Shown piece by piece: positions 1-64,000 of a stretch of 64,000 nt of DNA. Within the stretch, counting starts at the first letter, position 1. Every line of letters starts with the position of its first letter. The stretch is from Aurantiochytrium sp. KH105 (taxonomy: Eukaryota > Sar > Bigyra > Thraustochytrida > Thraustochytriidae). The DNA lies in contig BGKB01000062.1 in the NCBI GenBank assembly GCA_003116975.1, forward strand, positions 355,338-419,337, given 5' to 3'. The position numbers were made by a program, and so were the translations under genes. The notes below the pieces were generated by a model that was given only the letters and a program-made list of their open reading frames with translations, ran no database searches and was not told where the DNA came from.

Positions 1-528
1 TCCATGAGCGATGCAACGAAAAGCGATGGTGTTCAGGAAAAGGAAGCAGGAGAAAAAGAATCAGCAAGTGAGATCAAGGGAACATCGAGGCCGAAACCCT
101 CTTCCGTAGACTTGGCTTCGCGTGGCGCCGAGGTTGCCATCGTGAACAAACCACAACGAGCGAAGGAGCGCGTTCTGCTCTTTGCCGATTGGCTCGCACG
201 TGCAGACGCAGACGCAGACACCAACACAGACGCAGACGCAGACACAGACACAGGTTCTCAAACAGATGCGAACGTAGACTTGGACCAAAAAAGGGGAACG
301 AAGAGCTCAGAAGATGAAGAGGTCAAGGCGATGAAGAGATTCGAACCTGAAGCTGAAGTGGAGGTTTTGCGCGCACAAGTCGAGCGTCTGCGCGCCAAGC
401 TTCGTTCTCGAGCTCTTGAACTGCACGCGAGGCCCTTCAAAAACGGCGAGACTGTGGACGAGTTGCTGAGCGATGCCCAGCGTTTCGGACTTCGCGCCTT
501 GCAGCGTTCTCGCCGCGCCAGTGCATGA
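1..528 (+). CDS. 3' end of an acidic, coiled-coil protein (partial at window edge)
   Basis: The frame is open from the first base and ends at TGA 526-528, so the gene probably begins upstream; the first ATG inside the window is at 4, giving 174 residues. A Lys/Glu/Ser-rich N-terminal part is followed by an Asp-Ala/Asp-Thr run encoded by a GACGCA-like hexamer repeat (about 205-252), then by a charged helix with heptad-like Leu/Val spacing (about residues 117-140) that looks like a short coiled coil. I recognise no domain. The hexamer tract is prone to length change between strains. A chance frame is possible, but the helix and plausible codon use favour a real gene tail. Confidence 0.45.
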   Translation, partial: SMSDATKSDGVQEKEAGEKESASEIKGTSRPKPSSVDLASRGAEVAIVNKPQRAKERVLLFADWLARADADADTNTDADADTDTGSQTDANVDLDQKRGTKSSEDEEVKAMKRFEPEAEVEVLRAQVERLRAKLRSRALELHARPFKNGETVDELLSDAQRFGLRALQRSRRASA

Positions 529-1183
529 CCGGAGTCGGTGGGCGAGCCCTCCGACGTTCTCTTTCCTCTATCACTCTGCTGCTGCTGGCATGCCCTGTGA
601 ATTGAAGGTATCGTTCGCATCGATGTCGACCGACCGTCTCCCACTTCCACACCTCGCGGATTGCTTCGCTCGCTCACAGGGCGCGGGTTTCGCCTGCGTT
701 TGCTCCTCTTCCCGCCCCGCCTGGCGTTCCCTCGCGTTTCCGCGCCATGCCTGCCTCGCATTTCCGCGCCGCGCCGCGCAGGCCCGACCAGCCCGGCCCA
801 GCGCAGCGCAGACTCGCGCAGACTCGCGCAGTCTCGCGCAGGGCAGGCTGCTGCTGCTCGCGGACGGCGGTCTCGCCGCCTTCGTCCGCGCGCGCGGGCT
901 GTTCTCGCACCGCCGCCGCAAGCAGTTTTGGTTCCTAGTTGCCGTGAGAGGAAGCGATTTGTGCGCTCCCGGCAGGCAGCGTAGTATACTGTATTGTCGA
1001 GTGTAGCCTAGTATACCAGCTGCTTTGGGCCTACAGTGTATGCGTACATACATATACATACATCCCATGGGCGGGTTCCTGGCCGCTGCGCCGCGCCAGG
1101 GAGGGAGGGAGGGGTCCCGGCGCGGACTCGGGCGCGGCTGTAGGCGCGCGGTAGGCCCGGCTAGGCCGCGAACGCGCGGAGCC

Positions 1184-1279
1184 CTCTGCTCTGCTCTGCT
1201 TTCTCTGCTCTGCTTTCTCTGCTCTGCTCTGCTCTGCTTTCTCTGCTTTCTCTGCTCTGCTTTCTCGGCTCTGCTCTGC
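1184..1279. repeat. CTCTGCT tract in oxidase leader
   Basis: About 96 nt of interspersed TCTGC and TTTCTCTGC units, ending about 150 nt before the oxidase ATG. It is complementary in sequence type to the GAGCA tract at 1351-1394. Confidence 0.85.
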
Positions 1280-1350
1280 GCCAAGAAAGAGTGCAGAGGA
1301 AAGCAAGGCGAGAAGCAAACCCGGAAGGACGGAGGCCCTGGCGAGCCACG

Positions 1351-1394
1351 AGCAGAGCTGCGAGCAGAGCAGAGCAGGGCAGAGCAGAGCAGAC
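1351..1394. repeat. GCAGA/GAGCA tract in oxidase leader
   Basis: About 44 nt of AGCAG-type units starting about 80 nt before the oxidase ATG. It can pair with the CTCTGCT tract upstream and so could form a long stem if both lie in the transcript. Confidence 0.8.
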
Positions 1395-1430
1395 GCAGGG
1401 GAGCACGAGCGAGGAGAAGGAGGCGAGAAG

Positions 1431-2519
1431 ATGCCGCGCGGGTGGAACGACTCGGGCAATGACTTCGTGAAGAAGCGCGCCGTGGTGATTGGCAACGGAG
1501 CGCAGGGCCTCGCGGCGGCGTGGAAGCTGCTGGACACAGGCATGTTCGAGGTGGAGGTCGTCGCCGACAAGGCCGGCCTCTCGCCGCCGAACGCGCTCTG
1601 GGAAATCCCGCCGTACAATGTGCAGCCCGAAGTCCTCGTCACCAAGTGGGCCAAGGCCACCTTTGGCGAGTACCTGTCGATGCGCGAAAGCTTTGGCGAG
1701 GATGTCGGCGTGTGCTACCCGGTGCCGCTGTACGCGCTGACGCGCAACGAGCTCCCGGGCGACCACCCGCAAAAGCACAACCTCGCAAACTACCGCCACG
1801 GCCCCGAGGTGCTCAAGGAGGAGATTCTCCAGCGCGCGACCGCAGGGACCGCCCACGAGATCTACAAGGACGCCGAGGCCTATGATACCATTACGGTGAA
1901 CACGCGCAAGAACTTTGCGTGGCTGCGCAAGCGGATCCAAGAGCTTGGAGGACGGTTCTCGCGCGTCGAGCTCAAGGACCTTAGCGAGGCGTGGACGGTC
2001 GGTGACCGTGGCAAGGTCGATCTCGTGGTCAACTGCACGGGTATGGGTGCCTATGACCTCGCCAAAGACAAGGCCGTCAAGCCCATCAAGGGCCAAGTCG
2101 TGCACGTGTCCATGGATGAGGTGCGTTGTGCCATGTCTGATTACGAGTCGCGCTCGTACGCGATTCCTGCGGACGGGGAGTGGCTCGAAGTGGGCGGAAC
2201 TTCCGAAGAGGGCGTGTGGGACCGTGCTCCGGACCAGGCCATTCTCGACGACTTGGTCAACCGCGCCTCTGAAATGCTTCCGCGTCTCAAGGAGGTCATG
2301 AAAACGGATGATGCGGACGTCTGGACGGGCTTGCGCCCGGGCCGCGAGGGTGGCGTTCGTTTTGGCATTGACAAGTCGCGTGCCAAGGGCGAGCCTGTGG
2401 TCATTCATTGCTACGGCCACGGTGGTGCTGGTGTGATTACGAGTCTTGGCTGCGCCAATGACGTTGCCGCTCTGGCCATTGACGCCCTGCAGATTATCCA
2501 GTCCAAGTCCAAGCTTTAA
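1431..2519 (+). CDS. DAO: D-amino-acid oxidase family flavoenzyme with peroxisomal tail
   Basis: 362 residues, the usual length for this family, which oxidises D-amino acids to 2-oxo acids, ammonia and hydrogen peroxide using FAD. Residues 19-26 form the dinucleotide-binding GxGxxG turn; the mid-chain VVNCTG segment (199-204) is the second FAD contact. S-Y-A-I-P (242-246) matches the substrate-site tyrosine region and G-L-R-P-G-R (300-305) matches the conserved arginine pair. The family signature is at about 325-343 (HCYGHGGAG, with Cys where Asn, His or Ala is usual). The last three residues are Ser-Lys-Leu, a canonical PTS1, so the enzyme should be peroxisomal, as in animals and yeasts. D-aspartate oxidase is the alternative; the sequence alone does not settle substrate. 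It converges on an aminotransferase. No intron. Confidence 0.93.
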   Translation: MPRGWNDSGNDFVKKRAVVIGNGAQGLAAAWKLLDTGMFEVEVVADKAGLSPPNALWEIPPYNVQPEVLVTKWAKATFGEYLSMRESFGEDVGVCYPVPLYALTRNELPGDHPQKHNLANYRHGPEVLKEEILQRATAGTAHEIYKDAEAYDTITVNTRKNFAWLRKRIQELGGRFSRVELKDLSEAWTVGDRGKVDLVVNCTGMGAYDLAKDKAVKPIKGQVVHVSMDEVRCAMSDYESRSYAIPADGEWLEVGGTSEEGVWDRAPDQAILDDLVNRASEMLPRLKEVMKTDDADVWTGLRPGREGGVRFGIDKSRAKGEPVVIHCYGHGGAGVITSLGCANDVAALAIDALQIIQSKSKL

Positions 2520-2640
2520 GAGAATTGTATGATGATGTGACAAATGCACAAACGTCAATACAGATGGCAAATAGTAAATGGCAAGAGGCTGCGACTCGAA
2601 TCGCCCGTCGTGGAAGAGGACGGACTTTCTATGACCACTT

Positions 2641-2677
<37 letters not shown>

Positions 2678-2768
2678 CGTCACCTCTTCCAAAATATAAA
2701 TGACACACACACAAACAATCTTTCTTGTGATTTCTTTCTTTTTAGAGACGTATTTATTCAGGACGTGT
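2520..2768. other. Shared 3' region of two convergent genes
   Basis: 249 nt between two stop codons. It contains an uninterrupted (TC)15 at about 2646-2675 and a short AC run at 2702-2712. Both 3' untranslated regions must end here, so they are short or overlap. Confidence 0.8.
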
Positions 2769-4049
2769 TTACAACTTTTTGCGTGCCAGCTCACAGAGAG
2801 CGCGAATTCCGCGCTCAATTTGCGGTCTCGAGGTCATTGCAACACTAAGGCGTACAGACGAGGCGCAGCGCGCCATCATTGTCTCGAGCTCTTGACGTAC
2901 GGCCGAGGACGCGGGTGTCGCCACGTTCATGACGCAACGGTTGCCATGCACGAGAGAAAGGCCGAGCTCTTCGCTGGCACGAGCAAAGGCTGGCGACGAT
3001 GTATCGGACCAGGGGCCTTGGAGCATTGCAAAGTAACCACCTCGCGAACGCTGCCAGAGACGCAGGTCCACGTCGGGACTGTTACTGACAGCTTCGTCAA
3101 TACCCTCGACCAAAAGACTCATTCGCTCGCCCAGCTCCGTGCGCAGCTTGAGCAAGTGCGCGTCGACAAAGGCGCGATCGCGGAGTAGCTCCGTGACAAG
3201 CATGCTGCTCACAGGATTGACGCCTCCACCGCTGCGCACGCTGCCTGCCTTGGCAAAGACACTCTCGAGTACTTCTGGCGCGCCTTGGACCCAACCAAGA
3301 CGCAAACCAGGTGCAAATATTTTGGAAAACGATACAAGGCTGAGCACTCTTGCACTCTCTGCCAATGACGCGCCATGTGGCATAACAGCGGTGTTGCCAA
3401 AAGTCAATAAGTTGTATGGCTCGTCCAGAATGCAATGCGTCTCGTAGCGATCGGCAAGACTACCGAGGCGACGCATCTGCTCTTGATCGAGTTCTGCCCC
3501 TGTTGGGTTGTGAAAAGTTGGCACCATGTAGATGAAGGCTGGCGGGGCAAGCCCATTTCGAGCGCGCGTCGCAAGTTCGTCCTCGATGAGATCCACGATG
3601 CCGTCTGCGCCGCGCGGAATGCCGACAACGTTGACGCAGCCAGCATCACGCAAAATGTCCTCTGCGAGAAAGTACGAGGGTACCTCCACAAGGCAATCGC
3701 GTCCTGCATCGCCGTGAAGGTCGACGTTGCGCCTGACAAAGGACTGCGCGAGCACCGCAAGAGCAGAGCTCGTCCCCGCGGTGGCCATCACCTCGAGAGG
3801 GCTCACGGGTACTCCCAGATATTCTGACGCAAAGGCCGCGACCTCTCTTCGCCAGGGTGAAGGCCCGCTGGAGAGCCCGTACTGCATTGCCATCGGCGTC
3901 GTGGCAATCACCCCAGCCGCCGCGCGCTGCACGGCCGCCGCGAGCTCCGCCCGGGGCAGCAGGCCTGCATCGGGCTGGCCCACGGCGAAGGGGACCGCGG
4001 CGTCCGCCGCATCCACCACGCCCTCTCCAGACCAGAAGTCTGCCCGCAT
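2769..4049 (-). CDS. PLP-dependent aminotransferase, class I/II fold
   Basis: 426 residues. Fold-type I motifs appear in order: the PTFHNPTG turn (177-184), the cofactor aspartate in I-L-D-E-P-Y (D209, Y212), the Schiff-base lysine in S-F-S-K (K243) and the substrate-carboxylate arginine in P-G-L-R-L-G-W (R250). The overall pattern resembles the 2-aminoadipate/kynurenine and MocR-like aminotransferases rather than classical aspartate aminotransferase. It would move an amino group between an amino acid and a 2-oxo acid; substrate is not readable. The C-terminus is Lys-Lys-Leu, at most a weak PTS1. It converges on the D-amino-acid oxidase and diverges from ATG2. ATG is at 4047-4049. No intron. 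Confidence 0.9.
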   Translation of the reverse strand: MRADFWSGEGVVDAADAAVPFAVGQPDAGLLPRAELAAAVQRAAAGVIATTPMAMQYGLSSGPSPWRREVAAFASEYLGVPVSPLEVMATAGTSSALAVLAQSFVRRNVDLHGDAGRDCLVEVPSYFLAEDILRDAGCVNVVGIPRGADGIVDLIEDELATRARNGLAPPAFIYMVPTFHNPTGAELDQEQMRRLGSLADRYETHCILDEPYNLLTFGNTAVMPHGASLAESARVLSLVSFSKIFAPGLRLGWVQGAPEVLESVFAKAGSVRSGGGVNPVSSMLVTELLRDRAFVDAHLLKLRTELGERMSLLVEGIDEAVSNSPDVDLRLWQRSRGGYFAMLQGPWSDTSSPAFARASEELGLSLVHGNRCVMNVATPASSAVRQELETMMARCASSVRLSVAMTSRPQIERGIRALCELARKKL

Positions 4050-5005
4050 GCTGCCGCGGCCAGGCGGCGCCCCGCTCGCGTTCCCGCTCGCGTTCCCGCT
4101 CTGCGCGCAGCGCCGCGATGCCTTGATCGCGTCTGCGTCCCGCCCGGATCTCGCGCGCAGCCGTCCCGCGTCATCTCCGTATTGTACTGCACGCGCGCAA
4201 CGCGCGAAAGAGAGAGAGGGGGGGAGCAGAACGGTTGCGCCGGTGCGGTTTCGGCGGTTTCGACGCCTGCTCGCTTCCGAGCGGGGCTGGCCCTACCGTT
4301 CTGCGTAGCCGGCGTCTAGGCCGCGGCGCATAAATTTCCAGGGCGCCGGCTGGCTTGCTTGCGCGCTCTTTCTCGCGCCGGAGAGACGGAGTCTGCGGCG
4401 CTTTGGCCCACTTGCGCGGGCGCATAGCGCACTTGCGCGCGGTCTCGGCAAGTGGGCCAAACCTGCCTGGCAGGCGGGCGAGATGGAAAAGGAAAAGAAA
4501 GAAAGAAAGAAAGAAGGGAAGGAACAGAAGGCGAGAAAAGGAAAAGGAGGGAAGCCGAGGATGCAGAGAGGAAAGGAAACGGAGTCGGGGCGACGACGCG
4601 GAGAGCGCAGCGCCCGGCGCAGAGAGGCCGCACGCGGCGGGAAACTCGGGCTGCGTCTGCCTGCCTGTCGGTCGGTCTGCGTGCCTGCGTCACGCTCGCA
4701 CTCGCCTCGGGCGGGATCTGTCGAGCTCGCGGCGCTGATCATTCAATCAAACACAACAACACACCTTTGCTGCCCGCGAGCCCGTACTGCGAGCACGCCA
4801 GCGAGCGAGCGCGCCGATCGCGAACGGAGCGGAGACGCGTCGTTGCATTCGGGTTCATCACCCTAGGAAAGAGACGGAAAAGGGGCCACGTTAGCTGACG
4901 GGCCGGCTGTCTGGGCCGCGGAGAAGGAGTTGAAATTCTGGCGCTCGAGCGAGCCTCGCCAAACTGGCCTTCACGAGCGGCTGGACGAGCAAGCATCGCG
5001 ATGCG
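4050..5005. promoter_or_regulatory. Divergent promoter region, aminotransferase/ATG2
   Basis: 956 nt between two start codons, very GC-rich, with a GAAA tetramer run at about 4490-4516 and scattered CTGC/GGTC tetramers. Both promoters must lie here. I see no element I can name with confidence and no gene. Confidence 0.6.
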
Positions 5006-8000
5006 ATGTTGCAAGCAGTTTTAAGCCCACTTCAACGGGTTTTTGATGTTCCCTTTAAGCGCGTTGTCACATTTGCACTCAAGTCTAGTCTGGGGAGGTT
5101 CCTCCAACATGATCTCCACTTTGAGCAGTTCTGTGTCAGCCTGAGCAGCGGACACGCAGAGCTGCATGATCTCGAACTTGACACGGCAGAGATCTGTCGT
5201 GCCCTCGGCGCTGAAAACCTACCCTTTGAACTCGTCGCCGTTCGCGTGGCCTTGGTCCGTGTCGAAGCATTCGGCGGCGATGACGAGGGCCTCTTTGTGC
5301 ATCTGTCCGGCGTCGAAATCCACATCAGCCCACGCAAAGCGACTAGCGCGAAGGTCCAAGCAAGCAGCGCAAAACATGGTCAAGAATCTATTGAGAGCTC
5401 CGAAGGGGCATCCGATGCCGAAGCTGGTGTTAAGGCATCGAAACGACGGGAAGAAAAGGCCAGCGACAACGCAAGCACTGCAGCGGCACTTGCAGGACCA
5501 GTAGCGACAAAAGCTCCTCCCGCCGATCTCGAACTCGAGGATCCGGACAGCGACTACGACGATGCGCTGGAGACCCCTCGAGACTCTGAGCTCAGCCAGG
5601 CTGCGCTCGACGGTCTCAACACGCTTGGACGCTGGATTGAAGAGTACGCCGCGGGCCTCCGTATCGAAGCTGTGGAAGTCTCGGTCCATGTGAGCCTTGC
5701 GCCACCCTCTGACCACGTTGACGCAGCCAATAGACCTGCGCGCGTTATCGTGCGTTGTCCACGTTTGCTCTTTGGCGGGGCTGACCCGGGACACGGCGCC
5801 ACCCGACTTGCGCCTCTTTCTCCGCAAGAAGACGGAGTAGAGCGTTCTGTCCGACTCGACGAGGCCTTTGTATATGTCCGCAACGAGAGCACAAAAGACG
5901 TCTCCAACACGGCCGACTCGTGTGACGAGACCTGCATCGCACGGATCAAGGAGGGCGCAACGGCGCTCTTACGAACAGGCAAGCAAAATGAAGTCAAACT
6001 CACAGTGCCTTCTGTTTTGGCCGTCGTCGATCCCACGGCGTGGGCCTCTCTTGTGGAAGTGTCTTCCGCATTCGGAGTCGAGCACGAGGAAGATACGTCT
6101 CCGTTTGCTTCGCAGGAGAAAGTTGGCGCTAAAGCACCTTCAGCGCCACTGTCGTCGGAACAGGGCTCTGAAGATGATGATGCGGATTCTGCTTCCGATG
6201 GTCTCGAATTCTTTGACGCGGACGATGGCACAATGGTGTCACTTCCCGAAGATCTCGAGGCGAGAAACGCCAAGGAGCGCGACGTTCTTGAGGGCTGGGA
6301 CAGCACTACGGGTAAAGGCGCGAACAATAGTGCAGCGGCGATAGGAAGAGGAGGAGGCGCAATTTCCATGAGCGGAGAGTATGGCTCTCTCTCCATCAAG
6401 GTTGTTCTCAGCAAAGTTCAGATTGAGCTCTTGTATGGACGTGCACGGCCAGACATATTGGGCGAAAATCCGCTGCGGAGCGCTCTCAACCTCTGGCACC
6501 CCCAGAGTTCGGATGGAAGTTTGCAGACTTCGAGTTCAGACGCCCTGCTTTTGTCTCAAGTCAACGCGGCAATTGATCAGGATTGCGCGTTGACACCCTT
6601 TTCTGAGAGGCTCGTTGTGCGCGTGGAAAATTCACAATTTACGGCTGCCCTTGCAGAGCACGGGTCCAGCCTTCATGCAAACATAACTGTACAAAGTTTC
6701 CGTGCGCTCGAACTCTTGATGGACAATCCGCAGCGAGAGGTTTCCCGTGGCGTCTCAAGTTCTCGAGGAAAGGCGTCAAGATCAAGTGGCGGCTCTTGCT
6801 GCTTGCATTTGGTCCTGGACATGCAGCCTGCCGAAGACGAGGTTGCCTGTCACGTTGACCTTGTGCGGGGTAGCTCCATGGTTGTACAACTCTCTGCTTT
6901 GGCTCTGAGTTGGGATAATGGTATGGTTGCACACCGACTAGTGGCCTATTTACCCGAGCAAGCTCACAGGACCGAAGATGGGACAGGTGCAAATTCCGCC
7001 GAAGAGAAGACAGAATTCGGCGACACTGAGAACAAAGTCCAATCTAGCGAGCAAGAACTCGAAGCGGACGACTTCCATCTCCGCGTCGTGACGCCTCGGG
7101 CTCTCATCATCCTGCGCGTTCCCCATGCAGAGTCTCCGAGACTACATGCACCTGGTTCCCGGCGTTGGCTCTCCGAGGCCATGGTCCTGGACATGACGGA
7201 CGTAAGCGTGCAAACCGGTGCTGCCGCGCGTCTGGAACTGCAGTCTGCGCCCTCTCTGCTCGAAGATGGGACCGGCGGTGACGCTGGGGGCGAAGCGTTT
7301 TTCGAACAGGTCGATGCTCTTCGAAGCATTGGATGGAGTCTCGTGTTTGACTTTTCGCGCGTGCGAGCTGTCGTGGACCGTGCTTCGCCCCAGGTTCTAT
7401 CGTCCGAACTTGCTCCAGGGGAGGCAGCTCGTTTTCTCGGCAATGGTGGCATGAGTGGGACCAACGATGATGACGAAACCGCCTGGGCTCTCGTCGTAGA
7501 CGGTTCGCGAGAGGGCGTCCGGACGCCGCGTTTGACCATGAGTGTTCGACGTGCCTTTTCAAGCGCCTTGCAAGCCGAAGAAGCCGCATCGGGGGCCTTG
7601 CGACTCGCCCGCAAGTCACGACGCGCCTTTAAGCGACGCGTCCATCAGCGGCGTGCCCCAGGTGAAGAAGGTGGTGCTGCCGTGGATCCTGCTGGAGACC
7701 ACGGTTTGGACAAGGACCAGGAACCACCCTTGTACGAGGTCATGGAAGCGGTGTCCACTCACGGATTCTGCACGGCGGATACGGCAGTGCGTCTCGTCTG
7801 TCCCGATGCGCTCATGTCGATCGACAAGGTGCAGTACCACAGCTTGAACAATGTGCTACAGCTTGTGCTAGGTAGTGTGCCTTCATTCACACGAGCTGTT
7901 GCTGAAGATGATGCCGGTAGTGCCAGTGCACGTCCCGAGAAAGATGATGGGAAAAGCCCCAACCATGAGCGCAAAGAAAATGTGCCCTCCCCACGTGTGT

Positions 8001-11000
8001 CTGAAGTGGCGGCAGCGCGTGAAGAAGAGTCGAGCGCACCTGTGCAAGACTTTTGGGGCGAGAGTCCTAGCGGCTTTACTGGAGACGCGTTTGATTCGAA
8101 TCTGGGATCTGCTTGGAACCTGGATGATGATGCCGAAGCGCTCGGTCGTGCCGAAGTTTGCGGAGTGGTGCTCGGGTCATCTTCGAGCACATTTTTCCAG
8201 CTCTGCAGTCGCGGGGGCAAGGTCGCCTTGGTGGGTAGTAAGCATGCAGACTTTGAGCTTGAGTACTCTGGACTCGAGCTTACCATGGTGGACTCTAAAA
8301 CAATGGCGGAAGCTCAAGACGTGACGCTGCTCGAATCGGGAGAACCAATTGGATATGGCGAGGAAGCGCTACGGCCTATTTTACATAGCACCAAGTGGGG
8401 CCGGAGCGCGTCGTCGTCCCCGCTGTTACAAGTGTACATGGACGCTTCCTCTACCCAAAGCAAAGAAAAGGAAAGCAACGTCTTGCACGTTTGCGTGGAC
8501 GGCCTCACGCTGCAGGTCTTACCTCAATCTACATGGCTTCGCAAACTTGCGGACTTTTTGACGAGCGCTCCACCTTCTAACGCTGTAGGAGCGGCTCATG
8601 TTGTTGGTGAAAAATCGGCAGCATGGGACGGCGGCGGCAGCGGCGGTGGGAGCGCGCCCGTCGTCACATATACGGAGGTGACGGTGGAATTTTTCGATGC
8701 TGTTCTCGAGTACCACAGCGGAGAACGGCCACAAAACATGGCAATTGCAGGACTTGGCATGGTGCGCATGTCGTCCAACGTCGCCTCGCCGAGCGTGCAG
8801 GACCAGCTCTATCACCTGACTGCGCGTGATTTGGCGCTGTACATTTCCAACGAGGCCCCTGCGGAAGATCCGAATCAGTTTGCGTGCGGGGCAGATGCGA
8901 CGAGCCCGTTTTCCTCGATTGAGGACTTTGTGGCCTCGATGCTTTTCGCCAAAGTGGCTTCGCTCGATATGCTTGAGCTCTTCATCCGGAATCGATCCTC
9001 GGGCGGCACGACGCATGCGACACGTAAGCAACGTCCTACCTCTGCGGACCGCGATGTCAACCCTGACATCGACTATGAGGTGTCGGTGCCCAATATGTCG
9101 CTGTATAGCTGCACAGATTCGTTTTGTACGTTGGAGGCTCTCGTGCATGATTTTGCCGTGGAGCTTAGTGGACGGTGCGGTGACGATCCAATGGATGACG
9201 AAGACGCTGTACCTCCGGGTGCAAGGGCACAAAAGGGTCTTGCAGGCGACAATGCAATTCTATTTGAGACAGGAGAGAGACCAAGGGTGGCAAGCGCAGA
9301 AGATGGCATCTCAGCCGCGCCGGCACCAACAGCAGCGCTGAAAAATTTTAGCGAGGACGTGACGAAACCTTCGTCTGCGGGTACGTCCACATCAAGTGCG
9401 CATAGTCCTGCCCCTGCCCCAGCGACGAGCATGCGCGATGACGAGCGTACTGCATCGGAGTTACGGAACTCATATTTGACGGATGGCGTTCCAGATGACC
9501 AATTATCGGGGCCTCAGCTGCGCAGCAGGCATGCGGATGGCCAGGATCCGGATCCTGACGCGATTTTCGTGGACGGTTTCTATGCTGTTGAGCAGGTGAA
9601 TGTGATTTCGGCTGCATCGGCCGCCGCCAAGGAAGCCGCCAGCAAAGAAGAAGAGGAAGAAGCTGTCGGAGGTAGTCAGACGCGAGGTGGTGGCGCTTTG
9701 GGGCATCAGGAAGCCGCAGGAACGTGGTTTCATGTAGACGATGACGAGGAAGATGGCTTTACTGAAGCTACAGTCAGGGAAGGAAACAAGGGCTCGCTGA
9801 CAGCGATGGGCGCCGAGTTGCTGATGTGGGGCGACCCGAACTCTGACAACCTCGAGGAGATGGAACTCGATGAGTGGCCTTCGGGTCCCATGGGCGAGAA
9901 AACACGCGCGCAGTCATTCGAGGAAGAGGAAGCGGAAGAGCGTCTCGCAGAAGCACAAGTTGCAGAGGATACGAAGCGCGCGGTACGGGAACAAGAGGAG
10001 GCCATTGCGGACTATGCGAGTTTGTACAAGCGTGAGTTTCCCGACCAGGTCATTCATGCAAACAGCGATGCTGCAGTTCTCGAGACCAAGTCGGTGCGAC
10101 AGCGTAGAGGAGCGAATGATTCAGCCGAAAGCGATGCATCGCAAAATGGATGGTACGAGGACACAGGGGTCGAAATGTATCCGCACTATATGGGTGTTCA
10201 ATTTGAAGCCGGGCCGGGGTCTCACGTCCCAACTGCGGAGGCGCTCGCGGCGCGCATGGAAGGTCGTGCGAGTTTGCGTTCGCGGGTGGCCCGATGCACG
10301 TCACGAGTTGTTGTCCGCGACATGTCTGTTCGCTGGTGCTTGTTTGGCGGTTGTGACTGGAACTCGACGGCAAGCACCGTGGCCGCTTCGCGTCTGGCAC
10401 GTTCACGCCAGGCGCGTCGAAGGGCCGCGCTTCACCCAGGTCAAGCCGATAAGAGTGTTCATACGCATGACAAATTTGGCGCAAGCAGTCGTGACGCAAG
10501 CGAAGGGATGCCAGCAGGCGAGAATTGCTCGGCTGAGGAGGAAGAGCAGCAGAAGCAGCAGCAGCAAAAAGGAGGAACGCCAACGAGCTGGCGTCGTGAG
10601 CGACATCGGCTTGCAGGGCGGCAGAACGATCGCAAGCTGGAAGTTGTTTTATCTCACGTGACAGCGCTGCTGACCGCATACGACGCGCAGGCCGTTGCGG
10701 GCCCTTGCATTGCACAAAGCGTGGCCATTGCCGTTCGCGACTTTAGCATTATTGATTTGCTTTCGACTTCGGACATTCACACAATGGTCGGAGAGTGGAT
10801 GTCGGATGCGCAGCACCCGCGCATTTCGGGATCTTCGATGCTTCGCGTGGCGCTCGACCACGTGGAGGGGGGGTCGCGCGACGCTCTCTGTGTCCGCGCA
10901 AGTATTCTACCTGTCAAGGCGAACCTGGACCAAGACTCGTTGGAGTTTCTTTTGGCCTACCTCGGCATGCGGGTAGGTGCGGATGATGCAGCCTTTTCGC

Positions 11001-12055
11001 AGCCTCGCCGAGATGGCGTTGACCGCAGCGGGAACGAAGGCGATGCAGACGAGGATGCTTCATCCAGCTCAAGCGCTTACTCTGAGGCTGGCCTGGATGA
11101 GGGTTTGATGCGGGGTCTGGACGGTGATTCGACGTCGTCAGAAGGCTGTCTGACCGGAGAGGATGCCGACATTGTGCTGGTGGAGAACACGGACTGGTTT
11201 ATTGAAAGCGCAGACGTGCGCGCATTCAAAGTGAAGCTGGACTATCGGCCGAAGCGCTTCAATATGCAAGGACTAATGTCTGGCGATCGCTTGGCGCTTG
11301 TGAATCTTTTCGCTTACGAGGGGCTACAGGTGTCCTTGCGGCGCGTGGAGCTGGAGTCGATTCGTGGTGGATGGCGTGAATTGTGGGAATACGTACTAGC
11401 GTCATGGTTGCGAGATGCGCAGCGGCAGCGACACCGATGTTTGGCAGGAGTCTCGTTTCCTCCCATCAATAAGGTGGCGACCTTGGGCTCAGGGTTGACG
11501 AACCTTGTGCTGATGCCCTTGGAGCAGTACCAAAAGGACGGTCGTGTGGTGCATGGATTGCGACGCGGCACTGCTTCGTTTGTGCGTACGGTGGCCATCG
11601 AAGCGCTCGGGACATTTTCGATCGCGGCGCAGACGGCGCAGATGCTTTTGGAGCATGCGCGAGACGTTCTTTCGCCTCTGCCTCCGGGGGCTGAATTTGG
11701 CGGCCGACGCTTGGTCGCGCGCACTGGGGCGGAGCGCGAGGGTGGAGATGCGAGTGCAAGTGCAGTACCGCCTCTGAATATGAAGGAGGGCCTGGAGCGT
11801 GGTGCAGACAGCTTCACGCGTGAGGTGAAGCGGGCTGCATTTGTCCTTGTTGCGCTTCCTTACGACGAGCTTCAGCGCACGGGGCCGACAGCGGCTGTAA
11901 AGTCGGTTCTTCGGGGTGTCCCAATCGCTGTGATTCGGCCTTTGATTGGGGCCACTCAGGCCATGTCCAGCACATTAATGGGGATTCGCAATTCTGTGGA
12001 TCCAGATGCACGTGCGGAGGAGGCGCAAAAGTACAAGTCGCATGCGAAGGGTTGA
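5006..12055 (+). CDS. ATG2: Autophagy-related lipid-transfer protein ATG2
   Basis: 2349 residues without an intron. ATG2 bridges the ER and the growing phagophore and moves phospholipids in autophagy, with WIPI/Atg18 and ATG9 as known partners. The N-terminal 110 residues have the chorein pattern (amphipathic start, then the acidic-hydrophobic H-D-L-E-L segment). A long middle part carries acidic, Ser/Ala-rich linkers (about 120-170, 1490-1530) and a Gln run near 1850. The region near 1770-1800 ends in L-F-G-G-C-D-W, as in ATG2. Residues 2060-2225 fit the ATG2 C-terminal domain, including D-Y-R-P-K-R and Q-Y-Q-K-D-G-R-V-V followed by G-L-R-R-G. The last 90 residues have the family ending (T-A-V-K-S-V-L-R, P-L-I-G-A-T, G-I-R-N-S). 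VPS13 is excluded by this C-terminal half. ATG at 5006 is the first plausible start. Confidence 0.93.
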   Translation: MLQAVLSPLQRVFDVPFKRVVTFALKSSLGRFLQHDLHFEQFCVSLSSGHAELHDLELDTAEICRALGAENLPFELVAVRVALVRVEAFGGDDEGLFVHLSGVEIHISPRKATSAKVQASSAKHGQESIESSEGASDAEAGVKASKRREEKASDNASTAAALAGPVATKAPPADLELEDPDSDYDDALETPRDSELSQAALDGLNTLGRWIEEYAAGLRIEAVEVSVHVSLAPPSDHVDAANRPARVIVRCPRLLFGGADPGHGATRLAPLSPQEDGVERSVRLDEAFVYVRNESTKDVSNTADSCDETCIARIKEGATALLRTGKQNEVKLTVPSVLAVVDPTAWASLVEVSSAFGVEHEEDTSPFASQEKVGAKAPSAPLSSEQGSEDDDADSASDGLEFFDADDGTMVSLPEDLEARNAKERDVLEGWDSTTGKGANNSAAAIGRGGGAISMSGEYGSLSIKVVLSKVQIELLYGRARPDILGENPLRSALNLWHPQSSDGSLQTSSSDALLLSQVNAAIDQDCALTPFSERLVVRVENSQFTAALAEHGSSLHANITVQSFRALELLMDNPQREVSRGVSSSRGKASRSSGGSCCLHLVLDMQPAEDEVACHVDLVRGSSMVVQLSALALSWDNGMVAHRLVAYLPEQAHRTEDGTGANSAEEKTEFGDTENKVQSSEQELEADDFHLRVVTPRALIILRVPHAESPRLHAPGSRRWLSEAMVLDMTDVSVQTGAAARLELQSAPSLLEDGTGGDAGGEAFFEQVDALRSIGWSLVFDFSRVRAVVDRASPQVLSSELAPGEAARFLGNGGMSGTNDDDETAWALVVDGSREGVRTPRLTMSVRRAFSSALQAEEAASGALRLARKSRRAFKRRVHQRRAPGEEGGAAVDPAGDHGLDKDQEPPLYEVMEAVSTHGFCTADTAVRLVCPDALMSIDKVQYHSLNNVLQLVLGSVPSFTRAVAEDDAGSASARPEKDDGKSPNHERKENVPSPRVSEVAAAREEESSAPVQDFWGESPSGFTGDAFDSNLGSAWNLDDDAEALGRAEVCGVVLGSSSSTFFQLCSRGGKVALVGSKHADFELEYSGLELTMVDSKTMAEAQDVTLLESGEPIGYGEEALRPILHSTKWGRSASSSPLLQVYMDASSTQSKEKESNVLHVCVDGLTLQVLPQSTWLRKLADFLTSAPPSNAVGAAHVVGEKSAAWDGGGSGGGSAPVVTYTEVTVEFFDAVLEYHSGERPQNMAIAGLGMVRMSSNVASPSVQDQLYHLTARDLALYISNEAPAEDPNQFACGADATSPFSSIEDFVASMLFAKVASLDMLELFIRNRSSGGTTHATRKQRPTSADRDVNPDIDYEVSVPNMSLYSCTDSFCTLEALVHDFAVELSGRCGDDPMDDEDAVPPGARAQKGLAGDNAILFETGERPRVASAEDGISAAPAPTAALKNFSEDVTKPSSAGTSTSSAHSPAPAPATSMRDDERTASELRNSYLTDGVPDDQLSGPQLRSRHADGQDPDPDAIFVDGFYAVEQVNVISAASAAAKEAASKEEEEEAVGGSQTRGGGALGHQEAAGTWFHVDDDEEDGFTEATVREGNKGSLTAMGAELLMWGDPNSDNLEEMELDEWPSGPMGEKTRAQSFEEEEAEERLAEAQVAEDTKRAVREQEEAIADYASLYKREFPDQVIHANSDAAVLETKSVRQRRGANDSAESDASQNGWYEDTGVEMYPHYMGVQFEAGPGSHVPTAEALAARMEGRASLRSRVARCTSRVVVRDMSVRWCLFGGCDWNSTASTVAASRLARSRQARRRAALHPGQADKSVHTHDKFGASSRDASEGMPAGENCSAEEEEQQKQQQQKGGTPTSWRRERHRLAGRQNDRKLEVVLSHVTALLTAYDAQAVAGPCIAQSVAIAVRDFSIIDLLSTSDIHTMVGEWMSDAQHPRISGSSMLRVALDHVEGGSRDALCVRASILPVKANLDQDSLEFLLAYLGMRVGADDAAFSQPRRDGVDRSGNEGDADEDASSSSSAYSEAGLDEGLMRGLDGDSTSSEGCLTGEDADIVLVENTDWFIESADVRAFKVKLDYRPKRFNMQGLMSGDRLALVNLFAYEGLQVSLRRVELESIRGGWRELWEYVLASWLRDAQRQRHRCLAGVSFPPINKVATLGSGLTNLVLMPLEQYQKDGRVVHGLRRGTASFVRTVAIEALGTFSIAAQTAQMLLEHARDVLSPLPPGAEFGGRRLVARTGAEREGGDASASAVPPLNMKEGLERGADSFTREVKRAAFVLVALPYDELQRTGPTAAVKSVLRGVPIAVIRPLIGATQAMSSTLMGIRNSVDPDARAEEAQKYKSHAKG

Positions 12056-12383
12056 ATTTAAATTTTTCCAAAAGAATGCACGAAAGTATTTTCGATTCTG
12101 TGTTTCGTTTTCGTTTTGCATTTTGGGAACGTGTGACAATGGATCCAGGCTGAGTGGTTGCGAGGCAGGAATCAAGTGCTAAAGCGTTTACCTATTGAAT
12201 GAAGTCTTTGAAAGTTGCACCGTATTGAGGTCAGTCAGGCAGTCAATCAGTCAATTAATCAGTGTTCAGATTCGTCTTTATATGCTTTTGGAGGTGTATG
12301 TGTAATGTATGTATGTATGTATGTATGTGCATGTGGCCGACGCGCGTCCGAGGTGAGAAATTTCTAGCGACTACGATGTGTAT
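12056..12383. other. Shared 3' region of ATG2 and convergent neighbour
   Basis: 328 nt, AT-richer than the genes, with a GTAT run at about 12306-12328 and CAGT/CAAT short repeats at 12232-12262. No gene. Confidence 0.75.
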
Positions 12384-14521
12384 TTAGTTGTTGTATGGCT
12401 GTTGCTGCTGTTGCATATTTGGCCACTGCGAAAGGAGGGCGGCCATTGCGTTTGCATTGAATGCTGGCGCGTTGGACCCGGTCGGGTTGCCAGAGAAATT
12501 TCCCTGAAGGCCAGCGAAGGAGGGGCTGTTGTTGTTATTGTTTTGATGCTGCTGAGCAAGAATTGCCTGCAGTTGCGTGAGAATTCCGTAGTTAGCCGCA
12601 TTACCTGGTTGAGGCGAGGACTGCGCCCAGGGAAAAGAGGCGTTGTTGTTGTTGTTGTTGTTACTGTTGTTGTTGTTGTTGTTACTGTTGTTGTTGTTGT
12701 TGTTGGACGCTTCGGTGCCGTTTGAGGGCTGAGACATGTTTTGAGCGCTAAATGACGCGAGAGCGGCTGCGCCTTGCTGCAGACCCGAGTTGCTGTTTCC
12801 GAAAGCAACAGCTTGTTGTTCATTGGTCGTTTTGCTGGATTCTCCACGGGCCTTGGCAGCGTCCGCGGTCAAATCACCGGCAGTCTTGCGCGGAGGCGAT
12901 CCCGAGGCAGACTTTGCATCGTTCGCGTTCCTCTGCACTTGCATGTGCTGGAGAGATGCGAGGACTGGCGCTGGAATGGTACGCTCGTTCTTGTTGGCGT
13001 TGGAGTTCTTGTTGTTGTTGTTGGAGTTACTTGTCTCTTCGACGGTTGTCTGCATCGCACTGCCGGGGCGTTGCGAGGCAGGGAGCGAAGTCGAGGCAAA
13101 GTTGTTGGCCTTGTCGCTGTTGGAGAGGGAAACAAGAAAATCGCTGAGCATGGGATTGTCCTGGAAGGAAGGAGGTGTCTGGCCCTGCTGCTGGTGCGAG
13201 GATGCCGCTGCTGCCGCTGCAGCGACGGCCGCTGCTGCGGCCTGAGGGCCCGCCGCCAGCGAGTTAAAGTAGCCCCCGATGGGCTGCGCGGAGAAGTTAC
13301 TCTGGAAAGATGAAGGGAAAAAGGGCTGCGAGACATTGTGCTGTGGGTTGGACTGCTGCTGTTGGCCGGAAGAAGCCAAGAACTGCTGATAATTGGCCAT
13401 TGCCGCTTGTGCGGCGTGCGCCTGCTGCTGCTGTTGATGCATGTGCGAGTTGAACTGCGACATCATAGCCATGGCCGAGTGTTCCGCGGATGATCCGACA
13501 AAGGAGGACCTTCGCTGGTTGGGGAAGTTCTGCGCGGCGGCGAAGTGCTGCTGGGCAGAAGTGGACTCTGCGGGAGCGGACGATGTGGATGCGCGGCGAT
13601 GGAGCATGGGGTGCAAGGGGCGCGAGACGGTGTTGACGTCTTGGCGCCAGGCAGAGACGATGCGAAAGTGGGGCGAGTCCTTGATGTCAACGCAAATGTT
13701 ACGGTCATCGAATACATAGGCCGTGAAGGCGTGGAGCTCCGAAGTGGTGTACTTGTTTTGCTCGCAATGATACCTCCACTTGCGTGGGGGCATAAAGTCG
13801 AAGACGGCCATGCCTTCGGCCTCGTTGTACTCTTGAAAGGATGCAAAGACGACGCGCGAGACGTCGAAGGAGGCCGTGGAGGACTTTGCGCCCATCTCAA
13901 CGAGAGGCTTCTCCCTGACTTTGCGGAAGCGGCCCATGAGGTGGAGCTTGCGTGCGGCCTGGGCGTTGGGGCAGCGCAAAAAGACGGTGATGGGGAGGCC
14001 GCAAAAGCTGCGTTCCTTGTGCTCGGGTGCGCAAAAGGGAAAGCAACGCAGGTTCTTGTGGCGGGTGCGGACGTAGGACGGGTGCCAGTTGGTTTCAAGG
14101 GCGAAGCGCATTTGGCTGTGTCCCTGGGGTCCGTTGCCGTGGTCCATGACGCGGGGCATGGAGTTGAGAAAGCTCTTGCTGGACTTGCGTGGCCTCCGCA
14201 CGGTGGCGTCCGAGGCGGACTCTGCGTCGTCGCTCTTCTCATTTGCTAGCGTTTTCCCCCCGGGCGGGTCTGAGGAGGCGCGCTTGACGGCGCGGCGGTC
14301 GCCCTCCTCCTCGTCGTCGTCGTCCTCGTCTGCGCGCTCGTCGTCGTCCACCTCGGGCTTGCCGTCGCGCTTGCGGTGGGCGAGTTTGCGCTTGCGCGCA
14401 TTAGGCTCTCCTGCCCCGCGCCGCTGCTGCTGCTGCTGCAGCTCCTCCTCCTCCTCCTCCGAGCCTGAGCTGGACGCTGCCGACTCGTCGTCGCTGCCGG
14501 CCTTCTTGCTGCGCGCCGCGG

Positions 14522-14553
<32 letters not shown>

Positions 14554-14768
14554 GCCGCCATCGTGTCCATGGGGCCGGGGCTGCTCTGCTCCTTGCTCTC
14601 CTCCTCCTCCTCCTCGGCCTCGCGCCACTTCTCGGCGGCGCCTTTCAGGTTCTGCGGGATGTTGATGTTCTGTGGTCCTTGCCGGGACTGCGCCGCCTGC
14701 TGCTGCGTCTGCTGCCTTTGTTCCTGCTGCTGGCTGCGCTCGTTCTTGCGGCTCGATACCACCGCCAT
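12384..14768 (-). CDS. Unrecognised nuclear-type protein with Q/N-rich tail
   Basis: 794 residues from the ATG at 14766-14768. Layout: Gln-rich start (13-30), poly-Ala (71-85), poly-Glu and poly-Gln, a basic cluster N-A-R-K-R-K-L (123-129) that could be a nuclear signal, and a long acidic stretch. Residues about 198-377 are different: no low complexity, many aromatic residues and cysteines (for example R-C-F-P-F-C, 241-246), strand-like, ending near F-R-I-V-S-A-W. This looks like a folded domain, but I cannot name it. After it comes R-R-A-S (391-394), a PKA-type site, then a 400-residue Gln/Asn/Ala/Ser tail with poly-Asn runs from GTT repeats near 12640-12705. The composition suggests a transcription regulator or RNA-binding protein; that is inference. 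No intron. Confidence 0.8.
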
Positions 14769-14830
14769 TCTGCGGCAAACGCTGCCTGCGCTGGTCCCTC
14801 GCGCTGCTGGCGCTGCCTGCTTCCGTGTCT

Positions 14831-14923
14831 GGCTGCCTGCCTGCCTTCCTGCCGGCCTGTCTGCCTGTCTACCTGCCTGTCTGTCTGCCTGCCTGCCTGC
14901 TTGTCTGTCTGCCTGCCCGCCTG
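14831..14923. repeat. Imperfect CTGC/CTGT tetranucleotide tract
   Basis: About 93 nt of CTGC and CTGT units beginning about 60 nt from the ATG of the minus-strand gene, so probably in its 5' leader as GCAG/ACAG. Confidence 0.85.
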
Positions 14924-14990
14924 GGAAGGTGGTTGCAGGTTTGTTGTTTGGTTGTTTTGGTGTTTGCTTCTTGGTCGTTTGCCTCTTTGG

Positions 14991-15107
14991 CTTTTTCTTT
15001 TCTTTTTCCTTTTTCTTTTTTCTTTTTTCTTTTTCTTTTTTTTTTTTTTTCTTTTTTTTCNNNNNNNNNNNNNNTTTTTTTTCTTTTTTCCTTTCTTCCT
15101 TTCTTCG
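14991..15107. repeat. Poly-pyrimidine tract interrupted by assembly gap
   Basis: T-rich run with sparse C on both sides of an N block at 15061-15074. True length is unknown. Confidence 0.9.
15061..15074. other. Assembly gap (14 N)
   Basis: Fourteen Ns inside the poly-pyrimidine tract. The size may be a placeholder. Confidence 0.98.
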
Positions 15108-15920
15108 GCCGCCGATGCGTCTGTCTGCTTTGTTTTTTTCTTTTGTCCTTTAATCGCTCGCCCGCTTGCCTGCCTCGGCTCGGCTCGGCTCGGCTCGGCC
15201 CGACTCGGCTCCGCTCCGCGACCCGGTCGCACGCTCTGGCGGCGGCCCGCCTCTTTCTCCTGCTTTCTGCCCGCCCGCTCCCTGGCCGCGCGCTGCCGCT
15301 CCTCCAAAGCGCAGCGAAGGCGGTTTGCCGCCCCTCGCCCCGCCCTGCCGTCCCTCCTCTCCTCCCAGGAGGGAGGGAGCAGGAAGAGGAAGCGAGCCAG
15401 GGGGCAGCGCAGAAAAGGCAGGAGAGGGGGTAAGAGAGAGGCGCCGGCTGCGGAGGCGGGGCGCAGAGATGGAAGCGCGCGCCGCGGCGGCGGATCAGCG
15501 AATCGAGTGAGGCAGGCGGGCAGGCAGCCAGGCAGAGACCGGGAGGGAGGGAGGGAGGAGGGAGGAAAGAGGCGGTTGCGGCGAGTGCAGCCCGTGCGGA
15601 CGCGCGCGGGCGAGCCTGCAGCGAGGGCTGGGAGAGGAGGCGAAGGCGTGAGCAAGGGGAACCGTCCGTCGTCGCCGAGGGGCTGCGAATCATCATTCTC
15701 TCTCTTGCTCTCTCGCAACAGCAAGCAAGTGCCAGAGAAACAAAGAAAGAAAGAAAGAAAGAAAGACGCACGTGGGAAAAAAAAAATTCAACGCAAAGTC
15801 TCAAAAAAAAAAAAGAACAGCGTGCCAGACACTCGGAGAGAAAAAGAAATTGGTGAAAGAATGAAAGAAGTATCAAAAGTTGGAAGCCCTAAGCTGCGGG
15901 AAGGTGGACGCCCGTCCCGG

Positions 15921-16010
15921 GAGGACCGGAGAGAGCGTGAGCTGCTGGCCGTCTGTGGGAATGGCATGGTGGACCGGAGAAAGCGCGAGCTGCTGGCCGT
16001 CTGTGGGGAC
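15921..16010. repeat. 48-bp tandem duplication
   Basis: Two near-identical copies (15921-15968 and 15969 to about 16010) sharing GGACCGGAGA and GAGCTGCTGGCCGTCTGTGG. The period is a multiple of three, but no surrounding frame looks coding. Confidence 0.8.
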
Positions 16011-16160
16011 GAGAATTCTGGCCTTTTCTTTCTTTTACTTTTTCCGGCGTTCTTTCCTTCATTCCTTCTTTTGTCCACTGGCGAGTCTTTCAGAGAAAGA
16101 TGATTTTCGTTCGGCCGTCTCTCGCGCGTTCTCTCCTTCTCTCCTTGCTCCACTTCTGCC

Positions 16161-16205
16161 TCCTTCCTTCCTTCCTTCCTTCCTTCCATCCTTTCTTTCT
16201 TCCTT
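16161..16205. repeat. CCTT tetranucleotide run
   Basis: About 45 nt of CCTT units grading into CTTT. Confidence 0.85.
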
Positions 16206-16484
16206 CGTTTCCACTGTAAAATGTATTCTCCCCTCTCTCCTCCCTCCCTCTCACCTTCTCTCCCTCCGGTCGCGCGCGCGCACGCGCTCGCTCTGCTCCT
16301 CGCTCTTCCTGCTCCGCTTGGCATGTCACGCTTTGGGACACGAGCCTGCCGCAAACGGTCTCCGCTCCCCTCTGGCCGCCGTTGAGCGCCCACCCGCTGG
16401 CCTGCTGAGGAGCGAGCGCCTCGTCAGCGCGCTGCACTGCGCTGCAGGCCCCGCGCTGCACCGCCGACGCCTGTCGGACGCATG

Positions 16485-16510
16485 CACGCACGCACGCACG
16501 CACGCACGCA
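16485..16510. repeat. ACGC tetranucleotide run
   Basis: About six perfect units of ACGC following GCATGC. Confidence 0.9.
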
Positions 16511-16788
16511 ATCCGCGAGTGGGGCCTCCCTCGCCTTGCCCTGCCTCGCCTTGCTTTGCTTGCTTGGGGTGCAGAGGAGCAGGGCAGTGCACCGCAGGCG
16601 GCCGGCGGCAGCACGGCTAGCCCAGCGAGGGACTGATCTGTCCTGACCCGCCCCGCGAGCCGGCGAGTCGGCGAGCAGGCGAGCCGCTTCGCGCCGCCTT
16701 GGTGGCGTCTCTGTCTGTGTTCGTCCTCAAGACTCTGAGAGACGACCGCAGTCTACAGCTGGCATGGCTGTCAGACTCGCGACCATCA

Positions 16789-16812
16789 AAGCAAGCAAGC
16801 AAGCAAGCAAGC
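16789..16812. repeat. AAGC tetranucleotide run
   Basis: About six units of AAGC/GCAA. Confidence 0.9.
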
Positions 16813-16988
16813 AGAGGCAGCCAAGCAGCCAAACAAGAGACAGACAAACAGACAGGCGGGCCTCATTTGGGTGGTGTCCGTCCTCCTGGCAGTAGGTCAC
16901 GGTGGCTGTCAAGAGTCGTCGCTCACATCTCTTGCAACGTTCCTCGGCTGCTCTGCTCTATTCTTTTTCGCTCTCAAGCCAAGCTGGT

Positions 16989-17024
<36 letters not shown>
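16989..17024. repeat. GGCT tetranucleotide run
   Basis: Nine perfect units of GGCT. Other GGCT/CCAG clusters lie at about 19935-19955, 22540-22575, 36950-36988 and 37634-37714. Confidence 0.9.
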
Positions 17025-17025
<1 letters not shown>

Positions 17026-19450
17026 AGGGCGGCTGTGGCGGCTGTCCCAATCCTGGAGATCTTGGCGAGCAGTGCCAGCGCAACTCGCACCTAGGGTCGT
17101 CCCGGCCTCAAGAGTCCAGTCTCCTCTTCCTCCTCGTCCATCCAGCCACACAAGCTGCTCCTGCTGCCGCTGGTGCTGGCCGGTGAGTTCTCAGCCAGAG
17201 CCAGCGCAAACGCCAGCAAGCTAGGCACCCAGACAGCCAGCCTCCGACCGCGGCCAATCAGAAGCATTGCATGGGTTGCCTCTCCAAAACATACTATACA
17301 CGAATGAAAAGGCGACAAAATGCCAGGCAGGCAGGCAGGCAATCAGCTGCTCCCCAACCAACCAGAAGAACGTGAGAGTGAATCAACCACCAACGAAATG
17401 ACTGACCCTGCATGGACTGGGCGAATGCGTTTGTTCGGAGCCCACTCGCCACGACAGCCGCCACTGGCGCTTGAGACCTAAATTAGCTTCAGACATCTCA
17501 CTCTCACAACTCGCGGCATAACCGGTCGCCGCCATTCTTCTTTGGGTTCTTCTGTCCGAGCAAGCGGCAGCTAGCTGGCTGTTGTTGCGATCAACCTCGT
17601 AAATCCTGCCTTCCTGCCTGGCTTCTTCATTTTCGTCAGCCAGTCGCATCGCGCGCGCGCGATCTAGCTGCCTCGATGCACAGAAACAACGCGCAGCTGC
17701 AGCAACCCACGTGTACTTGAGCGAGGCCCCTCTTGTCTTCTTCTACCGCAGTCTTTCTTTCCTTTGGGACAGATAAAAAGACTCTGCCTCTCAAAACAAC
17801 TCGACAACTTGCATCATCCACGATCTTTCGCTCTTCCCTCTCATGCGCCGACACTCGCGCGGACCAGCCTAGCACGCGCGCCTTCGTGGGAAGGGAAGGC
17901 TTTTGAGGCTTCTGCGCTGCCGTTGTTTGGCATGGCGTGGCGCTTGCCGCTGTCCTGCGTTGGCGAGTCGCCCTGGAAGTTGGCCTGATCAGACGCTGTC
18001 TGCCAGCTGAGCTCTCTGGCCAAACGCGAGATCTGCTGCTGGTAGATGGATGGGCAGCTTCATTAGCTATCTATTTTACTTCCAGTTACTGTTAGCTGAA
18101 GAGGGCTCGCTGTCGCTGCAGCAGTGCAGCTGCAGCTGGCGGCGGCATCGCAAACGCGAGCCAAGCTGGCGAGACCAACGTCACCCGCCACGCGTTGCGC
18201 TCACTTCCCTTCTTTTCTTTCCTTTTTTCAATTCTTTTCAATTCTTTTCATCTCATCTTATTCCAAGCAGCTGCAGCCTGACAGATTCCCTCCCTCGTGA
18301 TCAACCTATCGATCGGTCAATCGATCGATCTTCCGTCCATGATCCGCGCCCCAAGCTCGTGGCCTCCAGCCACCCACTCCACCCCACTCCTCTCCACCCC
18401 ATTCGACTCCACGGTACTGCCGCCGCACCTGGCTGGCGGGCCGCCCGGCGATCTGCACTGCAGGTCAGGCCGCACCGAGCTAACTCACGCGCTCGCTGCG
18501 GCGCGCGCGCACTCGTTACGCGGTCTCTGCGACGCCTCACGCGCTCTCCGCGGCCTCACCTCTGCCTTCCTCCCCGCAGTTCGATTCGCATCGGTCTTTC
18601 AGACTCTCTCAGCGAGACTTGTTGTGTCACTCTCTCGATGGGAGGCCTCCGCTCCCCTCTCCTTAGCTTCCTGTCCTGCCGCCGTTCACTCGCTGTCCGC
18701 TTCTGATCTCTACAGTAACCCCCTCCCCTCCCCCCTCGCCAGACGAGAATGCGCAAGTTCCTCGCTCGCTCGCGGCGCGGCAGTTGGCCTGCACGCCGGT
18801 CAGCGCGCAGAAGGGCCCTCCCTCTCACCTTCCCTCTCTCCTTCGCATTTCATCCATACATACATCCATCCATCCATCACGTCCATACATCCCTCTCTCC
18901 TTCCTGTCCTCCCTCCCTCGACGCCGCGTGCTACCCTCGCCAGGGCCGCGTGCAACGCAAGTTGCCATCGACATCTGCATCGTCAGCGCAAGCAAGCGAG
19001 GACCCGCCTACCCAGGCTCGGCTTTTCACGGCCCTGCCGACATGCGCGCGAGGCCTGGGTCGCGGGCCCGCACCCGGCCTCGGAAACTTCTCCATCGGCC
19101 GAAGCCGCCGCGCCCGCGCTCGTCTGCTACTGCTACGTGCAGTACGCTGACGCGCACAGCTGCCGAATGCGAACCAGCGCGCCCTCTGCGCTGCTGCTGC
19201 GTCTGCGAGAGAAAGCGAGAAAGCAACGAAGAATCGCCGCACGCACACGCACGGCGGCGTCTGCTCGTTTTGTTTGTCCCGGGACCTTTCCTCCCTACCG
19301 CTGCTGCACTGCCTGCAGCTGCAGCTGCTCGAGAGGAGGGGGTGAGGGAAGGGCCCCGCCGCGTTCGCAGGCCCGGCCGCCACGCTTTCCTCCTGGCTCG
19401 TGCGGTCCTGGGTCGGGGTCCCGGCCCGGACACGCCTTAGACACGCGCGG

Positions 19451-19477
19451 AGCAGCAGCAGCAGCAGCAGCAGCAGC
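19451..19477. repeat. GCA trinucleotide run
   Basis: Nine perfect units of GCA, continuing as CTGCAGCAG. Not in a supported gene. Confidence 0.9.
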
Positions 19478-20332
19478 TGCAGCAGCGGCTCGCACGGCGG
19501 GTGAAGTGTCGTGAAGCCGGCCGAGTCGGCCTCTCTGTCGGCTAGCCGTGCCGGCCCTCCGCTGCCCGCTCGGACCCAGTACAGTGGAGCCACTCGTTCT
19601 CGCGGCCTCTAGCTAGGCCCGGCTGGGGCCTTGTCGTGGAGGTGGCATTGAGAGTGGGCTAGCTGTCGCTCGTCGCATCGCGCATTTCCGTCTCGACTTG
19701 GAGAAGATAATCCCATGGCGACATGGCAGACTTCTCCTCCCTCGCTCGCTCGCTCGCTCCCTCTCCCCCTCCTCGTTCTGTCCCGTGCTGGGGCCCGAAC
19801 GTCTATCTGCGCGCCCGTGCGAACACGAGAGGCGGCAGAGATTCATCATCACTCGCTCGTGTGGAGAGAGGCCTGGCTGGTGGACGCAAAGCCGTTGAAC
19901 CCGCTCGCTGCGGTGCTGCTCCTGCTGCTGGTTGCGGTGGCTGGCTGGCTGGCTGATTAAGTTCGATCACCCGTGCATGGCGCTTCTGTGGCAGGCAGAC
20001 AGGGGGACTGCAATCAAAGGCAGCGGCAGCGGAGGGTCGATCGCTCGGCACGCGCGGCTCGCAATCAGCGGCATAGTAACGATCGCTCTTGCTTGCTCAC
20101 TTGCTTGCTCACTCGCTTGCTTTTCTCCGCCTCAGCTGGCAAGAGGGAGAGAAAAGGAAGGAGGATTCGAGAACTCAACCTCTCTCGGCTCGTCTGTGTT
20201 TCCAGCTTCTCAACTTCTACAGGAATGCAAAAGTGGCTCTCGAACCGCGCCAACGCCGTCGGGGATAACCGCCGCTGACCCGCACGCAGATCAGCACGCT
20301 TGCGCAGGGAGAGGCTCGTTGGCCAACGGCGC

Positions 20333-20362
20333 TTAGAATCCAACAGCTTAGAATCCAACAGA
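20333..20362. repeat. 15-bp tandem duplication
   Basis: CTTAGAATCCAACAG occurs twice in direct succession. Confidence 0.85.
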
Positions 20363-21500
20363 CGTCGCCGACCGGCAGCAGCCCAGCCAGCAATCATTGC
20401 AGATCGCCGCGCGCGGGCCGTGCCTTCCGCGCGGTGCGGCTTTCTGCGCCCCGCTACGAAGTGCGCAGGCGCGCGAGCGATGGCCGGGCGGGCGATGACA
20501 AGATCAATGGACGGCAGCGGCGGCAGCTGCACTGCGACGCGATGCGCAAAAGCGCAGCTGGCTGCATGCAGCAGCAGCTGCAAATGCTGGCCGCGAGCGA
20601 GGAAGAAGACAAGGGACAACAAGAGGAGAGACCGCGAGCCTCCCCCGCTTTCTTTCCGTGGGGAAAGTGCGCGCCACAGCCGCAGGAGCCCGCAGTGCGA
20701 AGGGAACTGTGGTGCGGGGTGACACGGCCTCGCAGCCAGGCCAGAGCCAACTAAAATAACTTACGGGCATTTGCTTTGACGGAGCCCAGCCAGCTCGCGT
20801 CGGCTTGCCGTTCAGCCGTCCCGACAATCTTCTGCAGCTGCCTGCGCTTTTGCATTCCTGCCAGCCTTGCCCTCGCCGACCGCTGGCCGTTAACTAACAG
20901 TTGGCAGGCAGGTAGGCGGAAGGGCAGAAGGGCAGAAGGGAGGGCAGGAGGACGGTTTGCGAACGCGGCGCGGCAGTTTGACGACTGACCTCTGGGTAAG
21001 AGCGCCCGCTGGTCCTCAGCTCGACCGGCCGCGGCTGCGGCCAGCCCTGCCATAAGCCGCAGCAGAGACTAACAGCAACCAACCGTTCATCCAGGCAACC
21101 AGCCATCCAGCCATCCAGCCATCGATTGATCGATCGGCGAACCAGGCTTGTGCGTGCGTCGTCGCGCATCGTCGCGCAAGCAAGACATGAGCACACCATC
21201 AAACACCGGCAGCTGACGTGACACGACAAAAGGATTGGAGGTGATCAGAGAGTGATGAGGTCGAGGAAGGGGAGGGGAAGGGTGGTGGGGGGGGGGGGTC
21301 CGAAGAGGTTTCCAAATGTCGATGGGCAAGCGCACAATGCCAAGCGTTTGCGAGCGATGCCAGCCCTGGAGTTCTTTTCCGAACCAGAACCCCAGAAGTG
21401 GGCTGGCCCCGTCGCACCACCCCTAACCCTTGCTTGCCCTTGCAATATGTCCAGATCAAGGAAGAAAGAATTCATCTGGTTGCTTCGTTTACCAGCTCAG

Positions 21501-22520
21501 GCTAGTTAATTTAGGCCTCGGTAGAACCTGCCCTGGGAACTGACACAAACAAAGCAACAATCGATTTGACCGATGAATGAAGCAAGAAAACGAAGCCTAA
21601 ACTAACAATCGGTCCACCGGATTCTCAGTCGATGCAACCAACGCCGTGACGCATACCTCGGCTCGAATGCTTGATGCTGAAGCGGTCCTGACTGATTCTT
21701 TTTTGAAGCGAACCACCGTTCTGTCCTGAACGAAGCCCTCTAGGCGCACAATTTGGATTCATTGACAACGGACATGGCCAATATTGGAATTTTGTGTCAA
21801 GAAAAAGCCAACGGCGTTGCAGCAGTCTGTAGCTACACTACAGCTGCTGTCGTGAAAGCCGCGAGAGCAGGATCTTGATTCTCTTGCCTGCTGCCAGCTT
21901 CGCTGTCAGGTCACCGCTGCTGCTCGCAGCCATTGCCGCTGCGGAACTTTGCTAGAAGGCCGCCGCAAGGGCTCTCTTGCGGCTTCTTTCTAACGATGAC
22001 GGCGATCTCTGACGGACGTCGAAAATGATCGAATGGCGGGCAATCGAAAGTGTTGCTCAAGGATCGATTGCTCTTGCTTCCTTGAATCGAATGTCCTGCT
22101 CTTTGCTTTGAGCAATTTTAACAATCTTGACGGGCGCCAAAGTTAGCATGCTGAATTTCCCGGCTGGTGCGGCCACACGACGAATGGTCGACGTTCCTTT
22201 TTTCCATCTCCTCCCTCTCTCCCTCTCTGTGGTTTTGTAAGAGCCTCTCTAGTCTGATCGCCTGCCGAGCCCGCCCCACTGTTCTCAATCTCATGTCACT
22301 CAGATAGCAGCTACTGCTAGTAGGAATCAGGAAAAGAATCGGTTGCGAACAGCGTCAACTGCATCCAGGACGTTCTTCAAACTCGCCTTGGCATCGCTGA
22401 CCATCTGACTGCACGCACAGGTCCTCGATTCTACGCACCTTTCGCGCTGCAGCATTCGCCTTCCCCATCACGCAGCCAGGCAGCCAGGCAGCCAGCAACG
22501 CCGAGCTGATTTTACAGGAG
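21501..22520. other. AT-richer, frame-poor segment
   Basis: About 1 kb with more balanced base composition than its flanks and almost no microsatellites. Stop codons are frequent in all six frames. It holds no gene I can see; it could be intronic or spacer DNA. Confidence 0.5.
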
Positions 22521-23340
22521 CGGATGAGAGAGTCAGTCAGCCAGCCAGTCAGTCAGCCAGCCAGCCAGCCACGCAGCCCGCTACCGCTGGCTGGACGGAG
22601 CCTTGGGCAGCGCAGCCACCAACTCCACCGATGCTTCAATCGATCGACCGACCGAAAGATCGATCAAGTGCAGTCGACAGACCTCGTCGGCGCTTGCTTG
22701 CTTGCCTGCTTGCTTGCTTACTTGCTAACTTTCATTTTTTACTTCGCGGAGTGAAGCTGCGCTGCCAGGTAGCTGCTACTCGTACCTGCCTGCCTCCGAG
22801 GACGAGAGGCTGCGTGCAATGCTCAGGCTTCCAGCCGAGGCTTGCTTTCTTGCTAGCTAGCTTGCTTTTGCTCTTTTTTTCTTTCCTTTTTCTTCTCTTT
22901 TGGCTCTTCTCCTTCTTCTTCTTCTTTCTTTCGTTGCTCGCGCATCCGCAAACAAGCGCAACTTGAGCCTGCGTAAACCACGCGCGCTTTGCCCTTGCGT
23001 CGCTGCGGGATCCCAGCAGGGCCTGCCTGCCGCCGCGGCCAATGAAGGAAGCTGCGAACGCGCGACAACGGCGAGCGCTCTTTTCTCGGTCTCGGCGATT
23101 CGCCTCGCTGCCGCTGCCGCTGCCTCGGCATCGCATTACATCACATCGCATCGCGTGGCGCGCGAATCGCACCGAATCGGGTCGAATTCGAGTCGAGTGG
23201 GTCCGGAAGCCGGGCCCTGGGTCCGGGCCCGGGTTCGGACCCGGCGGGCCTTTGCTCCGCCGCCCTCAGCATCGTCGCGCACACCCCCGCCTGCGCGTCT
23301 TTCGCTTTCTGGTTGGCGTAAAGATCGACTTTACAATTGC

Positions 23341-23406
23341 GATCGATCAATCGATCGAGCGATCCTGGCTGGCGATCGATCAATCGATTGAGCGATCCTG
23401 GCTGGC
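23341..23406. repeat. 33-bp tandem duplication rich in GATC
   Basis: Two copies of a 33-nt unit (23341-23373 and 23374-23406) with one mismatch (C to T). Each carries overlapping ATCGAT/CGATCG palindromes followed by CCTGGCTGGC. Confidence 0.9.
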
Positions 23407-23576
23407 GGGGTGTGCTGGCAGTGGCAGTGGCTGGCTGCCTGCTTGGGGCGCTCGCGCCGCTGGCTGTGGCATGGCCGCCACTGTGGATCCCACCCTCCTC
23501 GCGCAGAGAAGGTGAGGTAACTTACATTACCTACTCCCGAGCCCCCATTCCATCTATTCATTAACTGTTAGACCCG

Positions 23577-23668
23577 TCCATCCATCCATCCATCCATCCA
23601 TCCATCCATCCATCCATCCATCCATCCATCCATCCATCCATCCATCCATCCATCCATCCGTCCGTCCG
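23577..23668. repeat. Long TCCA tetranucleotide microsatellite
   Basis: About 20 perfect TCCA units ending in three TCCG units, about 92 nt. One of the longest uninterrupted repeats in the window. Confidence 0.95.
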
Positions 23669-24499
23669 TTCGTCCATCCACGCACCTCTACCCCTCGCTG
23701 GCGCATGTCGCAGTTGCCATTGGTTGCACGCCACCACTGACCGACTGACTGGTTAACAGACAGAGAGCAGCGAGATCGTCAAGACTCGGAACGGCGCTGG
23801 CACGGGCTGTCTCGCTACCTGGCTTGGCTGTAGCAGGAGGCGGAATGACAAGCTCCAGCCGTGCATCTGCCGCGCCTTGCGGTGCGCTGCGATGCGCCCT
23901 GCAGCGCCCACTGCTGGCCAAGTGGGTCCGTAGGAGCGCGTGAACGGTTCCTCTGTCAGCCCAAAGAGAGCCGTGCACCACGCTCGTGGCCGGCCAGGCA
24001 TTCTAGTCTCGCAACGTGCAATACGCAAGGCCAAAGGCGCAGGTGAGGCGAGGCGCAGGCGAGGCGAGGCGGGGCGGGGCGGGATGAGACAGACCCGGCC
24101 TTCCAGCCGTATCACGCCGTGACGGATCGCGCGAGCTCGACCGCCTGGGGCAGACAAGCGCGCCCCACGAGGGCTCGCGGGCGCCGATCCCGAGGCGCAA
24201 CACGAGTGGAGTGGGAGGAGGGCTCGGCTCCACGCCGCCTCTTTTCCTTGCCACTTCTTTTCCTCTTTCCTGCTTCCTCCTCCTCTCCTTCCTCCTCCCC
24301 TACAGCTCGCGCCGCCCACAGCCACACACTCCCACTCACCTGCCACGCTAGGCCGGCCTTAGCACTGACTAGGTGAGACACCGTTGCGACGTTCACCCTC
24401 TCACATTCATTTCACACGACTTATGGAAGCGCCAGTGGCGAAATACCGTCCGTGAAAGAAGAGCGTGAGATAACCAGCCACCATTGGCCACAGGCGGCG

Positions 24500-24534
24500 A
24501 GCAAGCAAGTAAGCAATCAAGCGAGCAAGCAAGA

Positions 24535-24574
<40 letters not shown>

Positions 24575-24575
24575 G
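24500..24575. repeat. AAGC tetranucleotide microsatellite
   Basis: About 76 nt of GCAA units with a few GCGA/ATCA variants at the left end and a perfect run at 24537-24572. Confidence 0.92.
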
Positions 24576-25865
24576 AGTACACTGCGGCCGGCGAGTGAGC
24601 GCAGCCGACCCGCCGCGCAGGATAGACGCAACGTAGTAACCGCACCCCGCTCCACCCGCTGCCGGCAGGAATCTATCTATTCATCATGCCACCCATCGCA
24701 GCCACCGCCTCTGTCGCCTTGGCAGGGTTGCTGTTGGCCTGCTCTTTTGCCGCTGCGGAGGTGCGGGGTGTGAGCTGCGGATGGCAGAAGCAGCCGCCAC
24801 AACTCGTACTCATTCCGTGCGGGCAGACACGCGCGGCGCCGCGCCGTGCTGTGCTGTGCTGCGCTGCGCTGCGCTGCTCTGCGCGACGCTCCGTCGGTCG
24901 CCTCGCGCACAGGCCGGCCAGCTCTGCGGTATAGCGGCGACGCTGGCGGAGCGGACGACATCACATTTACATCCGCCAGTGGCCGCTCCAACCCAGGCCG
25001 GGGCACGCGGCGTGACTTGACATTCTCCCTTGCTCGCGGCGTCATGCCACCAGCGTTTTGCCCGGCGTGGCTGCATCGTTTCGACGGAGCCTCCCTCGTT
25101 CACTCTCGTTCTTTGTCAGGCCCTGCGTTGCTCTTGCCTGCGAGGGATCTCGCAACCTATCCGCAAGTCCTTGGCTCTGCCGGCATTGCTGCTGCTGCTG
25201 CTTCTCATTTTCATGCCAGCTGCCACTGCTGATCGTGCGTGAGCTAGCTGCACTGACCTCCGCCGTCACGTCTGCTTCGCCGAGCAGTCAAGAGTAGGCG
25301 CCGCGGCCGAGGCGATGTCGAGTCAGCGTGACGTGGTGGCTCGCTCGGGTCCGCGGCGTCCGAGGTCCCGACGAGTCTTGTCCTGTTCCTGACCGGCTGA
25401 CTGCCTTAGAATCCCCACTCACTGCGTGTAGCATTCATTGCGGTGCGGCAGCGGCTCGCTGCCTTGCCTGCCTAGGCTGGGTGATTGGCGGCGCAGTGGT
25501 CGAAGGAATGAACTTTTATACGAATGAACGGCAACTTGCCAACCAGAACGAAGATCGTCTGCAGCTGGCAGTGGCTGTGGCTGGTTGATTGTGTTGATCG
25601 ATGCGATACGATGCGCAGGCGAAGCCAAATGACTGGACGAACTCACATCATCCAAATGACTGGACGAACTCATCCGGCGGAGAGAGCGAGCTACCAAGTC
25701 TTCAACGCCTTGCTTCCGCGCGCAGATCGTGCGAACATCATGTGCCGCGCGAGGGGGCGGCCGTGTGTTCGAGACGAGCCCAGGGGCTTCTACCAGCCGC
25801 CTCCCTCGCGGGCTGGGGCGCTTGAGCCTCGCCTCTACGCCCGCTGCGCCGCGCCGCGCCACGCT

Positions 25866-25904
<39 letters not shown>
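25866..25904. repeat. CAG trinucleotide run
   Basis: About 12 perfect CAG units outside any supported gene. Confidence 0.92.
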
Positions 25905-25905
<1 letters not shown>

Positions 25906-26159
25906 CTGTCCGTGCTCAGCCGCCGCGCGCCAGCAGCCAGCCTCCAGAGAGGAGGTGCCAGCCAGCCAGGCCGGGCGCGTATACAACAAGTTGGTAAAAA
26001 CTTCTCCGCCCGCGGGAGGCGAGCCAAGGACGGGGCTCCTGCGTGGGGCCGGGTCGGTTTCGCGCGAGGAAGTTGAACCCGGCCGCTGCGCGCGCGCCAC
26101 AGCACAGACTGAGAGAATGAGGGAGGTGGCTGCGGCCAGCCCTCACCCGCCCCACCAGC

Positions 26160-26234
26160 GCTGTGAGCAGCTAGCGCTGTGAGCAGCTAGCGCTGTGAGC
26201 AGCTAGCGCTGTGAGCAGCTAGCGCTGTGAGCAG
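26160..26234. repeat. 16-bp minisatellite, about 4.7 copies
   Basis: Unit GCTGTGAGCAGCTAGC repeated head to tail at 26160, 26176, 26192 and 26208 without mismatch, then an 11-nt partial copy. Contains the AGCTAGC near-palindrome. Confidence 0.95.
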
Positions 26235-29200
26235 CCTGCGCTGCACTGGCCCCGGTGACTGGCGGGAGCAAACGCAGACGCAGACGCTGCGATGCCTTTG
26301 CGAGCTCTGAACATCTGTGTGTACATATCCTTGAAAGGATGCGAGCCCACGTCAAAGGCCAAGGGTCAACAGGGTGGGGGGGGGGGGGTGTTGGGGCGAG
26401 TGGGGTTGGTCTTGCGTGCAAGCAAGCAAGCGAGAACGCAAGACTCGAACGCTCCGGATGATAGACTTTCTCCGGCGAGAGGACCAGGAAATTATCCCCA
26501 AAGAAGTGCGCCCCAGTCAGCCAGCCAGCCCAGCTGAACGGAGGTCCTTGCCTCCGCGCGCCTGGACGAGGCTGCTCTCTGCTGGTGCTGCCGCGTATTC
26601 TTCGGGTTCTTCCTTCCACCTTTCTTTCTTTTCTTCTTTCTTTCACGCTTTCACGCTTTCGCTTGCTTGCTCATACTTGGTTGCCCGGCCAGCGGCGGCT
26701 GTTTCTTTGTTTCTTTCTTTCATTCTTTGTCTTGACAAGCAAACGCAGCAACTGTGGCCCTGCCTGCCTTGGCCATTGCGGGAGCGGCGCGCGCGGGCGC
26801 CCCAGGCTTGGCATTCTTGCACGGAGGCCGCACACATAGGGGGCCGAGCACCTGCCCGGCCAAAGCTACGGACACAAACACACCCGAAGTCGCATCGCGT
26901 CGCATCTCGTCGCATCGCGGGTCTTGAGCTCGCGCTCGAACGGCCGGTGGCTGCGCTGTGCTGGGCTTGCTGCTGCGCTGGGCCGGCCTTGACTCATTCG
27001 CGAGGCGGAGACGCGGCGCCGGCAGGCTGCGCTGGGGCCGGCCCCAAGGTGTCCACTGGCCCGTCCCACTGGCCTTCATGCAGGTGAGCATGGAAAGAAG
27101 AAGGGCCCGGCACAGAAAGCCTGTTCGAGGCACGTGGCCGCGCCGGCCGCCTCCTGCGAGTCCTGCGAGTTCTGCGAGTCCGGCCTGCCTGCGTCTGTTT
27201 GCAGCACAGCTGCTCATCAGGCCTCGCCTGTCCGTCACGCGGCTGCCGCGCCGCATGCAGAACATACGCCGTGCAGGAGCGGGGCACGCACGTGACGCAG
27301 CGGCAGGCGTCTGCACGAGTACAGCCTCCCTCCTTGGGGCATCCCACATGCACGCGAGCCTGCTCGAGTCTCACATTAGCAGCAGCAGTAGCATCCACCT
27401 CGCATTCACCTCGCGGTGCACATAGTAGCTAGCTAGTTAGCAAGCTAGCTTGCTCCCTACTTACAGCTAGCAATGCGCTGCTGGGCGACGCATCGCGCAG
27501 ACTTTTTCCGTTCGAAGATCGCTCGTTCGAACTTTCGTTTCTCGCACCGAGCCCATCATCAGGGCCGTTCGCCATTCCTTCGTTCATTCCTTGCTTCCTC
27601 CCTCCCTCCTTCCCTTCCTTCCTTTCATTCGTTCATTCGTTCGTGCGTTTGCTCATTTGTCAATGCGTTCGCTGACTTGGCTTCGCCTCGCCATTGCTTG
27701 CATTCGATCCGCCATGCTATGCATTGTAATGAAATGCGGTTCGTCCCACCCAGACACCGCGCGTCGCCTTGTCTTGCCCGCCCCGCGATCCATGCATGCA
27801 TGGCAGTAGCCGCTCCGGATAACGAAGCAAGAAAGGAAAAGAGGAAGAATATTCGTCCTCCTGCTGCTGTCGGCAGTCATGCCGTCTCGTGCCATGCCAT
27901 GCCAGCACAGCGCGAGGAGACTTTCGCGCGGAGGAAGGACGAGGTGGGCTCCGTCTGTGCAGTGCAGCGAGGTGCGCGTCGCGTGCGCCAGGACAGAGGG
28001 AGGACCCCCCCCTCCCCAACCGACCTCCTCTCGCCTTGCCCTCCCGTGAAAGACGCTTGCTGGCCTTCTCCACGCCTGCTTCCCCAACTCGGCTTCCCCC
28101 TCACCTCCTTCCGATGTGGAAGCCCTGGCCTTTTTCCAAGCCCCACAGACTCAAAGAAACAGTAAAAAGTGCAAACGCCCCCCTCCCACGGAAAAATGTT
28201 CCCGCAGCGCAACTGCTTTATAAAATGAAAACATTTGTTTACACGGAAAAGACTGTTCTTTTCGTTCTTTTGCTTGGAAAAAGTTTTCTTACATGATTTT
28301 TTTAACCTTTCCGTTTCATTTCTTTTCTTTTCTTTCCTTTTCTTTTCTTTCTAAAATTAGAAAATCTTGCAAGCCGAGCCTTCTGTGGCCCACAGCTGCC
28401 TTCCCCGATCCGCCCCTCCGCAGGAGCCGCCGGCCGTGAACCAAATCAACTCATGGGCTCTCTCTCGCTCATTCATGAATTCATTCGTCCTGCACTACAC
28501 GCCACCTAGCTGGCAGACAAGTGTATCATCTACATTCGTGCGGAGGCGATCAGACTTGCCAGGGTCGTTGGCAGTGCGACCTGTCGCGCTGCGCGCTTAC
28601 TGTTAGGCCTGGGCTGCGCCAGGACGGGAGGCTACCGTTCGAACCGCTTTCGCGCCCTCGGAGGCGGCCGAACTTCGATCGCACCGCAGTGAACCAACCC
28701 ACGCCCAGGCGGTGCTCAGTCAGAGTCGGCGGCCTCGTACCTAACCGAAGGAAGCTTATTGCGCGCCGACCAACGGCGGTGCAAGAGCGGCGGCAAGAGC
28801 AGTGGTGGTCAAACGTCTCAACGGCTCTGCCTCGCTCGTCCTCACCGTGTAAAAGAATGTCATCCACAGGAGTAAGAAAAACTTTTGCTATGCCTACTCT
28901 TGAGAGTCTTTTTTCTTCGGCGAATCGCGACGGACCCTCCGTGCCGCCTGAACCTTGCTTGGCTGGCCATGGTGGTGGCTGCAGACAAGCCGTCCCGTCC
29001 CCCCGCGCGCGCCCCATTGACTGTCAATCGACAATGCCTTTGCAGCCCTGATGAGCCGCACCGGCCGGTAGCAACGGTGAAAGAGGGGAAAAGGAGGAAG
29101 GGGGGGGGGGGGGCTGGCGTGGCTCCTTTCTCCTCTTCCTCTTTTCGAATTTCTTTTACCTGCCTGGTTTCCTTTCGCCTAGGCGCCTCCGGCAGGGCCT

Positions 29201-30250
29201 CGGCGCGCAGTAGAGATTCCCAGGTCCGTGCGTCGCACGCGCGGGGACCCTACCTACCTAACAGCCTGTAGGTCTTGCAGCCAGGTCCATCCCACTTTCG
29301 AGCGGCAGAAAACTGCACAGCACGCCTCACTGGTGACAGAGCGATTAAGCAAACAGGCGGGCAGGCTGGCAAGCGAGCGAACAAGCGATGGGGAAGAAGC
29401 AACGACAAATGGGGCCTCCCTCCAACCGTGGCTTACCAGCCAGTCAGCCAGCCAGCCAGCCATGGCCCGGCCAGAAAATGAGCGAGCGTCCGAGCGAGCG
29501 AGTGGCCTGCTTGCCTACATCTGGTCTACTCTGCTCTGCTCTGGTCTGGTCTGCTCGTGGCCGTTACGCGGCCTGGCTGCCGAGGGACCGACGCAGACTG
29601 TCCTACCTTGGCCCACCAGTTGAGCTCGCAGGTCTCGAGCGTGTCCGTCCGCAGGTCCTGCAGCGTGCGCGCCAGAGTACGACACCTCAGCTGCGCGCCT
29701 CTTCCCGACCGCAGCCGACCGGGCGGACGCCTTCCAAGGACCGTTCCGCCCTAAAGACGGCCGGCCTTCCCTGCCGACTGTTGATGCGACTGCTGCAGCT
29801 GCTGCGAGCCTCGATTGGTCTCACTGCTGTCGTGGTGAAACCGAATCAAAGGGCAACGAACGTCTCACGGTCACCACGGCCGGCCAGCCAGCTAGCCAGC
29901 TCGTCAACTGCAACAGCTGCGGCCGCCCGGCACGATGCTTCGTGTCAAACGGCAAGAGCGAGAGCAGGGAGGAGGCACAAACAAACTCCAGCCAGCCTCT
30001 TGGTGCGCCATCATTGCGATCCGCCGCGATGAGCTGTGCGGACGAAAAAAACAAAAACAATCGTGCGTGCCGCAGATGGTTGATTTACCATGTTTCGGAA
30101 AGCCTACTTACGGCAGGCAGGTCGGATTCGGGTAGCCAGTGGCCGTTTGGCAGCGGCGGTTGATCAAATGGCATCGATTGGTGAGTTGGCAAAGAGAGCT
30201 GGCCCGGCCTTTCCTTTCAGAAATTTTCTCGCCAGTCTCCCTCCCTGCCG

Positions 30251-31860
30251 CAGAAGAAAAGAAGAAAAAATCACCACGGAAGTGAAGCCGGGACGCCACG
30301 TCGACGCGACGAAACCGCTGCACAGCACCCGGCCAACCCATACACCCCCTTCGCTCCCTCAGCTGCGGTTTGGCCGAGAGATGGAAAGGTGCAGGAAGTC
30401 AACGCGCGCGCGTCCCAGTCGGCGATTCGACCTTTTGTTTCCGAAGAAGAGGGAATTGATGATGACGCTGACGATGACGATGGAAACGGAGAAGACACCT
30501 TATTCTCTACTACTCTGTCTCCCCCTAATGAGAGTGGCGGTCCAGGTGTCTTGTAACGGGCAAAATGCCTTGCGTGGAGAGGGCCGACTGCGTACGATGA
30601 TGGCTCGGCTCCGGCGTCCGGGCCACGGTCGAGCCACACCATCCACTGGCAGTTGCCTGCGGCAGCCTGCGCCCTGGCGTGACTCTTACGCTGCGATCAA
30701 CCCTCGAACCGCACCTTTGGTCTCCCGAACCCTCAGTCAACGGTAAAGATTAGATCAGATGGATCGCGGCATTTGATCGCCAATGAAAAGTCCCTGTCCT
30801 GACCAACGACTCTCTAGACATCGATCTGGAAGAGCGCGCGTCCGGCCTCCTTCCCATTCTCTCGGACAATTACCCAGTCAGCCCACTGGCCTACTGGCCG
30901 AACAGCGAAAATGGCCCTCTCCATCAACGTATGCGAACGAATGGGAAAAAGAAAACTGTCGAAATTGGCTTGGCTTGGCCCGCGGAACTTTGTTAGGACA
31001 ATCGATTCTACGCCCTCCAAGTTTTCTTTTTCATCCAGGTCCGCCCCAAGCTCCACACGGCAACTCACTTCCCAAGTGCGTCCAAGTATGCGGATTTTCC
31101 AGCCTTTTTACCCGTTACTCGAGACGGGATCATTGCCACGCCAAGTAACGGTCTATTGGAAAGCCGCCACGGTCGGTGCCTGGTCCGGCTGTGAGCAAGA
31201 CAAGGCCCTCGTTTTGGGGGAACAGGAACTGTTGTGCGAAGCATTTCTTTGGGCTTGAAAATGCCTCACAAACAAACTGCGCAAAGCAAAATTTTCAAGC
31301 ATGAGATTGTCTCGCAAACAACCTGCGCAAAGTACAATTTGAGTTTTCCAGATGTCACCATCATCAGTACAGACAAGTCGAAAGGTGGCAACCTTTTCCA
31401 TTCGTTTGATTGTCGTATGGCTTTCAAGACGACCATTTTTCCTAAAGCTCTAAAAACGGAAAAAATAATCGTTTTGGGTCGCTTGCTGCTGCCTCGTCCA
31501 AGACGGCATCGGCTAGTGAGGATCAAGACGACTTTTTCCTAGGTCCAAAAAAAGAGCTTGCTGGAGGTCTCTTGGAGCGTTTTACACGAAGCTCAGTTCT
31601 CCGAGGTGGTGATGGTGAATCGCTTGTCAAGTTTTCAAAATCATTCATCACGGTTGAAGCTCCGTTGATCGAAAATCTCGTCCCCTCGTGATTCTTCCTA
31701 TGGAATAAAAGAGCTGGCAAATCATTCTTTTTTATTCTTACGTGCATGTTCTATATTAGACAAGGCTTTGAGATGGCGGACAATCTCAGATGAAGTGGTT
31801 CAGACACCTGACGAGCTTGTGAAAACGCCCCCCCCTAAACCCCCCCCCTTCCCATTTCCC
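30251..31860. other. Repeat-poor segment with protein-like frames
   Basis: Unlike its flanks this 1.6 kb lacks microsatellites. Frame 2 is open to the stop at 30554. Frame 1 is nearly open from 30601 to 31542, and its stops at about 30750 and 30784 fall inside a possible frame-keeping 75-nt GT-AG intron (30743-30817). The next protein-like stretch (about 31503-31690) is in another frame. The other plus-strand frames are also fairly open, so I do not call a gene; see findings. Confidence 0.2.
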
Positions 31861-31863
31861 CTC
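31828..31863 (-). other. Candidate G-quadruplex (G-rich on minus strand)
   Basis: On the minus strand four G runs (4, 3, 9 and 8 bases) are split by loops AAAT, AA and TTTA, satisfying the usual G3+ N1-7 pattern. Confidence 0.6.
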
Positions 31864-34248
31864 ATCCTCCTCCGCATAAAATGCACCCGATGAGGCGCCA
31901 AGGCTTCCCGAGCCATCTTTCACGTTGGCAACCTAGGAAACTGCCTGCCCCGAGGCGCACATTGCTCGGTTGCTTTATTGTTTTCTTGATGTGCGATAGA
32001 GCTGGGCACATCTTTTTCCTATCGTAGGCACAAATACTTTGAAACATTGTGAAATGTGTAAAATCTTTAAAATTGAAAAAGTTCTGCGGGAACTCGATGA
32101 CTCCTCTCGCCGCGCGTTCTCGATAGAGGCGCCCTGGTCGCTCCAGCCATGAGGTTCCTGCCCCATGCGATAGAGATGGCACACCGCGACGGCAGTTTCG
32201 CGGTAGGCAATACATCCGTTGGCTTCCTGAGCCACTGTTCTATGTGCTCTGTACCGTTGGTGAAACCCGAATGTTCAGCACGGCCAAAAGTTTTTCCGCA
32301 AGCAATGCTGCGATCCGTGGTGGTTGGCCGCCTTTCTTCAGTCAGTGGAGCATCTAACTGCCTGCAACTGCAAGCCATCCTGCTGGGCAAACGACTGCAA
32401 AAAAAAACTAACGCGTTCCTCTTGTCGCCTGCAGCCAGGCAGCCAGCTCACTAACTAGCTAGCTGCAGCTGCTCCTTGTCGATGGAAAGAAAGCTTCTTC
32501 CTTCGATTTTCTCCACTCCACCTTCTCTCCTCTTCTCTCCTCTCCATTCCACTCACTCCACGCTGCATCGACTCATGTGAACCAGTTTATTTACTTTTCA
32601 GAATCTGCGAATCGCTAATCGAGTCGCGTCCAAGTCGGAGAGCCTGCCAGCTCGAGCCGAGGCCAACATGTTTCGCTTCAAGTCTAGTGGAGACGTATCG
32701 AGTTGCTCTCGAGGCCCGCGGAGACTGGGACAGGTCGGGGCCGTTGTGCTGCCTCGATTCCTGCCTCATGAAGGCGAAATGAGTTGAACGCTCTCGTTTT
32801 GATTCAGTCGCGGCGTCTCGGACAAGCCCAACTAACCGATAGACAATTGTTTGGTCGGCGTCTCGTACCTCCAGCCGCGCGCCGCTTTGTTGTTATTGTT
32901 CTTCTTCTCCTTCTTCTTCTTTCCTCCGTTCGTTTCCAGCAGCCAACCAACTGACTGCTCGACCCAGGCTTTTCATGAGGTGTCAAAGGAAGGAGATCGA
33001 TCGATCATTTCTGGCCGCTCCTTCAGCTCGTCCTCAGCTACAGCCCGCCCATTAGCTAAGCTTGAGGCTGCACATAAAAGGAGCTGCCGCAGGATCGCCA
33101 GTAGCGACGGCGGCCGGAGCCGCGCCCAGCGCCGCTGCCGTGCGTGCATGTCCTTGCTTTCCCCCCCCCACAAATCGCCGCAGCACGCGCGCCTCCTCCA
33201 CGTTGTCTCACAACTCGAACCCGACGTCGGCGAGTGCCGCTCTTCTCCACTTTTCCCCGGCCGCCGGCCGCCGCGGGCCGCCCCTCCTCGCCCGCCTCCG
33301 CGCGGCCGTTATCCGCAGCGCGGAGGCGGAGCGCGGCCGGGCCCCCGCCACGGCCGCTGCAGCCGCCTCTGGCGGGCGCGGAGGAAGAGATGGATTGATA
33401 ACTAGACAGAAGGCAGGCAGGCAGGCAGGCCGTCAGAGGCCGGGGGCTGCTGCTGCTGCTGCTGCAGCGGTGCGCCGGAGTGAGGAGGGCGTGCCTCCGT
33501 GCGCGCGCGTGAGCGTGTGCGTGTGTGCGCGGGGAGAGGAGAGAGAGCAGCTGCGTCCTCTCTAGAAGTCGAAGTTCCGGCAGCCTGGCGCGCGGCTGTG
33601 CGCTCGACAGACCGCCCGCCCGCTGGCCGCTGCGACGGAGCTTCCCGGCCGCAGCCCGATCGATCTCTCCTCGCCTCCCTTCACCAGTGGCCACTGCCAC
33701 TGCCAGCAGCAACAGCAGCACAAGCACAAGCACGTGTGGCGGGAGTGTGGGAGCACATCCGGCCGGTGTGGGCCGGGAGGTGGTGGGTCGGCCCATTCAT
33801 TCGCGCACACCCTCATTCGCTGTCCGCGTCAGTCAATCGAGTCTCCCCGCCCAACCGCACGGGTTCGCGCCGCCGCACAATTCGCACGTACGCACACGCA
33901 ACGCAACGGAGATCGCGCGTGACGAGGCGTGCATGCGTGATGCGCGCTGCGAGGCGGGGAGAGACCGTCCGCGTCGGCGACTCTGCTCCGTGCATCCGAG
34001 TCCAGACGGTGACCCCGTGGCTCGGCTTTGCAGGCCTTGTCTTGTTTTGCTCGTTCTCCGCAGAGCAGCCTTGCGCCGCGTCGACCCACGCTGTCGTGCC
34101 TGCCTGCTTGCTTTCGTGCTTGCTTGCCTGCCTGCCCTGGCCGCTGCCTGCTCTGTCTGTACACGGCACTCGCATCTCTGCACTCGCTCGCGCGCGCCAA
34201 CGCCTCGCGCCTCCAGGTCTACATGTGCGCCGCCCGTCCGTCCAGAAG

Positions 34249-34304
34249 AACGAACGAACGAACGAACGAACGAACGAACGAACGAACGAACGAACGAACG
34301 AACG
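34249..34304. repeat. AACG tetranucleotide microsatellite
   Basis: Fourteen near-perfect AACG/CGAA units, about 56 nt. Confidence 0.95.
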
Positions 34305-35285
34305 GAGACGGAGGGAGCGGGCGGGGAAAGGGAAGCGGGAAAAGGAGGAGGAGCGAACCGCGCGCGACTCGAGTCCGCGCGGCGTTCATGTGCCGCTTCC
34401 AGGAGCCCGCGGGACGTTGGCCGCACAGACCCTGCGCAGCCACTAGCCCCGTCTCTGTCTGCCTGCCTCTGATCAGAGTCTTTCTTTCGCGGGCGAGGAA
34501 CGCGGGCGAGGGAGGAACGGCGCAGCGGCAGGCTGCTTGCAGTTAGTTGCGTGGCGCGGCCAATCATGGCAACACTAAGGCACGCAGATGGAGGATCGAA
34601 GAGTCTGGTAGAGTCGCCGCGTCGGGAGCAGCTAGCCGTCATGCTGCTGCTGGTCGTGTCACGGATGGCGAAAGATTGAGGAAGATACTATACGTTCGAA
34701 ATAGAACCGATCGAATCAATCGATTGATCACCGAACGGTTTGGCCTTCCCCTCCCCTCCGCGAGCGTGACATGACTGACTGGAGGGCCCAGCATTGAACC
34801 TTTCATTTTCAGCCCGCCGAGACGATGATTGTCGATGGCACTGTTAAGCCAGGCTGGCTGTCCTTCAGAGCTCAGCTGCAGGCTATTTGTGACGCGGTCG
34901 GCCGGCCAATCGATGCTCACCATCGCCGTCAGCGAGCCGAACAATGCCCGTGGCCTACCGCTGCTGCCAGCACGAGCAGCAGCAGCGGCCAGCCCTTTCC
35001 CACTGGCGTGTTCATGTCGGTCAATGCACACACGAACTGAAGGGATCGTCCGAGTCGTGCTGGAGCGGCCTCTGAAAGGCCCGCGGGACAGAACGGAGCC
35101 GGCGACGGAGGCACGGGCGGGGTCTTTTCCACCCTCTCTCCCTCCTCTCACTCTCGCTATCTCTCTCACGCGCTCCCTCTCTCGCGCTGGCCGGACCATC
35201 ATGCCTGTATGCATGCGTGCGTGTGTGCATTGCGTGGAAGCTGCAGGCCCTCGCGGTCAGTGCTCGTCGCTCCGGGTTTCCAGGA

Positions 35286-35308
35286 GCTGCTGCTGCTGCT
35301 GCTGCTGC

Positions 35309-35371
<63 letters not shown>
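35286..35371. repeat. Long CTG trinucleotide repeat
   Basis: About 28 CTG units with one CCG interruption, the longest triplet repeat in the window, outside any supported gene. Confidence 0.95.
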
Positions 35372-35500
35372 AGTTGCAGCAGCAAGAGGGCATGCGGTCG
35401 GTCGATCGGTTCGGTCTGCGTCACATTGGCGGTTGCGCCTCCTCGCTCTTGGGCAGGCAGGCACCCGGGCAGCCGCCAGCGTGCGTGCGACAGACGCACG

Positions 35501-35530
35501 ACGGACGGACGGACGGACGGACGGACGGAC
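35501..35530. repeat. GGAC tetranucleotide run
   Basis: Seven perfect ACGG/GGAC units. Confidence 0.9.
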
Positions 35531-37633
35531 GTCCAGCGTGACAAAACGCCGAGACGACCCACACAGAGACCACGGTCGCGTTCTTCTTCGCCGCGTTCGC
35601 GCTCGTTTGTGCTCTCTCCACCGTGACTTTCATATTTGCCGCCACCGGTGGCCAGCGCAAGCCGCCAACTGCACAAGCAATCGTGCATGCTCGCATGCTG
35701 GATTGGCCGAGGCATGAACACGGGACGGAGAGACGGCCCTTCCTGGCGCGACTACGAGCGTGGACAAGACGCGAATCGGCGCGGACGGCTCCACATGCGT
35801 CCGAGTGGCAGTGGTGACTGCAGCGGCGGTTCGCCCAGAAAGCGGAAGCGAACAAGAAATAGAATAGTGGAGCTCTCTGCACATGGAACGAAAAGGAGAA
35901 CCCCCCCCCCTCTCTCCTGAGAACAAAAGAGCCGCACAGCCAGACAGTTAAACGCTGCGGGCACCACGCTGCAGCTGAGCGGAGACTAGCATCATACCTA
36001 GGCCTACGTAGGAGTGGTACGGAACACGCTTTCTACGCGCGATTCAAAGCTTGCGCAACAGCATTACAAACGTCGATGCGCGTGCTCGACAGTGAGATAA
36101 AATTTTAACTTTGATTCTCTTCCGTTATTCTGCGGGCTCGTCCGTGACGAGTGAGACCTGCCAGTGAGGCCCAAACCAGGTGCACCGAAAGAACTGTGGG
36201 TAGTCTCTCTTACCTATAAAAAAAAGTTGACCGAGGTTCAAACTGGCCGGCGGACAACACCAGGGACCGCGCCCTGTCGCTTTCAATTTCTGCTCCTCGG
36301 CCGAGTCCCGGGCTGCTCGCCAAGGTCGTCCGCGTCCGTCTTCGCCGTCCTTGCGGCCAGATGCGGCCCCGCTCGGCCCGACTCGGTTGACCGCCGCCGG
36401 GAGCGGCCAGCGCGGCGGCTTTTTTGACGCGCTAGTGGAAGGAGGGAGTAGAGCCTCGCTAGCTTGTTCAGGCTTTACATTGGTTAGCCCAGCTGCCAGT
36501 GGCAATGATGGGGTGAGTGGATCGACCAACCGACGGCAACGAAAGCGCAAAGTTGCTACGGGCTCTACGCGAACCAAGCTTATCTTGCGAGCCCTGGCAG
36601 CCCAGGATCGAAAGAACTTGTAGGACTCTCGTGACCTCGCAAACGTCACGAGTTTTTGGTTAAACTGCCAGTCCGCCTCAGCCTGGCAACGAGACGCCGC
36701 GGACGACCGACTTGCACGGCCTCTTTGCACGGTCGCCACGTGCTCACGGATACCCTCAAAGCAGCCCTTGGCCGGTGCACGAGGCAGGCACGGTCTGCAG
36801 AAGCGGCCAAGCGACGCACCCAAGCTTAGGGGGGTGGAATCGAAAACGAGGTAGCTGTGCGAGTGCCAGCCGTCGACGCAATTAAGCTCTCGACGCGAGT
36901 GAGCCGTCGACGCGAGTGAGCCGTCGACGCCGCTGGTCAAGACTCGCTTACTGGCTGGCTGGCTTGCTGGCTGGCTTGCTTGCTGGCTGAATCGGAGTCC
37001 TTCCGTGTTGATCATCCTGACTTACTGACTCCCGGATCCTCTTCAAGTTGCATGGTTGGTCGCAGCAGGCAGCTGCAGCTTTTGAGAGGTAAAAATTCTG
37101 GCTGCGTTCTTCGTTTTTTCCATCTTTCGTTCGAGTTCTTTGTCGCGCGCACCAATCATCCAGTCAGCCAGACAAACAGACGCCAGAAGAAGCAACGCGC
37201 GCGCGGAGGGACGCTTCCGGCGCCACGACCGGCCGCGCAGAGAGACCAGAGAGCATGTAAGAGTATCCTTCCGCCCGAACGACCGACCGGCCGGCCGGCA
37301 AGCCACACGCACGCACGCACACACAAAGGGAGGAGCGAACAAACGAAAGAACCATCGACGGGATCGATCGAGCGAGGCCTGGCACGAAGCACTGCGACTG
37401 CGGGTTCGCTGAGGCCTCTGTGGGGCGCCCTGGCTGCGCGGGCTTCGAGTGTGCTGGTAAGAACGATTAGTAGAGCCTCCACTGTAGCCGCCGCTCTCTG
37501 CACGCGCGCGGACTGACCTCGGAAAGATGACCGACAAACAATCAGTCAGTCAGACATACAGACGTACAGACAGACGGAAGAATTTGCGCGCGCGCGAGCC
37601 GGCCTCGGCCTGACTTGCCCAGGGCGGCCCTGG

Positions 37634-37714
37634 CCGGCTGGCTGACTGGCTGGCTGACTGGCTGGCTGCCTGGCTGGCTGCCTGGCTGGCTGATGGGCTG
37701 GCTGCCTGGCTGGC
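37634..37714. repeat. Mixed GGCT/GACT/GCCT tetranucleotide tract
   Basis: About 80 nt of GGCT units alternating with GACT, GCCT and GATG variants; probably an old run of one tetramer diverging by point changes. Confidence 0.85.
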
Positions 37715-37900
37715 AGCTACGCACGCTCCGCGCTCTGTCGTCCTTCGACTTCCTGCCGTCTTCCCGACTCCCGCCTGCGCTCTTGTCTCTGGGCTGCTGT
37801 GGATGCTGCTGCCAGAGGCCAGCTGCTACCTTTTCAGTCACCACTCGCTCCTCTGCAGATCGAAGGCGGAACGAGCCCATCCTCAGCATGGGGACGAAAA

Positions 37901-39336
37901 GAGGTCCAGGAGGGGGTGCAAAAATGTGAAAGGGACAATGTTGAAGTATTTTCGCTGGCCATGGATGAGGGCCTCAGCGGGACAACGTGAGGCGGTTGTT
38001 CTGAGAACCAACGGAGTATCAGAACCTCGGTCCGTTTCAAAACAGTCTCTCGGCTGCGGCGACATCATATGTTGAAACAGCTGACCAATGACGCGACGAC
38101 GTGCATCTTTCTTTCTTTCTTTTCTTTCTTCTCCTTCTTTCTTTTCATTCTTTCAACTTTGTCGTTGGACGGCAACCTTTCTTTTCTCGCTATTCGAACT
38201 GCAGGTGTCTCCAACGTAAAATCGACACGCCCACTTCTACCCAACATGCACAAAATAATAATAATAAATTGGAAACAGAAAAGACTGCAGGCGTTCTTAC
38301 TTGCAAAAGAAAAGAAAGAAAAAGAATGAAACAAAAAATCAAAGGAAGAAAGTTTGGACGCGAACGCGTTCGCATTGCTCCCTGCTACCCACCCGTCCAC
38401 CAAACCGACCGATCGATTCAATCAATCGTCCCCCGCCGCATGCACACGGGACGCGGGAAATAACAACGACTCCCGGTTCTTTGCCAGACTGACTTGAAAC
38501 TTCCCGCCTTCCCAAATCATGCATTCAAGCGTTCCCGGCCCGAGGCCAAGCATGACCTCCTCCTCCTCCTCCTCCTCGTGGTGCACCTTCGTTGTCCCAT
38601 GAAGAGCGTTTGACGCTGCTCTTCTAATTATGTTGTACCATGGTGTACGATCGCAGCCGACAAAGGCTCACATAAAGAACAAAGCGAGCATTAGAAGGCG
38701 GGTAACTGCCGAGAAATCTTTTCCTTCTTCGAACAAACAACAGTGAAAAATCCCTAAAAGTTTACGCGAATGCAGCAAATGACTTGTTGAAATCGAAATA
38801 CACGCCGCGTGGCGCCCTACGAGAGCTTCTTACGTGAAAACAATAAGCTCAATGGTCAGAGAAACAAAATATGTGCACGCTCTCCAGGAAGGCTTCGCGA
38901 ATCATCCTTTCTTATCCGTTTTGTTTCGCAGTCGAGATTGTACGTGGCCTTCCGCTAATCTCCTTTCAGCACTGTCATGGACCTAGCAGAAGTTGGCCGT
39001 CTTACGCCATCTTGGACTTATATCTTTCTCAAATTTTTTCGGCTCCATCCCTCTCTCCATAATCTCGGCAAATTCGGAACGGATGAGGTCATTGCGGAAT
39101 GTGCAAGAGCACCGAAAACGGGAAACAAGCTTGTAAGTGCGGTTTCTTGAATGTCAGAAGATTGCAATTTATAGGGTTTCACAGCACGCACAGCCTAGTC
39201 AGACCCAAGTAGGCTTGTTTAGAACAAGCAGCATCGTCGTCGAGCCGTCGATGCAATGATGGTACGTGCTGCACCCTTTTCTCGTTGGCGTCTTCCCCGA
39301 CCCTTAAGAAGCAACGAAAGAGCGATCTCACCGTTT
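37901..39336. other. AT-richer spacer at the right edge of the gene desert
   Basis: About 1.4 kb with lower GC, T-rich and A-rich patches (38105-38165, 38320-38350) and a short TCC run (38558-38578). Only short frames (about 45-65 codons) are open. No gene is supported. Confidence 0.5.
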
Positions 39337-41079
39337 TTAGACGTTGCGATGCCCAAAGGTAGCAAGATCCACATCATTGGGCGAGCACACCAACTCATGA
39401 GCGTTGGAACCAAAACCTGGGTGCGGAGCCAGCTCTTGCTGACGCTGCTGAACACTCCAAGAGTCCCGACGCGGGGCCCGCTCCCGAGTTAGCGATTGGC
39501 GCAAGCGTCTTGCCATACGCACAAATAGAGTCGCCAAAATGCCAAGCGCAAGCGCTCCGCCCACAGCGATTGCAACAATAAAGACTATGCGCACAGCAGA
39601 CGAAGTCTCCTCGCTTTCCGCCTCTGTTGTGGAACCCGAGTCTGTCGATGATTCACAAGGGTCACCCATCGTCACACGATACATGGGTGTCGTCCACGTG
39701 TCGCTCATAATATATATATAGTGCGGCTCTGCGACCACAACTCCATTTCCACACGTAACGCGTCCCTCACTTGAGTCTACAAAGACTGACAAGGACGCAA
39801 GAGTATCCTCTGATGATGATCGCACCTCACACCAGAGCCTGGCCTCAGAAGAAAGACCTTGGACCGTTGCCGCCAGCTCACCGCCAAAGCTCGCCTTGAC
39901 AGATACCAAAGAATCCTCTCTATTGGCGCACAAAGTCGTCAGCTCATAGTCTGCACATTCTGTGTCGTCAGCCGCAGGCATCGTCACTTTGTAATTGTCA
40001 TGCAAGGTGCACCCATCTGTACTCAAATCGAGAAACTTCAACGCCCAGTCCGCATCAGGCGGCGTTCCATTAGCAGAAATCACGCACTCCATCGACGAAC
40101 CATCTGCCAGCTCCGAGCAATTTGACGATACAGGACTGTACGAAGTCTCACCCGTATCTGAAAACGAGACTTCTAGTCCTAGATTCGGAGAACTTGCGAG
40201 CTTGTGCTCCAGAACAACGCGAAAGTCCACGAGACCAGGGCAAAATGGGGTCCCTGTCTCGCTTACACCGATTTCTAGCTTCGTAAGAATAGAACCCTCT
40301 GGGCAGGCCGTTGTGGGCACAGATGTTGGCGCCACAGTTCGAGAGACAGCTCCTAGAACAGTTGAACTCGCGCTTGGCTCTTTACTTGGGTACAAGGTTG
40401 GTAACTGCGTTGGATGTAGCGTTGGCACACGCGTTGGTCTCACTGTCGGGACAAAGGTTGGAAACTCTGTGGGATACGGCGTTGGTAGCTTTGTCGGTGC
40501 GGCACTGGGAAAGGTAGTCGTCGGTGCGTTTGTGTCCACAAAACTGCATACACTCACACGCACCTGTTTTGGCTCCGCACAAGAATGCAATTGCAAGGCT
40601 AGCGTCGACGAATCCTCTGTACTACTCGCCCGACATGATCCTGGAATACCCTCTCCTGACACCAGATTGTCCTGCACGGGGCAAGACTCCCACGCAGCCT
40701 CGCCTGCGAGCAAGTCGTCCTCTGATGAATACAATACAAAGTGCTTGCCCACGCCATAGTCCTCGGACTCTACGATCCAATTATATAACACTTGTTCCGT
40801 CACGTTCAGGCCTGCTTTGCTCTTTTCTTCTTTAAGATATGCAACGGCAACATCGTTTACCTCGTATCTCAAGATTTGGGTTGATTCGAAGAGCTCGTTG
40901 ATTTCTGACGCATCCTTCAGAATCGACACCATACAGCCGTTGCTTCGCTCAAAGACTGTTACCCAATACGGGCAACATCGATTCTCGTACGAGCACGTCT
41001 CTCCTTGCGCACTCGCTAGGCGTACTGCAAGCACAGTGACAAGAGCGCACGCCACCTTGGCGGGACCCAGGCGAGGCAT
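39337..41079 (-). CDS. Type I membrane glycoprotein with Pro-Thr stalk
   Basis: 580 residues from ATG 41077-41079. Residues 1-24 form a signal peptide (hydrophobic core, A-S-A-Q boundary). A Cys-rich N-terminal region (25-180) precedes a PTxxPTxxP stalk (about 186-257), the kind of extracellular Pro-Thr repeat common in diatoms and other stramenopiles. A second Cys-containing, beta-rich ectodomain (258-495) follows, then one membrane helix (about 496-520) and a basic tail of about 60 residues starting R-M-A-R-R. N-x-S/T sites occur in the ectodomain (for example N92, N320, N338). It is probably a surface receptor or adhesin; I recognise no named domain. Divergent from the WW/pseudokinase gene. 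No intron. Confidence 0.85.
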   Translation of the reverse strand: MPRLGPAKVACALVTVLAVRLASAQGETCSYENRCCPYWVTVFERSNGCMVSILKDASEINELFESTQILRYEVNDVAVAYLKEEKSKAGLNVTEQVLYNWIVESEDYGVGKHFVLYSSEDDLLAGEAAWESCPVQDNLVSGEGIPGSCRASSTEDSSTLALQLHSCAEPKQVRVSVCSFVDTNAPTTTFPSAAPTKLPTPYPTEFPTFVPTVRPTRVPTLHPTQLPTLYPSKEPSASSTVLGAVSRTVAPTSVPTTACPEGSILTKLEIGVSETGTPFCPGLVDFRVVLEHKLASSPNLGLEVSFSDTGETSYSPVSSNCSELADGSSMECVISANGTPPDADWALKFLDLSTDGCTLHDNYKVTMPAADDTECADYELTTLCANREDSLVSVKASFGGELAATVQGLSSEARLWCEVRSSSEDTLASLSVFVDSSEGRVTCGNGVVVAEPHYIYIMSDTWTTPMYRVTMGDPCESSTDSGSTTEAESEETSSAVRIVFIVAIAVGGALALGILATLFVRMARRLRQSLTRERAPRRDSWSVQQRQQELAPHPGFGSNAHELVCSPNDVDLATFGHRNV

Positions 41080-41610
41080 CTTGCGCCGCTTTTGGCAATT
41101 TCACTCTTCCAAAGCAGGTTTGAGTTCTGCAGGTTTTTGAAGCCTTGACTTGCGCAGCGCATTCGCCCACTTGCTCACTCACTTTCCAGTTTCCCTCTAA
41201 ATGCAGAGCGGATTCTCCCTCGCGTCGCTCTTGGCTCTAGTCTTTGCGCACTCAAGAAAGTTCGAACGGTCAAGCGATCGAAAGAGCTCCCTCGCGGCCA
41301 TGCCAAGTTCGTAGCGGCCCCAGCCGGTCGGAAGCTGCTGCAAGACAGAGACGCACGTATTCCGGGGCCGCCACGGATGGCTCCGACCGTGGTGGCAGCG
41401 GTCTCTTGACTCTCGAAACCTATTTCGAACTCGAACAGACTCACCGGATCTATTCTGGTATAGAGTGTGCCCGCACCAGATGTTGCGCAACGCATTTTGC
41501 CAAACAGCCACGTGAACAAGTTGCCGGCAGAAATCCTGCACGCTTGTCGAGCGCGCGCGCCTGGGCGCGCAGGCGCTCGCGTTTGTGACTGGGCGGCCCC
41601 GCCACCACCC
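41080..41610. promoter_or_regulatory. Divergent promoter, membrane protein/WW-pseudokinase
   Basis: 531 nt between the two start codons. The frame of the right-hand gene stays open upstream to 41467, but it has no ATG before 41611, so that part is probably leader. No named element recognised. Confidence 0.6.
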
Positions 41611-44600
41611 ATGACATCTTTTGAAAGGTATTTCGACGAAGACGCGCAGGTTGTTGTCAATGCTTCCCTGACCGGCGAACTCTGGGAAGAATACTATGAC
41701 GAAAACGGTGCGCTCTACTATTATGAGCGCTCCTCGGGTGCTACTGCTTGGGAGCTGCCTGATAATGACGGTGCAGCAGCTTCTCCCGATGAAATTAATG
41801 CGCTTGATGCGGACTATCCGCTGTATTATGAACACGCCCAAGATCCAGGATACCCACAATATCAAGAGTACGCGCCAGACGAAACGTACACTCAGGATCA
41901 GGAATACTTTCAACATCAAAACTACTCACAGGGCCAAGAGTATTCTCTCGACCAAGAATATTTGCAGGATCAAGGGCTTTCTCCGGAGCAAGAGTATGAC
42001 CAAGGACAAGAACATGTCAGGAATTCGCAGCTTCAGTCAACCACTGGCGTTGAGGGTCAAGACGCGAACGAATATGCGTACCAGTACGATGATCCGAAAG
42101 CAGCGACGGCGGCAGCGTACTACGATTCCAGCGCATATGATAATCTGGGCGCAGATCAAGCGTACGATTATACATTTGACGAAACAACAAACTATGAAGA
42201 GCCAAATCCACCATACGCCGACACGGATCCAGATTACAATACAGTACACCCTGAGGCAACCGACATTGGCGACGCTGGAATCACTTCGCCAATGGCTTTT
42301 GACGAAACCAACGCAACGTACTATCAAACTTTGGGGAATGACACATCAAGCGAATGGACGTCATCTCAAGAACCCCAATGGGTTACATACTACGATGAGG
42401 AATCGCAGCTGCCATACTATGTTGACCTGACAACAGGTCAGAGCGCCTGGGAGCTACCTCCAGGAACCAACCCAATGCCCGACGCAGATCAGCTTGCTTG
42501 GGACACAGGGGACAACCAAGATCTCGCTTCCCCAGGTCAGACACGAGATGATCTCGTCGATGCCTTGGATGCCACAGTGGCAGCAGCCACACATGAAGAA
42601 GCAGTTTCTTCTGGTCGAAATGTTGACAGTCTGGATCATGTCGCCCATGCTGAGGACTCTATCGAAGGACCAGAAGCAAAAGTGCAAACAGCCGACCAAG
42701 AACTAACAATTTCACAAGTCACATCTGAAAGAATACAGGGTGCTGATACAGACGACGAGAGAATCAAGACTGAGAAACGTGAAGGCGAAAATATTCTCCA
42801 TGATGAGCAAATCTGCTCTTCAGACACCGCGCGCGAAGTCTCACTTGGAATGACGACTCCGTCGCGTATAGAAGCGTCCGAGCTTGAGATACCAGCTACC
42901 CCTGAAGAGCTCTGTGCACAAGCAGAAAATTCAGAGGCTCGCGATATTGCGTGCACGGGTGGCGAAAGTCCTGCAAAACCAGTCACTCTCAAACCCGATA
43001 GCGACGAAGTGTCGAAAGCTCCTGTCGAGCTTTCCAACTTCGATTCTGCAAAAGATCTTGAAGAGTCCGGGGCGAACGGGTCCGCCAAGGACCTTTTGCA
43101 GAGCATGACCAAAACAGCGACGGAGCCACCATCTCTAACATTCAGCGAGGGAGATTCCAATGACAAGCCGACTCGCGCCCAATTAAATGCTCCGGCTGCG
43201 CGGAACCCTTCTGCAAAAGATGCTCAAGGACCCGGGGCAAACAGAATTGCAAAGGACCTTTCACAAAGCATGATAAAAACAGAGTCGGAACCAACATCTC
43301 TCACAGAGAGCGCGAACGGGTCCAACGACAGGCTGATTTGCGCTCAAGCGAATACTACGACTGCACAGAGCGCCACACTTTCAAGGGAAAACGAGGTTCT
43401 TGAGGTCGCCGCAAGATCTACGAATGAAGCCCAACCCAAGCAGCAGCGACAGCAGCATGAAGAAGACATGGAAGCAGATGATCTCGGCGCAATCCTCAGT
43501 TATGAGATTCACCGTGAAACACCAGACATAGAAGTGCCAGAAATCGGGGACGGGGTCGACGAATCCCGAGAAGAGGCATGCTCTCCCGTGAGTCGCGGCC
43601 GCAAGCAGTCGGTTCTTCAGCGTCGTAGAACGCGGATGCTCACGATACATAAAAAAGCTCTTGCTAAGGCCTTGCCCCAGAGTCCGAAAGAGCCTTTCAA
43701 TCGTCCGAGACGGACTTCTATTCTCGGCGTGGGGATCTCTTCCAATGCTCAAACCGCAGTCTTCAAACTTCATAGTGAGTACGGAAGTCTCTCGTACGGC
43801 CAAATGTTAGGACTCCTTGCTCGAGACACTTTGTTTCGCTCAAAACTTGCGGCAGCAAGCGGAAGCTGGCGCGTCAAGCCAACAAGCCTTCACCACGACT
43901 TTAAAGAGGCTGACAAGGACAAGGATGGTCAGCTCTCGCTCAAAGAGCTGACTCGGTTTTGCCAGCTCGCAGCACGTAAAGCTCGAGGCAATCGAAGAGA
44001 TTTGCGTCCATACGAAGTGCGTCGCCGTCGTCTCGAACAAAAGGGCGCGGTCAATTCATTGGAGTCAATCAAAATCACCGTGCGCATTCCTTTCGATTGC
44101 GAACAAATTATCGATCCCAAGCTCGCCGAAACCCCATACGCGCACCTGTCTCGTCAAAAGGAGTGGGACGCGGAGTCGCAAAAGCGAACACTCGCACACA
44201 ATGAAAAAGTGATGGCCTTTGAGTCCAAGATGCGGCGGCGCAAGACGATCGAGACCGAACGACGTCGCGTCTTTGATCGAGAGAAGAAGCACGAGGAGGA
44301 TCGGGCTTCGCGTGAGCGCAAAGCTCTTCGCTCCAAGCTGCACCGTCGCCTGCACGAGGACCTCCGTGAACAATGCACGCAACGCCTCATCGAGCTTGCC
44401 AACGATGAAGTGGCAGCCCGCGAAGAGGCTCTTCGCCAAATGCAAGAGAATAAATCCCGCAAAACACTTCATGCGAAGTCCCTTCGGGCTCTCTCGACTG
44501 CGCGAAGTCTACGCGTGCTCGCACAGCCTGTGCAAAAGCCAAGTGCTGAGGAAGAGATTGAAACGATCTCTGAAATGCTTTCTCGCAATGTTGCGGCGCT

Positions 44601-46011
44601 CAATGAGGACGAAAAAGCACAAAGCAAAATTGCAGCTTTTCTCGCGCCCTCGCGGCAAAAGTCGTTCGAAGAGTGGAAAGTGCAGCAAACAGCCTCGATG
44701 GAGAAGCGTCTCGAAAAGAAGCTGAACAAGCACGCTGGCCAAATGCTGCGAGAGCTTCAGGAACGCGCGCATCGCGAGACTGAGCGGCGCGCGGCCTTTG
44801 ACTCAGAGACTGACGCAGCGTTCGCGGCGCATTCTGAAGAATGCGAAGCATATGCTGCTGAGTCAGTGCGTCTCGAGTATGCTGAAATGAAGCTTCGAAG
44901 ACTCGAGCAAGAGGCCTTTCAGAGCATCGAGAAGAAGCGCAAGCAATTTCTCGAGATCTCGACCTCGTGCTTTCATCGAGGGCCGTTGCGGCGGCTCGAG
45001 TGGGAAGAAACGCTCAAGACCTTTGACAAAATTAATCGCTCCGTTTTTAAAGTGAGGGATGAAAGGTCAGGAGAAGCCCAGATTCTCGTCCGCGTGCCGC
45101 TTGGTAGTACACAGGCGGAAGCTGTGAAAGCACGCGAGGCGCTGGAGAGATTCCGGGAGACCGGAACACACACTCTTTTGTCGCGAGCGCAGCGCCGCGA
45201 CGACCGCTTGCCGACGTTTTCCAGACATCTTCTTCGTGTGCATTGGACCTTTGTGCACCATCAGCGCATGCACTGGGAGCTCTTCATTCTGACAGAGTAT
45301 TGTGCGGGCGGAAGATTGTCAGATGTTCTCGCGCGCATGTACACGAGCTCAACGGAAGCCAGCGCGATTCCAGAGCCTATCCTCTTGCGAATCGCCGAGC
45401 AGCTCACCCATGCTTTGCGGGCTTTGCATCTCGAAGGCCTTGCACACTTGGGACTCGAGCCCGCTTGCATTTTCTTTGATGCACATAACAATCTCAAAGT
45501 CGGCATTCCTCGCGATGTGCGAAGTTTGCAGAGCCAACTAGGCTATCAACCGCGACTTGCTGCGGCTACACTGCGATACGCTGCTCCGGAGCTCATGCGC
45601 ATTATCGTCGATGCCTCGTCGGCCTTTGACCCGGCGAAAGCTGATGTTTGGAGCCTCGGCGCCATCATGTATCATCTGGCGACGGGCGCACATTTGCCGT
45701 CGACGTCATTTGCCGTTGCCAAGCTCGTGGCTCAGCCTCGTGTGCGGCAGCGAAGACGCTGGTTTCGAGACCTTTTGCGCATGACGCTGCAGCCACGTGC
45801 AGCGGACCGGGCGACAATGACGGATGTCGCAGATTTTTTCTCCGATGTCGTCGACCATGTCGAACTCGAGGTGAGCGAGACCTTCAATCGGCCCTTGGAG
45901 CCCATATCGACGCACGCCCCAGAGGTGCGTGAAGAGGTTGAGCTGGGCACGTTCGAGGCTTCCGAAAGAGACCCAAATGCTGCTTCACAGTCAATCATTC
46001 CGGCAATGTAG
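41611..46011 (+). CDS. WW / EF-hand / coiled-coil protein with C-terminal pseudokinase
   Basis: 1466 residues from the first ATG. WW domain 1 lies at about 25-50 (W25, W47, P50) and WW 2 at about 257-285. Between them a Tyr/Gln/Glu repeat of the E-Y-x-Q-x-Q type may be a phosphorylation-prone linker. A disordered part (about 290-690) has an internal duplication around S-A-K-D-L-L-Q-S-M and I-A-K-D-L-S-Q-S-M. A canonical EF-hand loop is at 768-779 (DKDKDGQLSLKE). Long charged helices follow (about 820-1130). Residues about 1137-1425 have a kinase fold pattern: A-P-E at 1325-1327 and D-V-W-S-L-G at 1345-1350. However, the glycine loop has no glycines, the VAIK lysine is absent, HRD is H-L-G (1279-1281) and DFG is missing. 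It is therefore probably a scaffold, binding Pro-rich partners through WW and calcium through the EF hand. Confidence 0.88.
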   Translation: MTSFERYFDEDAQVVVNASLTGELWEEYYDENGALYYYERSSGATAWELPDNDGAAASPDEINALDADYPLYYEHAQDPGYPQYQEYAPDETYTQDQEYFQHQNYSQGQEYSLDQEYLQDQGLSPEQEYDQGQEHVRNSQLQSTTGVEGQDANEYAYQYDDPKAATAAAYYDSSAYDNLGADQAYDYTFDETTNYEEPNPPYADTDPDYNTVHPEATDIGDAGITSPMAFDETNATYYQTLGNDTSSEWTSSQEPQWVTYYDEESQLPYYVDLTTGQSAWELPPGTNPMPDADQLAWDTGDNQDLASPGQTRDDLVDALDATVAAATHEEAVSSGRNVDSLDHVAHAEDSIEGPEAKVQTADQELTISQVTSERIQGADTDDERIKTEKREGENILHDEQICSSDTAREVSLGMTTPSRIEASELEIPATPEELCAQAENSEARDIACTGGESPAKPVTLKPDSDEVSKAPVELSNFDSAKDLEESGANGSAKDLLQSMTKTATEPPSLTFSEGDSNDKPTRAQLNAPAARNPSAKDAQGPGANRIAKDLSQSMIKTESEPTSLTESANGSNDRLICAQANTTTAQSATLSRENEVLEVAARSTNEAQPKQQRQQHEEDMEADDLGAILSYEIHRETPDIEVPEIGDGVDESREEACSPVSRGRKQSVLQRRRTRMLTIHKKALAKALPQSPKEPFNRPRRTSILGVGISSNAQTAVFKLHSEYGSLSYGQMLGLLARDTLFRSKLAAASGSWRVKPTSLHHDFKEADKDKDGQLSLKELTRFCQLAARKARGNRRDLRPYEVRRRRLEQKGAVNSLESIKITVRIPFDCEQIIDPKLAETPYAHLSRQKEWDAESQKRTLAHNEKVMAFESKMRRRKTIETERRRVFDREKKHEEDRASRERKALRSKLHRRLHEDLREQCTQRLIELANDEVAAREEALRQMQENKSRKTLHAKSLRALSTARSLRVLAQPVQKPSAEEEIETISEMLSRNVAALNEDEKAQSKIAAFLAPSRQKSFEEWKVQQTASMEKRLEKKLNKHAGQMLRELQERAHRETERRAAFDSETDAAFAAHSEECEAYAAESVRLEYAEMKLRRLEQEAFQSIEKKRKQFLEISTSCFHRGPLRRLEWEETLKTFDKINRSVFKVRDERSGEAQILVRVPLGSTQAEAVKAREALERFRETGTHTLLSRAQRRDDRLPTFSRHLLRVHWTFVHHQRMHWELFILTEYCAGGRLSDVLARMYTSSTEASAIPEPILLRIAEQLTHALRALHLEGLAHLGLEPACIFFDAHNNLKVGIPRDVRSLQSQLGYQPRLAAATLRYAAPELMRIIVDASSAFDPAKADVWSLGAIMYHLATGAHLPSTSFAVAKLVAQPRVRQRRRWFRDLLRMTLQPRAADRATMTDVADFFSDVVDHVELEVSETFNRPLEPISTHAPEVREEVELGTFEASERDPNAASQSIIPAM

Positions 46012-46345
46012 TGCTAGTTGTCAGTCTGTAATTTTCTCTCCAAAACCCGTTTTGACGCGACGAGAATGATTTCCCTTCACTCCTGGCTGGAGGGCTGCAA
46101 AACAAGTGAGCCCAAGGAGGCGCAACAAGAAGCTGTAAGCCCACGGATCGACATTGTATAGTATCCAGATCAGATCAAAATTTATACTTGTAGTGGTAAC
46201 GGTGTCTTTTTTTTGCTTTGTTCTTTATAATAGAGGTGCGCGTGCGTTCGTTCGACGAGGGGAGTTTAGACAATATGGAGTGAAGGACGCAAATTGTAGT
46301 GTCCGATCTCTGCGTGCGTGTTTTTTAGATATATGCGTGTACAGT
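46012..46345. other. Shared 3' region of two convergent genes
   Basis: 334 nt between stop codons, AT-richer, with T runs near 46207 and 46320. No gene. Confidence 0.75.
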
Positions 46346-47161
46346 TTAGATCTCATCTTCATCGTCAGAAGAGAGCTCTGCAAGAGGATCGAGCTCAGGA
46401 AAGTCACCAACCTCGCACTTGTCAGGCCGCACAAAGGCAGCATGCTTTTCGTCGGCCTCAAAGAATTTCTTGCCCTTGACGGTGCCGTTGCCCTTTCCGA
46501 GCGGCTCATCAAGTCGAACCCCAATCCAGTAGCCATTGCCAACGAGGTTCTCGCCATCGCCCTTCCAGGCAACGACACCTCTCCTTGAACCGGGCTGAAT
46601 CTGGCAGCGGTCGCCGACAGTGAAGCCCTCAACATCCTTTTCGGTTGGAGGATTCTTGTTCTTTGGCTCGCGACGGTTCTCCGGCAGAAGCGTAAAGTAC
46701 GGGTCCTTCTCGCGCATTTTCTTCTTGTACGCCCGGATCGAGTTCTCACGCTTGTTGTAGTCCTCGTCGCTCATGACGTACTTTTCCACGAGATCGACAT
46801 TTTCTAGACCGCCGTCCTTACTGAACGAGTAAGGGTCCGTGTCGATGATGTGAATGTTCATCCCGGTGGCCACGCCATAGAACCCAAGCATCTTGGTATC
46901 ATCGTCAAGTTCGCAGAGCGTGGTGCCGTCCTGCTTGAGGACAAGTCGCTGGAAGCCTGCGCCAGTGCCGCCGTGCCTGTACAAGCGGTCCTTGAGGGCG
47001 CCGACGGTGGTGTGCAGGTCAACGCGAATCTCGGGCCACCGCTGCTGCAGGTTGCTGTGCGAGATATCCACCAGAGCGGTCCCCTCTGCGACCTGCTGGC
47101 CGAACTGGCCGTCCTCCAGCCGCACGTACTGGTTGAGCGTGTTCATGTCGAGCGCCGCCAT
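46346..47161 (-). CDS. TBCB: Tubulin-folding cofactor B (ubiquitin-like + CAP-Gly)
   Basis: 271 residues, close to the family length (about 240-260). TBCB acts with TBCE to fold and dissociate alpha/beta-tubulin in the cytosol. Residues about 27-107 form the ubiquitin-like domain, a central charged helix (about 135-155) links to the CAP-Gly domain (about 183-248). There the usual G-K-N-D-G reads G-K-G-N-G (222-226), with G-K-K-F-F and H-A-A-F-V-R following. The protein ends D-E-D-E-I, fitting the acidic C-terminal tail reported for TBCB. I chose ATG 47159-47161; the frame stays open upstream but only through a GCAA/AAGC repeat and low-complexity sequence with no earlier ATG in frame. Divergent from Pescadillo. 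Confidence 0.93.
   Translation of the reverse strand: MAALDMNTLNQYVRLEDGQFGQQVAEGTALVDISHSNLQQRWPEIRVDLHTTVGALKDRLYRHGGTGAGFQRLVLKQDGTTLCELDDDTKMLGFYGVATGMNIHIIDTDPYSFSKDGGLENVDLVEKYVMSDEDYNKRENSIRAYKKKMREKDPYFTLLPENRREPKNKNPPTEKDVEGFTVGDRCQIQPGSRRGVVAWKGDGENLVGNGYWIGVRLDEPLGKGNGTVKGKKFFEADEKHAAFVRPDKCEVGDFPELDPLAELSSDDEDEI

Positions 47162-47193
<32 letters not shown>
47162..47193. repeat. CTTG tetranucleotide run abutting TBCB start codon
   Basis: About seven to eight CTTG/CTCG units directly upstream of the TBCB ATG; in the TBCB transcript it reads as AAGC units immediately before the start. Confidence 0.9.
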
Positions 47194-47195
<2 letters not shown>

Positions 47196-47957
47196 CGCTG
47201 CCTCCCTCTGCTGCCTGCCGCGTCTACCCAGAGCGAGAGCGAGTCCGGAGAGGGCGCCTTGTCTGTCTGCCGCCAGCCTGCCTGCCTAATTGCCTCTTCG
47301 TTGCGATTCTGGAATGCCGCGGCCGGGCGGGGCTCTCTCGCCTCGGTCTCTCTCTCTCCGCTCGCTCGTGCAACGGGCGCAGCCTTTCTTTGTTCCGGAC
47401 TTTCCGTTAGCGGGTGGGAAATCCGGGCGCACGTCCCGGATATCCCGATCGAGGCGGCAGGCCCGCGGCGAAAAGGGGTTGCGGAAGGTGGCAGGCCGCG
47501 GGTCGCGCAGCCAGTCAATCGGGGCCGAGCAAGCGCGGCGGGGACGACGGCGGGGAGAGAGTGCCCCTTGCCACTGCAAGGCCGGGCGGCGCAAGGAGAG
47601 GAAGAAGCCGTGGCAGCTGGATTTCTTTCCCAAGCTAGCAAGGGCCGGGCGCATGGTCGAAGAAATGGCGTGACTCGGAGTGCGTGAGTGGTGGGTGAAC
47701 TCACTTGTCAACTCAACTCGACTCACAACGCGGCTCGACTCACACGGCCAACCGTGACATTCAATTTTTTTTTATGGACTCGCGACGGCGTTCTCTTTGC
47801 AGGGGTGTTCTGTTCCAGCGGCGCGGCCAGTCGGTGGTCCTGCCTGCGCCAAGGCCCGCGCAGAACCGGAGCAGCTGCGCGCGCAGCAGCAGAGCGAGGC
47901 GCGGCGAGGCGCGGCGAGGCGAGGCGAGGCGAGAAGCGCCAGCGGCGCGGAGAGACC
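47162..47957. promoter_or_regulatory. Divergent promoter, TBCB/Pescadillo
   Basis: 796 nt between two housekeeping start codons. It contains the CTTG run beside TBCB, GGCGA pentamers at 47895-47935 beside Pescadillo and a T run at 47765-47775. No named motif recognised. Confidence 0.6.
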
Positions 47958-49914
47958 ATGGGTAACAAGGTGAAGCTTTCGAGCGGAATCCGCGAAAAGG
48001 GGCGCGCGACCGTAAAGAAGAAGAGCATCAAGAGCAAGGCGCTCGACATCAACTCGAAGCGGCGCGCACGCAAGGCCGGCAACATCCGCAAGAAGGGACA
48101 CGAGGGCCATGCCATCCGCTACATTACGCGCCGGCGCGCGATGAAGAAACTTCAGCTTTCGCTCCAGGACTTTCGCCGCCTGTGCATCCTCAAGGGCATC
48201 TACCCGCGCGAACCGCTCGGGAAAAAGGTTCACCAGACGTGCTACCACGTCAAGGACATTGCCTTTCTGGCGCACGAGCCCCTGCTTAACAAGTTCGCGG
48301 AAATCAAGGCCTTCTTGGACAAGGTGGCCCATCTCGTCAACCGCAAGAACGTCTCTGACGCCCGTCGCAAGTTCGATGCCAAGCCCGAGTACACGATCGA
48401 CCACCTCATTAAGGAGCGCTACCCGCGTTTTGGCGACAGCCTTGCGGACATGGACGACGCGCTCTGCTTGCTCCACTTGTTTGCAAACATGCCTGCTATG
48501 TCCAAGGTTGACGCCAAGCGCAGCGAGAATTGCCTGCGCCTGTGCCGCGAGTGGCAGCTCTACGTTGTGCGCGCCCGCGCGCTCCGCAAGACTTTCATCT
48601 CTGTCAAGGGTATCTACTACCAGGCCGAGGTCTTTGGCGAGCTCATCACCTGGATCGTGCCCCATAAGTTTGCTCAGCGCTCTCCGAGGGAAGTTGACTT
48701 TAGCGTGATGAGCACCTTTCTCGAGTTCTACGAATGCCTCACCTCGTTTGTGCTCTTCAAGCTCTACCACACGCTTGGTCTTCGTTACCCGCCCAAGCTC
48801 GACGCCGCTGTTGACGCCAAGGGCGCCCATCTAGAGGCCATCCAAACCGAGACCATCGTCGAAAACGAGGACGAGAACATGGACTTGGATTCTGGTAACA
48901 ACGACGAAGGCAACGAGGCGGGGCTTGAGGGAGGCGAGGAGCAGGAAGCTGATGCCTCGAAGGCCACGATCCAAGACAAGAAGCAGGCCAGAAAGGCCAA
49001 GGCCAAGGCTGACGCCGAGAGCCGGGCCCGCATCGAGACTCTTTCGAAGCGGATGCGGGAAATCGCGCAGCACGACGAAGAGGAAGAAGAAAAGGACGCA
49101 GAGGACCGCGCCGCTGACGTACAGGACCCGGACCTCGATGACGAGGCTTTCGCCGGCGACGAGCAGGCGCAGCAGGTTGCTGAACAAGAGCGTGAGATCC
49201 AGGCACAGACGAACCTTTTGCGCGGACTTACCTTTTGGCTCTCGCGCGAGGTCCCCTTCGAGTCCCTTGAATTTGTTATTCGCGCATTCGGTGGCGAGGT
49301 GCTCTCCGCCAATGCTGGCGACAAGCCCACAGACAAACGCATCACGCACATTGTAACGGACCGTCCCAAGGTCGACCGCACCAACACTCGCTGCGAGTAC
49401 ATTCAGCCCCAGTGGGTCTTTGACTCGGTGAACTGGAAGGTGCTTTTGCCAGTGCAAAAGTACGCGCCCGACGTGTCCTTTTTGCCTCCTCACCTTTCTC
49501 CCTTTGTGGACGATGCTGCTGTTGGCTACAAGCCCGAGTACGCTGAGGAGATTGAGCACCTTCAGTCCGCGGCGGGCGTGGCTCCTGACAAGCTCGCGCC
49601 CCCTGCGCTTCTGCGTGATACGTATAGGCCCACAGAAGAGGAGAAGATGGACGCTGCTGCCGCCGCTGCCGCGCGTCGCCGCGCCGAGGACGGTGCCCAG
49701 GACGAAGACGACGAGGACGACGAAGCTGCAGAGGAGGCCTTTGTCGAGGAACTGAACGAGGAGCTGCGTAGCGGCCAGCGCCGCAAGCGTAAGCGGGACA
49801 CCGAGGCGAAGAAGGGAAAGCTCGACGCGGAAGATCTCACCGACAAGGGAAATTCTTCGGCTGCTAATCTTCTTGCCGATCCCGAGAGCGATGAAGACAG
49901 CGAAGAAGTGGAAG

Positions 49915-49945
<31 letters not shown>

Positions 49946-50384
49946 CGTGCCCGTCTCTAAGAAGGCCAAAAAGGAAGAAGCCAAGGCCAAAAAGGCAGCG
50001 GATGAAAAGAAGGCCAAGGCCAAGAAGGCTGAGGCCAAGGAGAAGGAGCTAGAGGACGAGAAGAAAAAGAAGAAGGTCTCGAAGGATCCCAACTTTGAAC
50101 CAGCCAAAAAGTTTTCTGGCCCTCGCCCTGGCTTCTTCTTTAAGAATGGTCCCAAGGGCCCCGGCTATTACCCAGACCTCAACGCGAAGCGCAAGCGGAC
50201 CTTCCGTTCGAACAATGTCGTGAGCAAGCGCCAGCAACGGCTTGCGCAAAAGAAGGAGGAAAATGAGCGCTCTCAAATGCTCATGTCCAACAAGGCACGG
50301 CGTCTCTATGGCCAGATGCAGCACGGCATCAAGGCCAAGCAGGCCAACGCCGCCGAGCTTCGCCGGCGTCGCCGCAGCAAGTAA
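47958..50384 (+). CDS. PES1: Pescadillo homologue, 60S ribosome biogenesis factor
   Basis: 808 residues. Pescadillo/Nop7 works in the nucleolus in the PeBoW complex (with BOP1 and WDR12) in 27S/32S pre-rRNA processing. Residues about 52-90 hold the signature block with K-K-L-Q-L-S-L, D-F-R-R-L-C-I-L-K-G and I-Y-P-R-E-P; the Pescadillo N-terminal domain continues to about 300. A BRCT domain spans about 417-520 (R-G-L-T-F-W-L through W-V-F-D-S-V-N-W). The C-terminal third is acidic, then Lys/Glu-rich with a poly-Glu run from GAA repeats (about 49911-49942), and ends in basic residues. ATG 47958 is the first in frame. Compared with the usual family start it carries about 45 extra, strongly basic residues before the signature. 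No intron. Confidence 0.95.
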
Positions 50385-50719
50385 ACTCGTACAGCCATCT
50401 TGGCAGTTAGTTGCATCTTGGTAATCTGCAGCGGAAGGCGAGATCGAAAAGCAGGCCCAACTCTCTCCTTTTTCCTTTCTATGTCAAAGACCCAAGCTCA
50501 ACCGAATGTTTTGATCGATTCTTCTGTCTGACAACGAACTTGCTCTCGCTTGCACGAGCTCTTGGTTTACGTTCGAGGACAGCGCCGACAATCTAATGAG
50601 ACGTGCACACGCGCTAATGGCGCAACTTCCTCCCTTTCTTCCAAGGTAGACTCTAGGCCTTGGCCTCGTTTTGGTTTGCAAATCATGTTTCTATCTTTTG
50701 CTTTCAGGAATAATAAGAT
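50385..50719. other. Shared 3' region of Pescadillo and KNL2-like gene
   Basis: 335 nt between stop codons, mixed composition, no repeat of note and no gene. Confidence 0.75.
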
Positions 50720-52846
50720 TTACTCTTCAGCCTCTTCGTCGTCATCGTCGTCGTCGTCGTCGTCAAATCCCTCGTCCTCATCCGAGAACTCGTAAACAAA
50801 GTGCTCCGGACGAACCGAGATACGTACAGAGCCACCAGGTGTAAAGTTGCCCTTGATGCCATCGTCGAGAACCGCCTCGGTGTCGACCTTGGCCTTAGTC
50901 TGGCCCATTTGTGGCGTCAACGATCCCGCAGCCGATTCGCTTCGTTGCCCCGCCTGGGCCCCGCGAAGGTGCCGCCCTGCGACCTTGCGGCGTTTCGCAA
51001 CACCGGCAATGTAGCGGTCAGCTCGTCGTCGTTCCTCCTCGTTGATATATTGCAAATCGTCTTGGTCATCCTCGCCCTCGCTTTCTCCAGCAACGCGGAC
51101 GTCGACGCTGGCACCCTCATCTTGAGCAGCTCCTGCTCGACTTCCTTTTCCTTTAAGTCCACGGCGAGCGGCAGGACGCTCAGCCGAAGCAAGTGCCTTG
51201 GGATTGGGTGTAGCGATGCTCGTATCAAAATCAAAGTTGAAATCGCTCTCATCACTTTGCGCTTGGTCTTCCGCGTTGTCCAAGTCCCGGGACTCTGCGC
51301 GAGTCTTGCCTTGCGCCAGCCTCTTTCGGAATGGCGTTGCTGCAAAGAGGTCATCCGTATGATCACGCTCGGAGGCGCGAAAGACTTCCCGGACTTGGCC
51401 GCGGAACTTGGCCGTGTTTCGACCCGCCAATTTACGCATCCGCCCTGGCTCACGCTTTTCTTTCGACGTGGCATTTCGACCTTGGTCTGCGTTGTTTGTT
51501 TGGCCGCCACGTTTTATGTCAAGAGCCGAACGTCCTTGACTAGTGTTGAGAAACCATTGGTTGTAGCATTGTTGCGCTGTGCGACCCGGAACAAAGTGAG
51601 CGACATGCGACCAGAATTTTGCGTGCGTCGGATCTGCTCTTGCGTGGCCCTCGCGCAGCAAACGATTTTCTTTGGCAGTCCACTCCCCATTGCGCGGACC
51701 TCGGACAAGTTCGCGAGCCTCGGCTGCGACACTTTCGTCCTCGTCGGAAGATTCGCTCTCGCTCTCGCTCTCGCTCTCACTGTCAGCTTGATCAACATTC
51801 GCGTGTCGAACCAAACTTTGTCGTGCTGCGGGGCTGTCGTACTCGCGGTAGTTTACGGAGCCCTTGGTACGTAAACGCCGGCTCCGTCGTACGGCAGCGT
51901 CGTCGGCAGGATCTTCGTCCTTGTCACCAACATCCTGTTCGCCTTTCTCCCCGCCAACATTGCTTTCGTTAACGCGATCGTCTCGCCCCGACACGCGCCT
52001 GCGCCGTCTGCAAGGCGGGCGCACGGGCTCGTCAAGCTCTTGCATGTTGAGCGAATCCAAAAATTCATTGGCTTCGTATGGATTCGCATCACTCTTTGTG
52101 GCGCGGCTTGAGGCTTGTGTTGCCCCCTTGCGCTTCTTGATCGATCGCCGCTGCGCCTTTGAGTTGGAGACTTCATCACGTTGACTTGCCACTTTCTTCT
52201 CCGCGTCATGGTTAGCGTGTTGAATCGGTTTTGCATGAGACTTGATGGCTACTTTGTCATTTACTGAGGTCGTTGTACGATCATTCTTTGGTGGGTTTGG
52301 TTTTCTCTTTTTCTGCTTGGAAGGTTGTGCCGTCCTTTTTTCGGAACTCCACTTTGCGAAAATATCATGCCAATTTGAAGGAAAGCCATGCTGAAAGTCC
52401 GAAATTTCGATTCCACACGGGAGCGCCCATCGAGGGTCTTTCTTGTTTGGAGGCCCCTCCAGCTGGTACAAGTTGCCCGAACTTGTCTTTAGGAGCCTCG
52501 CGTCCACACGATCCTTGATGATGGAGGAGCCCCAGGCTTGCGAGGGTTTCTGAGAAGAGCCTACGGTCCTTCCGCTGAGATACACTTGACATGAGTCTGG
52601 CCGCGCGCGTTGAATGCACCAGTGCGTAAGGACCAGAGGTGCTCGGGCTTGTTTTGCCCCATTTTCCTTGCCCTCGCGAGGCACTTTACTCGCAGGCCGC
52701 TTCTTATCGTGGGTCCGCTCATCGCTTTTGCGTGTGGACCCCAGCCGCTTGAGCTCCTCCTTGCCGCGCGAAGTAGAAGAGGAGGAGGAGGAGGAGGCCT
52801 CTTCACGCGAGCGCCGTGAGAAGCTCGCCAGCGATGGTGCGCTCAT
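50720..52846 (-). CDS. KNL2: KNL2/M18BP1-like centromere protein (SANTA + SANT)
   Basis: 708 residues from ATG 52844-52846. Residues about 70-166 fit the SANTA domain: a start of hydrophobic-x-x-H-W-C-I, a middle W-G-S-S-I-I-K-D-R, then S-G-N-L-Y-Q-L-E-G and H-G-F-P-S-N-W-H. Residues about 386-438 fit a SANT/Myb domain (E-W-T-A-K-E-N, F-W-S-H-V-A, R-T-A-Q-Q-C-Y-N-Q-W). SANTA followed by SANT is the layout of M18BP1/KNL2, which with Mis18 licenses CENP-A loading at centromeres. Between them, R-R-S-R-R-L-R (about 321-327) followed by a Tyr is a possible CENPC-like motif. The rest is basic/acidic and disordered, with several T-P sites, ending in a poly-Asp tail from a GTC repeat. It converges on Pescadillo and diverges from the TPxR-array gene. 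Any other SANTA-bearing nuclear protein is the alternative. Confidence 0.8.
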   Translation of the reverse strand: MSAPSLASFSRRSREEASSSSSSSTSRGKEELKRLGSTRKSDERTHDKKRPASKVPREGKENGAKQARAPLVLTHWCIQRARPDSCQVYLSGRTVGSSQKPSQAWGSSIIKDRVDARLLKTSSGNLYQLEGPPNKKDPRWALPCGIEISDFQHGFPSNWHDIFAKWSSEKRTAQPSKQKKRKPNPPKNDRTTTSVNDKVAIKSHAKPIQHANHDAEKKVASQRDEVSNSKAQRRSIKKRKGATQASSRATKSDANPYEANEFLDSLNMQELDEPVRPPCRRRRRVSGRDDRVNESNVGGEKGEQDVGDKDEDPADDAAVRRSRRLRTKGSVNYREYDSPAARQSLVRHANVDQADSESESESESESSDEDESVAAEARELVRGPRNGEWTAKENRLLREGHARADPTHAKFWSHVAHFVPGRTAQQCYNQWFLNTSQGRSALDIKRGGQTNNADQGRNATSKEKREPGRMRKLAGRNTAKFRGQVREVFRASERDHTDDLFAATPFRKRLAQGKTRAESRDLDNAEDQAQSDESDFNFDFDTSIATPNPKALASAERPAARRGLKGKGSRAGAAQDEGASVDVRVAGESEGEDDQDDLQYINEEERRRADRYIAGVAKRRKVAGRHLRGAQAGQRSESAAGSLTPQMGQTKAKVDTEAVLDDGIKGNFTPGGSVRISVRPEHFVYEFSDEDEGFDDDDDDDDDEEAEE

Positions 52847-53244
52847 GGTTAGAGTTCTTTCTCCACACCCGAGTGCGGCCTAGCAATTGACGACGAGGCG
52901 TGCGGTTTCTCGCCGCCGCAAGTGGTTCGACCGGCGCCGGATGGACAGCAGTCTCCACTGCCGCCCACGTACCAACAGCCCGGCGCGGCCGTAAGAAAGA
53001 TGTTCGGGTCAGGCTGTGTGACTTGCTTGCTTGAAGAGCTTGGCCCTGCTTGTGAAACCGCCGGGCCTGGGACTACTAACGTTGTGGTGCTTTTCATCAG
53101 GTGCGGATACGCATAAACCCAATCTCGCGCCTGAGCCCGACCAAGAGAGCGCCAACGACCGTGGACAGTGTGGCACAGTCTAGCGATAAGGGTAACGACA
53201 TATAGCTCGTTCGCGACGCGAGGTTGCTGCGAAGGCGAGACAAG
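52847..53244. promoter_or_regulatory. Divergent promoter, KNL2-like/TPxR-array gene
   Basis: 398 nt between two start codons, so the pair could share regulation. The right-hand frame runs on upstream for seven codons but only to a TTG, so ATG 53245 is taken. No named motif recognised. Confidence 0.6.
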
Positions 53245-54807
53245 ATGTTTGGCTTTCTCGCCAGAATCTTTGGGTTCTGCACGCCCGACGCTGCATCTGC
53301 AGCTCGCGAGGGCGCAGACCAAGAACCCTTGGCCTGCGAGACATACACGGCACCTACTCCTCACGACGCTCGCAGGGAGCACACCACCTTTGTGCAGGAA
53401 GCTGTCGTGCAGCTCGATGCTGTTGACTTTAGCGTGCAGTCCCATGTGTCTGAATCCCAGACGAGCGCTCGCCACAATCCATCGCGCTGCGCAAGCTCTG
53501 CAGGGATCCTCGAGATCTTGAATGATTCCAATGGCTCGACGGAAAGCGTTGTGTCGCGTACTTTTGATGACGCGGCAGCACAAGCCACGCCTTTTCCCTC
53601 ACAACCTTCGGACATATCAGGGACTGTCGAAAACCAGATGTCTTCGAAGCCTCTTGGGAATGAGAATCTCTCGAAGCCAGCCACGGTAGATGCTAGCGAA
53701 GAGCTCCTAACGAAAAGCGACGCCAAACCTCTCGAGTCGGCATCGTCAGAACTTCCGAAGACTGTCCAAAGTGAAGTCTTTTCAAAGACCGTCGATTCTG
53801 GCCAAGACCTCGAGATGAAGAGCGACGCCAAATCTCTTGAGTCGGCACCTTCAGAACTGCCAGCGACTGTCCCAAGTGAAGACTCATCAAAGTCCATTGA
53901 ATCTGACGAAGATCTCGAAGTCAAGAGCGACGCCAAACCTCTTGAGTTGGCATCGTTAGAATTGCCAAAGACTGTCCAAAGTGAAGACTCCTCAACGCCC
54001 ATTGAATCTGAGGATCTCTCGAAGCCGGTCATGGTACATGCCAGCGAAGACCTTGAAACGAAGAGCGATACCAAGCCTCTTGACTCCAAAACTCCGGAAA
54101 GAACCGGGTCGCCTACAGAAATCCGAAAACCTCTGCAGCACGCTCTTGCCGATACTTGTGCTGGAAATTTTGAAACGACAAGCAACTCCAAGTCTTCAAT
54201 GGATACCCCAAGCCGCAGAGCAAAAGACGACGATGTCATCGCGACGCCCTCTCGCACAGTAGAGCTTGAGAGTTCATCGTCGCTGCTTGACGAGTCACCG
54301 ATGTCAGCGCGCGGAACTCCCCTGCGTTCAGGCTCCACCGATGTTTCCTTGGCGTCGACACCGTGGCGAGGCCAACAAACAAGCAGCGAGGGAACGTTGA
54401 CACCAATGCGAAGCGAAGAGCAGTCAACTGGGCAAGACCAGCTGGAGACTCCAACACGAGACGACGCCTGCTCCGCGAAGCAATCTGCGACGCCTCTTCG
54501 CGATGCCACAAACACCCCGCTGCAAGTGAAAGCAACACCAAGTGCAAAGAAAACACCGAATGGCCCTGCTCTCGTTGCGCGCGGATTCGGAGTGACCCCA
54601 CATGATCCGAGATACCGGAGACTGCATGATCCAGATGTCCCGATTGCAGTGCACGAGAAAAGCTTCTCCAAGCGCGTCGAAAGTGCGATGCGCAGAGACG
54701 CTGTACGCCACAAGTTTCGCAAATCGCGTCAGCAGCAGCCGCCGCCGCCAGCCCCCGGACTTCAAATGCTTTCTTTTGATGAAAATGAGGACACGGGCTC
54801 CGCATGA
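53245..54807 (+). CDS. Disordered protein with internal repeats and a TPxR (CDK-type) array
   Basis: 520 residues, starting M-F-G-F-L-A-R-I-F-G-F-C, a short amphipathic or membrane-touching helix. Residues about 150-280 hold three to four copies of a roughly 35-40-residue Ser/Glu-rich repeat built around K-S-D-A-K-P-L-E-S and E-L-P-K-T-V-Q-S-E. Residues about 320-440 hold at least seven T-P-x-R sites (TPSR twice, TPLR twice, TPWR, TPMR, TPTR) plus further T-P sites, the full consensus of cyclin-dependent kinases. The C-terminal 80 residues are basic (Y-R-R-L, R-R-D-A-V-R-H-K-F-R-K) with a Pro run. I recognise no family. The site array suggests cell-cycle control, and the divergent KNL2-like neighbour makes a mitotic role worth testing; both are inference. 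It ends 13 nt from the convergent MYND gene. Confidence 0.78.
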   Translation: MFGFLARIFGFCTPDAASAAREGADQEPLACETYTAPTPHDARREHTTFVQEAVVQLDAVDFSVQSHVSESQTSARHNPSRCASSAGILEILNDSNGSTESVVSRTFDDAAAQATPFPSQPSDISGTVENQMSSKPLGNENLSKPATVDASEELLTKSDAKPLESASSELPKTVQSEVFSKTVDSGQDLEMKSDAKSLESAPSELPATVPSEDSSKSIESDEDLEVKSDAKPLELASLELPKTVQSEDSSTPIESEDLSKPVMVHASEDLETKSDTKPLDSKTPERTGSPTEIRKPLQHALADTCAGNFETTSNSKSSMDTPSRRAKDDDVIATPSRTVELESSSSLLDESPMSARGTPLRSGSTDVSLASTPWRGQQTSSEGTLTPMRSEEQSTGQDQLETPTRDDACSAKQSATPLRDATNTPLQVKATPSAKKTPNGPALVARGFGVTPHDPRYRRLHDPDVPIAVHEKSFSKRVESAMRRDAVRHKFRKSRQQQPPPPAPGLQMLSFDENEDTGSA

Positions 54808-54820
54808 AATGACTTCCCTC

Positions 54821-55438
54821 TCAGCTAATTCGATGTATGCCAAGAAGGATTGGAACTTGATCGACCTCTGCTCCTGTTAGATTTGCGTCTGGGAGGACCA
54901 CCAGCTCCGCCTCCTCACCTGGCTGAAGCAAGGGGACGGCTTCTTCAAGCGCTGGCATCAGAGATCTTGTCCCTGTACGAAGCATCAAAGGTGGAGCTCC
55001 ATATTTCACACCAGAATCATCGAATACCCTTCGGTTCATGTACGAGGCTCGATAGTGTAGCTGAATTTTCAGAGACGGTGCTCGGGCCTGGCGCTCGGGT
55101 TGCCTCGTTTTGCCTTTTCGCTTGGAGTTCTTGGACAACTCTGTTTTGCTTTGCAGATCGCTACTTGGGCCTCCTGACGTGAATGCCCAGGCTGGCCCGC
55201 CTCGTTTTTTATTTGCCTTGATTTTCTTGATGGGTTTGCAAGCAAGCTTGTGTGTGTCCCAGTCCTCTTTAAGATGCTCGGGAGTGCAGTAGAAAATTGC
55301 CTTGCACGCTGCGCAGCAGCATTCGCCTCGTTTTCCGCATGGGCACAAGAGTCGAGGATCGGGGTCGCTTTCAATGGCTTTCTTCTCCTCCTCTTTTTCC
55401 TCTTTACCCTCTTGTTTCGTTTCTGTGTCCGAGCTCAT
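54821..55438 (-). CDS. MYND zinc-finger protein with FKBP-like C-terminal domain
   Basis: 205 residues from ATG 55436-55438. An acidic-basic start (1-30) leads to a MYND finger with zinc ligands C32, C34, C42, C45, C51, H55, H63 and C67, with Y50-C51 and D59-W60 in their usual places. A Lys-rich linker (70-122) follows. Residues about 123-205 resemble an FKBP-type prolyl isomerase: K-I-Q-L-H-Y, V-F-D-D-S, G-A-P-P-L-M-L, M-P-A-L-E-E-A-V and P-G-E-E-A-E-L-V-V, ending in I-L-L-G-I. The A-Y-G loop that normally follows is missing, so activity is doubtful. It may be a small adaptor, MYND binding Pro-rich peptides. The stop lies 13 nt from that of the TPxR-array gene. Confidence 0.8.
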   Translation of the reverse strand: MSSDTETKQEGKEEKEEEKKAIESDPDPRLLCPCGKRGECCCAACKAIFYCTPEHLKEDWDTHKLACKPIKKIKANKKRGGPAWAFTSGGPSSDLQSKTELSKNSKRKGKTRQPERQARAPSLKIQLHYRASYMNRRVFDDSGVKYGAPPLMLRTGTRSLMPALEEAVPLLQPGEEAELVVLPDANLTGAEVDQVPILLGIHRIS

Positions 55439-55785
55439 GATCAAGACCCTCGCGAAGGCCGAGCGTCTATGCACCACTTTTTAATTATTGTAGCCCAGCG
55501 ACGTGTCCTGAATCGCTACCAAGCTCCACGGGCTCGTCTGGGTCAGTCAGGAAGACTGTCCCGACAATGTCAAACTCGTCCGCCGGTGCCGACCGTCGCC
55601 TATGCATTTGTTTGGCTCTCTTGGGTTATTTATTATGATAAAAATGCGAAGTTCCGCGAGTCCGAGTCGTCACTCAACCCAACGGATAGGCACAGAGACA
55701 GACAAAGGTGCAAACCCCACGGCAGTCGCTTGGTCGAGGCTTTGTTGTGCAGACCAGCGAACGTTTACGCGTGAAAGCGGGCGCG
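55439..55785. promoter_or_regulatory. Divergent promoter, MYND gene/EF-hand gene
   Basis: 347 nt between start codons. Both neighbouring frames stay open a little upstream of their ATGs but only to GTG codons. No named motif recognised. Confidence 0.6.
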
Positions 55786-58700
55786 ATGGATGCTTTCCGC
55801 GAGACGTGCTGGCATGAGCCCGAGCGGTGCGAGCAGATTCTCTCGGGGACTGGAAGCCGGCCCGACCGGGCCAGTTTATGCACGGCGCTCAAGGAGCTTG
55901 GCATCAAGGGCAAGTCAGAGCGCAAATCCGTAGCAAAGGAACTCTTACGGCTTGAGCAATGCTGCGCCAGGGGACTCGAAAATAATCCTCAAGCGGTGTA
56001 CGGGCGCATCGTCCGGCACTTTTGCAAGAGCAAACAGGAAATTGCTTTGCTTCGCGTGCTTCAAGACCGTGTGAGCAAACAAAGCGAATTCCGCGCTTTC
56101 CAGGACACTTTGGAAGACCTCGATGACAACTTTGATGGGACGGTCTCCCAGGAAGACTTTGGACGTAGTCTCGATACATTGGGTCTCGGTCTTGACGCGG
56201 ATCAACGCCAGCTTATTACGCGCATATTTCTTGCTCGTGGACAAGTGAAATACCAGCACTTCCTCGCTGTTTTAGACCCGTCGCTCTCTCCAAAAAGTAA
56301 CACGTCTATCTCTGGAAATGGAAAGAGTTTTACACCGCCAGCCTCTTCCGAAGGAGCGCAGTCGTTGTCAGCGCACGGCGACGATCTATTGCAAACACTG
56401 GACGGCCTTCGAGATAAGGTGCTTTTTGCCCAAACAAGAGGCGTCGATACTTTTGGACTTTTTGCTCGATTCGATCCAGAGCGAAGTGGGCGGATCAATA
56501 GCAGGGCTTTTCGGCAAGGGCTTGAGGCTCTGGAATTTGACGTGGAACGCGAGGGCGTGGCGCTCGAACGCATCCTCTACGCCTTCCGTGTCGAGGATGA
56601 AGCGGGAATTGACTATGGTCAGTTCTTGCGTTTTCTGCGAAACGACTACGATGCTACGCTTGGCTGCTTCGACTCATCGCTGTCATCTCTTCAACGAGGC
56701 GGAGGTGACAATGATGATGATGACGATCTTGATGATGATCACCATGTCGCGTTTCACGACACTGCAAAGTCTGGTCCGTTTGTGGCAGGCCTCACAGATT
56801 CGCGTAGTGCTGCCCGGCGTCGTAAGACGCAGCTTGCACGAAAGGAGGCGGCAAAAAGAGAAGAAGGGACATTTGTGAGACACTCGTTTACAGCTGCCGG
56901 TCACGTGCGACAAGTTATCGTGCCGAGCGCGCGAACGGGTAAACCGGGGCAACACCGAGGCGGAGGAATGGTAGAGCGCCATCGCGTAACGAGACACGAC
57001 GGCAAAACTTCTGGAAGAAGTCGAAGTCTGGTGTATGACGGCGTTCTGCAGACACATCGGTCGGGATCGAAGAAAGCCAAAGCGAAAAGCGGCTCACCCA
57101 CCGCAAGTGAAAGGTTGCTCAAAGAAGCCAGCAAACCCAACGCTGTAGTCAAGTATCTTGGGTATTCTGCGCATGTCTGCAACGACTACCCGCACGTTGG
57201 CTATCATGGAAGGAGTCAAGGGGAGAAACCGAGCGGGAACTCCATTCTAGTTCGCAACTTTAAAAGTGCAGACAAGGCTCGTAAAAGACGGCCCGTCTCG
57301 GACCCCGCGATTCCCAGCAAAGACAGCAGCAGCGAAATGACTCAAGGCGAGGAAGAGGAAGCTGACCACTCGGAGAGTGATATCTCCGCACTTTTATTTG
57401 CTGCCCACCTAGCAGATCAACGTGCCATGCTTGAAACAATGGAGGCACCTTTCACCAACGACAGTTGTCGCCGCCGCACGTCTCCAGCGGATAAGGTTTC
57501 TGCCGGGCAGGCAACGAAGTCATCAAGTACGAGCAATTCAAGAAAAGCAGCCGCTCAAGCCGCTCGTGCATGGGATCGCGTTGTGTCTCTGGATCGTGAA
57601 AAGTACTTGCCCACGCTTACTCACGCGCTAAGGGAGCGAGCTGCGAAGGGCGAGCCCACCAGTGAACCCATTCAGCATCTTTTTCGTGCGGCGCGAGCAT
57701 GGAGCATCTACGGGGATTCTACCAAGGCTCGAGATCTGGTCGATCGCGCACGAAAACTCGTCTCGGTGATGGCGTCAACGAGAAAAACGGACACGTCTCA
57801 GCTTAGCCCCGCTGTGCCGGGGCGATTAAAGAACCGCGACCTAAGAACCGGATCGAATGGTCTGCAAGAAGCAACCTCGACGCGGGCGGCGCGACTTCAT
57901 ATTCACGAACTCCCCGTTGATGTTTGCGCCTTGCACGAGCTCTTTACTCGCGCGAGCGAGCAGCGTAGGGATTCCCAAACCGTCATGAGCGCGGCAAGAA
58001 TGATCACTCGCCAATGTGTTGGAAGGGACGCCCCTCTCTCAGGACTCGCGAGTCTCGTCGAAAATAAGGAACTTTTGGGCTTCGAAGATGACGACGCGTT
58101 TGACAGCGATAATGACGACGACAGTGAGGACGATGTGGAGGGAAAAGAAGAAGGCAAAAGGGAGCAAAGAACGCAGCGCATCGAGCAGGTTGCACGGGAT
58201 TTCGCCACAGCCATGATGCAGCGTCTGGGCAAGGAGTCGATCAACTCTGCAATGTCTTGGCAGGATCTTCTCCAGTACCTCCGAGGCCAGGAGTCGTACC
58301 TTGCAAGTATGGTCCGTGTCGAAAGTGTTTTTACGCGCGCCGAGATACATAGTTTACGTGCTATATTTGTGCGCGCCTGCACAACGACTCATTCTGCTTC
58401 TTTGCCAAATTCGAAGGACGCTGGGCTAAAGAATGGTTATCTGGGATCTGCTGTGCGTGCGCTGGGAGCGAATAGTCGGCTCGCGAATGCCATGCAGCTT
58501 GACAAGCATGTTCAAGGTTTTGTGTCGGGCGAGCGAGCCAGGGCTCTTCAAGACGCTCTTCGTGTCTACGAAGACTTTTCCTGGGAGGAATATCTCTCGT
58601 GTGTGGCAGAGCATGCTTCGGACGTGGCTGTGGAAGAGCTCCGACGATGGGCAGACGAAATAGAAGTGGCTATTGAGTTCAACGAGCTCTCGCGGAGTGC

Positions 58701-59937
58701 GCGCGCGGCTTACGGTAGCGCGGAGCGACTCAAGGCAGCTAGTTCACGGCTCGAGCTTTTGCTGGAGAGTAGACTTGACGTTGTTGATTACGCAGAGGGA
58801 CATCCAAGTCTATTAGACGTCTATAGCCTCTTGGGACAGATGCAAGCGCTTGAAGCACTCTCTGAGGCAGAGGCGTTTGAGACGCGAATTAAATCGCGCA
58901 TCGATCAGTACTTGAGTTCACGAAGTGGACGCGCCGCGACCGACGAAATTGTGAGAGGTATGATGGAGGCTGACCGCGTGCAGCGTCTGTCGAAAGGGTC
59001 GCGAGCAAGCGCTGAGCTCGCTGCCCGCGGTATGCTTCGGAAGCGCAAGGATGCTGAATTTCGTGCAGGACCGGGGCAATCCGTCCTGGTCGCGACACGT
59101 AAGGAGGCGCGTCAGCACTTGCGCACGGCTCGAACCCTTTCAGAGCTTGTTCATGGTTTCGAGAGTATTGAGGCATGCTCTTCTATGGTAGCGTGCGCAA
59201 GCTTTTACCTTGGATGCATGGACAAGCGCAATGATGCACGAGCGGCAGATCTTTTGTCCATGGTACTTGCTGCTTTGGACGAGATGCATTTATCTGCCTC
59301 TGGGTCCACCTTTGCAACAATTGCTCATCGTTTGGCGGATTTGCGTGCAAGTTCCAAGGACTATGAGGACGCTGGACGCCTGTTTGCTCGAGCAGGTGCG
59401 ATTGCAGAATCGGAAGGGGACGCTGGGCTTGCGCTTACGCGCTGGCAACGAGCTTTTCGCGCATTTGATCACGTCCACGGGGCCAATGACGACAAGTTGC
59501 AGGCGTCTTCGCAGGTCGTGGCTCTTCTCAATCAGGTTGGGGACGCGTCAGCGCAAAGTGAAGCGTACGAGAAGCACGCCACGGTTTTGCTTCGGTCGCG
59601 CCAAGGCGCAGAAGCAGTTCGCGCTCTACGACAGGCAAAGGCGCTGGCCGTGTCGAGAAAACGCAAGGTCATACTTTCGCGTTTGATTGCATCAGCCACA
59701 TCTTCCGCGCAGCTCAACGAGTTGGATCCCCCCAATCTGGGGGTACGGCGCGATACGCGCGAGACAAAGACCACACATCAGGAGACGCTGAACTTGAAAG
59801 TTGGCGCGCCCGCGTCATTTGACAGAGACGGCAATGATGAGGATGACACTGAAAATGACGATGATGACGACGATGATGCGGACGATCCGAACGATGCTGA
59901 CCTCGAGTTTCTTCTGCAGCTTGACGACAAAAGCTAG
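55786..59937 (+). CDS. Long EF-hand protein with helical repeat-like C-terminal half
   Basis: 1383 residues from the first in-frame ATG. A calcium-loop-like D-D-N-F-D-G-T-V-S-Q-E-D is at 113-124. A second EF-like unit is at about 226-245 (D-P-E-R-S-G-R-I-N), followed by an incomplete third (E-D-E-A-G-I-D-Y), so one good loop and two degenerate ones. Two Asp-rich runs come from GAT repeats (near 56712-56735 and 58090-58130). Residues about 350-500 are basic. The second half is almost all helix, and residues about 1110-1330 have the A-x-x-L-x-x-A spacing of TPR-like repeats (A-G-R-L-F-A-R-A-G-A-I-A-E is typical). The last 40 residues are a strongly acidic tail. A calcium-responsive scaffold, perhaps cytoskeletal or ciliary, is possible; I recognise no named family. 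No intron. Confidence 0.83.
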   Translation: MDAFRETCWHEPERCEQILSGTGSRPDRASLCTALKELGIKGKSERKSVAKELLRLEQCCARGLENNPQAVYGRIVRHFCKSKQEIALLRVLQDRVSKQSEFRAFQDTLEDLDDNFDGTVSQEDFGRSLDTLGLGLDADQRQLITRIFLARGQVKYQHFLAVLDPSLSPKSNTSISGNGKSFTPPASSEGAQSLSAHGDDLLQTLDGLRDKVLFAQTRGVDTFGLFARFDPERSGRINSRAFRQGLEALEFDVEREGVALERILYAFRVEDEAGIDYGQFLRFLRNDYDATLGCFDSSLSSLQRGGGDNDDDDDLDDDHHVAFHDTAKSGPFVAGLTDSRSAARRRKTQLARKEAAKREEGTFVRHSFTAAGHVRQVIVPSARTGKPGQHRGGGMVERHRVTRHDGKTSGRSRSLVYDGVLQTHRSGSKKAKAKSGSPTASERLLKEASKPNAVVKYLGYSAHVCNDYPHVGYHGRSQGEKPSGNSILVRNFKSADKARKRRPVSDPAIPSKDSSSEMTQGEEEEADHSESDISALLFAAHLADQRAMLETMEAPFTNDSCRRRTSPADKVSAGQATKSSSTSNSRKAAAQAARAWDRVVSLDREKYLPTLTHALRERAAKGEPTSEPIQHLFRAARAWSIYGDSTKARDLVDRARKLVSVMASTRKTDTSQLSPAVPGRLKNRDLRTGSNGLQEATSTRAARLHIHELPVDVCALHELFTRASEQRRDSQTVMSAARMITRQCVGRDAPLSGLASLVENKELLGFEDDDAFDSDNDDDSEDDVEGKEEGKREQRTQRIEQVARDFATAMMQRLGKESINSAMSWQDLLQYLRGQESYLASMVRVESVFTRAEIHSLRAIFVRACTTTHSASLPNSKDAGLKNGYLGSAVRALGANSRLANAMQLDKHVQGFVSGERARALQDALRVYEDFSWEEYLSCVAEHASDVAVEELRRWADEIEVAIEFNELSRSARAAYGSAERLKAASSRLELLLESRLDVVDYAEGHPSLLDVYSLLGQMQALEALSEAEAFETRIKSRIDQYLSSRSGRAATDEIVRGMMEADRVQRLSKGSRASAELAARGMLRKRKDAEFRAGPGQSVLVATRKEARQHLRTARTLSELVHGFESIEACSSMVACASFYLGCMDKRNDARAADLLSMVLAALDEMHLSASGSTFATIAHRLADLRASSKDYEDAGRLFARAGAIAESEGDAGLALTRWQRAFRAFDHVHGANDDKLQASSQVVALLNQVGDASAQSEAYEKHATVLLRSRQGAEAVRALRQAKALAVSRKRKVILSRLIASATSSAQLNELDPPNLGVRRDTRETKTTHQETLNLKVGAPASFDRDGNDEDDTENDDDDDDDADDPNDADLEFLLQLDDKS

Positions 59938-60265
59938 GCCCTATGATAATAGAATCTGTTCTTTCTTTTTTATTTCCAGAAATTGCAAGGTCGGTCATTT
60001 GCGTTGTGCTCGCTTGGGACATACATTTATAGCACTCCCGATCATCGCCTCCTCACCGTTTCCATGTATACGCACTCGGGGAGATCTGCTCTCTCGCTTC
60101 GCTTCCCATGCTCGCCTGTCCCCTTGTGGCGCCGGTCCAGATCAAAATAAAACGGGCGAGCTGGGGCCGCCCCGGGAGGTCGAGCGAGCTCTTGGGCAGT
60201 GCCTCCCTCTTCTCCTCCTGTCAGGCCTGTGCTCCCGGGACGTGGCCGAGGCACGCTGGGCTACT

Positions 60266-60297
60266 TCCTCCCTCCCTCCCTCCCTCCCTCCCTCCCT
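60266..60297. repeat. CCCT tetranucleotide run
   Basis: About eight CCCT units. Confidence 0.9.
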
Positions 60298-60508
60298 GCG
60301 CCTGCGCCCTCTCCCTGCGACGCGCGCGACGCCTCGCCGCAAAGAGAAAGGCGGCCTCGGCCCGCAGACCGGAATCGAAGCGGCAAGCAGCGGAGGAGGG
60401 CAGGGAAAGAGGCGAAGAGGGAAGGCAGGCAGGAAGAGGGAGGAGGCAGACGAGACAAGAAGAGGGAGCGAGAAGAAGGGGAGACAGGGACGCTCGGCCC
60501 GCGAGACG

Positions 60509-60562
60509 GATCTGAGACAGGCAGGCAGACAGACAGATCTGAGACAGACAGATCTGAGACAG
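60509..60562. repeat. Three copies of GATCTGAGACAG
   Basis: Exact copies start at 60509, 60536 and 60551, separated by GCAGGCAGACAGACA-like spacers; in the presumed 5' leader or promoter of the eight-span gene. Confidence 0.85.
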
Positions 60563-60989
60563 GCAGGCAGACGGAGCTCCTCGAGGCGCGGCGCGGAGCA
60601 GCGAGCCGCCTCGCCGCAGCGGCCGCAGCGCGCGGGGAGGCGAGGAGGAGACGCGGGGAGGGAGAGACGGGGCGCGCAGGCCGGCCCGAGGGGAGGAGGA
60701 GGAGAGAGAGTGCAGTGGAGATCGGGTTTGAAATCGGGGAGGGAGCCCCGTGAGGCTCTGTATCCGTTCGCCTCGTTCGGCTGCGCGTCGGGCGACAAAG
60801 CCGCCTGGAACGCGGCGCGGACGACGCGACGCGACGCGGAGCGAGGACAGCAGGCGCAGGCGCGAAGCAGCGAAGAAGGAGGTAGGCGAAGCAGCCGGTT
60901 GAGCTTTGCTTGGAGGAAAGCCGAGCGAGCGTCTATCGTTGGTTGTCTTTCTAACGTGGACAAACAAAGGCCAAAGCGAAGAGCCAAAC

Positions 60990-62148
60990 ATGGTCGCCGT
61001 GCACTGCCTCTTGGTGTCCCTGAACGTCACGGCGACGTGCGTGGCGATTGTGGCTCTGGGCTGCGTGGTCGTCTCCGCGTACGTGTGGAACACGGACCTG
61101 TCGAATGTGATTCTTCCCAACGAGAGCTCTTCCTCAGGCTCGTCAGAAAGTGAATATGTTGGCGCAGAGGTCCCTGCGTACGCGGCGACCTTGGCTTTTT
61201 CTTCCGTCCTTTTCATCGTGTCCCTCGTTGGCATCTATGGCGCTCTTCGACGCATGCGATCTGCGATCTTTGCTTTTGTTTCATGTACGTTTGTCCCGAG
61301 TAAAAGAGGAGAAAAAGTGGTGAGAGAAGCTCGACTTCTGCATCGCTGGCAGATCAGGAACTAACTTGTGTTGACGCCTCCTACTTTTTGAATTTGTGAG
61401 AACTTGCTTTGACAATGCAGTGGGTCTCATCGCAATTACATTTCAGCTCATCGCGCTCGCGGTTCTTCTCGCGCAAACGCTGGACAATTCGACCTGGCAG
61501 ACCGACTTGACGTCAATCTCAAGTGTAGCGCTCTTTATTGCTTCAGGGGTCGAGCTCTTTCTCATTTTCTTCGTGCTAGTGCTATTGTGTGTTGACCCAC
61601 ACGGAAAATCCATCTACGAGGAAGACCTTTCGTGGTGTGGGCCAGACTACGTGACCATGTACATTTCAGGCGCTTCTTTTGTGAATGCAGCCTTGGCAGG
61701 CATCTTGTTTGCCATCACCGTGGGAGAATCGGTGCGGTCTATCATGCCAGATATTGACGGCCCGACGTTTGGCGAGATTAGCGGGCTCAGCATCTCTCTC
61801 TACGTGCTGATTGTCTCGAGCGGCATCAACCTGTTGGTGAGCGCGCTCGGTTTCTTTGGCGCAAGGTGTCACAGTTTCTGGAAGCTCACCTCGTACATGG
61901 TCGTTAACATGGTCTGCATTGCGCTGCAGGTCTCTAGCGCCTTGGTTATTCTGATTGAGAGCAACGAGGCTCGGCTCGCCGGCGCGGAGGACGACACCAC
62001 GGATTTGGATGACGCACAGCTGGGGCAAATCCTTCTCATTGCTGCAATCTCTCTCATCTTTTCCGTCTTTCAGTTCGGCACAAGCTTCATGGTTGGTCTT
62101 GTCATGGTCACCGACAAGGACTCTGTCTTTGTCGCAGACTACGTATAA
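60990..62148 (+). CDS. Eight-span membrane protein, duplicated tetraspan-like unit (one intron)
   Basis: Exon 1 is 60990-61284 and exon 2 is 61421-62148; joined they give 340 residues in one frame, the split codon coding Leu99 inside a membrane helix. Hydrophobic segments lie at about 7-33, 65-86, 90-117, 131-155, 175-200, 220-246, 252-278 and 300-328. The halves look alike: helix 2 ends V-S-L-V-G-I-Y-G-A and helix 6 ends V-S-A-L-G-F-F-G-A, the small-residue pattern of tetraspanin helix 2. This suggests a duplicated four-helix unit. The Cys-Cys-Gly of true tetraspanins is absent. The first loop is Ser-rich with N-x-S/T sites. Function is unknown; membrane organisation or transport are possible. 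ATG 60990 is preceded by a long GC-rich leader. Confidence 0.8.
61285..61420 (+). other. Intron (136 nt, GT-AG)
   Basis: Donor GTACGT at 61285 and acceptor TGCAG at 61416-61420, phase 1. Reading through instead of splicing ends exon 1 at a stop near 61362, whereas splicing restores a continuous hydrophobic helix. The only intron I can support in the window. Confidence 0.8.
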
Positions 62149-64000
62149 ATGAATGCGTTGCGAGGCATGACAGCATGGGTGCGAAAGAGGGTCATGCACC
62201 AACATTTGAAAGACTATGCATGAGTAGTAAAGTAAGCTGGCCGGGAGGGTGGGCACTTGCACTGCGCATCACTCATGATTCAACTACGGAAACTCACGAC
62301 GTTTCCAAACTTCTCAAGGCTTTGCGGCGCTCGCAACGATAGACACCAGTACACAGACGGCTTCACAGACAGACAGATTCCCCACACATTCAAAAGAAAG
62401 AGGAATATTTATATAGTGGCAAGAGAAGACAAGCTTTTATCTTCTTGTGGGAAAAGAGCTTTTGTTCCCTTGCGTGAATCTACGAGCTGAGGCAATAATT
62501 ACTCTTAAGGGACCGGTGTTCCGGATCGAGCGTAAAACATGTTCAAACAATCATTTTTAGAAAATGGGCTGGCAATTGACAGCCAGAGGTTGTGGGGTAA
62601 GGAAATGACGTGGTCAGACTTCGGCGCCAGAAGAGCGAGGAGGTCAACTTCGTATCCATATGAATCAACACTTTCTTGACCGCGCACTTTCCAACCCAAA
62701 ATTCAGGGAAGTCTAACCCCTGCAGGTGGCGTGGGCAAAGTAAATGCCGACCACGCTTTCACGACGAGGCAAACTAAGGCGGAACTCGAAGTTTACGCTC
62801 AAGACAAAAAAAGGCAAGTCGCATTCGGACAGACCCGAATTTACTGTGGCGATCTTTGCAAGAAAATCAATTTGACCTTCAATAAGAAGAGAGAGAGACA
62901 TGACAGTTTAAGGCCTAAATTCTCGATTAACGATTTCATGCTTGCGTCGCTCAATCTTGATCCGAGACGAGACTAAGAAGTGTGGATGCTGTTTTCCGAA
63001 AGGGCTGTTTGCACTTGGCTCAACGAGAAATGTTAAATGTCGGAAGCAATGAAAAGAAGCTAGGTTTGTATACAGTCTCGATCAATCTCGCAATTGCCAA
63101 CAGCGAGTGACTTTGCACGCGTTCAAAAGTGTGGAGTGGTTCGTTCGTCTTGACGCTATGACACGACAAAGATCTTGAAGAGGAGAAGGTACTTTTTCAT
63201 ATCTTCTGCATTTTCGGTTCACTTGGCTTTTGCCTTAAACTCCAAAGGGTTGATTGGGATCACTACGATTTTTAGGACCAAGATGAAAAACCAATGCGAA
63301 AAGGAAAAGGAAGGGAGGGAGTCACAGACAACCACTTTCCACCGTCATTTATTTATGCTACTTGCCGAATCTGCTGCTAATATTGGTTCTGAAAGTCTGC
63401 AAAAGCGATAAAAGCACGTCTTGCCGTACCGTACCGCAAAACTTTTCGCCGCATTCTCATTCACAACAACTCAAAACGTTCTCTGACTCCACGTTGCTCG
63501 CTGATTCGACATGTCTCGTATTTATACTAAGCACAACGGTATAAGTAGCAGACAATGATGGATGAATGAGCTCCGTTGACCGCTCGCAAGTGATTTACGC
63601 ACATCATATCATGCAGGAAAGACTGGATTTGATTGAATGAAGCGCAACGCCTTCTTTCCAACCTAAAGTTCGCTCGCTGGTCGAATTTGGACTGGAATCT
63701 CACGACATCTTTCACGTCTCTCATTTGATTGCTCGTCTGCGCGCTGCTAGTCTAAGGCGCACGTGGGAACCGGCGGCAGCGCCGCGCGTGGAGCCGTGGG
63801 GACGCCCACGAACTTGCGCGTGCGCCTGATTGCCGTCGGTGGTTGGGAAAGCAATCAGAAAAGATCATTGATTGCTCATTGCTATCTTGGCTATAGACAA
63901 GGCTAGCAAACCAGCAGAGAAAACGGGTCTTTGACTCATTCGTGTGCGCCACGTACTAATTAATCCCAAGCCTTAAACGCCCAACACGACTTAGACTAAA
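62149..64000. other. 3' flank, no gene supported
   Basis: About 1.85 kb of AT-richer sequence with only short frames (about 60-80 codons) and no repeat of note. A GC-rich island at about 63755-63835 stands out and might belong to a gene beyond the window edge; I see no start or domain to support that. Confidence 0.5.

Follow-up and report, generated by a model that had tools for sequence, protein, structure and literature searches.

From sequence comparison we infer that a single-exon gene on the minus strand of the window, the 64,000-nucleotide stretch of DNA analysed here, encodes this organism's ortholog of KNL2/M18BP1, which in animals and plants is involved in marking centromeres; we regard this orthology as highly likely. 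The product would very probably add a further member to the known KNL2/M18BP1 family. The open reading frame runs from an ATG at 52846 to a TAA ending at 50720, in the place where an earlier sequence-only reading had put the gene. The same reading had taken the protein for a KNL2/M18BP1-type centromere licensing factor, and this assignment was borne out by SANTA and SANT domains scoring above their cut-offs, by an alignment with human M18BP1, by a similar stretch following the SANT domain, and by CENP-A and CENP-C candidates in the same genome. The features of the gene, in window coordinates, are:

50720..52846, minus strand: KNL2/M18BP1-type gene, single exon, 708 aa, ATG to TAA
52364..52633, minus strand: SANTA domain, residues 72-161 (Pfam PF09133, E 1.1e-12)
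51689..52363, minus strand: linker between SANTA and SANT, residues 162-386, few hydrophobic residues
51836..51889, minus strand: residues 320-337, RRSRRLRTKGSVNYREYD, the window that comes nearest to a degenerate CENPC-like motif, though not above chance
51551..51688, minus strand: SANT/Myb domain, residues 387-432 (Pfam PF00249, E 2.2e-7)
51311..51421, minus strand: core of the post-SANT stretch, residues 476-512, containing TDDLFAATPF and aligned with human M18BP1
50723..50791, minus strand: acidic C-terminal tail, residues 686-708, recognised from the sequence and unequal in length in the two gene copies

Domains and likeness to M18BP1

A Pfam profile search, which had been suggested as a check on the sequence-only reading, placed both domains above their curated cut-offs. 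The SANTA profile (PF09133) scored 48.7 bits against a cut-off of 21 and was covered from position 2 to 91 of 92, and the Myb/SANT profile (PF00249) scored 31.3 bits against 24.4, with the SANT domain lying C-terminal to SANTA as in the animal type. The Pfam boundaries (72-161 and 387-432) agree with those first estimated by eye (about 70-166, then about 386-438), and the motifs pointed out in SANTA are present as W76-C77-I78, SGNLYQL at 123-129 and GFPSNW at 154-159. In a PDB search with the whole protein, the SANTA region (query residues 63-181) aligned with human M18BP1 (9r6h, E 1.3e-4). Scored directly against the human letters, SANTA reached 102, with a shuffle maximum of 51 and none of 5000 shuffles as high. 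Five residues of the human domain, W413, H414, R421, W467 and K468, are discussed in the available text of PMC13294675, citing Walstein et al.; in our alignment W413, R421 and W467 are kept as W105, R113 and W159, and H414 and K468 are changed to G106 and H160, position 160 being R in the other gene copy. The protein also matches exactly the FxxGFPxxW sequence given as the end of the plant KNL2 SANTA domain in the part of PMC9210943 available to us.

The whole-protein PDB search yielded 19 distinct sequences at E<=10, headed by two human M18BP1 constructs (9f5w and 9r6h), and Myb chains ranked after these two (best E 1.9e-4). The match to 9f5w (E 2.9e-6) spans query residues 341-512, that is, the SANT domain plus flanks. 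This alignment begins within the tag and linker of the construct, so its first part is not homology. When the SANT domain was searched alone (residues 380-440), c-Myb was the best match (E 2.2e-10) and other Myb chains followed; human M18BP1 came 28th of 36 with E 0.34, so that among solved structures the domain is not closer to M18BP1 than to Myb, and the whole-protein score of 9f5w is owed largely to the flanks. This result led us to reject the proposition that both domains have M18BP1 as their closest relative. It may be human M18BP1 itself that has diverged; against the human letters the SANT domain scored 64 (shuffle maximum 53, none of 5000 shuffles as high). Judged from these comparisons, it is a SANT domain of the ordinary Myb-like sort that gives no pointer to M18BP1, so that the protein is identified chiefly by its SANTA domain, by the layout and by the post-SANT stretch.

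Similarity to M18BP1 appears to reach beyond the two domains into this last stretch. The alignment with human M18BP1 starts upstream of the core, at about residue 455 (about 455-507), and scored 59 against the human letters, with a shuffle maximum of 58 and none of 5000 shuffles as high. The core (residues 475-515) scored 54, a value equalled in none of 20000 shuffles (maximum 48) and in none of 1550 windows taken from 114 other long frames (maximum 36). The stretch was picked because the whole-protein PDB search had aligned it, so it counts as good, but not independent, support; searched alone against the PDB, it gave 0 matches at E<=10. Two AlphaFold2 models, built from two-sequence alignments only, were poor (mean pLDDT 46.8 and 48.1), the former being beta-rich. 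With these low-pLDDT models Foldseek returned nothing at E<=0.001, and no M18BP1 was found among the matches listed (the best 50 of 138, and 1 of 1).

Like human M18BP1, the protein joins SANTA to a later SANT domain by a long linker within one chain, has a similar post-SANT stretch, and keeps the equivalents of SANTA W413, R421 and W467. It differs from the human protein in length (708 aa vs 1132 aa, PMC5245964, available text), in the 71 residues that precede SANTA (vs 382 in human, where SANTA occupies 383-469; PMC11315898, available text), and in having a SANT domain nearer to Myb proteins. SANTA and SANT are shared with chicken and Xenopus M18BP1/KNL2, and SANTA with the FxxGFPxxW end is shared with plant alphaKNL2 and betaKNL2. 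Unlike the SANTA + SANT layout found here, the plant proteins are described in the accessible part of PMC13294675 as SANTA + CENPC-k (alphaKNL2) and SANTA alone (betaKNL2).

Gene copies, neighbours and kinetochore genes

A second copy of the gene (L041:2981-5095:-) encodes 704 aa; the two proteins are 96% identical, and SANTA and SANT of the second copy both scored above the Pfam cut-off. The copies differ at 67 of 2112 aligned bases, with dN/dS of 0.22 over 704 aligned codons; the gene is under purifying selection. SANTA holds 5 of the 29 non-synonymous differences, and no amino-acid change falls in residues 387-438, 476-512 or 317-340, the numbers per segment being small. Ndc80, a histone-fold gene (L033/L034) and the SANTA gene occur in a common order, on a common strand and at similar positions on contigs C52 and C62, and on this basis the two intact copies look like haplotypes. 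Ndc80 lies about 175 kb from the KNL2 gene on the same contigs (C52:231314-231733 and C62:229855-230274).

The gene order around KNL2 is likewise repeated on contig C52. A Pescadillo gene on the plus strand adjoins the KNL2 gene (Pescadillo_N, E 5.5e-106), and an S/T-rich ORF of 520 aa stands head to head with it at 53245-54807 (+). This ORF contains internal repeats (SDAKPLESASSELPKTVQSE...) and many TP sites, is also present at the locus of the second copy, and gave no match at E<=0.01 in a Pfam search. An antisense frame of 357 aa, probably spurious, overlies the KNL2 gene at 50801-51874 (+) of the window. At about 14800-15300 the window is homopolymer-rich and contains unread bases, which appear as X in translations.

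A candidate CENP-A-type H3 was found at L044:2755-3426:- and L045:3098-3769:-. It is a protein of 223 aa whose tail is long, whose loop 1 exceeds that of H3 by two residues, and which has the RWQ motif. Its best PDB matches were H3/CENP-A chimaeras (E 1.1e-36) and the next was canonical H3 (E 2.4e-35), so the CENP-A call rests on the loop and the tryptophan more than on the E-values. Vertebrate CENP-A has a hydrophobic C-terminal tail; the candidate is without one: its last residues are RRIRGD, immediately followed by an in-frame stop. L025 and L030 (match frame from 1501) carry another H3 variant (MARKKQTVYKAVGAKAPRM...), which is strongly diverged and does not have the loop-1 insertion.

The candidate CENP-C (L042:2768-4954:- and L043:1949-4138:+) combines a cupin domain with the motif RRSLRKRWQTLDHWKGER. 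At L042 the CENP-C_C profile scored 34.4 bits against a cut-off of 29; in the control, 4 of 14 prokaryote genomes also matched this profile, 0 of them above the cut-off, and here both copies are above it. The cupin matched 7by0 weakly (E 9.7e-5), and the best PDB matches of the motif, a short query, were CENP-C (E 0.023 and 0.026). An Ndc80 candidate was recovered at E 3.1e-42 and matched in none of 14 control genomes. The KNL2 gene thus shares its genome with putative CENP-A and CENP-C genes, as expected of KNL2/M18BP1.

The Yippee-Mis18 profile matched six times in the genome. The match L005 is YPEL-like (YPEL5 at 6.7e-20) and returned no Mis18 chain from the PDB at E<=10, and L007 resembles it and is YPEL-like by eye. 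We take L003 and L004 to be YPEL and L006 and L008 to be cereblon-like, also judged by eye. None of the six was recognised as Mis18, human Mis18alpha as query found no match in the genome, and Scm3/HJURP likewise gave no match. All of these are weak negatives from six-frame searches for short divergent proteins, run without a positive control, and do not establish that the genes are missing.

Alternative readings and the linker

The gene could, in principle, encode a chromatin or transcription factor of the Myb/SANT kind, with a SANTA domain but no role at the centromere, and the SANT domain, being closest to Myb proteins when searched alone, fits such a factor. We consider it improbable: SANTA scored far above its cut-off and is described in the available text of PMC13294675 as typical of every KNL2 protein identified, there is resemblance to M18BP1 in the post-SANT stretch, and a six-frame profile search of the genome (best candidates only) confirmed 2 SANTA matches from 2 candidates, the two copies on C52 and C62, and no further SANTA. 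One scan of viral contigs for other SANTA sequences examined 278 pattern stretches and confirmed 0. The overlapping antisense ORF indicates that long frames do occur by chance in this DNA and would lend itself to an explanation of the gene as a pseudogene or a chance open frame. The likelihood of that explanation is close to nil, and it was ruled out by domain scores far above the cut-offs, two intact copies and a dN/dS of 0.22. With an ortholog of KNL2/M18BP1 as the preferred reading, there is still the matter of which type it would be. A KNL2 of the chicken, frog or plant-alpha type would bind the CENP-A nucleosome directly through a CENPC-like motif, for which residues 320-337 are the place to look; this sub-case is unlikely, although somewhat less so than a factor without a centromere role.

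The window of residues 320-337 lies between SANTA and SANT, came top with both the five-motif and the six-motif profile, has the RS-x-R spacing with an aromatic residue at the tryptophan position, and falls in a segment (residues 317-340) that is unchanged between the copies. Against it, the proline and the tryptophan itself are missing, and shuffled sequences scored as high in 474 of 3000 cases with five motifs and in 1428 of 3000 with six (the chicken motif letters were taken from 7y7i). The count was 971 of 3000 when this genome's own motif was left out of the profile and 596 of 3000 when shuffling was confined to the linker; a two-motif profile favoured a different window, equalled by 1729 of 3000 shuffles. 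A PDB search with the region gave matches at chance level only (Nbs1, E 0.31; cohesin Scc3, E 7.8). As profile scoring with shuffles gave no support, residues 320-337 were set aside as a CENPC-like motif and are listed as a weak candidate only. In chicken and Xenopus KNL2, binding to the CENP-A nucleosome is through a CENPC-like motif (PMC13021935, available text), whereas none above chance was found here. In this respect the protein resembles human and other mammalian M18BP1, from which the motif is missing according to the available text of PMC4830207; since mammals are without it, the motif is not needed for membership of the KNL2/M18BP1 family.

The linker (residues 166-384) is 14% VILMFYW and 40% charged, and the accessible part of PMC11315898 places the CENP-C-binding domain of mammalian M18BP1 in the corresponding position. 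The region on the other side of SANTA is short. Residues 1-140 of human M18BP1 form the Mis18-binding region with CDK sites (PMC5245964, available text); here SANTA begins after only 71 residues and the SP/TP sites start at residue 338, which leaves nothing recognisable as the equivalent of that N-terminal region and its CDK sites.

Putative recruitment, literature and lineage

By analogy with known family members, we infer that the protein localises to centromeres, binds CENP-C and has a role in CENP-A loading. The SANTA domain would bring it to existing centromeric chromatin, with CENP-C, or else some other inner-kinetochore component, as the most likely contact; in Xenopus, SANTA mediates CENP-C binding in metaphase (PMC13294675, available text). 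The linker, where the mammalian CENP-C-binding domain is sited, possibly shares in this recruitment, and the SANT/Myb domain may aid it by contact with DNA or chromatin. Once at the centromere, the protein would license the deposition of new CENP-A. Plants, in which Mis18 has not been identified according to the same part of PMC13294675, resemble the present case, where Mis18 was not found by weak searches; with none found, a Mis18-free arrangement is plausible here. A fuller version, which we put forward tentatively and consider more doubtful than not, is that KNL2 licenses CENP-A without Mis18, without the Mis18-binding N-terminus and without a CENPC-like motif, relying on a contact of SANTA with CENP-C and on a Myb-like SANT domain that binds DNA; the CENP-A it works with would be one without the hydrophobic C-terminal tail that CENP-C motifs normally read. 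If true, such a Mis18-free KNL2 would represent a third recruitment arrangement next to those of vertebrates and plants.

In the literature available in part to us, none of the papers listed (10 of 10, 10 of 1,114 and 4 of 4 matches) dealt, by title or start of abstract, with stramenopile KNL2 or with the kinetochores of thraustochytrids, and a further 20 papers listed of 47 mention stramenopiles 0 times. A large survey of kinetochores (PMC5579357) names KNL2, M18BP1 and Mis18 0 times in its available main text, and KNL2 and Mis18 occur 0 times in an oomycete centromere paper (PMC7082073, available text); such proteins may already be named in database annotations. Together, the KNL2 gene and the CENP-A candidate offer two handles for mapping centromeres in this organism, and such handles would be of practical use for thraustochytrids. 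A centromeric plasmid for Aurantiochytrium limacinum was made from a diatom segment, as reported in the accessible part of a 2025 paper (PMC12227449).

Should the source be a protist outside animals and plants, then KNL2 with SANTA + SANT also occurs beyond animals, and this would favour an old origin of that layout. The sequence-only reading had spoken of an early-branching, little-studied lineage. We found no support for this, as the only lineage hint, a PUFA-synthase-like gene, points to a thraustochytrid. The PUFA-synthase model matched at the ends of contigs C72 and C155 (L046 and L047) with its positions 6-1035 and 1366-1457, and its positions about 1287-2567 matched at the start of C61 and in C290; C72 also has a single acyl-carrier motif close to its end. 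The score is not specific, since the best value, 930 bits, falls short of the cut-off (1010) and matches below the cut-off turned up in 11 of 14 control genomes too. The domain names are those we presume for a PUFA synthase, and we took a gene layout in which contigs break within the carrier-protein region as a thraustochytrid sign; on that assumption, the layout of the gene in this genome makes a thraustochytrid the likely source. The carrier-protein region is where contigs C72, C155 and C61 start or stop, suggesting that repeats broke the assembly at these points.
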